NCBI GenBank assembly: GCA_927353735.1
Contig: CAKMIA010000002.1
Span: 62,001-126,000, forward strand
Origin: an uncultured Veillonellaceae bacterium
Lineage (GTDB): Bacteria; Bacillota; Negativicutes; Veillonellales; Dialisteraceae
DNA length: 64,000 bases
Direction of reading: 5' to 3'
The notes beneath the pieces are model-generated. The model saw only the letters and a list, made by a program, of their open reading frames with translations, was not told the DNA's origin and searched no databases. Below, piece after piece: positions 1 to 64,000 of the stretch. Numbering within the stretch: position 1 is the stretch's first letter; the number at the start of each line of letters is the position of its first letter. The position numbers were made by a program, and so were the translations under genes.

Positions 1-90
1 TTGTTGTTTCATACCTTGCCATTCTATCATGATTTTTCCCGTATGGCAAGCCGCGGCGGAGATTTTTTTGCGCCGCCGCCGGGGGAATTC

Positions 91-119
91 TTGCCTTTTC
101 AGAAAAGGGCAGATAAGAT
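91..119 (+). promoter_or_regulatory. Putative sigma-A promoter for acpS
   Basis: TTGCCT (91-96) and TAAGAT (114-119) are separated by 17 bases and lie about 45 bases before the acpS start. The -35 box overlaps a small palindrome (CCTTTTC/GAAAAGG). Bases 1-90 show no gene. Confidence 0.5.
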
Positions 120-162
120 AAAATCACAGGAACAAAAATTCTGAAAGTACAGGAGGAACGGC

Positions 163-576
163 ATGTACGTCGGCATAGATCTGGTCAGAACGGAGCGGTG
201 GGAAAGGCTCCTTACGAAATTTCCCGCGCGGGCGGAGGCGATCTTCACGGAAGCGGAGATCGCCCACTGCGAGGGGAAGAAAGCCCACAAATGGGAGTCC
301 TTCGCCGCGCTCTGGGCGGTGCGCGAGGCGGCGGGCAAGGCGCTCGGAATCGGCATTTTCGGCTCGGCCTGGCGGGATGCACACGTCACCTGGACGAAAT
401 GGGGCGCGCCGGTGCTCCATCTGGAGGGCACCTTTGCCCGCCGGGCGGAAGAACTCGGCGTGACGGATATGGCGGTCTCCATTTCTCACGAAGGAGGAAT
501 GGCGGCGGCCGTGGTGGTGATGCAGGGAGGCAGTCATGATACTCACAACGACAGCGGAAGCGAGAGCGCTCGATAA
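163..576 (+). CDS. acpS: Holo-[acyl-carrier-protein] synthase (AcpS)
   Basis: Transfers the 4'-phosphopantetheine arm of CoA to the serine of apo acyl carrier protein, the activating step of fatty acid synthesis in the cytosol. The 137-residue length fits the AcpS family (about 120-140). The N-terminal GIDLV contains the metal-binding Asp6, and WAVREAAGKALG holds the catalytic/metal Glu55 and Lys59; SISHEG lies near the C-terminus as usual. The ATG is preceded by AGGAGG. The last 41 bases overlap the next gene, so the two are translationally linked, an arrangement often seen for acpS and the NAD(P)HX repair gene. Confidence 0.95.
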   Translation: MYVGIDLVRTERWERLLTKFPARAEAIFTEAEIAHCEGKKAHKWESFAALWAVREAAGKALGIGIFGSAWRDAHVTWTKWGAPVLHLEGTFARRAEELGVTDMAVSISHEGGMAAAVVVMQGGSHDTHNDSGSESAR

Positions 577-2092
577 GGAGGCCATGGAATCGTACGGCCT
601 GCCTGAGGCAGTGCTCATGGAAAATGCAGGGGCGGCCGTGGTCCGGCTCGCGGGGCAGCGGTTCCGCTGGGACGGCACGCAGACCGTCATCGTGTGCGGC
701 GCCGGCAACAACGGCGGGGACGGCTTTGTGGCCGCCCGGTATGCGGCGGAGGCCGGCGCGGAGGTGACGGTGCTCTTCATGGGAAACGCGGCGCATATGG
801 GGCCGTCGTCCTGGATGTACCGGCAGGCCGCGGAAAAAATGGGAATTCCCGTGGTGGAGATCGAGCGGGCCGCGGAGGCGCTGCCCTATTTTGCCGAGGC
901 GACCGTCATCGTGGATGCGCTCATCGGCACGGGCATTTCGAAGGAGGTGACCGGGGAAAAAGCGGCGCTCATCTCTTTCATGAATGATGCGTCGGCGGCG
1001 GTGATCTCGGTCGATATGCCGAGCGGCCTCTCCGGCGATACGGGCCGTCCTGCGGGCACGGCGGTCATGGCGGACATCACGGTGGCGCTGGGCTCGCTGA
1101 AGCGGGGCCATGTGCTGTATCCCGGCTCGGATTTCTGCGGGGAGGTGTTCTGCTCGTCCATCGGCATCCCCGAGGCGGCAGGGGAAGGCTGCCCGGTGCG
1201 GCTCATGGAGGCCCGGGACGTGCGGCGGCTCCTGCCGGTGCGGACGCGGATATCCCACAAGGGCAACAACGGCTTCATCGGCCTCTTCGCCGGCTCGGCC
1301 GGCATGGAGGGCGCGGCGCTTCTGGCGGCGCAGGGCGCGCTGTACGCCGGCGGCGGCAAGATCGCTCTCCGGTCCGTACAGGCCGCGGCGGGACTGCTCG
1401 CCGGCCGGGTGCCGGAGGTGATGGTGGGCGCTCTGGGGAACGGGCTCCGCTTCACGGAAGCGGAGCTGCCTGAGGCGCTCGCCGCGGCGGCAGGCTATGA
1501 CGCTGTGGCCATGGGCTGCGGACTCGGCCGGGAGGAAACGGTGCAGGCCTTTGCGGAAGGGATGATGCGGGCGGTCATCGGACCGTTCGTGCTCGATGCG
1601 GATGCGATCTGGGCGGCGGCGGAACGGAAGGTGCCGCTGGAGGACTGCCCCGGCGACATCATCATCACTCCCCATGTGGGCGAATTTTCAAAGCTGACGG
1701 GCCTCTCCGCCGGAGAGATCGAGGCGCGGCGCATCGACTGCGCCCGGGACTATGCGGCGGGGCACCATGTGACGGTGGTCCTGAAGGGGGCGCCCACCGT
1801 GACGGCCCTGCCGGACGGCACGGCGTGGGTCAATTCCACGGGCAATCCGGGCATGGCCTCCGGCGGCATGGGCGATACGCTCACCGGTATCATCGCGGCG
1901 CTGGCCGGACAGGGCATGGACGCGGGCAACGCCGCGGCATGCGGCGTCTATCTCCACGGGCTGGCGGGAGACCTCGCGGCGAAGGAAGCGGCTGTGGGCT
2001 ATACGGCGTCTGATGTGGCGCACCGGGTGCCTCTGGCGCGGGAGACCGTGATGCGCGGGGCGGAAGCGGCCGGAAAGGATGACAGAGCATGA
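536..2092 (+). CDS. nnr: Bifunctional NAD(P)H-hydrate epimerase / ADP-dependent NAD(P)H-hydrate dehydratase
   Basis: Repairs damaged NAD(P)H: the N-terminal YjeF_N domain (about residues 1-215) interconverts R and S hydrates, and the C-terminal ribokinase-like domain (about 220-510) dehydrates the S form using ADP. Seen in the sequence are the epimerase motif GAGNNGGDG and the dehydratase motifs KGAPTV, NSTGNPGMASGGMGDTLTG (with the GxGD-type catalytic Asp) and DADAIW. The 518-residue length matches full two-domain proteins. It overlaps acpS by 41 bases and the following lipoprotein gene by 4 bases (ATGA), which indicates one operon. Confidence 0.95.
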   Translation: MILTTTAEARALDKEAMESYGLPEAVLMENAGAAVVRLAGQRFRWDGTQTVIVCGAGNNGGDGFVAARYAAEAGAEVTVLFMGNAAHMGPSSWMYRQAAEKMGIPVVEIERAAEALPYFAEATVIVDALIGTGISKEVTGEKAALISFMNDASAAVISVDMPSGLSGDTGRPAGTAVMADITVALGSLKRGHVLYPGSDFCGEVFCSSIGIPEAAGEGCPVRLMEARDVRRLLPVRTRISHKGNNGFIGLFAGSAGMEGAALLAAQGALYAGGGKIALRSVQAAAGLLAGRVPEVMVGALGNGLRFTEAELPEALAAAAGYDAVAMGCGLGREETVQAFAEGMMRAVIGPFVLDADAIWAAAERKVPLEDCPGDIIITPHVGEFSKLTGLSAGEIEARRIDCARDYAAGHHVTVVLKGAPTVTALPDGTAWVNSTGNPGMASGGMGDTLTGIIAALAGQGMDAGNAAACGVYLHGLAGDLAAKEAAVGYTASDVAHRVPLARETVMRGAEAAGKDDRA

Positions 2093-3021
2093 AGCGTTTG
2101 TTACACTGGCTCGCAGCGTGGCTGCTGGCGCTCTTCCTCGCGCTGGGCGCGGCGGGATGCAGTGACGGCAGCAGCAGTACCGCAGGAAGCGGGACCTCCG
2201 CGCCGCAGGCGGCCGGGGAGGGGCCGCACGGCTCGGAGCTGGCCGTTCATGTACTCGATATCGGACAGGGCGACGCCATTCTGCTCTCCAAGGACGGAAA
2301 ATGGGCGCTCATCGATTCGGGCGACGTGGATCACCGGCCGGAGATGAAGCGCTATCTGAAGGAATACGGCGTGGATTCCCTGTCCTCCGTGATCATCACT
2401 CATCCCCACGCGGACCATGTGGGAGGCATGCTCGCCGTATTTCAGACCGTGCCTGTGGAAGCCGTTTACGACAGCGGCGTCCCCACGTCGACGAATACAT
2501 ACCGCACCTATCTGAAGCAGATCAAGGCGAAGAACATTCCCTTCCATGTGGTGAAGGCCGGCGACGTGATCCCGCTCTTTGAGGACGTGGATTTCCACGT
2601 GGTCGCTCCGGTGGAGACGATCACCGAGGGGAAGAAGAAAAAGCCGGATCTGAACAACAATTCCATCGTGGGCCGCCTCACCTACGGCGCGTCGTCCATG
2701 CTCTTCACCGGCGATGCAGAAAAGGATGAGGAGGAGACCATCCTCGAATCGGGTGCCTCTCTCCGGAGCGATGTGCTCAAGGTGGGCCACCACGGCAGCA
2801 AGACCAGCTCGTCCCCGGCTTTCGTGAAGGCTGTATCGCCGGGAGCGGCGGTGCTTTCCGCCGGAGCGGGCAACAGCTACGGCCTGCCCCATCAGGCGGC
2901 GCTGGACCGGCTGGCACAGGGCGGCGTTTCCCATATTTTCCGCACGGACCGGGACGGAACGGTGACCTTTGTCACGGACGGCAGCGGCGGATTCCGGGTC
3001 TACACAGAAAAGGAGAAATAA
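2089..3021 (+). CDS. ComEC/Rec2-like metallo-beta-lactamase-fold lipoprotein
   Basis: A 310-residue exported metallohydrolase of the family that forms the C-terminal domain of ComEC. A hydrophobic signal ends in a lipobox (LGAAGC, Cys24), followed by a Ser/Gly linker. The fold motifs are GQGDA (59-63), the zinc-binding HPHADHVGG (105-113), TGDAEKDEE and GHHGSKTSSS. The substrate is unknown; phosphodiester or nucleic acid is the usual inference for the family. It overlaps nnr by four bases and is followed two bases later by a DUF3006 gene. Lipidation implies action at the outer face of the cytoplasmic membrane. Confidence 0.85.
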   Translation: MKRLLHWLAAWLLALFLALGAAGCSDGSSSTAGSGTSAPQAAGEGPHGSELAVHVLDIGQGDAILLSKDGKWALIDSGDVDHRPEMKRYLKEYGVDSLSSVIITHPHADHVGGMLAVFQTVPVEAVYDSGVPTSTNTYRTYLKQIKAKNIPFHVVKAGDVIPLFEDVDFHVVAPVETITEGKKKKPDLNNNSIVGRLTYGASSMLFTGDAEKDEEETILESGASLRSDVLKVGHHGSKTSSSPAFVKAVSPGAAVLSAGAGNSYGLPHQAALDRLAQGGVSHIFRTDRDGTVTFVTDGSGGFRVYTEKEK

Positions 3022-3023
3022 AA

Positions 3024-3236
3024 ATGGAGATCAGAACATTTCTGGACCGGCTGGAAGGGGACCGCGCGGTGCTTCTCGATGAGGACGAGCGGGAGGCCGT
3101 CGTTCCCGCCGCGTGGATTCCCGGGGCCCATGAGGGACAGGCGGTGACGATCCGGCTGGAGGATGACCCGGAACGGGAGCAGGCCGCGCTGGATGAAGCG
3201 GCTTTGCTGCTCCGGGAGCTGCAGTCCCGGAAGTGA
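3024..3236 (+). CDS. DUF3006-family small protein
   Basis: A 70-residue acidic protein that begins MEIRTFLDRLEGDRAVLLDED and has the pattern of DUF3006 (a short beta-rich start, then a helical end rich in Glu/Leu). The function of the family is unknown. It starts two bases after the stop of the metallo-beta-lactamase lipoprotein and has a clear ribosome site (GGAGAAATAAAA region), so the pair is co-translated. It has no signal peptide, so unlike its neighbour it should be cytosolic. Confidence 0.75.
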   Translation: MEIRTFLDRLEGDRAVLLDEDEREAVVPAAWIPGAHEGQAVTIRLEDDPEREQAALDEAALLLRELQSRK

Positions 3237-3261
3237 GGGCATCCCCGAAGAGACAGAAAAA

Positions 3262-3294
3262 AACGGCGCCGGCCGAAAGGCCGCGCCGTTTTTG
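3262..3294. terminator. Bidirectional rho-independent terminator
   Basis: AACGGCGC..GGCC GAAA GGCC..GCGCCGTT hairpin with one bulge, A-run on the left and T-run on the right. It separates the acpS operon (+) from patB (-), serving both. Confidence 0.85.
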
Positions 3295-3305
3295 CGTGCA
3301 CAGAA

Positions 3306-4508
3306 TTACAGGAAATAGGGATTGGACGAAGGCTTCTGGGATTTGAACGCCTCGTACAGACGGTTCATGCCCTTCTCGAGCGTGGAGCGCGGGCAGGCGA
3401 TATTGAGCCGCACGTAGCCACTTCCCTCCGAGCCGAAGATGTTGCCCATATTGACCCACAGATGGGCGTCGTTGCGGAGCTTCAGCTCCAGCGCCGCGTC
3501 CGTCAGGCCGTAATACCGGAAATCGAGCCACAGCAGATAGGTGCCTTCCGGCTCCACCAGCTTGATGTAGGGCAGGTTGGCATTGAGGAAGCTCCGCACA
3601 TAGTTCAGATTCCGCAGAAGATATTCCTTCAGGGCGTCCAGCCAGGGCTTCCCGCCGAGGTAGGCGGCCCGTCCGGCGATGAGTCCCATCAGATTCAGAT
3701 GGATGGCGCCGCTGGCGATGAGCTCCTTCCGGAAAGCCTCGCGCATGGCCGGATTGGGGATCCATATATTGGCGTCCTGCAGGCCGGAAATGTTGAAGGT
3801 CTTGGTGGGGGCGGTGCAGATGACCGCATTCATGGCGTCCTCCTCACCGAGGGTGCCGAAGGCGGTGTGCGTGTAGCCCGGATAGGTGAAGTCGCAGTGG
3901 ATCTCATCGACGACGATGCGCACATGGTGGCGGCGGCAGATCGCGCTGTACTGGGAGAGCTCCTCCCGGGTCCACACGCGGCCCGTGGGGTTCTGGGGCG
4001 AGCAGAGCAGGCTCAGCTTCACATTGTTTTCCACAATCTTCCGCTCGATGTCATCGAAATCGTTCATGCTGTATTTCTTGCCCCGGCGGATGAGCGGGCT
4101 CTTCACCACGCGGCGGCCCGTCGTCTCGATGGCGGAGGCGAAGCACTGATACACCGGCGGCTGGATGAGCACCGCGTCGTCCGGCTTGGTGAAGGCCCGC
4201 ACCGCAGCGTGCAGGGCCGGCACGACGCCGGAGGTCTTTACGAGCCAGTCCTGCTTCACTTCCCAGCGGAAATTCTGCCGGAACCAATGGTGGACCGCCT
4301 CGAAATAGGAATCGTCCGCATCGGAATAGCCGAAGATCCCGTGCGCCACCGCTTTGGCGAGCGTTTCCGTGATGCACGGCGCGGTCTTGAAATCCATGTC
4401 GGCGATCCAGAAGGGCAGCGTATCCGGGGAATAGCCTCTGGATTCATTGAAATCATATTTCAGGGAAAATGTGTTTTTTCGGTCGATTACCGTATCGAAA
4501 TCGAACAT
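3306..4508 (-). CDS. patB: MalY/PatB-family aminotransferase (cystathionine beta-lyase type)
   Basis: A 400-residue fold-type I PLP enzyme. PatB/MalY members cleave cystathionine or cysteine to homocysteine or pyruvate plus sulfide and ammonia. Hallmarks are WIADMDF (35-41), SPQNPTG (170-176), VVDEIHCDF (Asp201 binds the PLP pyridine) and APTKTFNISG with Lys236 as the Schiff-base lysine. I chose the start at 4508 because GGAGG lies just upstream; a longer frame up to 4556 lacks a ribosome site. It is divergent from the M20 peptidase. A role in sulfur amino acid turnover is likely, but substrate choice within the family cannot be read from sequence. Confidence 0.88.
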   Translation of the reverse strand: MFDFDTVIDRKNTFSLKYDFNESRGYSPDTLPFWIADMDFKTAPCITETLAKAVAHGIFGYSDADDSYFEAVHHWFRQNFRWEVKQDWLVKTSGVVPALHAAVRAFTKPDDAVLIQPPVYQCFASAIETTGRRVVKSPLIRRGKKYSMNDFDDIERKIVENNVKLSLLCSPQNPTGRVWTREELSQYSAICRRHHVRIVVDEIHCDFTYPGYTHTAFGTLGEEDAMNAVICTAPTKTFNISGLQDANIWIPNPAMREAFRKELIASGAIHLNLMGLIAGRAAYLGGKPWLDALKEYLLRNLNYVRSFLNANLPYIKLVEPEGTYLLWLDFRYYGLTDAALELKLRNDAHLWVNMGNIFGSEGSGYVRLNIACPRSTLEKGMNRLYEAFKSQKPSSNPYFL

Positions 4509-4695
4509 CGACGAGCCTCCTTCTCTGCAGGGCACAGACCGGGACGGGAAAAACATCCCGAAGAATGGGGTTTCGCAGAATACGCCGCCGGCTTCCGTCC
4601 TTACCGGTACGGCAGAAGCGGCGGCGTATAGTCATAAAATAAAGAACATATTTAAATACAGTGTACAGCGAAACGCCGTTTGGTTTCAATGACTT

Positions 4696-4709
4696 TTTAC
4701 ACATGTAAA
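4696..4709. promoter_or_regulatory. Candidate operator palindrome between divergent genes
   Basis: TTTAC-ACAT-GTAAA, in an AT-rich stretch unlike the flanking GC-rich DNA, close to the predicted minus-strand patB promoter. The cognate regulator is unknown. Confidence 0.3.
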
Positions 4710-4862
4710 GACATTTTACTTATAGAATTTTTCCATGATGCGTTACGAAAATACAGGGACAGCCCGTACGGAGCCATTCCATAGGCAGGACAGCTCCCCG
4801 CGGGGCTGCGGCCGGCTACTCTACAGCCGGGGAAAAAACCGGGCGATTTTTCTCCTGCAAAA

Positions 4863-4871
4863 TGGTATAAT
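4863..4871 (+). promoter_or_regulatory. Extended -10 promoter for the M20 peptidase gene
   Basis: TGGTATAAT, 57 bases before the start codon; no clear -35 box, consistent with an extended -10 promoter. Confidence 0.6.
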
Positions 4872-4927
4872 GGGCCTGTCCGGGAGGCATGGAAAGACCC
4901 GGAAATAAAGGAAAAGGAGACGTTATC

Positions 4928-6265
4928 ATGAACGAAACATATATCCGCCATCTGCAGGAGATCATCCGCATCCCCACTGTATCCACGGAAAATGACGCGG
5001 CCACAGACTGGACGCAGTTTGACAGGCTGCACGCCTTTTTGGAGAAGACCTATCCGCTCATTCACAGCCGCATGGAGCGGACGGTGATCGGGAAGGCGAG
5101 CCTTCTGTACCGCTGGAAGGGAACGGGGAAGCGTCTGCCGGTGCTCCTTATGGCCCATCAGGACGTGGTGCCCACGGGCCGTCTGGACCAGTGGACCCAC
5201 GATCCGTTTGGCGGCGAGCGGGACGGCGGCTGCATCTGGGGCCGCGGCACGAATGACTGCAAGTCGCTTCTCATCGCGGAATGCGAGGCCGTGGAGGAGG
5301 TGCTGCGGGAAGGCTTCGAGCCGGACTTCGATATCTATCTGTCCTTCGGGCACAATGAAGAGGTGCAGGCTTCTGATGAAAGAAAAGGGTCCGTCCTCGC
5401 CGGCCGGTATCTGGCAGAGCAGGGCGTGCGCATCGGCTGCATCTTCGACGAAGGGGGCGTGGTGAGCCGCGGCGCGGATTTCGGACAGGCAGCGGACACG
5501 GCGCTGGTGAGCCTGGCGGAAAAATCCCCCAATGATTTTGTCCTTTATAAAGACGGCGCCGGCGGCCATGCGAGCCGCCCCGGCCGCCATACCGTACTGG
5601 GCGACGTAGCGCGCGCCATGGCTGCGGTGGAAGCCCATCCCATGCCGTACCGCCTGACGCCGCTGGCGGAAGCGCAGCTGAAGGCGCTGGCACCGCTGCA
5701 GGACGGAGAGCGGAAAGCCATCTATGCGGACCCGAAGGGGCACTGGGAGGCACTCTGTGCACTGGCGGAGGAGGACCGGAATCTGGACGCCATCCTCCAC
5801 ACCACCTTTGCGGTGACGAAGGCCTCCGGCAGCCCGCAGACCAATGTGCTTCCCGCCCATGCGGAATGCACCATGAGTGTGCGCATCCTCCAGGGAGACA
5901 CCGTGGAATCGGTGAAGGCCTATCTGGAAAGCATCATGCCCGACGGTGTGCAGGTCAAGGTGACCTTCGGCGAGGACCCCCATCCGGAGGGCTCCGTGGA
6001 CAGTCCAGAATTCCGCCTGCTGGAGCAGGTCATCCATGAGGTCTACGGCGCATCCACGGCGGTGGTGCCCATGGTCATGACCGGCGCGACGGATTCCCGG
6101 AATTACTCGGCGGTATGCGACAATATTTTCCGCTTCAGCGGACGCATCATGACGAAGGACTGGGGCGAGGCGCATCAGATCGACGAGAAGGTGCCCTGCG
6201 ATGTGATCGAACCGGCGGTGACCTTCTTCAAGACCTTCTTCCGGGCCTATCAGGCTGATAAATAA
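4928..6265 (+). CDS. M20-family metallopeptidase (PM20D1/carboxypeptidase-like)
   Basis: A 445-residue di-zinc exopeptidase or deacylase. Metal ligands are visible in LLMAHQDVVPTG (His77, catalytic Asp79), RGTNDCK (Asp110) and GHNEEVQ (Glu general base). The lid/dimerisation domain carries GGHASRPGRH. The start at 4928 has AAAAGGAG seven bases upstream; earlier in-frame ATG at 4889 has none and lies right next to the promoter. The substrate is probably a small peptide or N-acyl amino acid. It has its own promoter and terminator, so it is a single-gene unit. Confidence 0.88.
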   Translation: MNETYIRHLQEIIRIPTVSTENDAATDWTQFDRLHAFLEKTYPLIHSRMERTVIGKASLLYRWKGTGKRLPVLLMAHQDVVPTGRLDQWTHDPFGGERDGGCIWGRGTNDCKSLLIAECEAVEEVLREGFEPDFDIYLSFGHNEEVQASDERKGSVLAGRYLAEQGVRIGCIFDEGGVVSRGADFGQAADTALVSLAEKSPNDFVLYKDGAGGHASRPGRHTVLGDVARAMAAVEAHPMPYRLTPLAEAQLKALAPLQDGERKAIYADPKGHWEALCALAEEDRNLDAILHTTFAVTKASGSPQTNVLPAHAECTMSVRILQGDTVESVKAYLESIMPDGVQVKVTFGEDPHPEGSVDSPEFRLLEQVIHEVYGASTAVVPMVMTGATDSRNYSAVCDNIFRFSGRIMTKDWGEAHQIDEKVPCDVIEPAVTFFKTFFRAYQADK

Positions 6266-6278
6266 TTGGTAAAAGAAA

Positions 6279-6306
6279 AGCGGCTTCTGCGGAGGCCGCT
6301 TTTTTT
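6279..6306 (+). terminator. Terminator after the M20 peptidase
   Basis: AGCGGC..GCCGCT hairpin followed by seven T. Confidence 0.8.
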
Positions 6307-6335
6307 GCGGGCCGGTGGCGGCAGCAGCTCGTTTT

Positions 6336-6344
6336 TGCTACAAT
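6336..6344 (+). promoter_or_regulatory. Extended -10 promoter for dusB
   Basis: TGCTACAAT, 31 bases before the dusB start. It overlaps an in-frame ATG at 6343, which therefore cannot be the start codon. Confidence 0.6.
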
Positions 6345-6375
6345 GGGAGGAAATTGTCTGAAACAGGGGGAATCT

Positions 6376-7368
6376 ATGGAATATCCGGTGATAGGAACGG
6401 TGCGGCTGGACGGCCGGTGCGTGCTGGCGCCCATGGCAGGCGTGAGTGATCTGGCCTACCGGGTCATCGCGCGGCGCATGGGAGCGGCGCTCACGACGAC
6501 GGAAATGGTGAGTTCCCGCGGCCTTCATCATCACAATGAAAAGACGGAAGAGATGATGAAGCTCGATCCGGGGGAACATCCCGTAGCGCTGCAGCTCTTC
6601 GGCAATGATCCGGATATCATGGCGGAGGCGGCCCGGGCAGCGGAGGCGGCCGGCGCGGATATCGTGGACGTGAATATGGGCTGTCCCATGCTGAAGGTGG
6701 TCAAAAACGGCGATGGTTCGGCGCTCATGAAAGATGTGCCCCGCGCGGAGGCCGTCATCCGGGCGATGGTGCGCGCCGTAACGATCCCCGTAACGGTGAA
6801 GATGCGCATCGGCTGGAGCCGGGCCTCGCTCAATGCGCCGGAGCTGGCGCAGGCGGTGGAGGAAGCAGGCGCGGCAGCGGTGACTGTACACGGCCGGACG
6901 AAGGAAGAGCTCTACAGCGGCCATGCGGACTGGAGCGAGATCCGCCGCGTGGCGGACGCCGTGCATATCCCCGTGTGGGGAAACGGCGACGTGACGGACG
7001 GCCCGTCGGCGAAGGCCCTGCTGGAGGAGACCGGCTGCTGCGGCGTCGCCGTGGGCCGGGCCGCCTGGGGCAACCCGTGGATCTTCCGGGAGATCAATGC
7101 CTATCTCGAACGGGGCGAGGTGCTGCCGCCGCCCACGCGGGAGGAGCGGCTCTCCATGGCGGAGGAGCATCTGCGGGGGCTGGTGCGGGAAAAGGGCGAG
7201 TACATCGCCGTGCGGGAAATGCGTGCCCATGCGAGCCATTATTTCCGCGGCCTGCCCCATGCGACGACGCTCCGCCGGGAGATCATGCATGCCGAGACGG
7301 AAGCGGGATTTCTCGCGCTGCTCGAGGAGTACAAGACTGCGCTGGTGCCGGGGCCGGAGCAGGAATAA
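6376..7368 (+). CDS. dusB: tRNA-dihydrouridine synthase (DusB family)
   Basis: Reduces specific uridines in the tRNA D-loop to dihydrouridine with FMN and NADPH. The 330-residue TIM-barrel protein shows LAPMAGVSDLAYR (18-30), LQLFGNDP and NMGCPMLKVVKNGDGSALM, in which Cys103 is the catalytic acid. VHGRTKEELYSGHADW and GNGDV bind FMN and RNA. The start at 6376 is chosen because of the upstream AGGGGG and because the promoter excludes the earlier ATG. It is transcribed alone. Confidence 0.92.
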   Translation: MEYPVIGTVRLDGRCVLAPMAGVSDLAYRVIARRMGAALTTTEMVSSRGLHHHNEKTEEMMKLDPGEHPVALQLFGNDPDIMAEAARAAEAAGADIVDVNMGCPMLKVVKNGDGSALMKDVPRAEAVIRAMVRAVTIPVTVKMRIGWSRASLNAPELAQAVEEAGAAAVTVHGRTKEELYSGHADWSEIRRVADAVHIPVWGNGDVTDGPSAKALLEETGCCGVAVGRAAWGNPWIFREINAYLERGEVLPPPTREERLSMAEEHLRGLVREKGEYIAVREMRAHASHYFRGLPHATTLRREIMHAETEAGFLALLEEYKTALVPGPEQE

Positions 7369-7419
7369 AAGAAGATTTTCAAAATTTTTTTACAAACAAC
7401 AAAAATTTCACTCAGAAAA

Positions 7420-7442
7420 GAGCCTTTTTCGGGCTTTTTTTT
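7420..7442 (+). terminator. Weak terminator after dusB
   Basis: Short AGCC/GGCT stem followed by eight T. The T-run runs straight into the -35 box of the purine operon promoter. Confidence 0.5.
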
Positions 7443-7469
7443 GACAAGAAACAGACCAGCCATTACAAT
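7441..7469 (+). promoter_or_regulatory. Near-consensus promoter of the purine permease / pur operon
   Basis: TTGACA (7441-7446), exactly 17 bases, TACAAT (7464-7469). The leader to the start codon is about 115 bases and contains a small GAAAA..TTTTC hairpin near 7525-7549; I saw no purine riboswitch or PurBox I could align. Confidence 0.8.
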
Positions 7470-7592
7470 AAATCTGACAGATAAAACAGGAACATTTTGA
7501 AATCAGTAAGCCAGTGCCATTTGAGAAAAAGGGATCGGCTTTTCTTATTTCATGCAGAATGCAGAAGCAATGTTCCGCAGAAGGGAGACATG

Positions 7593-8966
7593 ATGTTAGA
7601 CAAACTTTTTTCGCTTTCCGAACGCAAGACGACGGTCCGCACGGAGATCCTGGCGGGCATCACTACGTTCATTACCATGGCGTACATTCTTTTTGTGGCG
7701 CCCGGCGTTCTGTCCGCGGCGGGCATGGACCCGAATGCGGTATTTATCGCTACCTGTCTCGGCGGCGGCCTTGTAACCATTGCCATGGGTGTTTTTGTAA
7801 ATTATCCGATCTGCTTGGCTCCGGGCGTCGGTCTTCTGGCATTTTATGCATTTACGGTGTGTATCGGTATGCAGGTGCCGTGGCAGACCGCGCTGGGAGC
7901 TGTTTTTATTTCCGGCGTGGTGTTCTTCATCCTCACGGTGACGCATATCCGTCAGATGATCATTGAGGGCATCCCGAATTCGCTCAAGTCGGCCATCACC
8001 GTCGGCATCGGGCTTTTCATCTGCATCATCGGCCTCAAGATGAGCGGCCTCATGGCAGTCAATCTGGCGCTGGCGCCGGATGTGCTCCAGGCGGTGGTCA
8101 ATGCGGGCGGCCATTATACGACCGGCGCCAATGACACCGTATTCGCTCTGGGCAGCATGATGGACGGCGGTCATCTGGTGACCATTTTCGGCCTCTTCTT
8201 CACGGCGATCCTCATGAGCCGCCATGTGCCGGGCGCCATCCTCATCGGCATTTTCGTGACGACCCTCGTATCCTATGCGACCGGCGTATCGCAGCTGCCG
8301 CCGGATTTCTCGCCCTTTACGCTGCCTGATTTCTCCAGAAATCATTTCCTGGCGCTGGATATCCCGAGTGCCTTCCATATGGGCATCGTCACCATCGTCT
8401 TCACCTTTACGTTCGTAGAATTGTTCGACTCCATGGGCACCATGGTGGGCGCCGCCACGAAGGCAGGCCTCGTCAATCCGAAGACCGGTGATTTCCCGGG
8501 TATGGGCAAGGCGCTGTTCTGCGATGCCTGCGGCGTATCCTTCGGTTCGCTCCTCGGCTCGTCCACCATCACGGCCTTCGTGGAATCCGTGGCAGGCGTC
8601 GGCGCCGGCGGACGGACGGGCCTCACGGCCGTAACCTGCGGCGTGTGCTTCCTGGCCTCTCTGCTTCTGGCTCCCATCGTGGGCCTCATCCCGAGCACGG
8701 CCACCGCACAGGTGCTGATCATCGTAGGGGCCCTCATGCTGGAAGGCGTGAAGGACATCGACTTCTCTGATTTCACGGAAGTATTCCCTGCTTTCCTGAC
8801 CATCGTTCTCATGCCGTTCACGTACAGCATTGCAAACGGCATCTGCGGCGGCTTCGTGGGCTATGCGCTGCTGAAGCTTGCCGTGGGCAGAGGCCGGGAA
8901 GTCCATCCCATCGTGTATATTCTGGCAGTGCTGATTATCATTCGTTTTGTTTTCCTTGGTGAATAA
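7593..8966 (+). CDS. NCS2-family purine permease (guanine/hypoxanthine or adenine type)
   Basis: An integral membrane proton-coupled nucleobase transporter of the AzgA/PbuG branch of NCS2. The frame from 7593 is about 457 residues with 12 or more hydrophobic segments. Branch motifs include the N-terminal [28 protein letters not shown] and [19 protein letters not shown]. Two adjacent ATG codons (7590, 7593) follow AAGGGAGA; spacing favours the second. It ends 19 bases before purE, so uptake of purine bases is co-expressed with de novo synthesis. The exact base transported cannot be decided. Confidence 0.88.
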
Positions 8967-8985
8967 AAGGAGGAATAGACAGACC

Positions 8986-9477
8986 ATGCATGTGGCAATT
9001 GTACTGGGCAGTGATTCCGATCTGCCGACAATGAAGAAAGCATTCGGTATTCTTGATGAATTCGGCGTATCCTACGATGTGGCGCTCGCTTCCGCGCACC
9101 GCACGCCGAAGAAGCTGGAAGAATTCGTGGCGGCTGAGGAAGAAAAAGGCGCTGCCTGCTATATCGCAGGGGCCGGCATGGCTGCTGCGCTGCCCGGTGT
9201 GGTGGCAAGCCTGACCATGAAGCCGGTTATCGGCGTGCCGCTTTCCGGTGCAAAGCTGGACGGCATGGATGCCCTGCTCTCCATCGTACAGATGCCTTCC
9301 GGCATGCCGGTGGCCACGGTCGCCATCGACGGCGCCAAGAACGGCGCTCTGCTGGCCGTACAGATCGGCGCGGTGTCCGATGAAGCCCTGGCGGCCAAAT
9401 ACAAGGCTTACCGGGAAGACATGGCCAAGCAGATCTATGAAAAAGATGCCAAGCTCCAGAAAGAGCTGGGCCGCTGA
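8986..9477 (+). CDS. purE: N5-carboxyaminoimidazole ribonucleotide mutase
   Basis: Moves the carboxylate of N5-CAIR to form CAIR, step 6 of purine synthesis. The 163-residue protein has the class I motifs GSDSDLPTM (8-16), SAHRTPKK and [13 protein letters not shown]. The start at 8986 begins the conserved [12 protein letters not shown]. No purK is found beside it, so N5-CAIR synthetase must be encoded elsewhere, or this PurE may work as an AIR carboxylase; the motifs look like the ordinary mutase class. Confidence 0.95.
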
Positions 9478-9546
9478 TTTCGTTTTTATCTGATTGCATT
9501 TCCATAAAGAATAGTAAGTGGCCCCGGCGGGGCAGAAGGAGACATC

Positions 9547-10410
9547 ATGAAAGAATACAAACCTTTTAAATCCGGCAAAGTACGCGAACTGTATGATATC
9601 GGCGACAGCCTGATCATGGTCTGCACGGACCGCATTTCCGCCTTTGACAGCATCCTGAAGGAACCGATCCCGAAGAAGGGCGAAGTGCTGAACCGCATGT
9701 CCGAATTCTGGTTTGATTTCACGAAGGACATCGTTCCGAACCACATGATTTCCATCGACACGAAGGATATGCCGGAATTTTTCCAGACGCCGGAATTTGA
9801 AGGCCGCAGCATGAAGACGCTGAAGCTCAACATGATCCCGGTGGAATGCATCGTCCGCGGCTACATCACCGGCAGCGGCTGGGAAGGCTATCAGAAGACC
9901 GGCAAGGTCTGCGGCATCACCCTTCCGGAAGGCCTGAAGGAATGCCAGAAACTGCCGGAACCGATCTTCACGCCGTCCACGAAGGCACCGGTAGGGGAAC
10001 ATGACCAGAACATCTCCATGGAAGAAGGCGTGGAATGGGTGGAAAAATTCTTCCCCGGCAAAGGTAAGGAATACATGGAAAAGCTGTCCGAACTGACCCT
10101 TGCTCTGTACAACAAGTGCGCCGCTTACGCGCTGGAAAAGGGCATCATCATTGCGGATACGAAATTCGAATTCGGCCTGAATGAAAAGGGCGAGATTGTT
10201 CTGGGCGATGAAATGCTCACGCCGGACAATTCCCGCTTCTGGCCGCTGGCAGGCTATGAGGCCGGCAAGGGACAGCCGTCCTACGACAAGCAGTTCGTCC
10301 GCGACTATCTCTCTGCTCATCCCGGCGACAGCCTCCCGCAGGAGATCATCGACAAGACCATCGCGAAGTACGAAGAAGCGTACGAAATGCTGACGGGCAA
10401 AAAGTTCTGA
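9547..10410 (+). CDS. purC: Phosphoribosylaminoimidazole-succinocarboxamide synthase
   Basis: Joins CAIR with aspartate using ATP to make SAICAR. The 287-residue protein begins MKEYKPFKSGKVRELYD and carries TDRISAFDSI, VPVECIVRGYITGS-type and EFGL..GDEMLTPDNSRFW motifs of the PurC family (the longer, eukaryote-like type of about 290 residues rather than the short 235-residue form). AAGGAGACATC precedes the ATG. It sits 69 bases after purE in the same operon. Confidence 0.95.
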   Translation: MKEYKPFKSGKVRELYDIGDSLIMVCTDRISAFDSILKEPIPKKGEVLNRMSEFWFDFTKDIVPNHMISIDTKDMPEFFQTPEFEGRSMKTLKLNMIPVECIVRGYITGSGWEGYQKTGKVCGITLPEGLKECQKLPEPIFTPSTKAPVGEHDQNISMEEGVEWVEKFFPGKGKEYMEKLSELTLALYNKCAAYALEKGIIIADTKFEFGLNEKGEIVLGDEMLTPDNSRFWPLAGYEAGKGQPSYDKQFVRDYLSAHPGDSLPQEIIDKTIAKYEEAYEMLTGKKF

Positions 10411-10452
10411 TTGATCCCATCAAGTGTATATTTCTGACAGGAGTCTCCCGTG

Positions 10453-11865
10453 ATGCAAACCTCTATTACAACCTATGATGACAAGCCCCATGAAGAATGC
10501 GGCGTGTTCGGCATTTTTGACCGCCAGGCCAAGGCAGCGCTGGAAGTATACTACGGCCTGTTTTCCCTGCAGCACCGCGGTCAGGAAAGTGCCGGCATGA
10601 CCGTCAGCGACGGAGAGTCCATGGAGACCTTCCGCGGCATGGGACTGGTGACGGAAGTCTTCCGCAACTTCCCCGGCAAGGATGGATACATCGGCATCGG
10701 GCATGTCCGCTACAGCACCACCGGTTCCTCCATTCCGAGCAATGTACAGCCTCTGCAGGTCGACTGCGCAGAAGGCCCCTTTGCACTGGCCCATAACGGC
10801 AATCTGATCAATACCGCACCGCTGCGCCAGCAGCTGCTCCAGAGCGGCGCCGACTTCCAGACCACCATGGATACGGAAGTCATTATCAAGCTCATCGCCC
10901 GCTCCCGGAAAGCCGCGGTGGAGGACCGGATCAAGGAAGTGATGGGCATTCTCCGCGGCGCCTATGCGCTGGTGGCCTGCACGGACCACGCCATTTACGG
11001 CGTGCGGGACCCCTTCGGCTACCGTCCGCTGGTGATCGGCAAAACGGAGACCGGCTTCGTGCTCGCTTCCGAGACCTGCGCCCTCGATGCTATCGATGCG
11101 CAGTTCGTCCGCGACGTGCTCCCCGGCGAGATCGTCACCATCGACGATGACGGCGTGCACAGCACCATGTACGAACCGGCCGTGAACCACCGCCGTGCGA
11201 TCTGCTCCTTCGAATACATCTATTTCGCCCGCCCGGACTCCGTCATGAACGGGCAGAGCATCTATCAGGCGCGCCTCAATATGGGCCGCGCCCTCTGGGA
11301 AGAAACGCACTACGACGGCGACATCGTCATGAGCGTGCCCGATTCGGGCAATGTGGCGGCGCTGGGCTACTCCTATGCGTCGGGCATTCCCTATTCGGAA
11401 GGCTTCCTGAAGAATAAATACATGGGCCGCACCTTTATCCAGCCGGACCAGAAGCAGCGCGAACGGGCCGTCCGGATGAAGCTGAACCCCATCGCCCTCA
11501 ACGTCAAGGGCAAGCGGATCGTCCTCATCGATGACTCCATCGTGCGCGGCACCACGAGCGGCATCATCATCCGGATGCTCCGCAATGCAGGCGCGGCGGA
11601 GATCAAGCTGTGCATCAGCTCCCCGCCGGTCAAATATCCCTGCTTCTTCGGCATCGATACGGCGGAACGGCGGCAGCTCATCGCGGCCAAGCATTCCGTA
11701 GAGGAGATCCGCGAGATGATCGGTGCAGACGAGCTGCACTACCTGTCGCAGGAGGGCCTTGCAAAGGCGATCAGCTGTCTCCGCGGCGAGGATATGTGCT
11801 TCGCCTGCTTCGACGGCAAGTATGCAGAACCGCTTCCCGAATCCATGGAAGCACGGGTGAAATAA
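10453..11865 (+). CDS. purF: Amidophosphoribosyltransferase
   Basis: Commits PRPP and glutamine to 5-phosphoribosylamine. After a short propeptide (MQTSITTYDDKPHEE) comes CGVFGIFD, whose Cys becomes the N-terminal nucleophile after processing, as in the Bacillus type. SLQHRGQESAG belongs to the glutaminase domain and VLIDDSIVRGTTS is the PRPP loop. Cysteines that could hold the structural Fe-S cluster of the Bacillus type are present (KYPCFFGID, ISCLRGEDMCFACF). The ATG at 10453 and a GTG at 10450 are both possible behind AGGAG. The usual purSQL genes before purF are absent here. Confidence 0.95.
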   Translation: MQTSITTYDDKPHEECGVFGIFDRQAKAALEVYYGLFSLQHRGQESAGMTVSDGESMETFRGMGLVTEVFRNFPGKDGYIGIGHVRYSTTGSSIPSNVQPLQVDCAEGPFALAHNGNLINTAPLRQQLLQSGADFQTTMDTEVIIKLIARSRKAAVEDRIKEVMGILRGAYALVACTDHAIYGVRDPFGYRPLVIGKTETGFVLASETCALDAIDAQFVRDVLPGEIVTIDDDGVHSTMYEPAVNHRRAICSFEYIYFARPDSVMNGQSIYQARLNMGRALWEETHYDGDIVMSVPDSGNVAALGYSYASGIPYSEGFLKNKYMGRTFIQPDQKQRERAVRMKLNPIALNVKGKRIVLIDDSIVRGTTSGIIIRMLRNAGAAEIKLCISSPPVKYPCFFGIDTAERRQLIAAKHSVEEIREMIGADELHYLSQEGLAKAISCLRGEDMCFACFDGKYAEPLPESMEARVK

Positions 11866-11875
11866 GGAGGAAGGC

Positions 11876-12940
11876 ATGAGCGAAAAGAAAAAAGGACTGA
11901 CCTATGCGGAAGCCGGCGTGGACATCGACGCAGGCGAGCGGGAAGTCGAACTCATCAAGGACAGCGTCAAGGCGACCTATACGGAAGGCGTCCTCGGCGA
12001 TCTGGGCGGCTTCGGCGGGCTCTACACGCTGAAGCATGAGACGGAAACGCTGGAGGAACCGGTGCTCGTTTCCGGTACGGACGGCGTCGGCACGAAGCTC
12101 CGTCTGGCCATCGACATGGGCATTCACAATACCATCGGCCAGGACTGCGTGGCCATGAGCGTGAATGATGTGCTCGTGCAGGGCGCCAAACCGCTCTTCT
12201 TCCTGGACTACATTGCCACGGGCAAGCTCACGCCGGAACTGATGGCGGAGATCGTCAAGGGCGTGGCTGACGCGTGCATCGAATCGGGCTGCGCGCTCCT
12301 CGGCGGAGAGACCGCGGAAATGGCGGGCTTCTACGCGGCAGACGATTACGATGTGGCCGGCTTTGCCGTAGGTATCGTGGACCGCAAGAAGCTCATCACC
12401 GGCGAGACCATCCGTCCGGGCGACGTCATTCTGGGGCTGCCCTCCTCCGGCGTTCACTCCAACGGCTATTCTCTGGTGCGCCGCATCATCAGCGACAACG
12501 GTCTGGACCTGAAACAGACCTACGGCGATATGGACCGCCCGCTGGGTGAAGTCCTCCTCACGCCGACCCGCCTCTATCCGAAGGCGGTCCTGCCCGTGAT
12601 GCAGGAAGTCACCCTGAAGGGGCTCGTCCACATCACCGGCGGCGGCTTCTACGACAACATTCCCCGTGTGCTGCCGGAAGGGACGCGCGCCGTCATCGAT
12701 GCGGACACCTGGCCGCTGCTTCCGGTCTTCCCGTTCCTCATGAAGGAAGGCGGCGTGGAAGCGCGGGAAATGTACCGCACCTTCAACTGCGGCATCGGCA
12801 TGCTGCTGATCCTGGCGCCGGAAGATGCAGCCAGGGCAAAGGACATCCTCGCTGCGCACGGCGAAGCGGTCTACGAGATCGGCCATATCGAGGAAGGCCC
12901 GCATGATGTCGTGGTGACAGGCGGTCTGTTCCATGAATAA
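11876..12940 (+). CDS. purM: Phosphoribosylformylglycinamidine cyclo-ligase (AIR synthetase)
   Basis: Closes FGAM to AIR with ATP. The 354-residue protein shows the family motifs YAEAGVDIDAG (N-terminal), VSGTDGVGTKLRLA, GGETAEMAGFY and HITGGGFYDNIPR. AAGGAGGAAGGC precedes the ATG 10 bases after purF. The 3' end overlaps purN by 8 bases. Confidence 0.95.
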   Translation: MSEKKKGLTYAEAGVDIDAGEREVELIKDSVKATYTEGVLGDLGGFGGLYTLKHETETLEEPVLVSGTDGVGTKLRLAIDMGIHNTIGQDCVAMSVNDVLVQGAKPLFFLDYIATGKLTPELMAEIVKGVADACIESGCALLGGETAEMAGFYAADDYDVAGFAVGIVDRKKLITGETIRPGDVILGLPSSGVHSNGYSLVRRIISDNGLDLKQTYGDMDRPLGEVLLTPTRLYPKAVLPVMQEVTLKGLVHITGGGFYDNIPRVLPEGTRAVIDADTWPLLPVFPFLMKEGGVEAREMYRTFNCGIGMLLILAPEDAARAKDILAAHGEAVYEIGHIEEGPHDVVVTGGLFHE

Positions 12941-13553
12941 GAAGATCCTGATTTTCGCTTCCGGACGGGGTTCCAATGCGGAAGCCATTCACGAAGCCTG
13001 TGTAACCGGAGAAGTCCGGGGCGAAGTGGTGGGCGTCATCTGCGACCATCACGAGGCACAGGTGCTGCAGCGCGCCGCACGTTGGGGCGTTCCGGCCGTT
13101 GTGATCGAAAAAAAGGACTATGCAGATAAGGCAGCCTTCGATGCTGCCATTCTGAAAGCGGCGGAATCCTTCTCGCCGGATCTGATCTGCCTTGCAGGAT
13201 ACATGCGCATCTGCGGGGAAAATCTCATCCACGCGTTTCCGAACCGCATCCTGAACATCCACCCGGCGCTTCTGCCGAGCTTCCGCGGCCTCCATGCCCA
13301 GCGGCAGGCCGTCGAGGCCGGAGTGAAGGTGGCAGGCTGCACCGTTCACTTCGTGGGGACGGGCCTGGACGACGGACCGATCATCACCCAGGTCGCCGTT
13401 CCCGTCTACGATGACGATACGGAGGACACCCTGTCCGCCCGCATCCTGGAACAGGAGCACCCCGCGTATGTTCGGGCTGTGAAAGCATTTTGTGACGATG
13501 CCCTCTGCGTGACGAGGCATAAGGTCACCGGTATGCACGCAAAGGAGCAGTGA
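12933..13553 (+). CDS. purN: Phosphoribosylglycinamide formyltransferase (10-formyl-THF dependent)
   Basis: Formylates GAR using 10-formyltetrahydrofolate, which the fhs gene at 24.5 kb can supply. The 206-residue protein contains FASGRGSNAEAI at the nucleotide site, AGYMRI, the catalytic NIHPALLPSF (Asn and His) and VHFVGTGLDDGPII (Asp). It overlaps purM by 8 bases. Confidence 0.95.
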   Translation: MNKKILIFASGRGSNAEAIHEACVTGEVRGEVVGVICDHHEAQVLQRAARWGVPAVVIEKKDYADKAAFDAAILKAAESFSPDLICLAGYMRICGENLIHAFPNRILNIHPALLPSFRGLHAQRQAVEAGVKVAGCTVHFVGTGLDDGPIITQVAVPVYDDDTEDTLSARILEQEHPAYVRAVKAFCDDALCVTRHKVTGMHAKEQ

Positions 13554-13559
13554 TATCAA

Positions 13560-15101
13560 TTGACGATCAAAAGAGCATTAATCAGTGTATCCGATAAAAC
13601 AGGCGTTGTGGAATTTGCCAGAGGCCTTCATGAACTGGGTGTGGAAATCATTTCCACCGGCGGCACGATGAAAGCCATTGCGGACGCAGGCATTCCGGTC
13701 ATTTCCGTCTCTGATGTGACGGGCTTCCCGGAAATGATGGACGGCCGCGTCAAGACACTGCATCCGAAGATCCACGGCGGCATTCTTGCCATCCGCGACA
13801 ATCCGGAACATGTGAAAGCCATGAAGGAACATGGCATCACCGGGATCGATCTGGTGGCGGTCAATCTGTATCCTTTCCGTGAAACCATTGCCAAGCCCGA
13901 CGTGACGCTGGCAGAAGCCATCGAAAACATCGATATCGGCGGTCCGTCCATGGTCCGTGCGGCGGCAAAGAACTACAAATATGTCACCATCGTTGTCGAT
14001 CCGTCCCAGTACGGCGAGATCCTCACCCGCATCAAGGAAGACACCCTCACGGAAGATTTCCGCCTGAAGCTGTCCCAGAAAGCCTTCCTGCACACCGGCC
14101 TCTATGACTGCGCGATCGCAGACTATCTGGAAAAACAGGTGCGCGGCGACAAGAGCGATATGCCTGACGTATTCAGCCTCGCTTACACGAAGATCCAGGA
14201 ACTGCGCTACGGCGAAAACCCCCATCAGAAGGCGGCCTTCTACAAGGACCCGGAAGAAACGGGCGGCATCGCAGCGGCAAAGCAGCTCCACGGTAAGGAA
14301 CTGTCCTACAACAACATCGTCGATATGGAAGCGGCCTGGGATCTGGCCATGGAATGGAAGGACGTTCCGGCCTGCACCATCATCAAGCACACCAACCCCT
14401 GCGGCACGGCTCTGGGCGCTACGCCGGCGGAAGCCTTCAAGCGCGCCTTTGAAGCGGACAGCAAATCGGCATACGGCGGCATCGTAGCCATGAACCGGGA
14501 ATGCGACAAGGAAACCGCAGAAGCCATGAAGCCGATCTTCTTTGAAGTCGTTCTGGCTCCGAAATTCTCCGACGAAGCACTGGCTGTACTGGAAACGAAG
14601 AAGAACATCCGCCTCATCGAAGTGCCGGCACTCTCCAAGCCGGAACTGCAGATCAAGAAGGTCTCCGGCGGCCTGCTCCTCCAGACGCCCGATGACAGCG
14701 CGGAAACGCGGGAAGACTGCACCGTCGTCACCGACCGTGCACCGACCGAGGAAGAATGGGCGGCCATGGAATTTGCATGGAAGATCGTCAAGCATGTAAA
14801 GTCCAACGCCATCGTTCTCACCGGCAAGGATGTGACCTACGGCATCGGCGCAGGCCAGATGAACCGCGTAGGCTCTGCGGACATCGCCATTGCGGAAGCA
14901 GGCGAAAAGGCGAAGGGCTCCGTCCTCGCTTCTGACGCATTCTTCCCCTTCGGCGACACCATCGAAGCGGCAGGCAAGGCGGGCATCACCGCTGTGATCC
15001 AGCCGGGCGGCTCCATCCGGGATCAGGAATCCATCGACATGGCCAACAAGTACGGCATTGCCATGGTATTCACCGGACACCGTCATTTCCGTCATGGTTA
15101 A
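13560..15101 (+). CDS. purH: Bifunctional AICAR transformylase / IMP cyclohydrolase
   Basis: Performs the last two steps to IMP. The N-terminal MGS-like cyclohydrolase domain (about 1-190) has SVSDKTGVVEFA, STGGT and GRVKTLHPKIHGG; the transformylase domain has RYGENPHQKAAFY, KHTNPCG and the C-terminal PGGSIRDQE and TGHRHFRH. The start is TTG at 13560: it begins the conserved MTIKRALISVSDK and no ATG or GTG stands near, while the next ATG would delete the first strand of the domain. AAAGGAG lies inside the end of purN. Confidence 0.94.
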   Translation: MTIKRALISVSDKTGVVEFARGLHELGVEIISTGGTMKAIADAGIPVISVSDVTGFPEMMDGRVKTLHPKIHGGILAIRDNPEHVKAMKEHGITGIDLVAVNLYPFRETIAKPDVTLAEAIENIDIGGPSMVRAAAKNYKYVTIVVDPSQYGEILTRIKEDTLTEDFRLKLSQKAFLHTGLYDCAIADYLEKQVRGDKSDMPDVFSLAYTKIQELRYGENPHQKAAFYKDPEETGGIAAAKQLHGKELSYNNIVDMEAAWDLAMEWKDVPACTIIKHTNPCGTALGATPAEAFKRAFEADSKSAYGGIVAMNRECDKETAEAMKPIFFEVVLAPKFSDEALAVLETKKNIRLIEVPALSKPELQIKKVSGGLLLQTPDDSAETREDCTVVTDRAPTEEEWAAMEFAWKIVKHVKSNAIVLTGKDVTYGIGAGQMNRVGSADIAIAEAGEKAKGSVLASDAFFPFGDTIEAAGKAGITAVIQPGGSIRDQESIDMANKYGIAMVFTGHRHFRHG

Positions 15102-15114
15102 TAAGGAGACACAA

Positions 15115-16389
15115 ATGAAGGTACTTGTCATAGGAAGCGGCGGCAGAGAACACGCGCTCTGCTGGAAGCTCGCACAGAGCCCGTTAGTGGAAAAGGTCTA
15201 TGCCATTCCCGGCAGCGACGGCATGCGGGATGTCGCTTCGGCGGTCCCCGTGGCCAGCCAGGAGGACATTCTGGACTTTGCCCGCCTCATGCAGGTGGAC
15301 CTCACCGTAGCCGGTCCGGAAACGGTGCTGGCCGAAGGGCTGGCTGACAAATTCCGCGACGCGGGGCTGGCTTTCTTCGGACCGTCCCAGGCGGCGGCCC
15401 GCATCGAAGGCTCCAAGGGCTTCGCGAAGGAACTGATGGAAAAGTATCACATCCCCACGGCGGCATATCAGACGTTCACCGATGAAGCGGAAGCCGTGGC
15501 GTATGTAAAGACGCAGAAGCTCCCGGTGGTCATCAAGGCGGACGGTCTGGCCGCCGGCAAGGGCGTGGTCATCGCGCAGACGGAAGAGGAAGCGGAAGCG
15601 GCTGTCCGTGAAATGATGGAAGGCCGTGCCTTCGGCAGCGCCGGCACCACGGTGGTCATCGAGGAATTCATGGAAGGCGAGGAAGCGAGCGTGCTCGCAT
15701 TCTGCGACGGAAAGACCATCATCCCCATGATCTCCTCGCAGGACCACAAGCGCATCCGTGACAATGACGAAGGCCCGAATACGGGCGGTATGGGCGCCTA
15801 TGCACCGGCGCCGGTCATGACGGACGAGCTGATGAAGACTGTGCGGGAAACCATTCTCCAGCCGGCGTGCGATGCCATGGCGGCAGAGGGCTATCCTTTC
15901 GTGGGCTGCCTCTATGCGGGGCTCATGATCACCGCGGAAGGACCGAAGGTGGTGGAATTCAATTGCCGCTTCGGCGATCCGGAAACGGAAGTGGTGCTGC
16001 CCATGCTGGACAGCGACCTCGCAGAGATCATGATGCACTGTGTGAACGGCACCCTTTCCGAAGAGGACGTGCGCTGGAAAGACGGCTATGCCGTTGATGT
16101 GGTGCTCGCCTCCGAGGGCTATCCCGCAGGACATACAGACGGCGACGTCATCACCGGCATCGAAGAGGCGGAAAAGCTGGGATGCCACATTTTCCATGCA
16201 GGCACGAAAAAGCGGAGCGGCAGCTTCGTCACGAACGGCGGCCGTGTGCTGAATGTGGTCGCCCGGGGCGCGACGCTGAAGGAAGCGCGGGACAAGGCCT
16301 ATGAAGGCGTGTCCGCCATCCGGTGGCGCGGCATGCAGTATCGTCATGATATTGCGGCCAAAGGGCTGAAGCATCTGGAAAATAAATAA
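15115..16389 (+). CDS. purD: Phosphoribosylamine-glycine ligase
   Basis: Makes GAR from phosphoribosylamine, glycine and ATP. The 424-residue ATP-grasp protein begins [15 protein letters not shown] and carries [45 protein letters not shown] and [16 protein letters not shown]. The start at 15115 follows AAGGAGACACAA. It is the last gene of the operon. purB, purK, purL/Q/S are not in this window. Confidence 0.95.
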
Positions 16390-16402
16390 TTATATTAAAA
16401 GA

Positions 16403-16435
16403 AAAGAGTCTGTTCTTCGGAGCAGGCTCTTTTTT
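16403..16435 (+). terminator. Strong terminator ending the purine operon
   Basis: AGAGTCTGTTC-TTCG-GAGCAGGCTCT hairpin followed by six T. Confidence 0.9.
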
Positions 16436-16702
16436 GATGCCCGGAAACGGGCGGAGTGTGTCCGCCGGCGGACGGCAGGCGAAAAATCCGGGGAAATGTT
16501 TCCTCCGCTTTACAAAAGGAAGAGGTGGTTTTGTCCGAGAAAGACCGGTGATTCCGGGAAAATCCCGATTTCGGCCCGGACATTTGCCTTACAGTCTTTT
16601 TACAAACCAGACAGAAAAAATACACTATCCGGTATTTGGATTTTACAGACGTACCGTACACTAAGAATACCGAAACAAAGTAAGGAATTGAGGAGGAACA
16701 AA
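16436..16702 (+). other. Geneless, hairpin-rich region before pstS
   Basis: No credible coding frame. Perfect short hairpins are seen at 16439-16452 (GCCCG-GAAA-CGGGC), 16460-16473 (GTCCGCCGGCGGAC) and 16555-16567 (CGGGA-AAA-TCCCG), the last nested between GTCCG near 16533 and CGGAC near 16577. The AT-rich pstS promoter region follows. Confidence 0.5.
16589..16626 (+). promoter_or_regulatory. Candidate PhoP-activated promoter of pstS
   Basis: TTACAG at 16589 and TTACAA at 16600 repeat with an 11-base period, similar to the TTAACA-like repeats bound by PhoP in Bacillota; the second overlaps TTTACA (16599-16604), 16 bases before TACACT (16621-16626). An alternative -10 (TACACT) lies at 16657. 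Repeat match is imperfect. Confidence 0.35.
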
Positions 16703-17584
16703 ATGAATCTCAAGAAAATTGCAGCAGCAGGTTTGTCGGTAGTCGTTCTGGCTGGTCTCGCAGGATGCGGCGGTCAGGATAAAGCGGCTGATAAGAAAGC
16801 AGGCAGCGATCTGTCCGGAAAGGTCACGGCTTCCGGCTCTTCCGCTCTGCTCCCGCTTGCAAAAGATGCATCTGCCAAATTCAAGGCGGAAAATCCGAAC
16901 GTCTCCATGACGCTGAATGCAGGCGGCTCCGGCACGGGCCTGAAGCAGGTTTCTGAAGGTTCTGTAGATATCGGCATGTCCGATGTATTTGCAGAAGAAA
17001 AACTCCCGGCTGAAAAGGCCAAGGAACTGGTGGACCACAAGGTATGCGTCATCACCATGGCTCCGATCGTCAACAAGGACGTGGGCGCTACGGTGAAGAA
17101 CCTCACCAAGGCACAGATTCAGGATATCTTCACCGCGAAGATCACGAACTGGAAGGATGTAGGCGGCCCGGATGAGCCGATCGTCCTCGTAACCCGTCCG
17201 TCCACGTCCGGCACGAGAGCACTCTTCACGAAATACGCAATGGACGGTAAGGAAGAAGCGTCCAACAAGTCTCTGGAAACGGATGATTCCGGCACGCTCA
17301 TCCAGAGCATTTCCCAGACCAAGGGTGCCATCGGCTATGTGGCTCTGTCCTATCTCGTAAACAACAGCGACGTGGCCACCGTTTCCATCGACGGCGTGGA
17401 ACCGACCCTGGAAAACACCTACAACGGCAAATATCCGGTATGGGGCTATGAACACATGTACACCAAGGGCGAAGCCAAGGGCGCTGTGAAAGCATTCCTC
17501 GACTACATCGTTTCCGACAAATACGCCGGCGAGCTGGAAAAACAGGGCTACGCAGTCACCTCCAAGATGACCGTTCAGCGCTGA
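16703..17584 (+). CDS. pstS: Phosphate-binding lipoprotein of the Pst ABC transporter
   Basis: Captures phosphate outside the membrane for PstCAB. The 293-residue protein has a signal ending in LAGLAGC (lipid-anchored Cys22). GSSALLPLA, NAGGSGTGLKQV, SVDIGMSD and the phosphate-binding RPSTSGTR are typical of PstS. GAGGAGGAACAAA precedes the ATG at 16703. It leads a pstS-C-A-B cluster followed by a two-component system, so phosphate-starvation control is expected. Confidence 0.93.
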   Translation: MNLKKIAAAGLSVVVLAGLAGCGGQDKAADKKAGSDLSGKVTASGSSALLPLAKDASAKFKAENPNVSMTLNAGGSGTGLKQVSEGSVDIGMSDVFAEEKLPAEKAKELVDHKVCVITMAPIVNKDVGATVKNLTKAQIQDIFTAKITNWKDVGGPDEPIVLVTRPSTSGTRALFTKYAMDGKEEASNKSLETDDSGTLIQSISQTKGAIGYVALSYLVNNSDVATVSIDGVEPTLENTYNGKYPVWGYEHMYTKGEAKGAVKAFLDYIVSDKYAGELEKQGYAVTSKMTVQR

Positions 17585-17661
17585 TCCGCCGGAAGGCCGG
17601 ACAGATACCGGCTGATCCATCACACACAGAACAGACAGCCTGTGCTGCCTGAGGCAGAAGG

Positions 17662-17698
17662 ACGCTGGACAGCGACATGACGCCGTTCAGCGTTTTTT
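17662..17698 (+). terminator. Possible attenuator between pstS and pstC
   Basis: ACGCTG/CAGCGT stem with a 20-base loop followed by a T6 run, and a second perfect hairpin TGCCAGA-T-TCTGGCA just after. Partial termination here would give more PstS than membrane subunits, as in many ABC operons. Confidence 0.5.
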
Positions 17699-17795
17699 GC
17701 CAGATTCTGGCAGAGCACCGTTCCTCTCCGGTTTCCGGAGAAAGTACGGGGCTATGCCAGACTTTGGCGTTTGTATTTCCGAAAAGGAGGACACA

Positions 17796-18704
17796 ATGGA
17801 CACATCGCGGCAACAGAATATGTTTCGCCGTGAGTATCTGGGGAAGGGCATTGCCACGGTATGCGGCCTGTTCCTCATCGTACTGACCATCGCCATCGGC
17901 TGCTTCCTGCTGGGCAAGGGGTCGCTCACGTTCACACAGTTTGATCATTCGATCACGGAATTCCTGTTTTCTTCCCAGTGGAAGCCGTCCGATACGGAAG
18001 CGGGCGGCGGACAGGTGGGGGCGCTGATCTTCATCGTCGGCTCCATCCTGACCTGCGCGCTGGCACTGCTCATCTCCGTTCCGTTCAGCCTCTGCACGGC
18101 GATCTTCATGACGAAGATTTCTCCCCAGCTGGGCGAGAAAATCATCCGCCCCGCCGTTGAGATCTTCGTCGGCATTCCGTCCGTCGTCTACGGCTGGGTC
18201 GGCCTGGTGGTGCTGGTGCCTCTTATCAAGACGGTATTCCATGTGCAGCACGGGCAGTCCGTGCTGGCAGCGGCCATCGTGCTGGCGGTCATGATCTATC
18301 CGACCATCACCTCCGTTTCCGCCGATGCGATCCGCAGCGTGAACAGCAAATACATCGAAGGGGCCTACGGCCTCGGCTCCACCCGCTGGCAGATGATCTA
18401 CAAGGTGCTGCTTCCGGCGGCGTCCACGGGCATCCTGACCGCGATCGTTCTCGGACTGGCCCGTGCCTTCGGTGAAGCACTGGCGGTCTCCATGGTTATC
18501 GGCAAAATGCGTGCCTTCCCGGACAGCCTGCTCGCTCCGACGAACAACCTCACCTCCGCCATTGCCTCCGATATGGGCGGCGCGATGGACGGCGGGGAAT
18601 TCAATGCAGCGCTCTGGTCCATGGCTCTCCTGCTCTTCATCATTTCTCTCGTATTTATTCTGATCATCCATGCCTTGTCCGGCAGAAAGGGGGCAGCCGC
18701 ATGA
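17796..18704 (+). CDS. pstC: Phosphate ABC transporter permease PstC
   Basis: One of two inner-membrane channel subunits. The 302-residue protein has about six membrane segments, the first at residues 20-45. The permease EAA loop is seen in EGAYGLGSTRWQMIYKVLLPAASTGI. The start at 17796 has AAAAGGAGGACACA upstream; the open frame extends earlier without a ribosome site. It overlaps pstA by four bases (ATGA). Confidence 0.92.
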   Translation: MDTSRQQNMFRREYLGKGIATVCGLFLIVLTIAIGCFLLGKGSLTFTQFDHSITEFLFSSQWKPSDTEAGGGQVGALIFIVGSILTCALALLISVPFSLCTAIFMTKISPQLGEKIIRPAVEIFVGIPSVVYGWVGLVVLVPLIKTVFHVQHGQSVLAAAIVLAVMIYPTITSVSADAIRSVNSKYIEGAYGLGSTRWQMIYKVLLPAASTGILTAIVLGLARAFGEALAVSMVIGKMRAFPDSLLAPTNNLTSAIASDMGGAMDGGEFNAALWSMALLLFIISLVFILIIHALSGRKGAAA

Positions 18705-19630
18705 CGGTGGATATGACCAATTCCGATAAACAGTACCTCCGCGGCGTCGACAGCGGACTCCGCCGGGCCCATCTGTTCGATGAGATCGCCACGGCCGCCT
18801 TCTATATCGTGTCCGGCTCGTTCGTGCTGCTGCTCATCGCCTTCACCCTTTATGTCGTCTGGGGCGGCGTACAGGCCATCAGCCCGGAGATCTTCTCCTT
18901 CTCCGAGACGGGCATCGGCAATCAGTTCTTCAATACGGTTTATCTCGTTTTCCTTTCTCTCGTGATTTCCGTTCCGATCGGCATCGCCGCCGGCATATAC
19001 ATGGCGGAATACGCACCGGAAGGGCGCGTGACGAACAGCCTCCGCATCGCCATCGAAACGCTGTCGTCCCTGCCTTCCATCGTGGTCGGCCTGTTCGGCT
19101 ATCTGGTATTCATCATCATGGTCAATACCCAGTGGAACCTTTTCTCCGGCGCGCTGGCCGTGTCCATCCTGTCCCTGCCTCTGATCACCACTACCACCTA
19201 TGACGCCTTCAAGGCGCTTCCGCTGGGATGGAAGCACGGCAGCCTTGCCCTGGGGGCCACGCACTGGGAAACCATCTGGCACGTCATGCTCCCCGCCTCG
19301 GTAGGACCGATCATGACGGGCATCATCCTTGCGGCGGGCCGCGGCTTCGGCGAAGCTGCCGCTCTCCTCTACACCGCCGGCATGAGCACCGACATCAACT
19401 GGAGCGTCTGGGACATCACCTCGCCGGTATGCCCGCTCAATCCGTTCCGCCCGGGCGAGACCCTGTCCCTGCAGGTATGGGCCTCCCGTACGGAAGCGAC
19501 CAGCGCTTCCGCTGGTGACGTTGCCGCCGCGGCTTCTGCGGTCCTCATGATCATGGTTCTTGTATTCAGCATCGGCGCTCGTCTTCTGAGCCGCCACTTA
19601 GCAAAGAAATCCGAAGGAGAGAATGCATAA
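18701..19630 (+). CDS. pstA: Phosphate ABC transporter permease PstA
   Basis: The second Pst channel subunit, 309 residues, about six membrane segments. It begins in the stop of pstC and ends one base into pstB. The coupling loop reads [23 protein letters not shown] in two parts around residues 180-205, and [17 protein letters not shown] is a conserved PstA segment. Confidence 0.92.
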
Positions 19631-20439
19631 TGTATAATGACAGCGTACTTGGAGTGGCTGCCGCGGAGGCGTCCATGCCGATCCGTTCCAATCTCAGTTT
19701 CACCTGCAATCACGTCAATCTGTACTACGGCAGCTTTCAGGCTCTGAAAGACATCAATCTGAAAATCGAACGCAATAAGATCACCGCGCTGATCGGACCG
19801 TCCGGCTGCGGCAAATCGACCTTCCTGCGTACGCTCAACCGCATGAACGACCTCGTGCCGGGATGCCGCGTGGAAGGGGAGATCATGCTCGACGGCGTCG
19901 ATGCCTACAAGGACGTGGACCCCATCGTTCTGCGCCGCCACGTGGGCATGGTATTCCAGCAGCCGAATCCCTTCCCGAAGAGCATCTATGACAATGTGGC
20001 CTACGGCCCCCGTCTGAAGGGCATCACAAAAAAGGCCGAGCTGGATGAGATCGTAGAGACCAGCCTCCGCCAGGCCGCCATCTGGGATGAACTGAAGGAC
20101 CGCCTCAAAAAGTCTGCGCTCGGCCTCTCCGGCGGCCAGCAGCAGCGTCTCTGCATCGCCCGTGCGCTCGCCGTCAATCCGGAAGTCCTCCTGATGGACG
20201 AAGCGACCTCCGCGCTGGACCCGATCTCCACGGCCCACATCGAGGACCTCGCACTGGAACTGAAAAAGAAATACACGGTCATCATGGTGACGCACAATAT
20301 GCAGCAGGCAAAGCGCATCGCCGACCGCACCGCCTTTTTCTACCTCGGCGAAATGGTGGAATACGGCGACACCCAGCAGATTTTCGACAATCCGCAGAAA
20401 GAACGGACCATCCGTTACGTATCCGGCAATTTCGGCTGA
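19630..20439 (+). CDS. pstB: Phosphate ABC transporter ATP-binding protein PstB
   Basis: ATPase that drives phosphate import. Walker A is GPSGCGKST (56-64), the signature is LSGGQQQR, Walker B is [12 protein letters not shown], and the H-loop is [14 protein letters not shown]. At 269 residues it is slightly longer than usual because of a 25-residue N-terminal extension. ATG follows directly on the pstA stop. No phoU gene follows, although phoU usually closes this operon. Confidence 0.95.
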
Positions 20440-20491
20440 TCGATGCTCCGGAGAAGGACTCCGCGCCCCGGAAGCGTCATTTCCGGAACGG

Positions 20492-20546
20492 ACAGCTGCC
20501 CGCTATGGCATGTATTGCAGTACAGCCGCAGCGGGCGGCTGTTTTC
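20492..20546 (+). terminator. Terminator after pstB
   Basis: Long stem ACAGC-GCCCGCT / AGCGGGC-GCTGT around a 25-base loop followed by a T-rich tract. Confidence 0.75.
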
Positions 20547-20595
20547 TTATACGTACCCGAAAATGAGTGCAGGATAAGATAGACGTAAATTTCAT

Positions 20596-20623
20596 TTGAC
20601 AAAAAGAAAGCATGTAATATATA
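20596..20623 (+). promoter_or_regulatory. Promoter of phoP-phoR
   Basis: TTGACA (20596-20601), 16 bases, TATATA (20618-20623). The 60-base leader carries a CCGGCG/CGCCGG hairpin at about 20646-20664, just upstream of the ribosome site. Confidence 0.7.
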
Positions 20624-20682
20624 GTGATATATCCGGGAAAGACCCGGCGGCGCCGGCAGCGCCGGAAAACAAGGGGGATACT

Positions 20683-21366
20683 ATGCCGCTGATTTACTGT
20701 GTGGAAGATGACGAAAATATTCGGGAACTGGTGAGCTACGCCATGCGCGGGCAGGGGTACAACGTGATCGGGTTCGGTTCATCGGAGGAGCTCTACCGCG
20801 TGATCGAACACAACAAGCCGGACCTCATCCTGCTGGACATCATGCTGCCCGGCAAGGACGGCCTCACCATCCTGAAGGAGCTCCGGGACAATCCGGAGGA
20901 CAAGAACATTCCCGTCATCATGATGACCGCCAAAACCAGCGAATTCGATATCGTGCGGGGGCTCGACCTCGGGGCGGACGACTATGTGACGAAGCCCTTC
21001 GGCATCATGGAGCTCCTGTCGCGCATCCGTTCCGTCATGCGGCGCAGCCAGCGCGGCGTGGAAAAGGAATCGTCCACGCTGTCCTTCGGGAGCATCACCG
21101 TGGACTGCCGCCAGCACATCGTGACGGAAAACGGCCGGGAGGTGCAGCTCACCCTGAAGGAATACGAGCTGCTCTGCTATATGATCCTCAATAAGGGCAT
21201 CGTCCTTTCCCGGGACCAGATCATGCAGGCCGTATGGGGGTCCCCCTTTGAAATGGAGAGCCGCACCATCGACATGCACATCATGAGCCTGCGGCAGAAG
21301 CTGGGAAGCGCCGGCTCCCTCATCCGCACCGTCCGCGGTGTGGGCTACAGGCTCGGTGAAAAATAA
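20683..21366 (+). CDS. phoP: OmpR/PhoB-family response regulator (probable phosphate regulator)
   Basis: A 227-residue DNA-binding regulator. The receiver domain has acidic residues VEDDEN (8-13), phospho-acceptor Asp52 in LLDIMLPGKDG, MMTAK and the lysine in VTKPFG. The C-terminal winged helix carries LTLKEYELLCYMILNKG and RTVRGVGYRLGE. The start at 20683 follows AAGGGGGATACT; an in-frame TTG at 20596 is the promoter -35 box itself and is rejected. Next to pst genes, it is most likely the phosphate-starvation regulator. Confidence 0.9.
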   Translation: MPLIYCVEDDENIRELVSYAMRGQGYNVIGFGSSEELYRVIEHNKPDLILLDIMLPGKDGLTILKELRDNPEDKNIPVIMMTAKTSEFDIVRGLDLGADDYVTKPFGIMELLSRIRSVMRRSQRGVEKESSTLSFGSITVDCRQHIVTENGREVQLTLKEYELLCYMILNKGIVLSRDQIMQAVWGSPFEMESRTIDMHIMSLRQKLGSAGSLIRTVRGVGYRLGEK

Positions 21367-21398
21367 ATGAAATAAAAAGGAGTCGTGACAAGAAAAGA

Positions 21399-23348
21399 AT
21401 GAGAGCACAGATCCACAAAAGCCTGCTTCTGACGGGGATCCTTTCCGTCGTGATCTCTTTCCTCGTGGCAGGCATCCTTTACTATCAGGGCATCCAGGCG
21501 CGGGCGCTCCATGAGATCGGGCATCTCACGGAGATCGCCGCCGACGGACTCACCGGAGACGCCGTCCGGGACATTGCCTTCCTGGAGACCATCCGGAGCA
21601 AGAGCGAGCGGGAAATGCACATCACCTGGTTCGGTGCGGACGGGACCCTCCTCTATGCCTCTCATCCGGAGACCGACGGCGGCGCGGATGAACCGGAGAT
21701 CCGGGAAGCCATCGCAGACGGCACGGGCCATTCCGTACGGAAAAATCCCAACGGCGAGCCCATGAGCTATTCCGCCCAGAAGGCGGCAGACGGCAGCATT
21801 CTCCGCATCGCCGTGCCGCGGAGTGCGCCGGCGGGCATCCTGACGCCGCTCCTGCCGGAAATTCTGCTGTTCCTCGGCGTATTTGCGGTGGGGTGCTTTG
21901 CGGCCTCCCAGAAGGAGACTGACTATGTGCTCCGCCCCCTGCGCCAGCTGGAGGGGCTGATCAGCGACATCATGGAAGGCGCGCCGGAACGGCCCATCCC
22001 CGGCGGCTACAAGGAACTCCAGCCGCTGGTGAACAAGGTGCGGGAGCAGAAAAAAGAGATCCAGAATTACATGGAGGATCTGGAGGAGGAACGGAATACG
22101 GTCCGTACGGTGATTGATACCATCAGCGACGGCATCCTGCTCCTCAATGACCAGCAGGAAGTGATCGACTACAACCGCACGGCCAAGCGGATCTTCCACA
22201 GCTCCGACGACATCCGGTACCGCAAGGTGGCCGTGCTCTACCGGGACGAGGACTGGCTCCGCGCCATCGGGCTGGCCTTTGAAAAGGAACCCTCCGAGCG
22301 GAACGAGTACACCATGACTCTCAACGGCCGTCCGTACCGGACGAGCATGGCGCGCATCGAGCTCGCTGACGAGACCACCGGCCTGCTCATCGTGCTCCAC
22401 GATCTGACCGCCTCCTATGCGGCGGAAAAAATGCGCCGGGAATTTTCGGCCAACGTGTCCCACGAGCTGAAAACGCCGCTCACCTCCATCAGCGGATTTG
22501 CGGAAATGATCGCCAACGGCATGTACCAGAACGAGGCGGACGTGAAGCTCTTCGGCAGCCGCATTTTTGAGGAATCCCAGCGGATGATGTCCCTCATCGA
22601 GACCATCATGCACCTGTCCAAGATTGAGGAAAATCAGACGACCATCACCTGGAAGCCTGTGGATATGGGCAAAGCCGCCCGCTATGCGGCAGACCTCATC
22701 GAGCCGCAGGCAGCGGCCAAGCACGTGACCATCCACGTGGATGCGGAGCCGCTGTACGTGTACGGCAATTCCTCCCTCCTTTCGGAGCTGGTGATGAACT
22801 GCGTGGACAACGCCGTGAAATACAACCGAGAGGGCGGCACCGTCACCGTGTCCATCCGGCCGGAGGGCGAGGACAAGGTGCGTCTGGCCGTGAGCGATAC
22901 GGGCATCGGCATTCCGAAGGAAAAGCAGGGCCGCGTCTTTGAACGGTTCTACCGGGCGGACGAGAGCCGCAACAAATCCACCGGCGGCAGCGGACTGGGA
23001 CTGGCCATCTGCAAGCACATCGTCAATCAGCACCGCGGCACTATCGAGATCAGCAGCGTAGAAGGGGAAGGCACCACCATTCAGGCCATTCTGCCCCGCA
23101 TGAGCGACAACGACCTGGAACGGGAAGTGGCGGCCGCCAGCACCGCCCAGATTGAAGCGGCGAAAGCCGAATCGGCCCAGCTCGATCCCGCGCCGGAAGC
23201 GGCGCCGGAGGAAGCGGTCCGTCCGCAGAAGGGCAAGAAGAACGGCTCGAAGGACAAAAAGGACAAGAAAGACAAAGATAAAAAAGACAAGGATAAGGAC
23301 AAGAAAGACAAGAAAGCGCAGAAGGACGACAAAGGCAAGAAGAAATAA
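21399..23348 (+). CDS. phoR: PhoR-type sensor histidine kinase with a charged C-terminal tail
   Basis: Partner kinase of the preceding regulator, 649 residues. Two membrane segments (about 10-30 and 150-170) bracket an extracytoplasmic sensor region. HAMP-like and PAS domains (about 235-330) follow, then HisKA with phospho-acceptor His355 in NVSHELKTPL, and the HATPase boxes NCVDNAVKYN, DTGIGIPKE and GSGLGLAICKH. After residue 570 there is an Ala/Glu-rich linker and then about 35 residues made almost only of Lys and Asp (KDKKDKKDKDKK type), which is not part of any PhoR domain I know. The ribosome site is weak and overlaps the gap of 32 bases after phoP. Confidence 0.88.
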   Translation: MRAQIHKSLLLTGILSVVISFLVAGILYYQGIQARALHEIGHLTEIAADGLTGDAVRDIAFLETIRSKSEREMHITWFGADGTLLYASHPETDGGADEPEIREAIADGTGHSVRKNPNGEPMSYSAQKAADGSILRIAVPRSAPAGILTPLLPEILLFLGVFAVGCFAASQKETDYVLRPLRQLEGLISDIMEGAPERPIPGGYKELQPLVNKVREQKKEIQNYMEDLEEERNTVRTVIDTISDGILLLNDQQEVIDYNRTAKRIFHSSDDIRYRKVAVLYRDEDWLRAIGLAFEKEPSERNEYTMTLNGRPYRTSMARIELADETTGLLIVLHDLTASYAAEKMRREFSANVSHELKTPLTSISGFAEMIANGMYQNEADVKLFGSRIFEESQRMMSLIETIMHLSKIEENQTTITWKPVDMGKAARYAADLIEPQAAAKHVTIHVDAEPLYVYGNSSLLSELVMNCVDNAVKYNREGGTVTVSIRPEGEDKVRLAVSDTGIGIPKEKQGRVFERFYRADESRNKSTGGSGLGLAICKHIVNQHRGTIEISSVEGEGTTIQAILPRMSDNDLEREVAAASTAQIEAAKAESAQLDPAPEAAPEEAVRPQKGKKNGSKDKKDKKDKDKKDKDKDKKDKKAQKDDKGKKK

Positions 23349-23352
23349 AACG

Positions 23353-23377
23353 AGGCGGCCCGGCAGGCCGCCTTTTG
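23353..23377 (+). terminator. Terminator after phoR
   Basis: GGCGGCC-CGGCA-GGCCGCC hairpin followed by TTTT. Confidence 0.85.
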
Positions 23378-23403
23378 CGTGCGCTGAAAAATTTTCCGTT
23401 TCC

Positions 23404-23412
23404 TGTTATGAT
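23404..23412 (+). promoter_or_regulatory. Extended -10 promoter for the GNAT gene
   Basis: TGTTATGAT; the T-G pair and hexamer fit an extended -10 box about 75 bases before the start. Confidence 0.45.
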
Positions 23413-23485
23413 AAAAGAAGCGGAATCCGGCGGGCCTGTGCACGCCGGACGACAAACGGGCGTGGAAAAGGAGACGGGAGAATCA

Positions 23486-23968
23486 ATGAATATCAGAAAA
23501 GCGACACCGGCCGATCTGGACGCGGTGGCAGCAGTGGAGGCGGAGTGCTTCCCGGCGGCGGAGGCGGCCACGAGGGCGCAGTTCCGGGAGCGCCTCGGCG
23601 CTTATGGCGGGCATTTCCTGCTGCTCTGGGATGAGAGTCAGCTGGTGGGCTTCATCGACGGCATGGTGACGGAGGAAAAGGACCTCACCGACGCCATGTA
23701 TGAGGATGCGTCCTTTCACCGGGAGGACGGCTCGTGGCAGATGATCTTCGGGCTGAATACCGTTCCCGCCCGGCGCAGGCAGGGGCTGGCGGCGCAGCTG
23801 ATGCGGGCCTTCATCGAAGAGGCGCGGCAGGAGCACCGCCTCGGCGTGGTGCTCACCTGCAAGGAGCGGCTCATTCACTATTACGCAAAATTCGGATTTC
23901 AGGACGAGGGCATCTCCGGCTCGGAGCACGGCGGCGTGGTCTGGCATCAGATGCGACTCACATTCTGA
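23486..23968 (+). CDS. GNAT-family N-acetyltransferase
   Basis: A 160-residue acetyl-CoA dependent acetyltransferase. It starts MNIRKATPADLDAVAAVE, typical for GNAT, and the acetyl-CoA loop is in NTVPARRRQGLAAQLMRAFIEEAR. YYAKFGFQDEGIS is the C-terminal signature. The start at 23486 has AAAAGGAG upstream. The acceptor substrate is unknown. The coiled-coil gene follows 14 bases later, so they form a pair. Confidence 0.85.
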   Translation: MNIRKATPADLDAVAAVEAECFPAAEAATRAQFRERLGAYGGHFLLLWDESQLVGFIDGMVTEEKDLTDAMYEDASFHREDGSWQMIFGLNTVPARRRQGLAAQLMRAFIEEARQEHRLGVVLTCKERLIHYYAKFGFQDEGISGSEHGGVVWHQMRLTF

Positions 23969-23982
23969 CAGGGGGAAACGAT

Positions 23983-24399
23983 ATGGACAGACAGATTCTG
24001 GAAGAGGCGCGGCGCACCATTGAACTGCTCCGGGACACGGTGACGGTGCTGCACAGAGAACTGGAGGAGGCGCGCACCCACGGCGCGGGCGAGGCGCTCA
24101 CCGCGGAAGCGCTTCATCATGAGATCGCCCAGATGCGGGCGTCGCTGGCCGAGCGGGATGCCCGCATCGCGCAGCTGGAAGAGGCGCTCCATCTTCTGGA
24201 GGAGCGGCGCCGCCGGGAGGCGGAGGGACCGTCCCTGTCCGAGGACGCGCTGGCGGGGCGGCTCCAGTATTATTACCGGGATTTCCTGAACGTCGATGCC
24301 AGCCGGCTGGGCAAGGAGGATGCAGACCGCCTGTATGAGGTGATGAAGTATCTTTTCGGCGAGCTCCGGAAGGCGGGCTTCGTGGTGAAGCTGAAATAG
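23983..24399 (+). CDS. Coiled-coil protein of unknown function
   Basis: I do not recognise this 138-residue protein. Residues 1-85 are an almost unbroken charged heptad-like helix (MDRQILEEARRTIELLRDTV, then LEEAR and LEEALHLLEERRRREAE), predicted to form a coiled coil. Residues 95-138 look like a small folded helical domain (LQYYYRDFLNVDASRLGKED). No signal peptide or membrane segment. GGGGGAAACGAT precedes the ATG. It lies between a GNAT gene and fhs. Confidence 0.75.
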   Translation: MDRQILEEARRTIELLRDTVTVLHRELEEARTHGAGEALTAEALHHEIAQMRASLAERDARIAQLEEALHLLEERRRREAEGPSLSEDALAGRLQYYYRDFLNVDASRLGKEDADRLYEVMKYLFGELRKAGFVVKLK

Positions 24400-24424
24400 G
24401 GGTCCCGTGAGAGTCAGGAACTCA

Positions 24425-24433
24425 TGATATAAT
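24425..24433 (+). promoter_or_regulatory. Extended -10 promoter of fhs
   Basis: TGATATAAT, about 50 bases before the start codon. Confidence 0.6.
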
Positions 24434-24483
24434 GATAAGGAATATAGAAGCAGTGACATCGTTTTCAGAAAAGGAGGAACTTT

Positions 24484-26151
24484 ATGCTCAGTGATATCGA
24501 AATTGCACAGAAGGCGGAAATGAAGCCCATTCAGGAAATCGCGGAAAAGGTCGGTATCCGGCCGGAGGAACTGGAACAGTACGGCCCGTATAAGGCCAAG
24601 GTGTCTCTGGCGCTGACCAAACGGGTGAAGGAACAGCCTGAAGGCAAGCTCATTCTCGTGACGGCCATTTCCCCCACGCCGGCCGGCGAAGGAAAGACCA
24701 CCACCACTGTCGGTCTCGGTCAGGCACTGGCGAAGCTCGGCAAAAAGGTCATGATCTGCCTCCGTGAACCTTCTCTGGGCCCCTGCATGGGCGTCAAGGG
24801 CGGCGCCGCAGGCGGCGGCTATTCGCAGGTCGTCCCCATGGAGGACATCAACCTTCATTTCACGGGCGACATCCATGCGGTGACGGCGGCGCACAATCTG
24901 CTCTCCGCGATGCTGGACAATCACATCCAGCAGGGCAATGCCCTCAATATCGATACCCGCCGCATCGTATGGGGCCGCGTGCTGGACATGAATGACCGCG
25001 TGCTCCGCCAGATCGTGGTGGGCCTCGGCGGCAAGGCCAACGGCGTGCCCCGTGAGGACAGCTTCCAGATCTCCGTGGCTTCGGAAGTCATGGCCATCCT
25101 CTGTCTGGCAAAGGACATCTCCGATCTGAAGGCGCGGCTCGCCCGCATCGTGGTGGCCTACAGCCGCGACGGCAAGCCGGTCACCGCCGGCGACATCCAT
25201 GCCCAGGGCGCCATGGCGGCCCTCCTGAAGGATGCGCTGAAGCCGAATCTGGTGCAGACGCTGGAACACGTACCGGCCTTCATCCACGGCGGCCCCTTCG
25301 CGAATATCGCCCATGGCTGCAACACCATGCTGGCCACCAAGACCGCGCTCCATCTGGCGGACTATGTGGTGACCGAAGCCGGCTTCGGTGCCGATCTGGG
25401 CGCGGAAAAATTCCTGGACATCAAGTGCCGCTTCGGCGATCTCCATCCGGCGGCAGCGGTGCTGGTGGCGACCATCCGCGCTCTGAAGATGCACGGCGGC
25501 CGTCCGAAGAACGAGCTCACCGAATCCGATCCGGAAGCGGTGCGCAGAGGCCTTCCGAATATGCTCCGCCATCTGGCAAACCTGAAGAAATACGGACTGC
25601 CGGTCGTGGTGGCTCTCAATATGTTCCCCTCGGATACGGCAGAAGAAAAAGAAGTGGTGGAAGAAGCCTGCCGGGAAGCGGGCGTGGCCGTGGCGGAATC
25701 CCGCGTCTTCACGGACGGCGGCGAAGGCGGCATCGAGCTGGCACAGGATGTGCTGGCAGCCATCGATCAGGGCTCGAACTACAAGCCTCTCTATGAGGAC
25801 AGCCTGTCCCTGAAGGAAAAAATCGAAAAGATCGCCAGGGAGATCTACGGCGCAGGCGATGTGCAGTACGATCCCACGGCGGAAAAGGAACTGCAACAGC
25901 TCGAGGACATGGGCTTCGGCCATATGCCGGTGTGCATGGCAAAGACCCAGATGTCCTTCACTGATGACCCGACGAAGATGGGCGCGCCCACGGGATTCAC
26001 CCTTCACGTGCGGGAAGCGAGAGTGTCCGCAGGCGCCGGCTTCGTGGTGGTGCTGAACGGCAAGATCATGACCATGCCCGGCCTGCCGAAGCATCCCGCG
26101 GCGGAAAATATCGATGTGGATGATGACGGCCACATCACGGGTCTGTTCTAA
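24484..26151 (+). CDS. fhs: Formate-tetrahydrofolate ligase
   Basis: Makes 10-formyl-THF from formate, THF and ATP, feeding PurN and PurH. The 555-residue length is standard. The P-loop-like [16 protein letters not shown] (60-75), [21 protein letters not shown] and LNMFPSDT are family hallmarks, and [12 protein letters not shown] lies in the substrate region. AAAAGGAGGAACTTT precedes the ATG. With folD directly downstream this forms a one-carbon unit, common in anaerobic Bacillota. Confidence 0.96.
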
Positions 26152-26170
26152 AAACAAAGCGTACATCGGG

Positions 26171-26203
26171 AAGGCCGCTGTCTTTCAAGGCGGCGGCCTT
26201 TTT
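26171..26203 (+). terminator. Terminator between fhs and folD
   Basis: AAGGCCGC/GCGGCCTT stem with a 14-base loop and a T5 tail, ending only 17 bases before the folD start. folD may depend on read-through, as no separate promoter is evident. Confidence 0.7.
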
Positions 26204-26219
26204 GCGGAAAGGAGACAGT

Positions 26220-27059
26220 ATGGCACGGATTCTGGATGGAAAGGAAACGGCGGCGGCGCTGGAAACGGAGCTGAAGGGGCGTCTCGAGGCGCTCCGGAAG
26301 GCGGGAAAGGAGCCGCAGCTGGCGATCCTTCTCGTGGGCAACAGCAAGCCGTCGGTGATGTATACGGCCTTCATGCAGAAGCAGGCCGCGGGATACGGCA
26401 TCCCCGTGCGGCTGGTGAAGCTGCCGCAGGAGACCACGGAGGCTGAGCTCCTCGGGAAGATCGGAGAGCTGAACCGGGACCCCGGCATCACGGGCATCCT
26501 CATGATGATGCCGCTCCCGCCGCAGATCGACGGGGAGCGCGCCGTAGAGGCCATCGATCCGGACAAGGATATCGACGGACTTACCACGGCCAGTCTGGGG
26601 CGGCTCGCCGCCGGTAAGGAAGGTCTCTTCCCGTGCACGCCCCGGGCCTGCATGGCGATCCTCCGCCATTACGGCATCGATCCGGACGGTCTGCGCGCGG
26701 TGGTGCTCGGCCGGAGCAACGTGGTGGGCGGCCCGGTGGCACAGCTCCTGCAGCGGGCGAATGCCACCGTGACGGTGTGCCATTCCCATACGAAGGATCT
26801 GGCGTCCATCACGCGGGAGGCGGATATCCTCGTGGCGGCGATGGGCCGGCCGGAGACGGTCACGGCGGACATGGTGAAGCCCGGCGCGGTGGTGCTCGAT
26901 GTGGGCATCAACCGGGTGAACGGAAAGACCGTGGGCGACGTGGCCTATGACGAGGTGAGCCGGGTGGCCGGTGCGGTCACGCCGGTGCCGGGCGGCGTCG
27001 GCTCCGTCACCACCGCCATGGTGATCGAATCGATCATCGCCACGGCGGAGCGGGCATAA
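26220..27059 (+). CDS. folD: Methylenetetrahydrofolate dehydrogenase / methenyltetrahydrofolate cyclohydrolase
   Basis: Interconverts 5,10-methylene-THF, methenyl-THF and 10-formyl-THF with NADP. The 279-residue protein has the substrate motif VGNSKPSVMYTAFMQKQAA with catalytic Lys, the GRSNVVGGPVAQLLQ dinucleotide loop and the C-terminal PVPGGVGSVTTAMV. The start at 26220 is preceded by GAAAGGAGACAGT. Confidence 0.95.
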   Translation: MARILDGKETAAALETELKGRLEALRKAGKEPQLAILLVGNSKPSVMYTAFMQKQAAGYGIPVRLVKLPQETTEAELLGKIGELNRDPGITGILMMMPLPPQIDGERAVEAIDPDKDIDGLTTASLGRLAAGKEGLFPCTPRACMAILRHYGIDPDGLRAVVLGRSNVVGGPVAQLLQRANATVTVCHSHTKDLASITREADILVAAMGRPETVTADMVKPGAVVLDVGINRVNGKTVGDVAYDEVSRVAGAVTPVPGGVGSVTTAMVIESIIATAERA

Positions 27060-27120
27060 CAGAAACGATCCGGCAGTATCTGACTGACGGACCGGCGGAG
27101 AAGGCAGAGAGGAGAAAGCA

Positions 27121-27960
27121 GTGGCAACGGTAGGAGAACAGACATTGGGATGGACGGAAAGAGCGTGGGATCATCTGACGGATCTGGCCCTCACAAAAGG
27201 ACCGGATTTGCTGGCGGCGCTCATCATCGTCGTGATCGGCTACATCATCTGCCGGTGGATCCGGCGGGGCATCTATAACCTGCTCGCCCGGAGCAGTGTG
27301 GAAGATTCGGCAGTGACCTTCATTTCGGAGCTGCTTTATTTCTTCTGCCTCACCATCGTGGCTGTGATGGCGCTGGGCACGCTGGGCTTTTCCACCACGT
27401 CCCTGTCCGCAGCCCTCGGCGGCATCGGCCTCGGCATCGGCCTTGCCCTGAAGGACAAGATCGGCAATGTCGCCTCGGGGATCTTCATCCTCATCTTCCA
27501 GCCCTTCCATGTGGGCGATTACATCGATACGGGCGGATTCAGCGGCACCGTGGCGGACATCCGCATCATGTACACGGAGCTTCGGACCACAGGCAATCAG
27601 ATGATCATCATTCCGAATCTGACCATGACGTCCAATATCGTCACCAATTATTCCTACCTCGATACGAGAAATCTGGAGCTCAATATCGGCGTGGGCTACG
27701 ATACGGATCTCCCGGCGTGCATCGAGATCATGAAGCGGGTCATTACGGAAAGCCCCTACGTGCTGAATAAGGAGACCCTGCCCATCTACGTGAAGGCCCT
27801 GGGCGATTCGAGCATCACCATCTACGCCCGGCCGGAGGTGAAGCGGGACGATTATTTCAATGCCATGAACGATCTCTATATCGGCATCAAGAAGGCGCTC
27901 GACAATGCGGGCATCGACATCCCGTTCCCGCAGATGGTGGTGCATCAGGCGAAATCCTGA
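27121..27960 (+). CDS. mscS: Small-conductance mechanosensitive channel (MscS family)
   Basis: A 279-residue membrane protein that opens under turgor stress. Three membrane segments occupy about residues 20-115; the third has the Gly/Ala-packed pore helix ALGGIGLGIGLALKDKIGNV. IFQPFHVGDYI starts the cytoplasmic beta domain. The start is GTG with AGGAGAAAGCA upstream. It is in the same direction as folD, 61 bases later. Confidence 0.92.
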   Translation: MATVGEQTLGWTERAWDHLTDLALTKGPDLLAALIIVVIGYIICRWIRRGIYNLLARSSVEDSAVTFISELLYFFCLTIVAVMALGTLGFSTTSLSAALGGIGLGIGLALKDKIGNVASGIFILIFQPFHVGDYIDTGGFSGTVADIRIMYTELRTTGNQMIIIPNLTMTSNIVTNYSYLDTRNLELNIGVGYDTDLPACIEIMKRVITESPYVLNKETLPIYVKALGDSSITIYARPEVKRDDYFNAMNDLYIGIKKALDNAGIDIPFPQMVVHQAKS

Positions 27961-27979
27961 CGGCGGGACAGAAAATAAA

Positions 27980-28002
27980 GGCGGCCATAGAGGCCGCCTT
28001 TT
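27980..28002 (+). terminator. Terminator after mscS
   Basis: GGCGGCC-ATAGA-GGCCGCC hairpin followed by TTTT. Confidence 0.85.
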
Positions 28003-28114
28003 GTTGCCCGGGAAAACGGGAGAAAATAAAAATCCGCGCCGCAGGCGGGACGGATGTGTTCGCCGCCGGCACGGGGTGCTGCATGGTGCTCGTGCAGTGT
28101 GTTTTCTGACCATA

Positions 28115-28149
28115 AAAAAACAGCGTTTCCGGAGAGACGCTGTTTTTTT
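28115..28149. terminator. Bidirectional terminator, mainly for mntH
   Basis: AAACAGCGT/ACGCTGTTT stem flanked by A-run and T-run. Confidence 0.85.
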
Positions 28150-28153
28150 GCTG

Positions 28154-29419
28154 TCAGAGGGCGGTGAACAGATCCTGCAGGAGGAGCAGGTTGAAGAAGG
28201 TCACCAGCAGGCCGATGCCCCAGAGGATCACCTTCGTTACCGGGCGGTTGGCGTAGCGGCCCATGACGCGCTTCGACGAGGTGAGGTAGAGCTGGGTGAA
28301 AATCGTGAAGGGGAGCTGGATGCTGAGGAAGGTCTGCGACCAGATGAGCCCTTCGAAGGGGGACTCGATGAAGAGTATGAGAAGAAATGCGGGAATCATG
28401 GTGAGGAGAGAGCCGATCTTCGTGTGCCGGTCCGCCGAGTCGTAAGGCTCGCCGACCATACCGGCGAAGATACAGCCCCCCGCCATGGAGGAGGTGAGGC
28501 TGGCGGCGATACCGGCGAAGAGGAGCGCCACGCCGAAAATGTCCGCCGAGAGCGGCCCGAGGATGGGCGCGAGCAGGTTCCCCGCCTGAGCGAGGTCATC
28601 CACGATGATGCCGCTGGAGAAAAAGGCCGTGGCGGCGATGAAGATGATGGCGCTGTTGATGGCCCAGCCGACGCCCATGGAAAAGATGGTGTCGATGTAT
28701 TCCGTGCGGAGTTTCTTCTCGATGGTGACAGGGCCGGACAGATGGAACTGCTGGCTCTGGATCACTTCGGAGTGGAGAAACAGATTGTGCGGCATGATGA
28801 CGGAGCCGAGTACGCTCATCACCACCGTCATGGCGCCTGCGGGCAGGATCGGCGTGACCCAGCCGGAGCGCGCCGCCGCCCAGTCCACGGGCACGAGGAA
28901 AATTTCCGCCATGAAGGCGACGCCGATGAGCGATACAAAGAGGACGATGATCTTTTCCACCCGCTGGTAGGAATGGCTGAACTGCAGATACAGGGACAGC
29001 ACCAGCATGAGAAAGGCGCCAATGCGCAGGGGGACGCCGAAGAGCATCTGCAGGGCGATGGCGCCGCCGAGGAGCTCCGCCAGCGCCGTGGAGACCGCGG
29101 CGAGCATGGCCGTGGTGAGGATGAAATTTTTCAGCGGACGGTTCATGTACGCCGTGGCCGCCTCGGAGAGACATTTCCCGGAGACGATGCCCAGATGGGC
29201 CGCATTGTGCTGAAGGATGATGAGCATGATCGTGGAGATGGTCACCACCCAGAGAAGCTGATACCCGTAGGTGGAGCCGGCGGCGATGTTCGAGGCCCAG
29301 TTGCCCGGGTCGACGAAGCCGACGGCCACGATGAGGCCGGGACCGAGAGATTTGAAGATATCCAGATAGGCGGAGAGCTTTGGCTTCTCCCGGTCGCGCC
29401 AGAATTCTTTCCAGTTCAT
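28154..29419 (-). CDS. mntH: NRAMP-family Mn2+/Fe2+ transporter
   Basis: Proton-coupled import of manganese or iron. The 421-residue protein has about 11 membrane segments. The metal-binding DPGN of segment 1 is at residues 37-40 and the MPH motif of segment 6 is in SVIMPHNLFLHSE. A dyad operator of the DtxR/MntR type overlaps the start of transcription (29442-29463). The start at 29419 has AAAGGAA upstream on the minus strand. Confidence 0.93.
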   Translation of the reverse strand: MNWKEFWRDREKPKLSAYLDIFKSLGPGLIVAVGFVDPGNWASNIAAGSTYGYQLLWVVTISTIMLIILQHNAAHLGIVSGKCLSEAATAYMNRPLKNFILTTAMLAAVSTALAELLGGAIALQMLFGVPLRIGAFLMLVLSLYLQFSHSYQRVEKIIVLFVSLIGVAFMAEIFLVPVDWAAARSGWVTPILPAGAMTVVMSVLGSVIMPHNLFLHSEVIQSQQFHLSGPVTIEKKLRTEYIDTIFSMGVGWAINSAIIFIAATAFFSSGIIVDDLAQAGNLLAPILGPLSADIFGVALLFAGIAASLTSSMAGGCIFAGMVGEPYDSADRHTKIGSLLTMIPAFLLILFIESPFEGLIWSQTFLSIQLPFTIFTQLYLTSSKRVMGRYANRPVTKVILWGIGLLVTFFNLLLLQDLFTAL

Positions 29420-29441
29420 AGAACGATTCCTTTCTATTTAA

Positions 29442-29463
29442 TTTAGGCAAGGCTAAACCTAAA
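29442..29463 (-). promoter_or_regulatory. DtxR/MntR-type operator of mntH
   Basis: A 22-base dyad with perfect outer arms TTTAGG..CCTAAA; read on the gene strand the core TTAGGTTTAGCCTTGCCTAA closely resembles the DtxR/IdeR/MntR consensus. It begins four bases downstream of the -10 box, an ideal position for repression by a metal-loaded repressor. Confidence 0.75.
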
Positions 29464-29466
29464 CAG

Positions 29467-29472
29467 ATTATA
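29467..29472 (-). promoter_or_regulatory. -10 box of mntH
   Basis: TATAAT on the minus strand, 48 bases before the start codon. Confidence 0.65.
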
Positions 29473-29521
29473 CCGCATTTTGACGGGAAGGTACAGAGCG
29501 GGATGCACGGTGGAACAGGTG

Positions 29522-29530
29522 TAGTATAAT
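29522..29530 (+). promoter_or_regulatory. -10 box of sppA
   Basis: Perfect TATAAT in GTAGTATAAT, 45 bases before sppA; the same 10-mer recurs at 34921 and 36385. Confidence 0.6.
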
Positions 29531-29575
29531 AAGGAAATCAGAAAAGCCGGAAGGCGGTAAAGAAAGGACATTTGC

Positions 29576-30517
29576 ATGCAGAGAAGCTATACAAGGCGGC
29601 AGCTGCTGGTGCTCCTGCTGGCAGCGGTGCTCATAGTGGCGGCGGCGCTCACCTTTTTCCTACGGGGCGGAGTGCGGGAGCCGGTGAATCAGGATTATGT
29701 GGCGGTCATCCGTATCGATGGGACCATTTACGGAGGACAGGACGGCGGCGGACTGCTCGCTCAGCAGCAGGGCGCGGCCAGTGAACGGGTCATGAAGGAG
29801 CTCCGTCAGGCGCGGCTCGACCCGCACGCCAGGGCGGTGCTCCTGCGCATCAATTCGCCGGGCGGCTCTGCCGCGGCGGCCCAGGAGATCGCCGAGGAAG
29901 TGGACAAGGTGCGCAGCGGCGGCAAGCCCGTGGTGGTCTCCATGGGGGACCTCTGCGCGAGCGCCGGCTACTGGATCGCCTGCCGCGGGGATTATCTCTT
30001 CGCCAATTCGGCGAGCATGACCGGCAGCATCGGCGTCTACATCGACTACAACAATATCGGAGAGCTCATGGACAAGCTGGGCATCCGCAATGAAAAGATC
30101 AAGAGCGGCGAGCACAAGGACATCCTCTCCATGTTCCGCCCCATGACGGAGGAGGAACGGGCGCTACTCCAGCAGATGGTGAATGACATCTACGGCCAGT
30201 TCGTCCGCGTCGTCGCCGACGGCCGCGGCATGGACGAGGCGAAGGTGCGCTCCCTCGCGGACGGCCGAATCTTCACGGGCCGTCAGGCGCTGGACGCGGG
30301 CCTCATCGACGCGCTGGGCAATTATTACGACGCCCTGAGCTACGCCGGCAGCCGCGCAGGCTTCGGCGACGGTGATGTGCCGGTGCGCACCTACGGAGAG
30401 GCCCGTCCGCTCGCAGGGCTCCTGTCGTCGGAGCTGAACGGCGCGGGGAGCCGCATGGCAGACGGCCTGATGGACCGGATCGGCCGGGCGGCGGACAATG
30501 CCCCGGCAGTGAAATAA
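29576..30517 (+). CDS. sppA: Signal peptide peptidase SppA (protease IV family)
   Basis: Membrane-bound serine/lysine protease that degrades cleaved signal peptides. One N-terminal membrane anchor lies at about residues 9-29. The 313-residue length is the short SppA form of Gram-positives. The nucleophile is Ser129 in LCASAGYW and the general base Lys181 in SGEHKDILS, at the expected 52-residue distance. AAAGGACATTTGC precedes the ATG. A Yip1-like membrane gene follows 10 bases later. Confidence 0.93.
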   Translation: MQRSYTRRQLLVLLLAAVLIVAAALTFFLRGGVREPVNQDYVAVIRIDGTIYGGQDGGGLLAQQQGAASERVMKELRQARLDPHARAVLLRINSPGGSAAAAQEIAEEVDKVRSGGKPVVVSMGDLCASAGYWIACRGDYLFANSASMTGSIGVYIDYNNIGELMDKLGIRNEKIKSGEHKDILSMFRPMTEEERALLQQMVNDIYGQFVRVVADGRGMDEAKVRSLADGRIFTGRQALDAGLIDALGNYYDALSYAGSRAGFGDGDVPVRTYGEARPLAGLLSSELNGAGSRMADGLMDRIGRAADNAPAVK

Positions 30518-30527
30518 GGAGGGACCC

Positions 30528-31115
30528 ATGAATTATTTTCTCGACCTGATGTATCAGCTCCTCGCCGCACCGCGGCAGGCGCTCCGCACGGTCACCCGCG
30601 GGGAGAAGCTGCGGCAGGCGGCCCTGCTGTGGCTGTTCGTGAATTTCCTGCTCTCCCTGTCGGCCATTCTGGAAGGGCCGGAGCTGATGACCCGCTTCTT
30701 CCTGAGCGTGATCGTCCTCGGCATGGGCCTCTTCCTGCACAGCGCCGTTATCGACTACTGCGCGGGCTTCCTCGGAGGACGGGGGACGGCCAAGGGCATC
30801 ACCGCCGGATTCATGGCGGCGTCCTTCCCGTATGCCTTCGCTGTATTCGGCTCCCTCTTCGGGGCGGCCTTCGGCTTCGGCGAGAGCCTCCTCGCGTCGG
30901 TGCTCTTCCTTTGGAGCTTCGTGCTGGACGTGACCGCCATCAGCGAGAACTACGGCTTCTCCACCGGGAAAGCCCTGCTGGTGGCGCTCATCCCGTATCT
31001 GCTCTTCGCGGTGTTCTTCATGGGCCTCTTCTTCGCGGGCCTTGCGGCGGCCGTTTCCGGCCTCGCGCAGATGGACGACGCGGCCCTCATGGAGGGCGTG
31101 ATCCAGAGCATCTGA
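30528..31115 (+). CDS. Yip1-domain integral membrane protein
   Basis: A 195-residue protein with about five hydrophobic segments between residues 30 and 190. The start (YQLLAAPRQALRTV) and the pattern of helices resemble the Yip1/YckF superfamily (PF04893), whose bacterial role is unknown. AAGGAGGGACCC precedes the ATG. It is co-transcribed with sppA, hinting at membrane quality control, but that is context only. Confidence 0.65.
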   Translation: MNYFLDLMYQLLAAPRQALRTVTRGEKLRQAALLWLFVNFLLSLSAILEGPELMTRFFLSVIVLGMGLFLHSAVIDYCAGFLGGRGTAKGITAGFMAASFPYAFAVFGSLFGAAFGFGESLLASVLFLWSFVLDVTAISENYGFSTGKALLVALIPYLLFAVFFMGLFFAGLAAAVSGLAQMDDAALMEGVIQSI

Positions 31116-31148
31116 GGCGCTCCGGCAATTTCCACTTGTATCTCTATA

Positions 31149-31157
31149 TGGTATAAT
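31149..31157 (+). promoter_or_regulatory. Extended -10 promoter of glmS
   Basis: TGGTATAAT with a TTTCCA -35 candidate 17 bases upstream. The roughly 95-base leader has a small AGCCG/CGGCT hairpin (31194-31213); no glmS ribozyme core was found. Confidence 0.6.
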
Positions 31158-31255
31158 GAACAAGTATATGTTTCCCTTTTAGGAATCAATGCGCAGCCGT
31201 CTCCGGGCGGCTTCTGTGAAAATACACTGAAAGCAACAGTAAGGAGGATTCATTT

Positions 31256-33082
31256 ATGTGCGGTATTGTAGGCTATACAGGCAAAGGAGAAGCGTCGGAG
31301 TTCCTCGTTGACGGACTTCGCCGTCTCGAATACCGTGGGTATGATTCCGCTGGGATCGCCGTCTACACCGGCGATGAGATCCAGATCGAGAAGAAAGAAG
31401 GGCGGCTCGCCAATCTGGAAGCGGCGCTGAAGGACGCTCCGCTCCGGGGCCATACCGGCATCGGGCATACCCGCTGGGCGACGCACGGCGCTCCGTCGGA
31501 CCGGAACGCCCATCCGCACGGCGACTGCCGCAACCATTTCGTCATCGTCCATAACGGCATCATCGAAAATTACATGCAGCTCAAGCAGGACCTCATCGCC
31601 AAGGGCCACACCTTCAAGTCCGACACGGACTCCGAAGTGGCGGCGCATCTGGCAGAGGAGCTCGACGACGGAGATTTCCTTTCCACCGTACGGAAGGTGC
31701 TCAGATCCGTCACCGGCACCTACACGCTGCTCTTCATGGACAAGGATGATCCCGATACGATCATCTGCTCGAAGAAGGACAACCCGCTCATCATCGGCCT
31801 CGGCAATGGCGAAAACTTCATCGCCTCCGACATCCCGGCCATCATCAGCCGCACCCGCCGCATCTACGTCCTCGACGACGGCGAGATCGCCGTGGTGAAG
31901 CCCGACAGCGTCACCGTCTACGGCGCGGATGGCCTGCCCATCTCCAAGAAGGTGCAGGAAGTGACCTGGACCGCCGAAGCGGCAGAGAAGGGCGGCTACC
32001 CGCACTTCATGCTGAAGGAGATCTACGAACAGCCCAAGGCCGTGCGCGATACCGTCAAGATCCACGCCGGCGCTCACGGTGAAGTGGTCTTCGACAATCT
32101 GAACTGGACCAAAGCGGATGTGAACACCTTCAGCCACATCCTCATCACCGCCTGCGGCACCGCCTACCATGCGGGCCTCGTGGCGAAATACTACATCGAA
32201 CGGTTCGCCCATATCCCGGTATCCGTGGAGATCGCCTCGGAATACCGCTACAGCCATCCGCTCACCACGGAAGGGACGCTCGCCATCGTGGTGAGCCAGT
32301 CCGGCGAGACCATCGACACGCTGGCGGCGCTCAAGGAAGCGAAGCGCCTCGGCGCGCAGAGTCTGGCCGTGACGAACTCCATCGGCTCCTCCATCGCCCG
32401 TGAAGCGGACTACACCATCTACACGCTGGCCGGTCCGGAGATCGCCGTGGCGTCCACGAAGGCCTACACCACCCAGCTGGTGGCCCTCCTGCTGCTGGCG
32501 CTCTACATGGGTCAGGTGAAGGGCACCGTTTCTCAGGAAGAAGCGGCGCGCATCCTCCGGGCGCTGAACGAGCTGCCGAAGCACATCGAAAAGGTGCTCG
32601 AATCCCGGGACCTCATGGCAGACTTCGCGGACAAGCTCAAGGAAGCGGAGGATATCTTCTATCTGGGCCGCTCCATCGACTACGCCATCGCCATGGAAGG
32701 GGCGCTGAAGCTGAAGGAAATCTCCTACATCCACGCCGAAGCCTACGCCGGCGGCGAACTGAAGCACGGCACTCTCGCCCTCATCACTCCGAAGACCCCG
32801 GTCATCGCCGTGGTGACCCAGAACGAGATCGCCGCGAAGATGTACAGCAACATTCAGGAAGTGCGCGCCCGCGGCGCCGAAGTCATCGGCATCGGCTACG
32901 ACGACGACACGGAGATCGAGAAATACACCACCTCTGTGGTGCGCATCCCCAGAGTGGACGAATTCATTGCTCCGATCCTGTCCGTCATCCCCATGCAGCT
33001 TCTCGCGTACTACACCGGCATCAAGAGAGGAAACGATGTGGATAAGCCGCGCAATCTGGCAAAATCCGTCACCGTCGAATAA
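31256..33082 (+). CDS. glmS: Glutamine-fructose-6-phosphate aminotransferase (isomerizing)
   Basis: Produces glucosamine-6-phosphate for peptidoglycan and lipid A/teichoic precursors. The 608-residue protein has the Ntn glutaminase domain starting CGIVGYTG with Cys2 as nucleophile, LEYRGYDSAG, THGAPSDRNAHPH and two SIS domains (SQSGETIDTLAAL; STKAYTTQL). The C-terminus KPRNLAKSVTVE is the canonical end. AAGGAGGATTCATTT precedes the ATG. Confidence 0.96.
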   Translation: MCGIVGYTGKGEASEFLVDGLRRLEYRGYDSAGIAVYTGDEIQIEKKEGRLANLEAALKDAPLRGHTGIGHTRWATHGAPSDRNAHPHGDCRNHFVIVHNGIIENYMQLKQDLIAKGHTFKSDTDSEVAAHLAEELDDGDFLSTVRKVLRSVTGTYTLLFMDKDDPDTIICSKKDNPLIIGLGNGENFIASDIPAIISRTRRIYVLDDGEIAVVKPDSVTVYGADGLPISKKVQEVTWTAEAAEKGGYPHFMLKEIYEQPKAVRDTVKIHAGAHGEVVFDNLNWTKADVNTFSHILITACGTAYHAGLVAKYYIERFAHIPVSVEIASEYRYSHPLTTEGTLAIVVSQSGETIDTLAALKEAKRLGAQSLAVTNSIGSSIAREADYTIYTLAGPEIAVASTKAYTTQLVALLLLALYMGQVKGTVSQEEAARILRALNELPKHIEKVLESRDLMADFADKLKEAEDIFYLGRSIDYAIAMEGALKLKEISYIHAEAYAGGELKHGTLALITPKTPVIAVVTQNEIAAKMYSNIQEVRARGAEVIGIGYDDDTEIEKYTTSVVRIPRVDEFIAPILSVIPMQLLAYYTGIKRGNDVDKPRNLAKSVTVE

Positions 33083-33101
33083 ATTTCACACATCTCCAGA
33101 G

Positions 33102-33131
33102 ACGCTGATTTCCAGAAGGAGTCAGCGTTTC
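33102..33131 (+). terminator. Weak hairpin between glmS and trpS
   Basis: ACGCTGA/TCAGCGT stem with a 13-base loop but only three T; probably partial termination. Confidence 0.4.
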
Positions 33132-33154
33132 GTCCAGCCAAGGAGGCAATCATC

Positions 33155-34147
33155 ATGGATACCATATTTTCCGGCATTCAGCCGAGCGGCGATCTGACCC
33201 TCGGCAACTATCTGGGAGCGCTGAAAAATTTCATCCCCTTCCAGGATACGGCAGAATGCTACTACTGCATCGTCAATCAGCACGCCATCACCGTGCCGCA
33301 GGACCCGCAGCAGCTGCATGAACGGACCCGCAATCTGGCCGCCCTCTACATCGCGGCCGGCCTCGATCCGAAGAAGGCCACCATTTTCGTACAGTCCGAA
33401 GTTCCGGAGCACGCCCAGCTCGGCTGGATGATCATCTGCACCGCCTACGTGGGCGAGATGGAACGCATGACCCAGTACAAATCGAAGGCGCGCAAGGAAG
33501 AAGCGAAGGAAGGCTTCATTCCGCTGGGACTGCTCACCTATCCGCCGCTCATGGCAGCGGACATCCTGCTCTATCAGGCCAATCTGGTGCCCGTCGGCGA
33601 GGACCAGCGCCAGCACATGGAGATCACCCGCGATCTGGCAGAGCGGTTCAACCGGAAATACGGCGAAGTATTCACCCTGCCGGAAATGTGGGCACCCAAG
33701 GGCGGCGCCCGCGTCATGAGCCTTCAGGACCCCACCAGCAAGATGAGCAAGTCCGACGACAACGACATGGCCACCATCCATATGCTGGATGAACCGGATG
33801 TGATCGTGAAGAAGATCAAACGGGCCGTCACCGACTCTCTGGGCCATGTCCATTACGACAAGGAAAACCAGCCCGGCATTTCCAACCTCATGAGCATCCA
33901 TGCTGCCGTCTCCGGCAAGAGCTTCGATGAGATCGAGGCCATGTACGAGGGACAGGGCTACGGCGTATTCAAGAAGGACGTGGCCGACCTCGTGGTCGGG
34001 GAAATGTCGCCCATCCTCGCCCGTTATAAAGAACTCATGGGCACCCCCGAGCTGGACGCCATCCTCGACGAAGGCCGGGAAAAGGCGCACGAAAAAGCAC
34101 ACAAGACCTACGACGCGGCCATCCACGCCATGGGCCTCTACCGCTGA
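33155..34147 (+). CDS. trpS: Tryptophan-tRNA ligase
   Basis: Charges tRNA-Trp. The 330-residue class I synthetase has IFSGIQPSGDLTLGNYLGAL (HIGH-like GNYLGAL) at residues 4-22 and the KMSKS loop in PTSKMSKSDDND. AAGGAGGCAATCATC precedes the ATG. The 72-base gap after glmS has no room for a T-box leader. Confidence 0.96.
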   Translation: MDTIFSGIQPSGDLTLGNYLGALKNFIPFQDTAECYYCIVNQHAITVPQDPQQLHERTRNLAALYIAAGLDPKKATIFVQSEVPEHAQLGWMIICTAYVGEMERMTQYKSKARKEEAKEGFIPLGLLTYPPLMAADILLYQANLVPVGEDQRQHMEITRDLAERFNRKYGEVFTLPEMWAPKGGARVMSLQDPTSKMSKSDDNDMATIHMLDEPDVIVKKIKRAVTDSLGHVHYDKENQPGISNLMSIHAAVSGKSFDEIEAMYEGQGYGVFKKDVADLVVGEMSPILARYKELMGTPELDAILDEGREKAHEKAHKTYDAAIHAMGLYR

Positions 34148-34162
34148 GACCACGCAAAAGAA

Positions 34163-34193
34163 AAAGCAGAAGCACAAAGCCTCTGCTTTTTTT
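34163..34193. terminator. Bidirectional terminator between trpS and the TPR lipoprotein gene
   Basis: AAAGCAGAAGC-ACAAA-GCCTCTGCTTT with A and T runs on the two sides. Confidence 0.85.
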
Positions 34194-34202
34194 GCTGGAT
34201 AT

Positions 34203-34850
34203 TTACCGGACCAGCGCGTCGAATTCCGCGTCCCCGTGGAGCCACTGGAAATGATCCTGCACGGCCGCCTCGGGCTTCACCTCCGCCGGGGCCAGCGTGA
34301 CCGCCTGTTTCAGCCAGAAAAGGGCCTGCTCCCGGTCCCGCATATCCGAATAATTGGTGGCGATGCCGTAGAGGGACCACACATTCTGCGGGTCCGCCTC
34401 GAGCACCTTCCGGAAAGCGTCGATGGATTCCTCGTAGTGGCCGCCGAGCTTCAGCGCCATCGCCAGATCATAGGAGCCCTGCACATAGTCCGGGTAGAGC
34501 GCCAGCGCCTGCCGCACCAGCGTCACGCCCTCATCGGGGGACCCGTCGAAAGCGATGAGAAGCCCCCGAAGCGCCAGCGCCTCATAATTTTTGTCCGACT
34601 GCCCGAGAGCCTCTCCGGTGAGAGCCAGCGCCCGCGCCGCATCGCCCGCACCGTACGCCGCCAGCGCATCCCGGGAGAGAGCCGCCGATGCCTCGGGGAT
34701 CACCGGCGGCTCTGCCTTCGTCGGGACCGGCGCCGCCTCCTCTGCCATGGGGACGACCTGCGGCGGGCCCGACGGGGCCGAAGGCTCACCGGGCGCACCA
34801 CAGCCGCCGAGGAACAACGCCGAAGCGAGAAACAGAGCCGCATATTTCAT
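34203..34850 (-). CDS. TPR-repeat lipoprotein of unknown function
   Basis: A 215-residue exported protein. The signal ends in LFLGGC (Cys17). A Pro/Ala/Glu-rich linker (18-58) leads to about four tetratricopeptide repeats, for example EALALRGLLIAFDGSPDEGV, AMALKLGGHYEESIDAFRKV and LYGIATNYSDMRDREQALFW. TPRs bind partner proteins; no specific partner is suggested. AGGAGGTATCCTCT precedes the ATG on the minus strand, and TACAAT (plus-strand 34878-34883) is a likely -10 box. Confidence 0.8.
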   Translation of the reverse strand: MKYAALFLASALFLGGCGAPGEPSAPSGPPQVVPMAEEAAPVPTKAEPPVIPEASAALSRDALAAYGAGDAARALALTGEALGQSDKNYEALALRGLLIAFDGSPDEGVTLVRQALALYPDYVQGSYDLAMALKLGGHYEESIDAFRKVLEADPQNVWSLYGIATNYSDMRDREQALFWLKQAVTLAPAEVKPEAAVQDHFQWLHGDAEFDALVR

Positions 34851-34877
34851 AGAGGATACCTCCTGCCTTTTTCTGTT

Positions 34878-34883
34878 ATTGTA
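34878..34883 (-). promoter_or_regulatory. -10 box of the TPR lipoprotein gene
   Basis: TACAAT on the minus strand, 28 bases before the start codon. Confidence 0.45.
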
Positions 34884-34920
34884 CGGACAGGGGAGAGGCC
34901 GCGCAAGACCGGCGCTCCCT

Positions 34921-34935
34921 GTAGTATAATGAAAA
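34921..34935 (+). repeat. Left copy of the 15-bp direct repeat flanking the Panacea module
   Basis: GTAGTATAATGAAAA, identical to 36385-36399. It includes a TATAAT box (34925-34930) that would drive the Panacea gene. Confidence 0.75.
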
Positions 34936-35001
34936 AAACAGTTTTGATATTTGGCGTTTTAATTTTGTTATAAACGAAATTTAGTAAATGGAGAGGTAAG
35001 A

Positions 35002-35472
35002 ATGATGAAAGCGCCATATGATGTACTTGATGTATGCAGATATGTCATTGGTTATTGTAATGCTAATGATTATCCTATTTCGAATTTAAAATTACAGAAA
35101 TTGTTGTATTTTATCCAAGCTTATTTTTTGACACAATTGGGAAGACCTTGCTTCGCTGAAGATATTGAAGCTTGGGACTTTGGTCCTGTAGTTCCAGAAG
35201 CCTATCATCAATATAAGCAGTTTGGTGCTGGCTCTATCCCGTATGTTTTCAATGATCCGGAAAATTGGAATACAAAAAATATAGATGATGATGATAAAGA
35301 ATATATTTGTCAGGTATTGGATGCATTGGCAAAATTTTCAGCTACAGATTTAGTAACTGTTACACATAGACAAGATCCGTGGAAGAACGTATACGATTCA
35401 ACAAAATATCATATTAAAATTACAAATGAGTCAATAAAAAAGTATTTTGATAGGCTGAATAATGAACGATAA
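35002..35472 (+). CDS. Panacea (SocA/DUF4065)-domain antitoxin-like protein
   Basis: A 156-residue protein of the Panacea family, known as the antitoxin half of very diverse toxin-antitoxin pairs (and as the ClpXP adaptor SocA in Caulobacter). Family motifs visible are ISNLKLQKLLYFIQAYFL (26-43), EDIEAWDFGPVVPEAYHQYK (53-72) and VTHRQDPWK (120-128). The gene is strikingly AT-rich compared with its neighbours and uses ATA, TTA and AAA codons freely, a sign of transfer. Two ATGs (35002, 35005) follow GGAGAGG. It overlaps the downstream membrane gene by 11 bases, the usual antitoxin-first order. Neutralisation of that partner is inferred. Confidence 0.85.
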   Translation: MMKAPYDVLDVCRYVIGYCNANDYPISNLKLQKLLYFIQAYFLTQLGRPCFAEDIEAWDFGPVVPEAYHQYKQFGAGSIPYVFNDPENWNTKNIDDDDKEYICQVLDALAKFSATDLVTVTHRQDPWKNVYDSTKYHIKITNESIKKYFDRLNNER

Positions 35473-36340
35473 AGATGAATTTTTACAACAATTGATGAAA
35501 GACTTCCAACAGGCGCTTGGGAATTATGCGAAGGAACAAGAGGAGAGTATCAAACTTAAGCATAGTCGTAAATTTATTACAGATTTATGCAGATCCTTTG
35601 ATCAACCGACCAAAATATATGATCCCAAAAACTCTTATGACATTGTAGATAAATACATGCATAGTCAGGAAAAGTTGCCAAGGATATTATATTCGGAAAT
35701 CAGTAATAATATATTTTCCGCTAATGATAGAATTGGAAACATAATGACTAATCTTGAATGCTTGATTAAATATGCATTGGAAAGCGAGAGCGAGTTGGCG
35801 GATGAGGGTAGTGAACAAGATTATTTAGATAGAGAAGAAACCGTAAAAACTATATTACGTGTGTATGATCATATTCATTTAGCGGCAAGTCAGATTGCTG
35901 CTATGGAGAAAATTGCAAAGGACCAGGGGGATAAAATTCAACAAAGTGTAACAGGCTTTGAAGAAAAAATCGAAAAAATTAAAAATGATTATGAGAAAAA
36001 GGTAGAAAAAGCACAGCAGAACTATGTAACGGTTTTGGGGATGTTCATTGCTATTTTATTGGCAATCGGCGGGATTTTTGCTGAAAGTAGTGCTATTTTT
36101 TCAAATATTGCACAGGCAGATAGTGCAAAGTTTATTCTTACTGTATCAATACTGACCGTTGTTTTAGGTAACATTATATTTTTTATGGCAAACTTTATTG
36201 CAAAAATTAGTGGAGTTAATTCGGAAGTATACGAAAAATGGTGGCTATATTACACAATTGCACTTGTAGCCGGAATTTTATTATCTTACGGACTTTATTT
36301 TATAATGCCTGTTATTCATAAAGCGATTTTAAATATCTGA
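35462..36340 (+). CDS. Coiled-coil protein with three membrane segments, candidate Panacea-associated toxin/effector
   Basis: I do not recognise a named family for this 292-residue protein. Residues 1-150 are helical and charged with no signal peptide; 150-188 form a Lys/Glu coiled coil; hydrophobic segments lie at about 189-207, 224-247 and 262-284, with a short basic C-terminus. The start lies within the last codons of the Panacea gene (11-base overlap), so the pair is translationally coupled. Composition is AT-rich like its partner. Panacea antitoxins are known to pair with membrane-acting toxins, so a membrane-damaging or abortive-infection effector is a reasonable inference, not a proven role. 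Confidence 0.8.
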   Translation: MNDKDEFLQQLMKDFQQALGNYAKEQEESIKLKHSRKFITDLCRSFDQPTKIYDPKNSYDIVDKYMHSQEKLPRILYSEISNNIFSANDRIGNIMTNLECLIKYALESESELADEGSEQDYLDREETVKTILRVYDHIHLAASQIAAMEKIAKDQGDKIQQSVTGFEEKIEKIKNDYEKKVEKAQQNYVTVLGMFIAILLAIGGIFAESSAIFSNIAQADSAKFILTVSILTVVLGNIIFFMANFIAKISGVNSEVYEKWWLYYTIALVAGILLSYGLYFIMPVIHKAILNI

Positions 36341-36384
36341 TACTTTATGAGGCAAAAATAAGAGAAAGGCATTGCAGAATACAC

Positions 36385-36399
36385 GTAGTATAATGAAAA
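36385..36399 (+). repeat. Right copy of the 15-bp direct repeat; also the SDR promoter
   Basis: GTAGTATAATGAAAA, identical to 34921-34935. TATAAT at 36389-36394 lies 28 bases before the SDR start and is its likely -10 box. Confidence 0.75.
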
Positions 36400-36421
36400 G
36401 AAAAACAAAGGAGGCATGACC

Positions 36422-37189
36422 ATGAGTCAGCTTGCATTCATCACCGGCGCGACCAGCGGCATCGGCCGCGCCACCGCGGAAGCCCTCGCGGCCAAAGGCT
36501 ACCGTCTGGCCCTCGCGGCACGGAACGGAGAAAAACTGGAAGATACGGCGGAGGATTTCCGCATGAAGTACAATGCAGAGGTCACCGTATGGCCCCTCGA
36601 CGTGCGCGACAGAGACGCCATCCGCGCCACCGCGGACAAAGTCATGGAGACCTGCGGCGTGCCGGACGTGCTCGTCAATGACGCCGGCCTCGCCCGCGGC
36701 CTCGAGCCCTACGGCGAGACCGCGCCGGACGACATCGAGCAGATGATCGACACCAATATCCGGGGCCTCTTCCTCGTCACCCGGGCCTTCCTGCCGGCCA
36801 TGCTCGAACGGAACAGCGGCCACATCGTCAATCTCGGCTCCACCGCCGGCCTCTACGCCTATGCAGGGGCCGCCGTATACTGCGCCACCAAGGCGGCCGT
36901 CAAGACCTTCAGCGACGGCATCCGCATCGACGTCATCGACAGCGATATCAAGGTCACCACCATCCAGCCGGGCATCGTGCAGACCGCTTTCAGCGAAGTG
37001 CGCTTCCACGGCGACAAGGCCCGCGCCGACGCCGTCTATGAAGGCGTGGACGCACTCCAGGCAGAGGACATCGCCAATGTGATCGACTTCGTCCTGTCCC
37101 AGCCGAAACGCGTGCAGATCAGCGACGTGGTCATCATGGCAAACCAGCAGGCCACAGGCTTCATGGTGAGCAAGAAAAAGAAATCCTGA
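36422..37189 (+). CDS. Short-chain dehydrogenase/reductase (classical SDR, YdfG-like)
   Basis: A 255-residue NAD(P)-dependent oxidoreductase. It has TGATSGIGRA (8-17), the NDAG-type motif (here VNDAGLA) and the catalytic Ser/Tyr/Lys in GSTAGLYAYAGAAVYCATKAAV. The overall pattern resembles YdfG, an NADP-dependent 3-hydroxy acid/serine dehydrogenase, but substrate cannot be assigned. The second ATG (36422) is preferred because AAAGGAGG ends only one base before the first. GC-rich again, unlike the preceding pair. Confidence 0.9.
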   Translation: MSQLAFITGATSGIGRATAEALAAKGYRLALAARNGEKLEDTAEDFRMKYNAEVTVWPLDVRDRDAIRATADKVMETCGVPDVLVNDAGLARGLEPYGETAPDDIEQMIDTNIRGLFLVTRAFLPAMLERNSGHIVNLGSTAGLYAYAGAAVYCATKAAVKTFSDGIRIDVIDSDIKVTTIQPGIVQTAFSEVRFHGDKARADAVYEGVDALQAEDIANVIDFVLSQPKRVQISDVVIMANQQATGFMVSKKKKS

Positions 37190-37196
37190 TTCCACC

Positions 37197-37225
37197 TTGA
37201 CAGGATAAAATATATCCGGTAAAAT
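37197..37225 (+). promoter_or_regulatory. tRNA-Thr promoter
   Basis: TTGACA (37197-37202), exactly 17 bases, TAAAAT (37220-37225), ending 13 bases before the tRNA. Confidence 0.8.
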
Positions 37226-37238
37226 TACATACGTTGAT

Positions 37239-37314
37239 GCCGGTATAGCTCAGCTGGTAGAGCGGCGCATTCGTAATGCGTAGGTCGTAGGTTCAAATCC
37301 TATTGCCGGCTCCA
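37239..37314 (+). tRNA. tRNA-Thr (anticodon CGT)
   Basis: A complete 76-base cloverleaf: acceptor arms GCCGGTA/TGCCGGC (one G-U pair), D-loop AGCTGGTAGA, anticodon arm GCGCA-TTCGTAA-TGCGT with anticodon CGT, T arm GTAGG-TTCAAAT-CCTAT, and an encoded 3' CCA. It reads ACG codons. Confidence 0.95.
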
Positions 37315-37324
37315 CAGACATCGT

Positions 37325-37354
37325 ACCCGGAGGGAGAGATCCTTCCGGGTTTTC
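37325..37354 (+). terminator. Terminator after tRNA-Thr
   Basis: ACCCGGA-GGA..TCC-TCCGGGT stem followed by TTTCT. Confidence 0.8.
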
Positions 37355-37440
37355 TGTTATTATTTCAAAAACAAAATGACGGCAAAGCCCTGCCTATAAA
37401 AAATTTTCCCATTGTATAGCATGAGGGGCGGAAAGTACGA

Positions 37441-38052
37441 ATGGACACTGGTGCGCGAATTAAATATTTGCGGGAAAAAAGTGGAATGTCTCAGGGGGAA
37501 CTCGCTGATAAAATTGGTGTAACGCGAGCAACCATCGCAAAATACGAAAACGGATTCAGTTCTCCTAAAAGAACGATTGAAAAATTAACATCCATCTTTA
37601 ATGTGACAACGGATTACATCTTGTGTAAGACTGATATACCTTATCCAAACATCAAAGCGAATAGGATACCTGTACTTGAGAAATTTTCTGAGGGAATCTC
37701 CTTTGAGGAAATTCAGTGTGTTGAGAATTATGAAGAAATACCAGCAACATGGGGAAATCCGAGTGAATACTTTGCTTTTCATATGCAGGGGCACTCTATG
37801 GAACCGCGCATCTGGGATGGAGATATTGTGATCGCTCACAAGCAGAATGATGTAGATAGCGGTGAGATAGCAGTAGTTCTTATTGGTAATAGTAATGTTA
37901 CAGTCAAACAAATAACAAAAATAAATGAGGGACTAATGCTCAGTGATTTTAATACATCCGTAAGTACACCACGGTTTTACACATCAAAAGAAGTGCATGA
38001 TCTTTTGATTCGTATTATTGGTCGCATAAAAGAAGTTAGATGGAAACTGTGA
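37441..38052 (+). CDS. XRE/S24-family repressor (CI/LexA-like)
   Basis: A 203-residue regulator of phage type. An N-terminal helix-turn-helix (about 6-60, with MSQGELADKIGVTRATIAKYENG) is joined to a peptidase S24 domain with Ser119 in MQGHSMEPR and Lys156 in NVTVKQ. The usual Ala-Gly cleavage pair is Glu84-Gly85 in FSEGIS, so RecA-stimulated self-cleavage may be impaired. The gene is AT-rich and stands alone, 126 bases after tRNA-Thr, with no phage genes around it; it looks like a transferred or remnant regulator. GGGGCGGAAAG lies before the ATG. Confidence 0.85.
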   Translation: MDTGARIKYLREKSGMSQGELADKIGVTRATIAKYENGFSSPKRTIEKLTSIFNVTTDYILCKTDIPYPNIKANRIPVLEKFSEGISFEEIQCVENYEEIPATWGNPSEYFAFHMQGHSMEPRIWDGDIVIAHKQNDVDSGEIAVVLIGNSNVTVKQITKINEGLMLSDFNTSVSTPRFYTSKEVHDLLIRIIGRIKEVRWKL

Positions 38053-38163
38053 GACGAAGATGATGATATAAATTTACAATATAATTTTTCTGCTGGAACA
38101 GGATTAGGGCTTCTGGTACTGCTATTGAAAGGGCATTTTTATCAGGAGGATCAGGGAGTTTAA
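38053..38163 (+). other. Open reading frame tail after the repressor stop
   Basis: Directly after the repressor TGA the same frame stays open for 36 codons to a TAA at 38161, with a protein-like stretch (FSAGTGLGLLVLLLKGHFYQ). It has no start codon or ribosome site. It may be a decayed 3' extension, or chance. Confidence 0.3.
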
Positions 38164-38190
38164 TTTTCCCGATTTTATCGAAAAATTTCC

Positions 38191-38219
38191 TTGCACCGGC
38201 GGGGGCGTTTGTGTATAAT
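38191..38219 (+). promoter_or_regulatory. Promoter of rpsF-ssb-rpsR
   Basis: TTGCAC (38191-38196), 17 bases, TATAAT (38214-38219). Confidence 0.75.
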
Positions 38220-38250
38220 ATTTAAGTCTAATGTTTTTAGGCACTTCCAG

Positions 38251-38270
38251 CCCCTGGAATGCAGGGGACA
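38251..38270 (+). promoter_or_regulatory. Leader hairpin of the rpsF operon
   Basis: CCCCTG-GAAT-GCAGGGG hairpin between promoter and rpsF start. S6:S18 is known to bind such leaders in Bacillota; I could not align the conserved S6:S18 motif with certainty. Confidence 0.4.
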
Positions 38271-38294
38271 CAGGTCCAAGAAGGAGGCGACAGT

Positions 38295-38579
38295 ATGAAG
38301 AAGTATGAAGTTATGTTCATCGTGAACGTAGCAGATGAAGAAGTGATCAAATCTGCTGTGGAACTTGTCAAGAGCACCATCGGAAAGATCGGCGGCACCA
38401 TCGACAAGGAAGATGAATGGGGCAAGCGTCAGCTGGCTTACGAAGTGAAGCACCAGACCGAAGGCTATTATGTAGTCATCGATTTCCAGGCTGATCCTGC
38501 ACAGATCAAAGAACTTGACCGTGTCATCAAGATTCACGAAGAAATTATCCGTCATATCATTATCAAATTGGATGACTAA
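38295..38579 (+). CDS. rpsF: 30S ribosomal protein S6
   Basis: A 94-residue platform protein of the small subunit that binds 16S rRNA with S18. It starts MKKYEVMFIVN and contains GGTIDKEDEWGKRQLAYEVK, typical of S6. AAGGAGGCGACAGT precedes the ATG. First gene of the conserved rpsF-ssb-rpsR operon. Confidence 0.97.
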   Translation: MKKYEVMFIVNVADEEVIKSAVELVKSTIGKIGGTIDKEDEWGKRQLAYEVKHQTEGYYVVIDFQADPAQIKELDRVIKIHEEIIRHIIIKLDD

Positions 38580-38594
38580 TCAGGAGACGAGACG

Positions 38595-39038
38595 ATGAAT
38601 TCAGTACAGATTATGGGAAATCTGACGAGAGACCCGCAGATGCGCGCCACCAAGACCGGCAGAGCCGTGGCCTCTTTCAGCGTCGCCGTCAACAGAACGT
38701 ACAGCGCACCGAACGGAGAGCAGAGAGAACTCACTGACTTCGTGAATGTGGTGGCCTGGGGTTCGCTGGCGGAAGCAGTCGGCAATCAGCTGAAGAAAGG
38801 GACCCGCGTATTCGTCGAAGGGCGTTATTCTTCCCGCTCCTATGAGACTCAGGATGGCCAGAAGCGTTATGTCACGGAAGTGACGGCCAATCTGATCGCG
38901 CTGCCCATCGGCATGCAGCACAGCGCGCAGCCGGCGCAGGATATGGGTGGGTATGCTCAGCCCAGTGGATTCAGTCAGTCCAGAGGTAATTTCAATCAGT
39001 TCGGCACGTCCAGAACGGATGAGGATATTCCGTTCTGA
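38595..39038 (+). CDS. ssb: Single-stranded DNA-binding protein
   Basis: A 147-residue OB-fold protein that coats ssDNA during replication and repair. It starts [17 protein letters not shown]; the Gln/Gly-rich linker ends in the acidic tip DEDIPF that recruits partner proteins. Its place between rpsF and rpsR is the standard one. Confidence 0.96.
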
Positions 39039-39064
39039 TGCCGGTAAGACACGGAGGATACACA

Positions 39065-39298
39065 ATGAATAAGAGAGATAGAATCAGAAGACCGAGAAGA
39101 AAGGTCTGCCAGTGCTGCGTCGATCACGTCGACACGCTGGATTACAAGGATGTAGCGACGCTCCGTCACTTCATCTCTGAAAGAGGCAAGATTCTGCCCC
39201 GCCGCATTACGGGCACCTGCGCAAAGCATCAGCGCAAGATCAATCTGGCCATCAAGAGAGCAAGAGCTATCGCTCTGCTTCCCTTCAGCGCAGACTGA
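39065..39298 (+). CDS. rpsR: 30S ribosomal protein S18
   Basis: A 77-residue protein starting [18 protein letters not shown]. It retains several cysteines (CQCC and [10 protein letters not shown]), i.e. the zinc-binding (C+) form of S18. [20 protein letters not shown] is the family signature. The start at 39065 follows GGAGGATACACA. Confidence 0.96.
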
Positions 39299-39310
39299 GA
39301 CAAATGAAGA

Positions 39311-39341
39311 GACCGGTATGGCATGCCATGCCGGTTTTTTT
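39311..39341 (+). terminator. Terminator after rpsR
   Basis: ACCGG-ATGGC/GCCAT-CCGGT nested palindrome followed by T7. Confidence 0.9.
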
Positions 39342-39390
39342 GTTGCCGGGGAATTTCCCGCAGGCAGGCTGCCGGGCTTGGCAGCTCATG

Positions 39391-39396
39391 TATAAT
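39391..39396 (+). promoter_or_regulatory. -10 box of the HD-mutY operon
   Basis: Perfect TATAAT 39 bases before the HD gene; no clear -35 box. Confidence 0.5.
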
Positions 39397-39434
39397 AGGA
39401 AGTACCACATGAGGAAACAGGGAGGTGCTGTGCG

Positions 39435-39944
39435 TTGACACTGCTGGACAGGCTGGCGATGGAGATGATCGCCTATGATAAAGGGGACCCGAAGCGGATT
39501 CATCATTTCCTGAAGGTCCATGATTTCGCACGGCTCATCGGCGTGGCCGAGGGGCTGGAGGAAAAGACGCTGTTCCGTCTGGAGGCAGCGGCATATGTCC
39601 ACGATATCGGCATCCACGAGGGGGAGCGCCGGTTCGGTAGGAATGACGGCAAGATCCAGGAGGATCTGGGACCGGCGGAAGCGGAGGCGATGCTGGAGCG
39701 GCTGGGCTTCGAGGCGGAGGATATCCGCCGCATTTCCTGGCTGGTGGGGCATCATCATTCGTACGGCTCGATTGACGGGCCCGATGCGCAGATCCTCGCC
39801 GAGGCGGATATGCTGGTGAATCAGTATGAGGACGGCGCGGACCGGAAGCGGAATGAGGCGCTGTATCACCGGCTGTACAAGACGGAGACGGGGAAGCGCC
39901 TTTTCGAAACGCTGTATTTTGAGGAGTATGCGCCCCATGCGTGA
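39435..39944 (+). CDS. HD-domain phosphohydrolase
   Basis: A 169-residue metal-dependent phosphohydrolase. Ligands are visible in HHFLKVHDFARL, AAYVHDIGIHEGERR (HD pair) and LVGHHHSYG. The start is TTG at 39435, supported by a strong GGGAGGTG seven bases upstream; the next ATG would be residue 9. It overlaps the Nudix gene by 8 bases, so it belongs with the oxidised nucleotide/adenine glycosylase genes that follow. Substrate unknown, a nucleotide is plausible. Confidence 0.8.
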   Translation: MTLLDRLAMEMIAYDKGDPKRIHHFLKVHDFARLIGVAEGLEEKTLFRLEAAAYVHDIGIHEGERRFGRNDGKIQEDLGPAEAEAMLERLGFEAEDIRRISWLVGHHHSYGSIDGPDAQILAEADMLVNQYEDGADRKRNEALYHRLYKTETGKRLFETLYFEEYAPHA

Positions 39945-40419
39945 TACGTCGCTGGTGTATCCTCTCCGCGCGGACGGCGCGGTGCTGCTCGGCCGGAAGC
40001 GGCGGGGCATGGGATACGGGAAATGGAACGGTTTCGGCGGCAAGATCGAGGCAGGGGAGACGATGCGCCAGTGTGCGGCGCGGGAGCTCTTCGAGGAGTG
40101 CGGCCTCACGGCGGCACCGGAGTCGCTGGAAATGGCGGCGGATCTGTATTTCTGTCAGCTGTCGGATATGTCCTGGTCTCATGCGGGCGTGGTGTATTTC
40201 GCCCGCACCTGGGAGGGGGCGCCCCGCATGTCTGATGAAATGGAGCCCCGGTGGTTCACGCTGGCAGAGCTTCCCTATGAGGAGATGTGGGAGGCGGACA
40301 AGATCTGGCTGCCCATGGTGCTCGCCGGGAAAAAGCTTCGCGGGACGGTGTATTTTGCGGAGGACGGCGACCACGTAACGGCCACGGAGTTCCGGGAGGT
40401 GCCTTTTGGAGAGAAATGA
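39937..40419 (+). CDS. mutT: Nudix hydrolase, MTH1/MutT-like (probable 8-oxo-dGTP diphosphatase)
   Basis: A 160-residue Nudix protein. The Nudix box reads GFGGKIEAGETMRQCAARELFEECGL in two parts from about residue 30, with the KWNGFGGK lead-in typical of the MTH1 type; W and D residues at MEPRWFTLAELPYEEMWEAD correspond to the oxidised-base pocket of MTH1. I chose the ATG at 39937 because GAGGAG is correctly spaced from it. With mutY next door it makes a GO repair pair: sanitising the pool and removing A opposite 8-oxoG. Confidence 0.85.
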   Translation: MRDTSLVYPLRADGAVLLGRKRRGMGYGKWNGFGGKIEAGETMRQCAARELFEECGLTAAPESLEMAADLYFCQLSDMSWSHAGVVYFARTWEGAPRMSDEMEPRWFTLAELPYEEMWEADKIWLPMVLAGKKLRGTVYFAEDGDHVTATEFREVPFGEK

Positions 40420-41437
40420 CTGGCCCCGGGTGCTGCTGGCGTGGTTCGACGTGAACCGGCGGGACCTGCCGTGGCGGGAATCGAAGCCGCGGAATCCCTA
40501 TCATGTGTGGATCTCGGAGATCATGCTCCAGCAGACGCGGACGGAGGCGGTGAAGCCTTATTTCTCGGCTTGGATGGAGCGGTTTCCCACCATTTCCGAC
40601 GTGGCCGCCGCCGATGAGGCGGAGGTGCTCCATGCCTGGCAGGGGCTGGGCTATTACAGCCGGGCGCGGAATATCCACAAGGCGGCGCAGGTCATCGCGG
40701 AGCAGTACGGCGGCGTAATGCCCCGGGACCCGGAGGCCATCCGGGCGCTGCCGGGTATCGGCGACTACACGGCGGGAGCGGTGGCGTCCATCGCCTACGG
40801 AGAGAAGCGGCCCGCAGTGGACGGCAATGTGCTCCGCGTGTATGCCCGGCTCTATGCGGTGCGGGAGGATATCCTGAAGAGCGCCGGCCGGAAGTGCATC
40901 ACGAAGCTGGCGGAGGAGACGATCCCCGGAGACCGGCCGGGGGATTTCAATGAAGCGCTCATGGATCTGGGCGCGGAGGTGTGCATCCCGAAGCATCCCC
41001 GGTGCGCGGCCTGTCCCCTGCGGGCGTTCTGCGAGGCGTCGCGGCTGGGCATCGAGGCGGAGCTTCCGGTACGGACGAAGAAGAAGCCCCAGACGGAGTG
41101 GCAGGCGGCGTGCGCCATCGTGGAGCGGGACGGCCGGTTCCTGCTTCACCGGCGGCCCCCGAAGGGGATGCTGGCGAATATGTGGGAATTTCCCATGGCG
41201 CTGGCGCCGGAGGCGGAGGAGAGCCGCACCGCGCTGGAAAAGCTGCTCGGCGGGCGCGTCGGGGAGCTGCGGTGGACGCTCACGCACGTCTTTACCCACC
41301 GGATCTGGCATATGCGCGCCTATGACATGGAGACGGCCGGTGCGCCGTCCGGAGAGGACTGGCGGTGGTTTACACGGGAGGAACTGCGTCAGATCCCGCT
41401 AGCGGGGCCTCATGCGAGGCTGGCCGCCATTGTATAA
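40406..41437 (+). CDS. mutY: A/G-specific adenine DNA glycosylase
   Basis: Removes adenine mispaired with 8-oxoguanine. The 343-residue protein has the catalytic Glu in MLQQTRTEAV, the HhH-Gly/Pro-Asp motif LPGIGDYTAGAVASIAYG, the [4Fe-4S] cysteines CIPKHPRCAACPLRAFC, and a C-terminal Nudix-like domain (CAIVERDGRFLLHRRP) that reads 8-oxoG. The start is TTG at 40406 (GGGAGGTG upstream), giving the expected short N-terminus before DLPWRE. It overlaps the Nudix gene by 14 bases. Confidence 0.94.
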   Translation: MERNDWPRVLLAWFDVNRRDLPWRESKPRNPYHVWISEIMLQQTRTEAVKPYFSAWMERFPTISDVAAADEAEVLHAWQGLGYYSRARNIHKAAQVIAEQYGGVMPRDPEAIRALPGIGDYTAGAVASIAYGEKRPAVDGNVLRVYARLYAVREDILKSAGRKCITKLAEETIPGDRPGDFNEALMDLGAEVCIPKHPRCAACPLRAFCEASRLGIEAELPVRTKKKPQTEWQAACAIVERDGRFLLHRRPPKGMLANMWEFPMALAPEAEESRTALEKLLGGRVGELRWTLTHVFTHRIWHMRAYDMETAGAPSGEDWRWFTREELRQIPLAGPHARLAAIV

Positions 41438-41456
41438 ATGATTTCGGAGGCTGGTC

Positions 41457-42590
41457 ATGAATCACGGACCGACATTTTCCTTTACCTTTCTGATCTTGGC
41501 GGTGACCCTTGTGGGATTCCTGAACGGGTGCTGCATCGGTCTGCTGTTCCGGCAGAAGCGGTGGTATCTGTGGGGGCTGGGCGGCGCGGTGCTGCTTTTC
41601 GCCTCGGAGGAGGCCTATTCATGGTACCGTCTCGCCTACATCGACGCGGGGCGCATCGGTACGGGCCTCGGCTACGGGTCGTGTGCGGTCATCATCGCGG
41701 CCATTGCGGCGCTGATCCCGCTGGCGGCGCTCACGGCGCTGTCCTTCAGCAGGCGCTGTTACCGCGGCGCGCGCCGGGCGGGGCTCTTCTGGCTCTGCGC
41801 GGCGGTCATTGCAGGGCTGTACGGCGTGTCCTTCGGCAATGCGCCGGAGGAGGTGCACAAGGTGCAGGTGACGGTGCCGGGCCTGCCGGCGGCCTTTGAG
41901 GGCTACCGCATCGCCCAGATCTCCGATACGCACATCGGGCCGTACTACAGCTGCGACGATCTGGACGCGGCGCTGGGGGAAGCGAGCGTGGCCGGCGCGA
42001 GCCTGACGGTCATCACGGGGGATCTTATCGACGATATGCGGCAGATGCCGGACGCGGCGCGCATCCTCAAATCGCGGAAGCGGGATTTCCGTGACGGCGT
42101 CCTCTATATCTGGGGCAATCATGAGTACTACTGCGGCCGGGATGCGGTGCGGCAGGGACTGGATGCGGCGGGCATTCCTCTGCTGGAAAACGCCCATACG
42201 GCGATCTCCCATGACGGCAGTGCACTCTACGTGGCCGGCGTGGACTATCCCTGGGCGCGGGGCGAGGAAGCCGCGGCGGAGCGGAAGTCTATGGCGGATG
42301 AGGCCTTCGCGGGCATTCCCGCCGGAGCGGTGACGGTATTCCTGGCACATCATTCTGATTTCATCGACGAGGGCCGGGACCACGGAGCGGCGCTCACTCT
42401 CACGGGCCACACCCACGGGATGCAGTTCGGCATCGCAGATCGGCCGGTATTCACGCGGTTCAAGTATACCCGCGGCATGTACGGCGGCGAGGGGCAGCTG
42501 GGTTATGTGTCCCGCGGCGACGGCGGATGGTTCCCCTTCCGGCTGGGATGCCGCCGGGAGCTGGTGATCTTCGAGCTGCACGGCCGGTAA
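41457..42590 (+). CDS. Membrane-anchored metallophosphoesterase (YaeI/YkoQ-like)
   Basis: A 377-residue protein with four hydrophobic segments in residues 8-125 followed by a calcineurin-like phosphoesterase domain. Metal ligands are seen in AQISDTHIG, ITGDLIDD, WGNHEYY, LAHHSD and LTGHTHGMQ, the complete five-motif set. The catalytic domain probably faces outward given the helix count; YaeI-type members hydrolyse lipid or small phosphodiesters. CGGAGG precedes the ATG, 19 bases after mutY. Confidence 0.88.
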   Translation: MNHGPTFSFTFLILAVTLVGFLNGCCIGLLFRQKRWYLWGLGGAVLLFASEEAYSWYRLAYIDAGRIGTGLGYGSCAVIIAAIAALIPLAALTALSFSRRCYRGARRAGLFWLCAAVIAGLYGVSFGNAPEEVHKVQVTVPGLPAAFEGYRIAQISDTHIGPYYSCDDLDAALGEASVAGASLTVITGDLIDDMRQMPDAARILKSRKRDFRDGVLYIWGNHEYYCGRDAVRQGLDAAGIPLLENAHTAISHDGSALYVAGVDYPWARGEEAAAERKSMADEAFAGIPAGAVTVFLAHHSDFIDEGRDHGAALTLTGHTHGMQFGIADRPVFTRFKYTRGMYGGEGQLGYVSRGDGGWFPFRLGCRRELVIFELHGR

Positions 42591-42600
42591 AAGCAATAAA

Positions 42601-42635
42601 AAACAGACCCTGTACATCGGGGTCTGTTTCTTTTT
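42601..42635. terminator. Terminator between convergent genes
   Basis: AAACAGACCC/GGGTCTGTTT stem with A-run and T-run on the two sides; it serves the phosphoesterase (+) and the M20 amidohydrolase (-). Confidence 0.88.
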
Positions 42636-42648
42636 GCATAAAAACGGC

Positions 42649-43746
42649 TCAGCCGAGGATCTTGCGGACGGCGCCCTTGTGGAGCTTCACGCCGTTCGGC
42701 AGGCAGTCATGGTTGAAATGCATATCCGGAGCGTGGAGGCCGGGTTCCGCATCGGCGCCGAGGCCGATGAAGCCGGTCTTGATGGCCGGACGCTTCCGGG
42801 GATACCAGAAGAAGTCCTCGCCGCCGGCGGTGGTGATCGGCGGTACGAGCGCTGCCTCGCCCATTTCCTCGCGGATGACGTCGGAGATGATGTCCGTCAC
42901 TTCCGGGGAGATGATGGAGGCGGGGGTGATGTTGTTGATCTTCCAGTCGATGGATGCGCCCACCGTGGCTGTCGCATTTTCCGCGGCACGGCGGAGCTGT
43001 TCCAGCATGGAGTCCATGAGGTCATTGTCCTGGCTGCGCAGGTCGAAAACGAGGGTGGCCTTTCCCGGGACAGCGTTCATCACGCCGGCATCGCAGAGGA
43101 AGCGCGTGGCTTTCAGATTGTGGACGATGCTCGAATCGAAGCGGAGCGCATTGGCGGCCTGCACGATGAGGCAGCCTGCGTCGAGGGCGCTCACGCCGAG
43201 ATAGGGACGGGCGCCGTGGCTCTGGCGGCCGGTGACCTCGATGACCACGTGGCCCGCAGAGGAGTAGTACATGGCCGGGGCGGCCTGTCCAAGGCGGCAT
43301 TCCTGAATGGGGCGGATGTGCATGCCGATGAGGTAGTCCACATCGTCCACGGCCCCGCCGTCGATCATGGAGATGGCGCCGCCGCTGGTTTCTTCCGCCG
43401 GCTGGAAGAGGATCTTCAGCTTGCCCTTTTTGACGAGCCCTTCGGCAATGATCTCTTCCGCCGCGGCGAGGAGCATGGACATATGGGAGTCATGGCCGCA
43501 GAGATGGGCGGCGTGCTCCGGCGTACCCAGTGCATCCATGTCGGCGCGGAGGCCGAGCACCGGGCCGGGGACGCCGCTGTCGAGGACGCCCATGACGCCG
43601 GTGGCGCCGCCGATATGGGTCTGCACCTGATAGCCCGCTCTGTCGAGGACCGCCGCGAGGTAGGCGGAGGTCTTGAATTCCTGCATCCCCACTTCCGGGA
43701 TGGTATGGAGATAGTTGAAATGCTTGAATACAGTACTTTCCATCAT
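42649..43746 (-). CDS. M20-family amidohydrolase (aminoacylase/hippurate hydrolase type)
   Basis: A 365-residue metal-dependent amidohydrolase. Active-site motifs are LGLRADMDALG, HLCGHDSHMSMLLAAAEEI (Cys-His metal pair and Asp), LFQPAEET (Glu pair) and GRQSHGARPYLGVSALDAG in the lid. FNHDCLPNG near the end supplies the last metal ligand. It likely deacylates N-acyl amino acids. Two ATGs (43746, 43743) follow GGAGGACCTT. Confidence 0.9.
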   Translation of the reverse strand: MMESTVFKHFNYLHTIPEVGMQEFKTSAYLAAVLDRAGYQVQTHIGGATGVMGVLDSGVPGPVLGLRADMDALGTPEHAAHLCGHDSHMSMLLAAAEEIIAEGLVKKGKLKILFQPAEETSGGAISMIDGGAVDDVDYLIGMHIRPIQECRLGQAAPAMYYSSAGHVVIEVTGRQSHGARPYLGVSALDAGCLIVQAANALRFDSSIVHNLKATRFLCDAGVMNAVPGKATLVFDLRSQDNDLMDSMLEQLRRAAENATATVGASIDWKINNITPASIISPEVTDIISDVIREEMGEAALVPPITTAGGEDFFWYPRKRPAIKTGFIGLGADAEPGLHAPDMHFNHDCLPNGVKLHKGAVRKILG

Positions 43747-43793
43747 AAGGTCCTCCTTTACGGATCTCTTCACAGTATGGGAAATATGTCCCT

Positions 43794-43799
43794 ATTGTA
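43794..43799 (-). promoter_or_regulatory. -10 box of the M20 amidohydrolase gene
   Basis: TACAAT on the minus strand, about 48 bases before the start codon. Confidence 0.4.
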
Positions 43800-44033
43800 T
43801 AAAACCGGGGAGGAAATACAAGAGGGGAAGCGGGCTTTGCAGAAATTTTATGCGGTCGGTTCCGGCCTACCGGGAGAGAGCGCTGTCCGGCTGCCGTCAC
43901 AGGCAGAAATTTTGAAATTTTTCAGATATTTTCCAAAAGAATGACAGGATGTGTCATGGCATATCCGTACAATATAGACAGAACCGCCGGACGGGCGGAG
44001 GCATCAGAGGTTTGACAGAAAGGATGAGGAATC

Positions 44034-44159
44034 ATGACCATTCAGAAAGAACAGGTACAGGCACTGCGTGAGCTGATCCACAATTTTTCCGATGCGGAGC
44101 TGACTGATGAGGAGCTGCGGACGATCATCGCGGCGTGTATCCGGTCCGCGGAAAAATAA
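44034..44159 (+). CDS. Small ORF, 41 residues, unknown function
   Basis: Begins MTIQKEQVQALRELIHNFSD and ends ACIRSAEK: one or two amphipathic acidic helices, no signal or membrane segment. AGGATGAGGAATC precedes the ATG, TACAAT at 43968-43973 is a possible -10 box, and a perfect terminator starts 19 bases after the stop, so it has all parts of a complete transcription unit. I do not recognise the family. Confidence 0.65.
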   Translation: MTIQKEQVQALRELIHNFSDAELTDEELRTIIAACIRSAEK

Positions 44160-44177
44160 GTAAAAGGCGCACGAAAA

Positions 44178-44210
44178 AAGAGGAGGGACAGATTCCTTCC
44201 TCTTTTTATT
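44178..44210 (+). terminator. Terminator after the small ORF
   Basis: AAGAGGA-GGA / TCC-TTCCTCTT stem followed by TTTTTATT. Confidence 0.8.
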
Positions 44211-44264
44211 ATGGAAATTCTGATAGATAAGGAGCGTATTTCAGCGGCTCCGGGCAGCGGTCCC

Positions 44265-45176
44265 TTATTTATGGGGCGCGGCGGGCGTTTCCTGATGGGC
44301 GTCCACGGTGTCCTTCACGAACTGGATGAACCGTTCCGCCGCCGGGCTGAAGGGCTGTTTCCGCTTCCATGCAAAGACGCTGGAGCCCGTGAGCGCCGGC
44401 GAAAGGGGACGGACGCAGATCTGTGTCCGGTCCCAGAAGGCGATGGAGCCGAGGACGGCGATGGAGCAGGCCAGACCGCTGTGCACCAGCACGGAGCTGC
44501 TGGAGGTCAGATTGGAGGTGCAGAGGATGTGGAGATGCTCATAGTCCGGGCCGAACCACCGGGCGAGCTCACTGCGGACGGCGGTGCGACGGGGTAGGAT
44601 GAGCGGTACGTCCTTCAGGTCCTGCGGCGTGACGGCCTCCTTTTGGGCCAGCGGGGAGTCCGGCGGCAGGATGACCACCCATTCCTCATGCCGGCTGAGG
44701 CGGACGTAGTCGTATTTCTCCATATTGACCGGCTCGAGGAGCAGGCCGATATCGGTGACGCCCCGGTCCAGCCGGTTCCGGATGTGGTCTGCCGAGGCGG
44801 TGTACAGGTCAAAGGTGACTGACGGATAGTGCTCCGTGAAGGGGCGGATCAGATCAGGGAGGCGCTGTACGGCGCCCAGATCGCCGCAGCCGATGGAGAT
44901 GACGCCGGAAAGGGTCTGGTCCTGATGGCGGATCTCGTCCTCTGTCTTGCCCACCAGCTCGAGGATCTCCTCGGCGCGGCGGCGCAGGAGGCGGCCCTCG
45001 GCGGTGAGGGAGATCTTCCGCGGGCCCCGCTCGAAGAGGCGCACGCCCATATCCTCTTCCATCTGGGAGAGCTGCCGGCTCAGCGTGGGCTGGGTGATGT
45101 GGAGGATGTCCGCGGCTCTGGAAATGGTCTCTTCCCGCGCCACGGTAAGAAAATAACGTAAAACCCGGATTTCCAT
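44265..45176 (-). CDS. LysR-family transcriptional regulator
   Basis: A 303-residue regulator with an N-terminal winged HTH (EETISRAADILHITQPTLSRQLSQMEED, in residues 15-43) and a periplasmic-binding-like effector domain (about 90-295). It is divergent from the uracil/xanthine permease gene, with a perfect T-N11-A box between them, so it probably controls that gene. AGGAGGCCGATCT precedes the ATG, and TGGTATAAT on the minus strand is its promoter. Confidence 0.9.
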   Translation of the reverse strand: MEIRVLRYFLTVAREETISRAADILHITQPTLSRQLSQMEEDMGVRLFERGPRKISLTAEGRLLRRRAEEILELVGKTEDEIRHQDQTLSGVISIGCGDLGAVQRLPDLIRPFTEHYPSVTFDLYTASADHIRNRLDRGVTDIGLLLEPVNMEKYDYVRLSRHEEWVVILPPDSPLAQKEAVTPQDLKDVPLILPRRTAVRSELARWFGPDYEHLHILCTSNLTSSSSVLVHSGLACSIAVLGSIAFWDRTQICVRPLSPALTGSSVFAWKRKQPFSPAAERFIQFVKDTVDAHQETPAAPHK

Positions 45177-45211
45177 AGATCGGCCTCCTGTCTGATGATG
45201 TTGTGATTTCT

Positions 45212-45220
45212 ATTATACCA
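45212..45220 (-). promoter_or_regulatory. Extended -10 promoter of the LysR gene
   Basis: TGGTATAAT on the minus strand, about 36 bases before the start codon. Confidence 0.65.
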
Positions 45221-45241
45221 TTTTCGCGGGCGCATGGCCGG

Positions 45242-45258
45242 CATAGGAAATCCCTATG
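45242..45258. promoter_or_regulatory. LysR-type T-N11-A operator
   Basis: Perfect dyad CATAGG-AAATC-CCTATG containing T-N11-A, placed 22 bases upstream of the permease -10 box and 25 bases beyond the -10 box of the regulator gene: the classic autoregulation/activation layout. Confidence 0.65.
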
Positions 45259-45276
45259 ACGGGACGGCCGCAAACA

Positions 45277-45285
45277 TGGTATGCT
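45277..45285 (+). promoter_or_regulatory. -10 region of the uracil/xanthine permease gene
   Basis: TGGTATGCT, an extended -10 with one weak base, fitting an activator-dependent promoter. Confidence 0.45.
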
Positions 45286-45328
45286 ATATGTCGGTATTAT
45301 ATTCTGTCGTATGGCGAGGGAGGTTCTT

Positions 45329-46597
45329 ATGGAAAGAAAAATCATCCCTGTGGAGGCGCGGGTGCCGCTCCTCCCTTCGATCCCGCTGAGTCTTCAGCAT
45401 CTGTTTGCCATGTTCGGTTCCACGGTGCTCGTTCCGTTCCTGCTTCATGTGGACCCGGCCACGGCTCTTTTTATGAACGGCGTAGGCACGCTGCTCTACC
45501 TGTGGATCTGCCAATGGAAGCTCCCGGCGTATCTCGGCTCGAGCTTTGCGTTCATTTCCCCGGTGCTGACGGTGTGCGGCACGGCCGGACTGTCCTACGG
45601 GGACGCCCAGGGCGGGTTCATCGCCTTCGGGCTGTGCTTCATGGCGCTGGCCTTTCTGGTGAAAAAGGTGGGCACGCGCTGGATCGACGTGCTGTTCCCG
45701 CCGGCGGCCATGGGCTCCGTGGTGGCCATCATCGGCCTCGAGTTGGCGCCGCTGGCGATGTCCATGGCCGGCTATGTGGGTGAGGTGCAGGGCATGTCCG
45801 CCGGGACGGCCTGTGTAATCTCCACTTTCACGCTGGCGGTGACCGTGCTGGCCGCGGTGCTGGGACGGGGCTTCCTGGGCATCATCCCCATCCTCATCGG
45901 CGTCGTGTCCGGCTATGCCCTGTCGTTCTGCCTCGGCGTGGTGGACCTGTCCGGCGTGGAGGCTGCGCCGTGGTTTGCCTTCCCCACCTTCTACAAGCCG
46001 GAATTTGATCTCCGGGCGATCCTGATGATCCTGCCGGCGCTCTTCGTGGTCTTTGCGGAGCATCTGGGACATCTTTTCGTGACCAGCGATATCGTGGGCC
46101 ACGACCTGATCCGCGACCCGGGCCTGCACCGCTCTCTCTTTGCGGACGGGCTGTCGAACGTGCTCTCCGGCTTTGCAGGGTCCACGCCGAATACGACCTA
46201 CGGGGAAAATATGGGCGTCATGGCCGTCACCGGCGTGTACAGCACGCGGGTCATCGGCGGCGCGGCGGTCTTTGCCATTCTGTTCTCCTTCATGGGGAAA
46301 TTTGCGGCGCTGATCCACGCCATCCCCACGCCGGTCATGGGCGGCGTGTGCGTGCTCCTCTTCGGCTTCATCGCCGCGTCCGGCATGCGCATGTTCATTG
46401 AAAAGCATGTGGATTTCACCCGGTCCAAGAACCTCATTCTCTGCTCGGTCACCATGATCTCCGGCCTGTCCGGCGCGACGGTCATTCTCGGACCGGTCCA
46501 GCTGAAGGGCATGGGGCTCGCCACGGTGGTGGCCATGGGCCTCTCTCTGATCTTCCTCGTATTTCAGAAGCTGCATATGGACAATGAGCAGCAGTAA
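45329..46597 (+). CDS. NCS2-family uracil/xanthine permease
   Basis: A 422-residue nucleobase:proton symporter of the UraA/PyrP/PbuX branch. It starts with a polar stretch, then SLQHLFAMFGSTVLVPFLL, GSSFAFISPV (substrate-site strand), FAEHLGHLFVTSD (with the conserved Glu) and GSTPNTTYGENMGVMAVTGVYS. About 14 hydrophobic segments. The start at 45329 follows GAGGGAGGTTCTT. Uracil is slightly favoured over xanthine by the GENMG region, but this is not decisive. Confidence 0.9.
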   Translation: MERKIIPVEARVPLLPSIPLSLQHLFAMFGSTVLVPFLLHVDPATALFMNGVGTLLYLWICQWKLPAYLGSSFAFISPVLTVCGTAGLSYGDAQGGFIAFGLCFMALAFLVKKVGTRWIDVLFPPAAMGSVVAIIGLELAPLAMSMAGYVGEVQGMSAGTACVISTFTLAVTVLAAVLGRGFLGIIPILIGVVSGYALSFCLGVVDLSGVEAAPWFAFPTFYKPEFDLRAILMILPALFVVFAEHLGHLFVTSDIVGHDLIRDPGLHRSLFADGLSNVLSGFAGSTPNTTYGENMGVMAVTGVYSTRVIGGAAVFAILFSFMGKFAALIHAIPTPVMGGVCVLLFGFIAASGMRMFIEKHVDFTRSKNLILCSVTMISGLSGATVILGPVQLKGMGLATVVAMGLSLIFLVFQKLHMDNEQQ

Positions 46598-46606
46598 GGA
46601 GCCGTT

Positions 46607-47785
46607 ATGGAGGAAATGAAGGAACTGTTTTACCGTGACCCGTACTGCCGCACCTTTGAGGCGCAGGTGTTGTCCTGTGAAAAGGGGAAGCACGGCTGGG
46701 ACGTCGTGCTGGACGATACGGCCTTTTATCCGGAAGGGGGCGGACAGCCCGCGGACCACGGCACGCTGGGCGGCGCCGCCGTGCAGGACGTGCACCGCCG
46801 GGACGGCGTGATCGTCCACGAAACGGACCGACCGCTTCCGGTGGGCGAAACGGTGCAGGGCACCATCGACTGGACGCGCCGCTTCGACCATATGCAGCAG
46901 CATTCCGGCGAGCACATCGTGTCCGGCCTCATTCACCGGAAATTCGGCTGGGACAATGTGGGCTTCCATCTGGGAGAGACTGTGGTGATCGACTTCAACG
47001 GGCCTCTCACCTGGGAGGACGCGCTGACCGTCGAGGCCGAGGCCAATGCCGTCATCTACGACAACCGGGAGACGGTGATCACCTGTCCGTCGAAGGAGGA
47101 GCTGGCGGCGCTCCCGTACCGGAGCAAGAAGGAGCTTACCGGCACGGTGCGGATCGTGGAATTTCCCGGAGCGGATCTCTGCGCCTGCTGCGGCACCCAT
47201 GTGGCGCGCACCGGCGAGATCGGCGCGGTGAAAATTTTGTCGCTCATGCATCACCGGGGCGGCGTGCGGCTGGAGATGCTCTGCGGCCGGCGGGCCATGG
47301 CGCGGCTCGATGCGGTGTATGACGACGACAGTACCGCCGCACGGTCCCTGTCCGTCCCCGCAGGGGAAACGGCGGCTGCGGTGGAAAAGGAAAAAGGGGA
47401 GCTCGCAGCACTGAAGCAGCGGCTCGGCGCGGTGCAGCAGAAATATTTCCGCCTCCTGGCGGCGCAGCTCCCGCAGGAGGGGCTGGCCGTCGCCGTGGAG
47501 CGGGACCTGTCCCCGTGGGAGCTGCGGAAGGGCGCGGAGGCCCTGGCGGAGTCCGGAAAGGCCGCGGCCTATCTGCTCCTTGCCGGCGAAGGGGAGACCC
47601 GGGACTATATCCTGATCTCCGCCTCGCAGGATGTGCGGCCCCTCGGCAGGGCGCTCAATGAACGCCTCCACGGCCGGGGCGGCGGCCGGGACGCGGTGCA
47701 GGGGCGGTTCTCCGCGCCGGAGGAAGAGATCCTCCGGACGGCGGCAGAGCTGGCGCCGCAATATCTCCGGAAGGACCAGCCGTGA
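46607..47785 (+). CDS. AlaX-like alanyl-tRNA editing protein with DHHA1 domain
   Basis: A 392-residue free-standing editing protein that hydrolyses mischarged tRNA-Ala. The zinc site is HSGEH (99-103) plus CACCGTH; AFYPEGGGQPADHGTL is the AlaRS editing-domain signature. A coiled linker (EKEKGELAALKQRLG) leads to a C-terminal DHHA1 domain ending GGGRDAVQG. There is no catalytic synthetase domain, so this is not AlaRS itself. AAGGAG lies before the ATG, 10 bases after the permease gene. Its stop overlaps the next start. Confidence 0.88.
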   Translation: MEEMKELFYRDPYCRTFEAQVLSCEKGKHGWDVVLDDTAFYPEGGGQPADHGTLGGAAVQDVHRRDGVIVHETDRPLPVGETVQGTIDWTRRFDHMQQHSGEHIVSGLIHRKFGWDNVGFHLGETVVIDFNGPLTWEDALTVEAEANAVIYDNRETVITCPSKEELAALPYRSKKELTGTVRIVEFPGADLCACCGTHVARTGEIGAVKILSLMHHRGGVRLEMLCGRRAMARLDAVYDDDSTAARSLSVPAGETAAAVEKEKGELAALKQRLGAVQQKYFRLLAAQLPQEGLAVAVERDLSPWELRKGAEALAESGKAAAYLLLAGEGETRDYILISASQDVRPLGRALNERLHGRGGGRDAVQGRFSAPEEEILRTAAELAPQYLRKDQP

Positions 47786-48438
47786 AGATACAGGCCGAGC
47801 GCCGGGACGTGCGCCATCTTTATATCCGGGTCCGCCGGGACCGGACGGTGCTCGTCACCATTCCCCGGGCCATGCCCGATGCGGTGTGGCAGCAGTTCGT
47901 GGAGTCCCGCCGGGCATGGATCGAAGCCTCGCTGGCAAAGATCCCGCCGCCGGCACAGTATGCATATACCGACGGAGAGGTGCACTGGCTGCTGGGGCGG
48001 CGGGTCACGCTCCGCGTGCAGAAGGGCGGAGAAAACCGCTGCCGCATCGACGGCGATACGGCGGTGATGACCGTGCGGAGCGCCCACAGCGACCGGGCGG
48101 CGCTGCTGGGGGCCTGCTGGGCGCAGGAGCTCTCCGCTGTCCTGTCCGATCTCATCGTCCAGTGGGCGCCCCGCATGGCGGTCCATCCGGCGGGCTTCAC
48201 CATCCGGCGCATGAAAAGCCGCTGGGGCAGCTGCCAGACCCGTACGGGAGCGCTCACCTTTGCCCTCGATCTGGCGGTGAAGCCTGTGGCGTGCATCGAA
48301 TCGGTGGTGGTGCACGAGCTGAACCACCTCATCGAGCCGTCCCACAGCCCGCGCTTCCATGCACTCATGACGCACTGGCTCCCGGACTGGAAGGAACGAA
48401 AACGGCGGCTCGAAGCATTTCCCCGGGAATTTTCCTGA
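47782..48438 (+). CDS. YgjP/SprT-like zinc metallopeptidase (DUF45)
   Basis: A 218-residue protein with HELNH at 178-182 followed by a third ligand in HSPRFHALM, plus MKSRWGSCQTRTGALTF, the DUF45/YgjP signature. The physiological substrate of this family is unknown; structural relation is to SprT/WLM peptidases. It overlaps the AlaX-like gene by 4 bases and ends at a bidirectional terminator. Confidence 0.88.
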   Translation: MKIQAERRDVRHLYIRVRRDRTVLVTIPRAMPDAVWQQFVESRRAWIEASLAKIPPPAQYAYTDGEVHWLLGRRVTLRVQKGGENRCRIDGDTAVMTVRSAHSDRAALLGACWAQELSAVLSDLIVQWAPRMAVHPAGFTIRRMKSRWGSCQTRTGALTFALDLAVKPVACIESVVVHELNHLIEPSHSPRFHALMTHWLPDWKERKRRLEAFPREFS

Positions 48439-48443
48439 CAAAA

Positions 48444-48475
48444 AAAGAAGCATCCCTGAAAAGATGCTTCTTTTT
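48444..48475. terminator. Bidirectional terminator between the metallopeptidase and LysR genes
   Basis: AAAGAAGCATC/GATGCTTCTTT stem with an A-run and T-run on the two sides. Confidence 0.88.
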
Positions 48476-48490
48476 GACTGTCTGAAAGGC

Positions 48491-49417
48491 TCAGCCGTGC
48501 GCTTCCAGTGCGGGCGCCGATTCCTCCGGGGCATGCTCGGTGATCTGTGTGTTTTCGTGGAAATACTGCTTCACGTAGTCGATGAACATGGCGACCGGAG
48601 AGGAAATGGTCATGGCGTTCTTGCAGATCAGATGGATGGGGCGGTACAGTGGGCGGCCGTCCTTGTCGCGGAGGACCTGCCGGTATACCTTCGGACTGCA
48701 CTTCGGCAGCAGGTCGCCGGGGATGACCGAATGACCGAGCCCTGCATTGACCAGCTCCACACAGGTGAGGCAGTCGTCCACGGCCAGCAGGAACTGCGGC
48801 GGATCGCCCACGTTCTGCCGCCACCACCGGGTGCGCGTCTCATCCAGTCCCGGGTCGGACCGGTACCGGATCGTCGGCTGCGTGGTGAGCGTCTTGTAGT
48901 CGATGGGCTTGGCGGAAATGAGATACATCAGCGGATTGGCCAGCAGAATGTCCATTTCCGGCCACTCCTGATTGCCCCGGATGATCGCCAGCTGGATGTC
49001 CTCCTTCTTCACCAGCTTCGTCAGCTGGTCGCTGGCCATCGTCGTGAGGGACAGCTCGATATCGCTGTACCGGTCCACGAAGCCCTTCAGCAGGGTCGGC
49101 ATGTGGGACTGCGTGAAGGAGCGGCTCGCGCCGATGCGGAGTACGCCGGACACCGTGTTCGGCTCGTGGGTCACAAAGTTTTTCATGTCCTGATACCGCT
49201 GGAGCTCCTTTTCCGCATAGGAGAAGAGGCGGTTGCCCGCGTCCGTGAAATGGACCCCTTTATTGGTGCGGATGAAGAGCGGCACGCCGATCTCCTTTTC
49301 CATCTGGTCCAGGCGGTAGGTGAGCGACGGCTGCGTCATGAAGAGGCGCTTGGCCACTTTATTGATGCTCCGTTCCTCCCGCAGGTAGATCAGAATTTTC
49401 CAGTCTGTATTGTTCAT
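48491..49417 (-). CDS. LysR-family transcriptional regulator
   Basis: A 308-residue regulator. HTH in RSINKVAKRLFMTQPSLTYRLDQME (about 16-40) and a binding domain from about residue 92. The ligand is unknown; the neighbouring divergent gene is a secreted protein and there is no metabolic neighbour to suggest one. The ribosome site is poor. The leader is AT-rich with two CATAAAA repeats 19 bases apart (49451 and 49470) that could be its own binding site. Confidence 0.9.
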   Translation of the reverse strand: MNNTDWKILIYLREERSINKVAKRLFMTQPSLTYRLDQMEKEIGVPLFIRTNKGVHFTDAGNRLFSYAEKELQRYQDMKNFVTHEPNTVSGVLRIGASRSFTQSHMPTLLKGFVDRYSDIELSLTTMASDQLTKLVKKEDIQLAIIRGNQEWPEMDILLANPLMYLISAKPIDYKTLTTQPTIRYRSDPGLDETRTRWWRQNVGDPPQFLLAVDDCLTCVELVNAGLGHSVIPGDLLPKCSPKVYRQVLRDKDGRPLYRPIHLICKNAMTISSPVAMFIDYVKQYFHENTQITEHAPEESAPALEAHG

Positions 49418-49485
49418 CTCTGGTTTGCTCCAAGAAAATTATGCTGTAACACATAAAAAATTTCTATTCATAAAAGTTTTTTATT

Positions 49486-49494
49486 ATTATACCA
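49486..49494 (-). promoter_or_regulatory. Extended -10 promoter of the second LysR gene
   Basis: TGGTATAAT on the minus strand, leaving a leader of about 60 AT-rich bases. Confidence 0.6.
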
Positions 49495-49574
49495 TACTTT
49501 CAGCGGGCATAGATTGGAGAATCGCCGGTGATCCGTGGAAAACCGGCAAAAAACGGGCTTCTTTTCCCGGGATG

Positions 49575-49583
49575 TGATACACT
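49575..49583 (+). promoter_or_regulatory. Extended -10 promoter of the secreted-protein gene
   Basis: TGATACACT, 38 bases before the start codon. Confidence 0.5.
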
Positions 49584-49620
49584 GAAATCAACAGAACGAT
49601 TTGGCAAGGGAGGGATCTTT

Positions 49621-50253
49621 ATGCGTAGATTCTGGAAATGGCTTCTGGCGCTGGCAGCGGTCCTGCTGCTGGCCCTGCCCGCCCAGGCGGCTGACACGTC
49701 CAACCGGGAAGCGGGCTACTTTGAAAATACCCGCACGGTGCTGCTCCTGCCGGCAGCGGGACGAAGCGGCTATGCGGCGGCCTTCCTCGACCGGGAAATG
49801 AACCGCATTTTCCGCTATCCCTATTACCGCCTCGTGGACAGCAGTGAACGGCCGGCCGGTCCGGACGCGATGCGCGCCGCCGCCGTGGCTGCCGGTGCGG
49901 ACATCGCCGTCATGCCGGTGGCGGCCCGCTTCGACCAGTACCGCCAGTTCTCCATGTTCGGCGACCGGGACCCGGTGGTCGTTACCCATGCGGAGCTCGT
50001 CATTTATTACTGGGAGGACGGCATGGAACAGGTGAAGAGCATCGGCACCCGCTACTTCGATGCGGAGATCGAAGGACCTGACACCCGGGCGGACTACATT
50101 CTGGACACCATGTGGAAACGCCTCAAAAAGGACTTCCCCTACCGCCGCATCCCAATCGACCGCAGCACCAATCTGTCCGGCGCGGTGACCGCTCCCGCAT
50201 CGGAAGCGGCTGCGGAAAATAAAACCTCCGAAAAATCCCCGGACGCCGCCTGA
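49621..50253 (+). CDS. Secreted protein of unknown function
   Basis: A 210-residue exported protein with a clean Sec signal (MRRFWKWLLALAAVLLLALP, cleavage predicted after AQA at 24). The mature part has NTRTVLLLPAAGRSGYAAAF, RYPYYRLVDS and an alpha/beta rhythm like small proteins that assemble at the envelope, ending in a Thr/Ala/Glu-rich tail. I do not recognise the family. GGGAGGGATCTTT precedes the ATG. A terminator follows directly, so it is a single-gene unit divergent from the LysR gene. Confidence 0.78.
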   Translation: MRRFWKWLLALAAVLLLALPAQAADTSNREAGYFENTRTVLLLPAAGRSGYAAAFLDREMNRIFRYPYYRLVDSSERPAGPDAMRAAAVAAGADIAVMPVAARFDQYRQFSMFGDRDPVVVTHAELVIYYWEDGMEQVKSIGTRYFDAEIEGPDTRADYILDTMWKRLKKDFPYRRIPIDRSTNLSGAVTAPASEAAAENKTSEKSPDAA

Positions 50254-50260
50254 ACGGACA

Positions 50261-50295
50261 AAAAAAGACATGCCCCACAAGCATGTCTTTTTTTT
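50261..50295 (+). terminator. Terminator after the secreted-protein gene
   Basis: AAAAGACATG/CATGTCTTTT stem followed by a long T-run. Confidence 0.88.
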
Positions 50296-50327
50296 GTGCT
50301 CCGCTGTCTGCAAAACATGAACGGCAT

Positions 50328-50359
50328 CAAAAAAGACGCTCCTTCGGGAGCGTCTTTTC
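50328..50359. terminator. Terminator of nrdGD
   Basis: AAAAGACGCTCC-TTCG-GGAGCGTCTTTT, a perfect hairpin whose A-run gives the T-run on the minus strand, 8 bases after nrdD. Confidence 0.88.
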
Positions 50360-50366
50360 TGATGTT

Positions 50367-52802
50367 TTACTGATGCTGCTGAATGAACTGACGGATGTCC
50401 TTTACGTTGTAGTAGAGATGCACCGCGTTGTTTTCCTTCGTGAGAAGGGTGGGGACAGCGGAGATGTCATAGGTCCGGGCGACCTGGGCACCGTCCTGAT
50501 CCTCGGCATAGAGCAGATGGAAGGGGATGCCTGCATCGGAGAGCATCCGCTTGGCCATGCGGCAGTTCGGGCAGGTCTTGGTGGTGAGGAGAATGGTCTC
50601 GGCACCGGCGAGCGGCGCGGCGGCCTTGCGGGGCGTTTCTGCCGGCGCGGCTTCCGCAGACTGTTTCTTCTGCTCGCATGCCGGGCAGGGCAGGGAGTCT
50701 GCCTTGCTGATAGTGGCCGGATCGTAGGTCTTGCGGTTCTTGAATTCGGAGACCTTGCCGTCGTTCCAGTTCTTCACCGGGCGGTAGTAGCCGGTGATGC
50801 GGGAATAGACTTCCGCGGGCTTGCCGCACTGCGGGCAGGTGAAGTGTTCGCCGGCGATGTAGCCGTGCTCCTCGCAGACGGAGTAGGTCGGGGAGAGGGT
50901 GAAATAGGGGAGGCGGAAGTTTTCCGCAATCTTTTTCACCAGTCCCGCCGCGGATTTCCACGTGGGGAGCCGTTCGCCCAGGAAGGCGTGGAATACGGTG
51001 CCGGAGGTGTAGAGGGTCTGCATCTCATCTTCCATTTCGAGGGCATCGAAGATGTCGTCGGTGTAGCCTACGGGGAGATGGGTGCTGTTCGTATAGTACG
51101 GCGCGTTTCCGTCCTTCGCCGCGGTGATGATGTCGGGGAATTCCTCCCGGTCATGCTTGGCGAAGCGGTACGTGGTGGATTCTGCCGGCGTGGCTTCCAG
51201 ATTGTACAGGTCGCCGTACTGCTCCTGATAGTCGGAGAGGCGGGCGCGCATGTGCTTCAGGATGGCGATGGATTCCGCACGGCCTTCTTCGGTGGTGATG
51301 TCGTGGTGATCCATCCACTTGGCGTTGAGCAGCGCTTCGTTCATGCCCACAAGGCCGATGGTGGAGAAGTGGTTCTTGAACGTGCCGAGGTACCGGCGGG
51401 TGTAGGGATAGAGCCCTTCCTCCATGAGGCGGGTGATGACCTTTCTCTTGATGGAGAGGGAACGGGCGGCGATGTCCATGTATTTATCCAGCATGCGGAA
51501 GAAGTCTTCCCGCGTTTTGGACAGATAGGCCATGCGGGGCAGGTTCAGGGTGACCACGCCGATGGAGCCGGTGGATTCGCCGGAGCCGAAGTAGCCGCCG
51601 CCTTTCTTGCGGAGTTCTCTCAGGTCGAGGCGGAGACGGCAGCACATGGACCGCACGTCGGAGGGCTTCATGTCGGAATTGATGTAGTTGGAGAAATAAG
51701 GCGTGCCGTATTTCGCGGTCATTTCGAAAAGGAGGCGGTTGTTTTCCGTATCGCTCCAGTCGAAATCCTTCGTGATGGAGTACGTGGGAATGGGGTACTG
51801 GAAGCCGCGGCCGTTGGCGTCGCCTTCGATCATGATCTCGATGAAGGCCTTGTTCACCATATCCATTTCCTTCTTGCAGTCGCCGTAGGTGAAGTCCATG
51901 GGCTTGCCGCCGACGATGGCGGGCTGGTCCTTCAGATCATCCGGCACGGTCCAGTCGAGGGTGACATTGGTGAAGGGCGCCTGCGTGCCCCACCGGGACG
52001 GCGTATTGACGCCGTAGATGAAGGACTGGATGCACTGCTTGACCTCTGCATAGGAGAGGTGGTCCGCCTTGACGAAGGGAGCGAGGTAGGTATCAAAGGA
52101 GGAGAAAGCCTGCGCGCCGGCCCATTCGTTCTGCATGATGCCGAGGAAGTTGACCATCTGATTGCACAGGGTGGAGAGGTGCTTCGCCGGCGAGGAGGTG
52201 ATGCGGTCCGGTACGCCGCCGAGTCCGTCCTGCAGGAGCTGCTTCAGGCTCCAGCCGGCGCAGTAGCCGGTGAGCATGGACAGGTCGTGCAGATGAAGGA
52301 AGCACTGGCGGTGCGCCTGGGCGATCTCGTCATCGTACACCTCGGAGAGCCAGTAATTGGCGGTGATGGCGCCGGAATTGGAAAGGATGAGGCCGCCTAC
52401 GGAGAGGGTGACCGTGGAATTTTCCTTGACGCGCCAGTCCTTGTTTTCACCGATGTAGCCGTTCACGAGCTTCTTGTAATCCAGCAGGGTATTCTTCGTA
52501 TCGCGGGCCTTCTGATGCTGGCTGCGGTAGAGGATATAGGCCTTTGCCGTTTTCTGGTAGCCGCATTTCATGAGCGCGGTCTCCACCTTGTCCTGGATCT
52601 GTTCCACCGCGGGCGTGATGTATTCCGCTTCACGGAGCGCCGTTTCCACGATAAGGGTGATGGCCCGGGCCATGGTGGGGATATCGCTTTCCGCGATCTC
52701 TGCCGTGGCGGTGAAGGCCCTGGCGATGGCGCTTTCAATTTTCTTTTCGTCGAAGGGGACGGTATCGCCGTTCCTCTTGACGACATTTTTCAGTTCTACC
52801 AT
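50367..52802 (-). CDS. nrdD: Anaerobic ribonucleoside-triphosphate reductase with fused glutaredoxin-like domain
   Basis: Class III reductase that makes dNTPs without oxygen. The 811-residue protein has an N-terminal ATP-cone (about 3-95: VVKRNGDTVPFDEKKIESAI), the catalytic barrel, zinc-site cysteines CEEHGY and CPQCGKP, and the glycyl-radical motif RITGYYRP with Gly671. Normally the protein ends about 25 residues after this; here a linker with CPAC follows and then a glutaredoxin-like domain (about 736-811) with CPNC at 744-747 and the cis-Pro in SAVPTLL. This suggests a redoxin-type reductant supplied in cis rather than formate. nrdG lies upstream, 28 bases away. Confidence 0.93.
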   Translation of the reverse strand: MVELKNVVKRNGDTVPFDEKKIESAIARAFTATAEIAESDIPTMARAITLIVETALREAEYITPAVEQIQDKVETALMKCGYQKTAKAYILYRSQHQKARDTKNTLLDYKKLVNGYIGENKDWRVKENSTVTLSVGGLILSNSGAITANYWLSEVYDDEIAQAHRQCFLHLHDLSMLTGYCAGWSLKQLLQDGLGGVPDRITSSPAKHLSTLCNQMVNFLGIMQNEWAGAQAFSSFDTYLAPFVKADHLSYAEVKQCIQSFIYGVNTPSRWGTQAPFTNVTLDWTVPDDLKDQPAIVGGKPMDFTYGDCKKEMDMVNKAFIEIMIEGDANGRGFQYPIPTYSITKDFDWSDTENNRLLFEMTAKYGTPYFSNYINSDMKPSDVRSMCCRLRLDLRELRKKGGGYFGSGESTGSIGVVTLNLPRMAYLSKTREDFFRMLDKYMDIAARSLSIKRKVITRLMEEGLYPYTRRYLGTFKNHFSTIGLVGMNEALLNAKWMDHHDITTEEGRAESIAILKHMRARLSDYQEQYGDLYNLEATPAESTTYRFAKHDREEFPDIITAAKDGNAPYYTNSTHLPVGYTDDIFDALEMEDEMQTLYTSGTVFHAFLGERLPTWKSAAGLVKKIAENFRLPYFTLSPTYSVCEEHGYIAGEHFTCPQCGKPAEVYSRITGYYRPVKNWNDGKVSEFKNRKTYDPATISKADSLPCPACEQKKQSAEAAPAETPRKAAAPLAGAETILLTTKTCPNCRMAKRMLSDAGIPFHLLYAEDQDGAQVARTYDISAVPTLLTKENNAVHLYYNVKDIRQFIQQHQ

Positions 52803-52830
52803 GATGGCTTCCTCTCCTTATATATAATGA

Positions 52831-53355
52831 TCAGTCGTAAGAAATGGGTGAATGCGTATCGGATTCCAGGAGGATCATGCGGCCGGCGGCAAGACTCGCC
52901 TGCACGTCGATGAGACGCTGGTTCGAGCTGCCGCGCCATACGGCGGTGCCGTCCTTTTTTGCCAGGACGAAGGGGCCGTCCACGAGCACGTCCAGGTAGG
53001 GCAGGACCTCTCTGGCCTGTCCGGCCCGGCCGGCGAGGATCTCTTCCCACGTCCAGCCGGTGTAGGCCCATACGTTGAGGCCTTTTTCCCGTACCGCCTG
53101 AGCGATGCACCGCGCCGCCTCCGGCTGCCACAGCGGGTCGCCGCCGGAAAGGGTGACGCCATCAAGATAGCGCGTGCTCAGGATGTCGGCGATGATGTCC
53201 TCCGTATCGGAGACGCGGCCCGCATGGGGGTCCCACGTCTCTGGATTCTGGCAGGCCCGGCAGTGATGGGGGCAGCCCTGAAAGAAGAGGACATACCGGA
53301 TGCCCGGCCCGTTCACTGCGGAGTGGCGCACCGCGCCGGCTGTACGAAATTTCAT
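52831..53355 (-). CDS. nrdG: Anaerobic ribonucleotide reductase-activating protein
   Basis: Radical-SAM enzyme that installs the glycyl radical on NrdD. The 174-residue protein has the cluster motif C-x3-C-x2-C (Cys28, Cys32, Cys35 in QGCPHHCRACQNPE) and TLSGGDPLWQPE for SAM binding. The start at 53355 follows CGGAGGGATCAGGTC; the long frame upstream is non-coding. Unusually nrdG precedes nrdD, so activator is made first. Confidence 0.92.
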   Translation of the reverse strand: MKFRTAGAVRHSAVNGPGIRYVLFFQGCPHHCRACQNPETWDPHAGRVSDTEDIIADILSTRYLDGVTLSGGDPLWQPEAARCIAQAVREKGLNVWAYTGWTWEEILAGRAGQAREVLPYLDVLVDGPFVLAKKDGTAVWRGSSNQRLIDVQASLAAGRMILLESDTHSPISYD

Positions 53356-53387
53356 GACCTGATCCCTCCGGAATAAATAAAGTACAA

Positions 53388-53398
53388 TTACAGTGTAA
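53388..53398. promoter_or_regulatory. Palindrome overlapping the nrdG -10 box
   Basis: TTACA-G-TGTAA, perfect 11-base dyad over the -10 region; a possible repressor site. It does not match the NrdR box well. Confidence 0.3.
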
Positions 53399-53420
53399 CT
53401 ATATCCTGTGCGGGTGTCAA
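53392..53420 (-). promoter_or_regulatory. Promoter of nrdG-nrdD
   Basis: On the minus strand TTGACA, exactly 17 bases, TACACT. Confidence 0.75.
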
Positions 53421-53819
53421 ATGAACGATACCATATCTTGTAACTGCGGCGCATCGGGCGGGAACGCGCGCCCTGTCTGAACGGAACAGGAAGCGGCCGT
53501 TTGTCAAGCCGTGAAAAACGGTATGGAAGCGGCTCCGCCATGCAGAAAAGAAATGGGAGGTGCTTCGCGGCGGGGCAGCACTCATCTAAAATCGGCGGAT
53601 GGCGCGGCGGAAGAAAATGAAACGGCGCCTCATGGCTCGCCGCTTTTCCACGAAAAATGGAAAAAATGAAAAAGAAAATAAATGAAATGCGGCCGGCGGC
53701 GCGGCACCTGCCGGAGAGAACGGCGGAAATTTTTTCCACAAGCAGAAGCGATGGAAATGGGTTATAATAAAAATGCATAGAAATATTAAATTACGGTATC
53801 GACAAAAGGGGGAAATCAT
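53421..53819. other. Long geneless region between nrdG and the cysteine desulfidase gene
   Basis: No gene supported. It contains short dyads (GGGCG/CGCCC near 53460, CCTGT/ACAGG near 53475-53495, AGCCG/CGGCT near 53505-53535) and A-rich tracts. A 28-codon Arg/Lys-rich frame at about 53600 (MARRKKMKRRLMARRF) lacks a ribosome site. The promoter of the downstream gene is at 53763. Confidence 0.5.
53763..53768 (+). promoter_or_regulatory. -10 box of the cysteine desulfidase-family gene
   Basis: Perfect TATAAT, 52 bases before the start codon. Confidence 0.55.
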
Positions 53820-55118
53820 ATGTTGACGAAAGAAGAGATGCTTCAGATGCTCCACAAAAATGTGGTGCCTGCCTTCGGCTGTACCGAGCCGGTGTGCGTG
53901 GCTCTCGCAGCGGCAGATGCGGCCAGGGCCGTCGGCGGAACGGTGGAGTCCGTGCATGTGCTGGTGAGCGGGAACATCTACAAGAACGGCATGGCCGTGG
54001 GGATTCCGAATTTCAACAAGATCGGCATCGCCTACGCGGCGGCGCTCGGCGCCTATCTGGCCAATCCCGAGGAGGAGCTGGAGCTGCTGAAGGAGATCAC
54101 GCCGGACATCGCGGAGAAGGCCACAGCGCTGGCAGAGGGCGGCCAAGTCACGGTAGATATCAACAAGCATCAGCAGGGCGTATACGTGAAGTGCGAGGTC
54201 AGGACCTCCGCCGGCATGGGGGAATCGGAGATCGCCCAGAGCCATGCGAACATCATTTCCACGAAGGCAAACGGCGAGACGGTCTTTGAAAAGGCGGCCG
54301 GGACGAAGGCGTCGGACCCGCTGCTGGAGAAGCTCCGCATCATGAAGATCGCCGAGATCCGCGCGCTGGTGGATTCCTGCACGGAAGAGGAGCTGGCTTT
54401 TCTGCTGGACGGCATCGACATGAATGAGGATGCAGCCCGGTACAGCATGCACACCGCCGGCGTGGGCGTGGGCATCGCGGCGACCATGCAGTCCGAGAAG
54501 AGCGGCATCCTCGGCGAAGCGCTGCTGGGACGGATCATGCGGCGCGTGGCGTCCGCTACGGAAGGGCGCCTCGACGGCTGCCCCTATGCGGTCATGAGCA
54601 GCGCCGGCAGCGGCAGCAAGGGCATCGCCGTGATCATCCCCGTGGCCGAGGCGGCGAAGGAGCTGGGCAGCTCCCGGGAAATGACGGTGAAGGCCATCGC
54701 CTTTGCGCACCTCCTGAATGAATACATCAATTCCTATGTGGGCAAGCTGTCCGCGATCTGCGCGTGCAGCATGGCGGCCTCTCCGGCAGCGGCTGCAGCC
54801 ATCACCTGGCTCATGGGCGGCAATGATGAGCAGATCGGCTGGGCCATCCGCAATATGGCAGGCAATATCACGGGCATCATCTGCGACGGCGGCAAGGTGG
54901 GCTGCGCGCTGAAGCTGGCCACGGCGGCCGCAGGGGGCCTCATGAGCGCCATGCTGGCCTCTAATTCGGCGGTGATCCGCGTGACGGACGGCATCGCGGC
55001 GGAAACGCCCGAGGACTGCATCCGCAATATGGGCCGGGTGAGCAATCCGGGCATGGTGGAGACCGACCACGAGATTCTGGAGATCATGCTGGAAAAGCAG
55101 GCGGCGGCCGGAAAATAA
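53820..55118 (+). CDS. cyuA: L-cysteine desulfidase / UPF0597 family protein
   Basis: A 432-residue protein of the CdsB/CyuA family, [4Fe-4S] enzymes that split cysteine to pyruvate, ammonia and sulfide anaerobically. Cluster-type cysteines are Cys21 in AFGCTEP, ICACSM, and GIICDGGKVGCALK near the C-terminus; STAGMGES-like VRTSAGMGESEIAQ and SSAGSGSKGIAVIIP are family stretches. Related members act on serine. AAAGGGGGAAATCAT precedes the ATG. It stands alone with its own promoter and terminator. Confidence 0.85.
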   Translation: MLTKEEMLQMLHKNVVPAFGCTEPVCVALAAADAARAVGGTVESVHVLVSGNIYKNGMAVGIPNFNKIGIAYAAALGAYLANPEEELELLKEITPDIAEKATALAEGGQVTVDINKHQQGVYVKCEVRTSAGMGESEIAQSHANIISTKANGETVFEKAAGTKASDPLLEKLRIMKIAEIRALVDSCTEEELAFLLDGIDMNEDAARYSMHTAGVGVGIAATMQSEKSGILGEALLGRIMRRVASATEGRLDGCPYAVMSSAGSGSKGIAVIIPVAEAAKELGSSREMTVKAIAFAHLLNEYINSYVGKLSAICACSMAASPAAAAAITWLMGGNDEQIGWAIRNMAGNITGIICDGGKVGCALKLATAAAGGLMSAMLASNSAVIRVTDGIAAETPEDCIRNMGRVSNPGMVETDHEILEIMLEKQAAAGK

Positions 55119-55134
55119 AATGACGCGATAACGA

Positions 55135-55164
55135 ATACAGCTTCGAAAGAGGCTGTATTTTTTT
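55135..55164 (+). terminator. Terminator after cyuA
   Basis: ATACAGC/GCTGTAT stem followed by seven T. Confidence 0.88.
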
Positions 55165-55201
55165 GCGCTGCCGGGGCGCGTTGTACACGTCCGGGGGATT
55201 G

Positions 55202-55210
55202 TGATATCAT
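55202..55210 (+). promoter_or_regulatory. Extended -10 promoter of scpA
   Basis: TGATATCAT; it overlaps an in-frame ATG at 55209, which argues for the later start at 55254. Confidence 0.5.
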
Positions 55211-55253
55211 GAATCCGAACGTAAGGCGCCGGGTGCGGCGGGAAAGGAGAACC

Positions 55254-55967
55254 ATGGAAAAAGAGCTCGATGCCGCGGGATACGAGGTCTCGCTCCCTGT
55301 CTTTGAAGGGCCCATGGATCTGCTTCTCCATCTGGTGACGAAGAATCGCATCGACATCCACGATATCCCCATTCACAAGATCACCGACCAGTACCTGGAC
55401 TACCTGCGCCGGGCGGAGGCCTTCGACCTGGAGCTGGGGAGCGGCTTTTTTGCCATGGCGGCGACCCTGCTGCTGATCAAGTCCCGCATCCTGCTTCCGA
55501 AGCGGCGGCAGGAGGAGGACGGCGCCGACGAGGACCCCCGGCAGGAGCTGGCCCGGTCGCTGGAAGAATTCCGGCGGATGAAGGAAATGCGGCAGAGGCT
55601 GGAGGAGCTGCTGGCGCAGGAAACGCCGGACCGCCTGCGGGAGCCGGCAGAGCTGCGTTCCGCGGCCTATGCGGGGCGGATCTCGGTGGAGCGGCTCACC
55701 GCGGCTTTTTTTTCGCTCTTTGAGGAGAAGGAAAAAGAGACGCCCCGGGTGCTTCCGGCGGAGGAGGTCACCTTCGACCGTCAGGCAGAGCAGCTCCGGG
55801 GATATCTTCACGGCGGCGGCTGGCGGCCCATGCGGGATTTCTTCATGGCCCAGCCCAGCCGGCTCGCTCTGGCGGTATCGCTGGTGGCGCTGCTGGAGCT
55901 CATCCGCCTCGGCGAGGTGGAGGCCGACGAGGAGGTGGGAGGCATCGTCCTCCGGATGCGGCTATAA
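55254..55967 (+). CDS. scpA: Segregation and condensation protein A
   Basis: Kleisin that links SMC heads in chromosome condensation. The 237-residue protein has the N-terminal FEGPMDLLLHLVTKNRIDIHDIPI and ITDQYLDYL helices and a C-terminal winged helix (LVALLELIRLGEV). AAAGGAGAACC precedes the ATG at 55254. scpB follows after 36 bases. Confidence 0.95.
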   Translation: MEKELDAAGYEVSLPVFEGPMDLLLHLVTKNRIDIHDIPIHKITDQYLDYLRRAEAFDLELGSGFFAMAATLLLIKSRILLPKRRQEEDGADEDPRQELARSLEEFRRMKEMRQRLEELLAQETPDRLREPAELRSAAYAGRISVERLTAAFFSLFEEKEKETPRVLPAEEVTFDRQAEQLRGYLHGGGWRPMRDFFMAQPSRLALAVSLVALLELIRLGEVEADEEVGGIVLRMRL

Positions 55968-56003
55968 TAAATTGGTACAGATATAAATAAAGGAGGAGAG
56001 GCT

Positions 56004-56537
56004 ATGCGCGGAACGGCCCGGCTGGCAGCGGCGCTGGAGGCGTACCTTTTCATTCACGGCACGCCGGTCCGGCGGACGGAGCTGGCAGCGGTGATGCAGG
56101 AGGATGCAGGACGCATCGAGGAAGCCATCGGACTGCTCCGGGACCGGTACAGCCGGGAGGATTCGGGCATCCAGCTCCACGAGAGCGGCGCCGGTCTGGC
56201 GCTGGCCACGAAGAAGGAGTACGACGCGTGGCTGTCGGAGACGGCCGGCGGGAAATCGCCCCTGTCGCCGGCGGCGCTGGAGACGCTGGCGGTCATTGCA
56301 GACCGGGAGCCGGTCACGCGGGCGGAGATCGAACGGATACGGGGCGTGTCGGCAGGGCGCGTGCTGGCGTCTCTTCTCGAGAAGGACCTCATCGAGGAAC
56401 GGGGCCGGCTCGAGGTGCCGGGACGGCCGATCCTCTATGGTACGACGAAGCGGTTCCTCCAGTGTGCGGGGCTGTCCGACGTGAAGGAGCTGCGGGAGTC
56501 CTGGAAAAAACGGATGACAGAAGGAGAGTTATTTTGA
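56004..56537 (+). CDS. scpB: Segregation and condensation protein B
   Basis: Dimeric winged-helix partner of ScpA in the SMC complex, 177 residues. LEAYLFIHGTPVRRTELAAV opens the first domain; LSPAALETLAVIADREPVTRAEIERIRGV is the second-domain signature, ending YGTTKRFLQCAGL. AAAGGAGGAGAGGCT precedes the ATG. It overlaps the pseudouridine synthase start by 4 bases. Confidence 0.94.
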   Translation: MRGTARLAAALEAYLFIHGTPVRRTELAAVMQEDAGRIEEAIGLLRDRYSREDSGIQLHESGAGLALATKKEYDAWLSETAGGKSPLSPAALETLAVIADREPVTRAEIERIRGVSAGRVLASLLEKDLIEERGRLEVPGRPILYGTTKRFLQCAGLSDVKELRESWKKRMTEGELF

Positions 56538-57256
56538 AAGAGCGTTTACAGAAAGTCCTGAGCCATGCAGGCGTGGCGTCCCGCCGGAAAGCGGAGGCGC
56601 TGATCCTGGCAGGCAAAGTCCGGGTGAACGGACGCATCGTGAGAGAACTGGGGACGGAAGCGGATATCCGGAAGGACCGGATCGAAGTGGACGGAAAGGT
56701 CATCCGTCCGGAGAAGCTCCGATATTTTCTGTTTTTCAAGCCGGACCGGGTGATCTCCTCCGTGCAGGACCCGCAGGGGCGGCGCACGGTGATGGATTTC
56801 TTCCCGAAGGTGCGGGAGCGCATCTTCCCCGTGGGGCGGCTGGACTACCATACGGAAGGGCTGCTGCTCATGACCAATGACGGCGCGCTGGACCATCTGC
56901 TCACCCATCCCAGCCGGGAGGTGCCGAAAACGTACGAGGTGACGGTGCGCGGGAAATTCTCGGAAGCCCTGGCAAACAAGGTGTCGAAGGGCGTCGATCT
57001 GGATGACGGCCGCACGGCGCCGTGCGAGGTGACGGTGCGGAGCTATGACGAGGTGCGGAACCGGACCTATCTCACCATCACCATCCATGAGGGGAAGAAC
57101 CGGGAGATCCGCCGGATGATGGAAAAGTTCCATTATCCCGTATTCGGACTCAAGCGGGTGCAGTATGCCTTCCTCACGCTGGACGGCGTGGACAAGGGCA
57201 AATACCGGGCACTGACAGAGAGCGAGGTCGCGAAGCTGTATGAATTCGGAAAATAA
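56534..57256 (+). CDS. rluB: Large-subunit rRNA pseudouridine synthase (RluB family)
   Basis: Isomerises a uridine in 23S rRNA. The 240-residue protein has an N-terminal S4 domain (RLQKVLSHAGVASRRKAEALI) and the catalytic Asp in VGRLDYHTEGLLLMTNDG, plus EGKNREIRRM. The start is TTG at 56534, seven bases after AAGGAG, overlapping the scpB stop; longer frames have no ribosome site. Conserved order scpA-scpB-rluB supports the call. Confidence 0.93.
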   Translation: MKERLQKVLSHAGVASRRKAEALILAGKVRVNGRIVRELGTEADIRKDRIEVDGKVIRPEKLRYFLFFKPDRVISSVQDPQGRRTVMDFFPKVRERIFPVGRLDYHTEGLLLMTNDGALDHLLTHPSREVPKTYEVTVRGKFSEALANKVSKGVDLDDGRTAPCEVTVRSYDEVRNRTYLTITIHEGKNREIRRMMEKFHYPVFGLKRVQYAFLTLDGVDKGKYRALTESEVAKLYEFGK

Positions 57257-58499
57257 AAGGATCGCCGTCATCGGCGCAGGCGTGGCGGGCCTGCTGGCAG
57301 CGGTGCATGCGGCGGAGCTCGGCGCGGAGGTGCATCTCTTCGAGAAGATGGACCGCATCGGGCTGAAAATGGGCATCACCGGGAAGGGGCGGTGCAATCT
57401 GACGAACAGCGCCCCCATCGGGGATTTCATCGCCAAGACGCCGGGGAACGGGAAATTCCTGTACAGCGCGTACGGCCGGTTCTCCAATGTGGACCTGCTG
57501 GAGCTGCTCCGGTCCTGGGGGATGGAAACGGTTACCGAGCGGGGCGGCCGGGTTTTCCCGAAAAGTGAGGATGCCCAGGAGGTGCGCCACCTGTTCATGC
57601 GGAAGCTGGAGGAAACGGGTGTACAGCTTCATCTGTCCGACCCGGTGCATCATATCCTGACGGAGGACGGCCGCGTATCGGCGGTGCAGACCTCGCGGGG
57701 TGTATTCCCCGCAGAGGCGGTGATCCTGGCGACCGGCGGGAAATCCTATCCCCGCACGGGCTCCACGGGCGACGGCTACCGCATGGCGGAGGAGCTGGGC
57801 CACAAGGTGACGGTCCTGCGCCCGGCGCTGATTCCGCTGGTGTGCAGCAATGCCTACTGCAGGGAGCTGCAGGGGTTGTCTCTCCGCAATGTGAAGCTCA
57901 CCATATCGGCGGGAGGCCGGCGGAAGGCGGAGCTGCAGGGGGAAATGATCTTTACCCATTTCGGCATTTCCGGCCCGATCGTGCTGTCTCTGAGCGATCA
58001 GGTGTCGCTGTGGCTGTCGCAGGGCCATGCCGTGACCGGCGAGATCAATCTGAAGCCGGCGCTGTCGGAGGAGGTGCTGGACAAGCGCATTCTCCGGGAT
58101 CTGGCGAAATTCCATCTGAAACAGATGCGGAACGCCCTGCAGGAGCTGCTGCCGCACCGGTTGATCGACGTCATCCTGCATATGTCGGATATTCCGTCCG
58201 ATCTGGGCGTGTCGGAGCTGACGAAGCAGCAGCGGGCCAATCTGCGCTACGCGCTGCAGCATATGCCCTTCACCATTACGGGCACGCGGCCCATCGAGGA
58301 GGCCATCGTCACCGCCGGCGGCGTTTCCGTGAAGGAGATCCGTTCCTCGTCCATGGAGTCGAAGCTCGTGGGCGGGCTGTATTTTGCAGGCGAAGTGATG
58401 GACATTCATGCCTTTACCGGCGGCTACAATCTGCAGGCGGCCTTTTCCACCGGATGGACCGCTGCGGAATACGCGGCCGGCAAAGCGGATGAAGCATAA
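57240..58499 (+). CDS. HI0933/BaiN-family flavoprotein (NAD(P)/FAD-dependent oxidoreductase)
   Basis: A 419-residue FAD protein of the aminoacetone oxidase/BaiN-like family with unknown physiological substrate. FAD motifs are AVIGAGVAGLLAAVHA (9-24), GRCNLTNS, the long insert domain, ATGGKSYPRTGSTGDGYRMAE, and VTAGGVSVKEI..LYFAGEVMDIHAFTGGYNLQAAFSTG at the end. It overlaps rluB by 17 bases, with GAGGT upstream. This gene is commonly found between rluB and cmk in related genomes. Confidence 0.9.
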   Translation: MNSENKRIAVIGAGVAGLLAAVHAAELGAEVHLFEKMDRIGLKMGITGKGRCNLTNSAPIGDFIAKTPGNGKFLYSAYGRFSNVDLLELLRSWGMETVTERGGRVFPKSEDAQEVRHLFMRKLEETGVQLHLSDPVHHILTEDGRVSAVQTSRGVFPAEAVILATGGKSYPRTGSTGDGYRMAEELGHKVTVLRPALIPLVCSNAYCRELQGLSLRNVKLTISAGGRRKAELQGEMIFTHFGISGPIVLSLSDQVSLWLSQGHAVTGEINLKPALSEEVLDKRILRDLAKFHLKQMRNALQELLPHRLIDVILHMSDIPSDLGVSELTKQQRANLRYALQHMPFTITGTRPIEEAIVTAGGVSVKEIRSSSMESKLVGGLYFAGEVMDIHAFTGGYNLQAAFSTGWTAAEYAAGKADEA

Positions 58500-58537
58500 A
58501 GAATATAGGGGAGAATATCCCGGCAGGGAGGGATTTG

Positions 58538-59212
58538 ATGAAACGAGTATCCATTGCCATTGACGGCCCCGCAGGGGCGGGGAAGAGCAGCGTCGCCAAG
58601 ATCCTGGCGCGCCGCATGGGCTATACCTATCTCGATACAGGCGCCATGTACCGGGCGGTGACCTGGGAGTCGCTGCGCCGCGGCATTACGGAGGAGAAGG
58701 ACATCGTGGACATGGCGGAGCACCTGTCCATGACCGTCGCTCCCGGAGAGGAACGGATGCGGGTCTTCCTCGGCGGGGAAGAGGTGACGGATCACCTGCG
58801 CACGGCAGAGGTCTCTGCCGCCGTGTCCCGCGTGTCGGCCATTCCGGAGGTGCGGACCATCATGGTGGCGCTCCAGCGGAAGCTGGCCGCCGAGGGCGGC
58901 ACGGTGCTGGACGGCCGCGATATCGGTACGGTGGTCCTGCCGAATGCGGACGTGAAGATTTTCCTCACCGCCTCGCCGCGGACGAGAGCACTCCGCCGCT
59001 ACAAGGAGCTGGGAGGCGAGAAGGCAGGCCTCTCGGTGGATGAGATCGAGGAGGATATCCGGAAGCGGGATCTGCTGGACAGCACCCGCGCGGCGTCGCC
59101 GCTCGTTCCCGCCGCTGACGCGGTGCATCTGGACAACAGCGAGATGACCCTTGAGGAAACGGCAGAGGCCATCATGAAGATCTGCCGGGAAAAGGCAGGG
59201 GACGAAGCATGA
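58538..59212 (+). CDS. cmk: Cytidylate kinase
   Basis: Phosphorylates CMP and dCMP. The 224-residue P-loop kinase has IDGPAGAGKSSVAK (8-21), YLDTGAMYRAVTW and DGRDIGTVVLPNADVKIFLTAS. The ATG at 58538 is preferred over the TTG at 58535 by spacing to AGGGAGGG. It overlaps plsC by four bases. Confidence 0.95.
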   Translation: MKRVSIAIDGPAGAGKSSVAKILARRMGYTYLDTGAMYRAVTWESLRRGITEEKDIVDMAEHLSMTVAPGEERMRVFLGGEEVTDHLRTAEVSAAVSRVSAIPEVRTIMVALQRKLAAEGGTVLDGRDIGTVVLPNADVKIFLTASPRTRALRRYKELGGEKAGLSVDEIEEDIRKRDLLDSTRAASPLVPAADAVHLDNSEMTLEETAEAIMKICREKAGDEA

Positions 59213-59835
59213 TGTACCGTCTGGTCTGCGCTGTGGTGCGGGCGCTCCTGGGATTCTATTTCTTTCGCCTCAAGGGGCTGAAATGTGAGGGCGTGGAAAA
59301 CATCCCCGCCGAAGGGGCTGTCATTATAGCGCCGAACCACAAGAGCAATTTCGACCCGCCGGCCATCGGCGTATGCTCGCCCCGGATCGTCCATTACATG
59401 GCCAAGGAGGAGCTTTTCCGGAATCCCGTATTCGCTGCGGCGATCCGGTATTTCGGGACATTCCCGGTCAAGCGGGGCGCGGTGGACCGGGCCGCGGTGC
59501 GGCAGGCGCTCAAGGAGCTGAAGGAAGGCCAGCCGCTGGGAATTTTTCCGGAAGGGACGCGCACCCACGGCAACCGCATCGGGCGCTTCCATGACGGCAT
59601 GGCTTCTCTGGCGCTCATGACGGGCACGCCGGTGCTGCCCGTGGCGGTGATCGGCACGGAGCATCTGCCGAAAAAGGACGGACCGCTGGCGGTGGTCTTC
59701 GGGAAGCCCATCCCGGTGGAAAAGGCACGGCCGACGCCGGAGGCCATGAAAGAGGTCAATGATAAGGTAAGAGAAGAGCTGCTGCGGCTCCGGGCGGACT
59801 ATTATGAGAGAGCGGGCTGGCAGCCGAAAGACTAA
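59209..59835 (+). CDS. plsC: 1-acyl-sn-glycerol-3-phosphate acyltransferase
   Basis: Adds the second acyl chain to form phosphatidic acid at the membrane. The 208-residue protein has one N-terminal hydrophobic segment, the NHKSNFDPP catalytic H-x4-D box, and FPEGTRTHGN for glycerol phosphate binding. Located between cmk and ispH/S1 as in many Bacillota, with plsY and gpsA close by. Confidence 0.93.
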   Translation: MMYRLVCAVVRALLGFYFFRLKGLKCEGVENIPAEGAVIIAPNHKSNFDPPAIGVCSPRIVHYMAKEELFRNPVFAAAIRYFGTFPVKRGAVDRAAVRQALKELKEGQPLGIFPEGTRTHGNRIGRFHDGMASLALMTGTPVLPVAVIGTEHLPKKDGPLAVVFGKPIPVEKARPTPEAMKEVNDKVREELLRLRADYYERAGWQPKD

Positions 59836-59852
59836 ACGGACACGGAGGCTGT

Positions 59853-61748
59853 ATGGAAATTTATAAAGCGAGGGAAATGGGATTCTGCTACGGCGTGCGC
59901 CGGGCGATGAAGCTTGCCATGGACACGGCGGCGTCGGGAAAGCCGGCGGCCACGCTGGGGCCGCTCATCCACAATCCGCAGGTGGTGACCCGGCTTGCGG
60001 CGCAGGGCGTGCCGGCTCTGTCCGATTTGTCAGAATTTCATGATAAAATTGTCATTATCCGCTCGCATGGTGTGGGGCCTTCGTGCTATAATGATATCAA
60101 GTGCAAAAATCTGGCCTTGGTAGATGCTACCTGCCCTTTCGTCATGCGGAATCAGCAGATCACAAAGGAGCTCGTAGCAGAAGGACATCAGGTTGTGCTC
60201 ATCGGTGAAAAAAATCATCCTGAAATGAAGAGTGTCGCAGAGTGGGCGAGAGGCCGGTCCTGGCTGATCGAATCCCTGGACGATGTGGCAGCGCTTCCCC
60301 ATATGGCAGAAGCACACATTGTAATTCAAACGACTTTCTCGGAAACTCTTGCGGAAGAGCTGATCGCAGCTGTTTCAGAAAAGGCTGATAAGGTGGAGGT
60401 CCACAAGACGATCTGCCGCGCGACGTCGGACCGGCAGCATGCTGCAAGGGAACTGGCGAAGCAGATGGATGTCATGATCGTCATCGGCGGGCATAACAGC
60501 GCCAACACGACCCGGCTTGCAGAAGTGTGCCGGGAAGAAGGTGCGGTGACCTATCACATTGAAACGGCGGCGGAGCTCCGTCCCACATGGTTTCACCACC
60601 AGGACAAGGTTGGCATCACCGCCGGTGCTTCCACACCGGACTGGATCATAGAGGAGGTAGTTTGTATTATGGAAGACATGAGTAAGCTGTTGGAATCGGA
60701 AGACATCAATCTTGATGTGAAGAAAGGCAGCGTTGTTAACGGCAAGGTGGTAGAGGTATTCGACAACAAGGCATACATCTCCTTCGGCTACAAGACCGAA
60801 GCGATTCTGCCCGTACATGAATACGCTTATCCGGTGCCGGAATCCCTGAAAGACGTACTGAAAGTCGGCGATGAACTCCGCGTACAGGTCATCAACGCCA
60901 TCCGCGAAGACAGCCCGATTTACGTATCCAAGATCAAAGTCGATCGTCTCGCTGACTGGGACATCGTAGAAGAAGCATTTGAAAAGAACGAAGCTGTCGA
61001 ATGCGAAGGCGTGGAAGCCATCAAAGTCGGCCTGCTCGTTCAGATCAAATCCCTGCGCGGCTTCATTCCGCTGTCTCAGGGCGATCTCCGCTTCGTTCAT
61101 TCCCTGGCTAACCTCGTTGGCCAGACCTTCCAGGCCAAGATTCTGGAAGTCGACCGCGCAAAGAACCGTCTCGTTCTTTCCCGCAAGGCTGTACTGGAAG
61201 AAGCTCGCGACAGCGAACTGGACGTACTGGAAACCGCTTATCAGAACGGCGAAGTGCTGCAGGGCATCGTAAAGAAGATCATGCCGTACGGCGCATTCGT
61301 CAATGTCAACGGCGTGGAAGGCCTGCTCCACATTTCCGATATTTCCTGGAAGAAGATCGGCAAAGTGGAAGACGTTCTCCAGCCTGAACAGGAAATCGAC
61401 GTCAAGATCAAATCCTTCGACAAGGAAAAACAGAGAATTTCCTTCTCTCACAAGGAATGCCTGCCGGATCCGTGGGAAACTTCCATCCATGAACATGCCA
61501 TTGATGACGTGGTAGAAGCCAAGGTCGTCAAGGTTCTGGAATTCGGCGTGATCGTTGAACTGGAAGACGGCCTGACCGGTCTGCTCCACATCAATGAAAT
61601 GACCCGCGACCACAACCGCAAACCGGGCGACATCTGCGCTCTGGGCGATGTAATCAAAGTCCGTATCATCGGCATTGATGAAAACAGAAAGAGAATCAGC
61701 TTCTCCCTCGTAGAAGCCGCTTCTCACGAAGCAGCGGAAGAAGAATAA
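59853..61748 (+). CDS. ispH: 4-hydroxy-3-methylbut-2-enyl diphosphate reductase fused to S1 RNA-binding domains
   Basis: A 631-residue fusion. Residues 1-280 are IspH, the last enzyme of the MEP isoprenoid path, with [4Fe-4S] cysteines in FCYGVRRA (Cys12), VDATCPFV and KTICRATSDRQ, and IRSHGVGP and GGHNSANT for substrate. Residues about 290-620 are four S1 repeats (for example GYKTEAILP, GFIPLSQGD, GAFVNVNGVEGLLHISD, GVIVELEDGLTGLLHINE) like ribosomal protein S1. Such fusions are known in Clostridia and Negativicutes. Codon use is visibly more GAA/CTG/GTA-biased in the S1 half. An in-frame ATG at 60669 with a strong ribosome site could make S1 alone. Confidence 0.95.
   Translation: MEIYKAREMGFCYGVRRAMKLAMDTAASGKPAATLGPLIHNPQVVTRLAAQGVPALSDLSEFHDKIVIIRSHGVGPSCYNDIKCKNLALVDATCPFVMRNQQITKELVAEGHQVVLIGEKNHPEMKSVAEWARGRSWLIESLDDVAALPHMAEAHIVIQTTFSETLAEELIAAVSEKADKVEVHKTICRATSDRQHAARELAKQMDVMIVIGGHNSANTTRLAEVCREEGAVTYHIETAAELRPTWFHHQDKVGITAGASTPDWIIEEVVCIMEDMSKLLESEDINLDVKKGSVVNGKVVEVFDNKAYISFGYKTEAILPVHEYAYPVPESLKDVLKVGDELRVQVINAIREDSPIYVSKIKVDRLADWDIVEEAFEKNEAVECEGVEAIKVGLLVQIKSLRGFIPLSQGDLRFVHSLANLVGQTFQAKILEVDRAKNRLVLSRKAVLEEARDSELDVLETAYQNGEVLQGIVKKIMPYGAFVNVNGVEGLLHISDISWKKIGKVEDVLQPEQEIDVKIKSFDKEKQRISFSHKECLPDPWETSIHEHAIDDVVEAKVVKVLEFGVIVELEDGLTGLLHINEMTRDHNRKPGDICALGDVIKVRIIGIDENRKRISFSLVEAASHEAAEEE
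60084..60092 (+). promoter_or_regulatory. Possible internal promoter inside ispH
   Basis: TGCTATAAT, an extended -10 box matching those of this genome, inside the coding region and 577 bases ahead of the internal S1 start. Confidence 0.35.
60651..60671 (+). promoter_or_regulatory. Internal ribosome binding site and start for a separate S1 protein
   Basis: GAGGAGG (60651-60657) and an in-frame ATG at 60669, 11 bases apart, exactly at the IspH/S1 junction; translation would give a 359-residue S1 protein starting MEDMSKLLESEDINLDVKKG. Confidence 0.5.
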
Positions 61749-61766
61749 TCTCCGTCTGACACGCTA

Positions 61767-61793
61767 AAAGAAAAAGTCCCGCGCGAGCAGGAC
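61767..61793 (-). terminator. Minus-strand terminator in an apparently geneless gap
   Basis: Read on the minus strand: GTCCTGC-TCGC-GCGGGAC followed by TTTTTCTTTT. Confidence 0.55.
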
Positions 61794-61802
61794 TCCATGA
61801 GA

Positions 61803-61851
61803 ATGCGGGAGCTGTCGTCCTCCGGGCGATGGCTGCCGCATATCTTTTTTT
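61803..61851 (+). terminator. Terminator after ispH/S1
   Basis: Long stem ATGCGG-AGC-TCG / CGA-GCT-CCGCAT with symmetric small internal loops, followed by a T7 run. Confidence 0.75.
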
Positions 61852-61941
61852 CTTGAGGAGGGACTGAGGCGGTCGGTCTTCCCTGAAGGGAAAAAGCCAT
61901 GGGCGCCGTGTCTTGAGAAAATAAATGTTTTGTGCTATGTA

Positions 61942-61950
61942 TGATATGAT
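61942..61950 (+). promoter_or_regulatory. Extended -10 promoter of der
   Basis: TGATATGAT in an AT-rich stretch, about 66 bases before the start codon. Confidence 0.45.
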
Positions 61951-62015
61951 ATGTATCCGGCGGGATGCCTGCGGATCTCCGGCAGGCGCCCTTTCTGTAA
62001 ACAAGAGGTGAAACT

Positions 62016-63344
62016 GTGAGCAAACCACTGGTAGCCATCGTCGGGCGGCCGAATGTCGGCAAATCGACGCTCATCAACGGGCTGGCCCAGCGCCGCGTGT
62101 CCATCGTGGAGGATATCCCCGGTGTGACGCGGGACCGCATTTACTGCGACGTGCGCTGGCTGGACCGGGAATTTACGCTGATCGACACAGGCGGCATCGA
62201 ATTTCGCAACGAGTCGGATCAGATGGTGGACGGCATCCGCCAGCAGGCGCAGCTGGCCATCGAAGAAGCGGATGTCATTATTTTCGTGACCGATGCGCGG
62301 AGCGGCGTCACTCACGATGACGAGGTCATTGCAGGAATGCTGCGCCGTGTGGGGAAGCCGGTCATCCTAGCGGTCAATAAGGTGGACAGCGCCAATCAGG
62401 AAATGGACGTGTACGAATTCTATTCGCTGGGACTGGGCGAGCCCATCGGCATTTCCGCGGTGAATCACCTGAGCTTCGGCGATCTGCTGGACCGCGTGAC
62501 GGAGGGTTTCCCGTCCGTGACGGAGCGTTCGGAGAATGATCCCATCCGGGCGGCCATCATCGGCCGGCCGAATGTGGGGAAATCCACGCTGATCAATGCG
62601 CTCCTCGGCTATGAACGGTCTCTGGTGGCCGATGAATGGGGCACCACCCGCGACGCGGTGGACTCGGTCTGGAAGTATCAGGGCAAGGAATTTATCCTCG
62701 TCGATACGGCCGGGATGCGCCGGAAGGGGAAGATCTCCGACACGCTGGAGAAATACAGCGTGATCCGCTCCATCCGCGCCATCGACAACTGTGATGTGGC
62801 GGTGCTTGTGATCGATGCGCGGGACATGATCACCGAGCAGGACAAGAAGATCGCCGGCTATGTCCATGAAGCGGGGAAGGGCCTGATCATTCTGGTCAAT
62901 AAATGGGATGCCGTGGAGAAGGACAACAACACCATGGTCCATTACACGGAAGACATCCGGAAGGCGCTGCCCTTTGCGCAGTATGCGCCGGTGCTTTTCG
63001 GTTCGGCCCTGACGAAGCAGCGCATCCACAAGCTGGCAGATCTCCTCTTCTATGTGGCGGACCAGCACAGCATGCGTATTTCCACCAGCGTTCTGAATGA
63101 TCTGCTGGATGATGCCAAAATGGTCAATCCGCCGCCGGCTCATGCGGGCCGTGTGGCGAAGATCTACTATATGACGGAAGTGGGCATCCGTCCGCCGACG
63201 TTCGTTCTCTTTGCCAACGACGCCAATCTCATCCATTTCTCGTACGTCCGGTTCATCGAAAACCGGCTCCGCGAGTCCTTCGGCTTTGAGGGGTCGCCGA
63301 TCCGCATCATCGTGCGCAGCAAGAAAGACGGTGACGATTTATGA
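62016..63344 (+). CDS. der: Ribosome biogenesis GTPase Der (EngA)
   Basis: Double GTPase needed for 50S assembly. The 442-residue protein has two G domains, each starting GRPNVGKSTLIN (near residues 9 and 182), with DTGG and DTAGM G3 motifs, and NKVD/NKWD G4 motifs, then a C-terminal KH-like domain ending FEGSPIRIIVRSK. The start is GTG with AAGAGGTGAAACT upstream. plsY begins in its stop codon. Confidence 0.96.
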   Translation: MSKPLVAIVGRPNVGKSTLINGLAQRRVSIVEDIPGVTRDRIYCDVRWLDREFTLIDTGGIEFRNESDQMVDGIRQQAQLAIEEADVIIFVTDARSGVTHDDEVIAGMLRRVGKPVILAVNKVDSANQEMDVYEFYSLGLGEPIGISAVNHLSFGDLLDRVTEGFPSVTERSENDPIRAAIIGRPNVGKSTLINALLGYERSLVADEWGTTRDAVDSVWKYQGKEFILVDTAGMRRKGKISDTLEKYSVIRSIRAIDNCDVAVLVIDARDMITEQDKKIAGYVHEAGKGLIILVNKWDAVEKDNNTMVHYTEDIRKALPFAQYAPVLFGSALTKQRIHKLADLLFYVADQHSMRISTSVLNDLLDDAKMVNPPPAHAGRVAKIYYMTEVGIRPPTFVLFANDANLIHFSYVRFIENRLRESFGFEGSPIRIIVRSKKDGDDL

Positions 63345-63952
63345 CCGGCTTTTCGCCTGTACTCCTGGCGTTCTGCGCGGCGGCGTACATTCTGGGGGCC
63401 ATCCCGTCGGGCTATATCATCGGGAAGGTCTTCTACGGCGTGGACCTGAAAACGGTGGGAAGCGGCAATATCGGCGCAACGAATGCGTACCGCGTCCTCG
63501 GTGCGAAGGCGGGGCTTTCCGTATTCCTCTGTGATTTCTTCAAGGGCGTTCTCGCCGTCTATCTCGGCGGTCTGGGAGGCAATGAGCTCGCCATGGTGTT
63601 CTGTGCGCTCTTTGTGATCGTAGGGAATGACTGGTCCGTCTTTCTGCACTTCAAAAGCGGCCGCGGCGTGGCCTGCGGCGTGGGGGCCTTTGCGTGTCTC
63701 TGGCCGCCGGCGGCGCTGGGCGCTTTCCTCGTGTGGCTGGTCATTTTCCTCTGCACGAAAATCGTTTCTCTTTCTTCCATCTGCGCGGCGCCGGTGGTGC
63801 CGCTGGTGATCTTTTTCATGGATGGACCGATGGAATTCACCCTGTTCGGCGCACTGGCGGCGGCGGTGATCATCTTTAAGCACAAGGACAATATCGGTCG
63901 TCTGCTGCGGGGCGAAGAAAAGAAAATTACCCATGAAAAGAGGCCGTCCTGA
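63341..63952 (+). CDS. plsY: Acyl-phosphate:glycerol-3-phosphate acyltransferase
   Basis: Transfers the acyl group from acyl phosphate to glycerol-3-phosphate. The 203-residue membrane protein has about five to seven helices; motif 1 is GSGNIGATNAYRVLGAKAG, motif 2 is HFKSGRGVACGVG, and motif 3 contains KHKDNIGRLLRGEE. It overlaps der by four bases and gpsA by one. Confidence 0.95.
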   Translation: MTGFSPVLLAFCAAAYILGAIPSGYIIGKVFYGVDLKTVGSGNIGATNAYRVLGAKAGLSVFLCDFFKGVLAVYLGGLGGNELAMVFCALFVIVGNDWSVFLHFKSGRGVACGVGAFACLWPPAALGAFLVWLVIFLCTKIVSLSSICAAPVVPLVIFFMDGPMEFTLFGALAAAVIIFKHKDNIGRLLRGEEKKITHEKRPS

Positions 63953-64000
63953 TGAAACTATCGATGATCGGAGCCGGCGGCTGGGGCACGGCCATGGTCA
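63952..64000 (+). CDS. gpsA: Glycerol-3-phosphate dehydrogenase [NAD(P)+], start only
   Basis: The first 16 codons are present (MKLSMIGAGGWGTAMV), with the GAGGWGTA dinucleotide motif of GpsA; the gene runs off the window. It overlaps the plsY stop (TGATG). It supplies the sn-glycerol-3-phosphate used by PlsY and PlsC. Confidence 0.88.
   Translation, partial: MKLSMIGAGGWGTAMV

Follow-up and report, generated by a model that had tools for sequence, protein, structure and literature searches.

A conserved Shine-Dalgarno motif and start codon within fused ispH-rpsA genes of Bacillota, predicted to give free ribosomal protein S1

The fused ispH-rpsA gene and the site at its domain junction

The window analysed here is a stretch of 64,000 nucleotides from an uncultured Veillonellaceae bacterium (assembly GCA_927353735.1, 1.77 Mb, 94.2% complete). 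On its forward strand lies a single open reading frame that joins an IspH (LytB) part to a ribosomal protein S1. This 631-codon frame scores 657.3 bits against the NCBI model for the bifunctional IspH/S1 protein (NF000907; cut-off 624) and thus belongs to that fusion family. The fusion itself is a known architecture (NF000907; PMC4746011): an IspH-RPS1 “Rosetta stone” fusion has been described for 447 proteins, essentially all of them from anaerobes, in a paper whose text leaves its role open (PMC4746011). In that paper, as in the NCBI name, the same architecture counts as one bifunctional protein. The assembly contains one full match to the fusion; two further matches, in open frames of 706 and 169 amino acids, are confined to short S1-domain stretches, and neither a second ispH nor a second full rpsA was found in what is covered by this 94.2% complete assembly. 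The features of the locus are as follows:

59853..61748, + strand: fused ispH-rpsA open reading frame, 631 aa; the sole ispH and sole full rpsA found in the assembly
59853..60668, + strand: IspH (LytB) part, residues 1-272; PF02401 matches residues 3-273
60084..60092, + strand: TGCTATAAT, candidate extended -10 box; TGY TAT AAT in 16/16 loci, families f1 and f3 only
60622..60639, + strand: hairpin CCGGTG-CTTCCA-CACCGG, arms 60622-60627 and 60634-60639; covariation at the wobble pair 258_3:261_3
60651..60657, + strand: putative internal Shine-Dalgarno GAGGAGG, codons 267-269 (Glu-Glu-Val); direct reading, conservation, third-base scan and tree
60669..60671, + strand: putative internal start codon ATG, residue 273; ATG or GTG at 272 or 273 in 234/236 fused loci
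60669..61748, + strand: predicted product of the internal start, a free ribosomal protein S1 of 359 aa that holds all four S1 domains (PF00575, four stretches)

An earlier note on this DNA had pointed to a GAGGAGG at the junction of the two domains, with an in-frame ATG 11 bases on, and a direct reading of the sequence bears this out: the motif at 60651-60657 is followed after 11 bases by the ATG at 60669-60671, in the same frame as the 631-codon ORF. Reading from this ATG yields residues 273-631, i.e., 359 residues with the N-terminus MEDMSKLLESEDIN. The complementary anti-Shine-Dalgarno CACCTCCTT is present in the 16S rRNA of a family member (G002, the one of two members searched that yielded a 16S), from which it was taken because a 16S search of the bacterium's own assembly found none. 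In the window AGGAGG occurs 70 times on both strands, 27 of these with an ATG or GTG 4-13 nt downstream, and the spacing of 11 nt in this gene is long, most AGGAGG/ATG pairs of the window being 5-8 nt apart. The pair is not outstanding within the window alone; the decisive evidence is comparative.

Codon use was likewise said to change here toward that of highly expressed genes, and it does: measured against the organism's own EF-Tu, codon adaptation goes from 0.327 in residues 1-272 to 0.633 in residues 273-631, rising at about residues 270-300. Among 234 fused genes, 162 have the stronger codon bias in their S1 half, a step that would fit a higher output of S1 and is no proof of it. The note's further suggestion, that the cell could make far more S1 than IspH, has less support than the internal start itself: the codon step agrees with it, but the 11-nt spacing exceeds the 5-8 nt usual in the window. 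Separate from this step is a drop in GC content from the 62% with which ispH begins to 46% at about 60040, which sets off a stretch inside ispH (60040-60240) and comes earlier than the domain border.

Conservation of the site in fused genes

Matches were found in 12/12 genomes of the family, 61/61 of the order, 197/200 of the class and 286/299 of the phylum, and in 109/121 sampled genomes of a Bacilli-like class (that of G237). From part of these matching genomes we analysed 319 distinct loci, comprising 236 fused genes, 63 IspH genes without a nearby S1 gene and 20 unfused loci with S1 near. At the phylum level (286 matching genomes) we examined 30 loci (5 of them duplicates), 60 stretches and 30 further loci, and 50 loci came from the 109 matching genomes of the Bacilli-like sample. 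The 63 control IspH genes (15 from the phylum level and 48 from the Bacilli-like sample) are those for which the stretch read showed no S1 gene. The 20 unfused loci include 16 with an S1 gene overlapping ispH, 3 with a separate S1 start and one (L251) whose label reflects an assembly gap, since its linker holds a run of N. Sixteen duplicate junctions were removed, as were 11 loci lacking an IspH match (L002, L003, L046, L048 and L169-L175). The loci analysed do not include that of genome G014 (C40:57943-59846), where a fused gene is broken in its S1 part (two overlapping matches and a TAA), through either an assembly error or a true break. As the loci are related, counts out of 236 are not independent trials; in a non-redundant set of 121 loci AGGAGG is present in 111 and any variant of it in 119.

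At the position of the motif, AGGAGG is found in 226/236 distinct fused loci, or 234/236 if AGGGGG and GGGAGG are counted. The underlying codons hardly vary in their third base. At residue 267, Glu is encoded by GAG in 130 loci and by GAA in one, Lys by AAG in 86 and never by AAA, and Gln by CAG in 15 and never by CAA; at residue 268, Glu is GAG in 230/231 loci. The median GAG share of the fused genes is only 0.26, and GAG and AAG at the site are thus held against these genes' bias to GAA and AAA. Whereas the residue before the second Glu varies (Glu, Lys, Gln and a few Arg, with Val or Ala in the next codon), the RNA motif barely does. A scan of third-base constraint relative to each gene's own codon use (594 columns, 234 loci) singles out residues 268 (z = 26.4) and 267 (z = 22.6), against 11.1 for the next column, and on a FastTree tree of the IspH domain the third base changes once at each of the two positions, as against 14-60 times at 23 other shared Glu/Lys/Gln columns. 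Among the control IspH genes, AGGAGG occurs in 1/63, and the second Glu codon is GAG in 7/54 and GAA in 47/54. Conservation in the other fused genes thus far exceeds what the Glu-Glu-Val codons demand, the point on which the earlier note had staked its internal start, and its proposal of a start able to release S1 is strongly supported.

The start codon follows the same pattern. In fused loci an ATG or GTG lies 8 or 11 nt past the motif, and residue 273 is Met in 219 of the 236, Val in 11, Leu in 5 and Thr in one. The Val codon is GTG in 10 of the 11, and the single locus with GTA has ATG at 272; more generally, loci in which 273 is neither ATG nor GTG have an ATG one codon earlier, except for L118 and L294, which are also the sole two fused loci without the motif. 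ATG or GTG at 272 or 273 is accordingly present in 234/236 fused loci. None of the 63 IspH genes without a nearby S1 gene and none of the 3 whose S1 gene is separate has such a codon; they encode Leu or Ile at this residue. The fused genes thus combine a Shine-Dalgarno motif and start codon inside a longer ORF with conservation beyond the amino-acid sequence, as expected of an internal in-frame start.

The two exceptions indicate that the fusion can live without an internal site. L118, the lone exception inside the class among the matches listed, is fused with neither a Shine-Dalgarno (AAT GAA GTC) nor an ATG (TTG), and L294, which has AGASTSPEQIEEV at the seam, is possibly an independent fusion. 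In the Bacilli-like sample, two loci (L297 and L298) are ispH-S1 fusions that carry AAGGAGG followed by an ATG after 8 nt; in this they differ from the other 48 loci. Five loci of family f18 (L129, L131, L143, L161 and L165) have a Met-repeat linker after the internal start (e.g., METMESLL, MENMENMES), with several candidate starts in a row.

It could be argued that the peptide itself, IIEEV...M, is needed by IspH or is a relic, the purines merely following from it. The peptide is indeed well conserved, and the Met could be a helix residue; however, GAG and AAG are retained against the GAA/AAA bias, with the Lys, Glu and Gln codons nearly all ending in AG, and IspH proteins without a nearby S1 gene manage with Leu or Ile for the Met and mostly GAA for the second Glu. 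A constraint at the protein level is therefore extremely improbable as the explanation. Instead, a site kept nearly letter for letter across the phylum strongly suggests, as far as genome comparison can tell, that the cell also makes S1 alone from the middle of the gene.

Split loci and signals around the predicted internal start

The 16 loci in which ispH and S1 are overlapping genes comprise 13 of f14, one family of the class, and 3 others. They keep AGGAGG or GGGAGG, with the ATG or GTG of S1 9-10 nt downstream in another frame; the S1 ORF, of 353-389 aa, shares its first 13-37 nt with the end of ispH. In overlapping gene pairs generally, the Shine-Dalgarno and start of the downstream gene lie within the upstream gene. 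The split loci share this form, whereas the fused loci differ in that the frames coincide and S1 is nested in frame. On the IspH tree the split loci nest within fused clades, with mixed support values. In the three loci where S1 starts elsewhere (L217, L265 and L266), the motif at the seam position is gone. Thus the start of S1 persists after the fusion has split, whereas the motif disappears once S1 starts elsewhere. This pattern is the strongest argument that the purpose of the motif is to start S1. The conserved product would then seem to be free S1, with the fusion as an option.

The same loci bear on the idea that the motif is a pause or folding signal, with anti-Shine-Dalgarno pairing slowing the ribosome so that IspH folds before S1 and no initiation taking place. 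Such a signal would account for the placing of the motif exactly at the domain seam of fused genes. Yet it leaves the start codon unexplained, given an ATG or GTG at a fixed distance and a Val that is always GTG unless an ATG lies one codon upstream; moreover, S1 of unfused genes starts from the site in a different frame, and IspH genes without a nearby S1 gene lack it. We consider a pause signal very unlikely. An internal Shine-Dalgarno can also stimulate a programmed frameshift, as in dnaX, and here it might join or separate the two frames, the more so as AAAAAG lies a few bases past the motif in many split genes. However, the fused genes need no frameshift, and the A-run is missing from split genes such as L151, L153 and L156, which retain a start codon. 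With no slippery run kept, this candidate was rejected, and its probability is close to nil.

Beyond the motif and start codon of the proposed internal initiation, we looked at RNA structure. The hairpin (stem of 6 bp, loop of 6 nt) spans codons 257-263, which encode the conserved IspH peptide AGASTPD, and ends 11 nt upstream of GAGGAGG. Most of its pairs are dictated by the amino acids. The inner wobble pair 258_3:261_3 is Watson-Crick in 139/236 loci against 66.8 expected within GC strata, and ranks top of 13,700 pairs (z 10.4; next 6.7). Pairing in the 121 non-redundant loci was also set against shuffled and slid partners: 82.9% of cells in the stem are paired versus 75.6 +/- 1.0 when shuffled, with a covariation score of 0.176 versus 0.071 in shuffles. 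The inner pair shows no clear covariation in the 63 unlinked IspH genes (23 versus 18.7 expected). The outer pair, 257_3:262_3, was set aside: its z of 4.9 is inside the noise of the GC-stratified all-pairs scan (down to -6.3), and it covaries also in the 63 unlinked IspH genes (33 versus 19.6), so the claim is limited to the inner pair. Sister-pair contrasts are mixed, with 9 and 7 double Watson-Crick changes at the hairpin pairs, 0-2 at five controls and 6 at a sixth. Between 59700 and 61000 no Rfam match lies above its gathering score, the only match being a sub-threshold snoRNA on the other strand. Folding in 40-nt windows is weakest at -30 to +39 around the start (mean of 233 loci), but synonymous shuffles fold nearly as weakly (mean z 0.2 and 0.4), and the weakness is hence mostly set by the amino acids; it was not retained as independent evidence of selection, nor does it form the main evidence. 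That the hairpin keeps the Shine-Dalgarno site open is a guess.

The earlier note further proposed an internal extended -10 box at 60084, whose motif is present and is kept as TGY TAT AAT in all 16 loci of f1 and f3, that is, in this family and one sister family only. If it acts as a promoter within ispH, free S1 might come mainly from a separate transcript, again by way of the internal start. In the same IspH parts TAT makes up 46/75 Tyr codons and AAT 113/154 Asn codons, figures that speak for the box, though few invariant Tyr or Asn columns are available for the comparison. Against it, a -35 box was looked for at this candidate and not found, and families f2 and f4, which have other residues here, lack the motif, although the translation site persists in them. 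We judge a separate transcript as the main source of free S1 to be unlikely, if clearly less so than the readings set aside above.

A proposed nested S1 gene and its meaning

Very probably, on the strength of these comparisons, the ispH-rpsA gene has two translation starts and specifies both the 631-residue fusion and a free 359-residue S1. Ribosomes starting at 59853 would make the fusion; others would bind the Shine-Dalgarno within codons 267-269, which sits between the short upstream hairpin and the weakly folded stretch at the start, and would begin at the ATG at 60669 to make free S1. We infer initiation at this ATG and production of both proteins, of which free S1 would be the more needed. 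A broader proposal, which we hold to be evenly balanced between right and wrong, is that IspH-S1 of Bacillota is a nested two-gene unit with free S1 as its conserved product, in which small indels turn a fusion into overlapping genes or back without loss of the S1 start, and the hairpin is a control element tuning S1 output.

The fusion of C. thermocellum has been purified from E. coli and is not reported to have given an S1-only product (PMC4746011); with the His tag at the N-terminus, such a product would have been lost. A term search of the text of that paper found no mention of an internal start (PMC4746011), and a literature search among open-licence papers found no prior description of one in ispH-rpsA.

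Internal in-frame starts that give a shorter second protein are known from infB, clpB, cheA and mrcB (PMC11005335). In these genes within genes a second start with its own Shine-Dalgarno likewise yields a C-terminal product from one frame (PMC11005335), and the ispH-rpsA start is supported by the comparisons as one of this kind. Its setting is unusual, being phylum-wide and interchangeable with overlapping genes. Unlike in the known cases, the shorter product is predicted to be a complete ribosomal protein with a function of its own, released from an enzyme to which it is unrelated, and the site persists in most of a phylum whether the genes are fused or overlapping. Gamma-proteobacterial rpsA is autoregulated by S1 and starts without a canonical Shine-Dalgarno, with a specific fold (PMC10931766). 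The candidate hairpin would likewise place structured RNA beside the S1 start of ispH-rpsA, which differs in having a near-perfect Shine-Dalgarno and a hairpin of only 6 bp. Bacillus and other low-GC Gram-positives can do without S1 (PMC10931766).

The IspH-S1 fusion has so far been taken as a sign of a physical tie between isoprenoid synthesis and translation. Should the gene also give free S1, IspH and S1 need not be stoichiometric, hundreds of anaerobes would have a separate ribosomal protein that databases miss, and the notion of IspH as a ribosome-bound sensor would need a second look. The locus would then be a clear example of a fusion in which the inner gene has retained its start, so that the two proteins can be adjusted apart.
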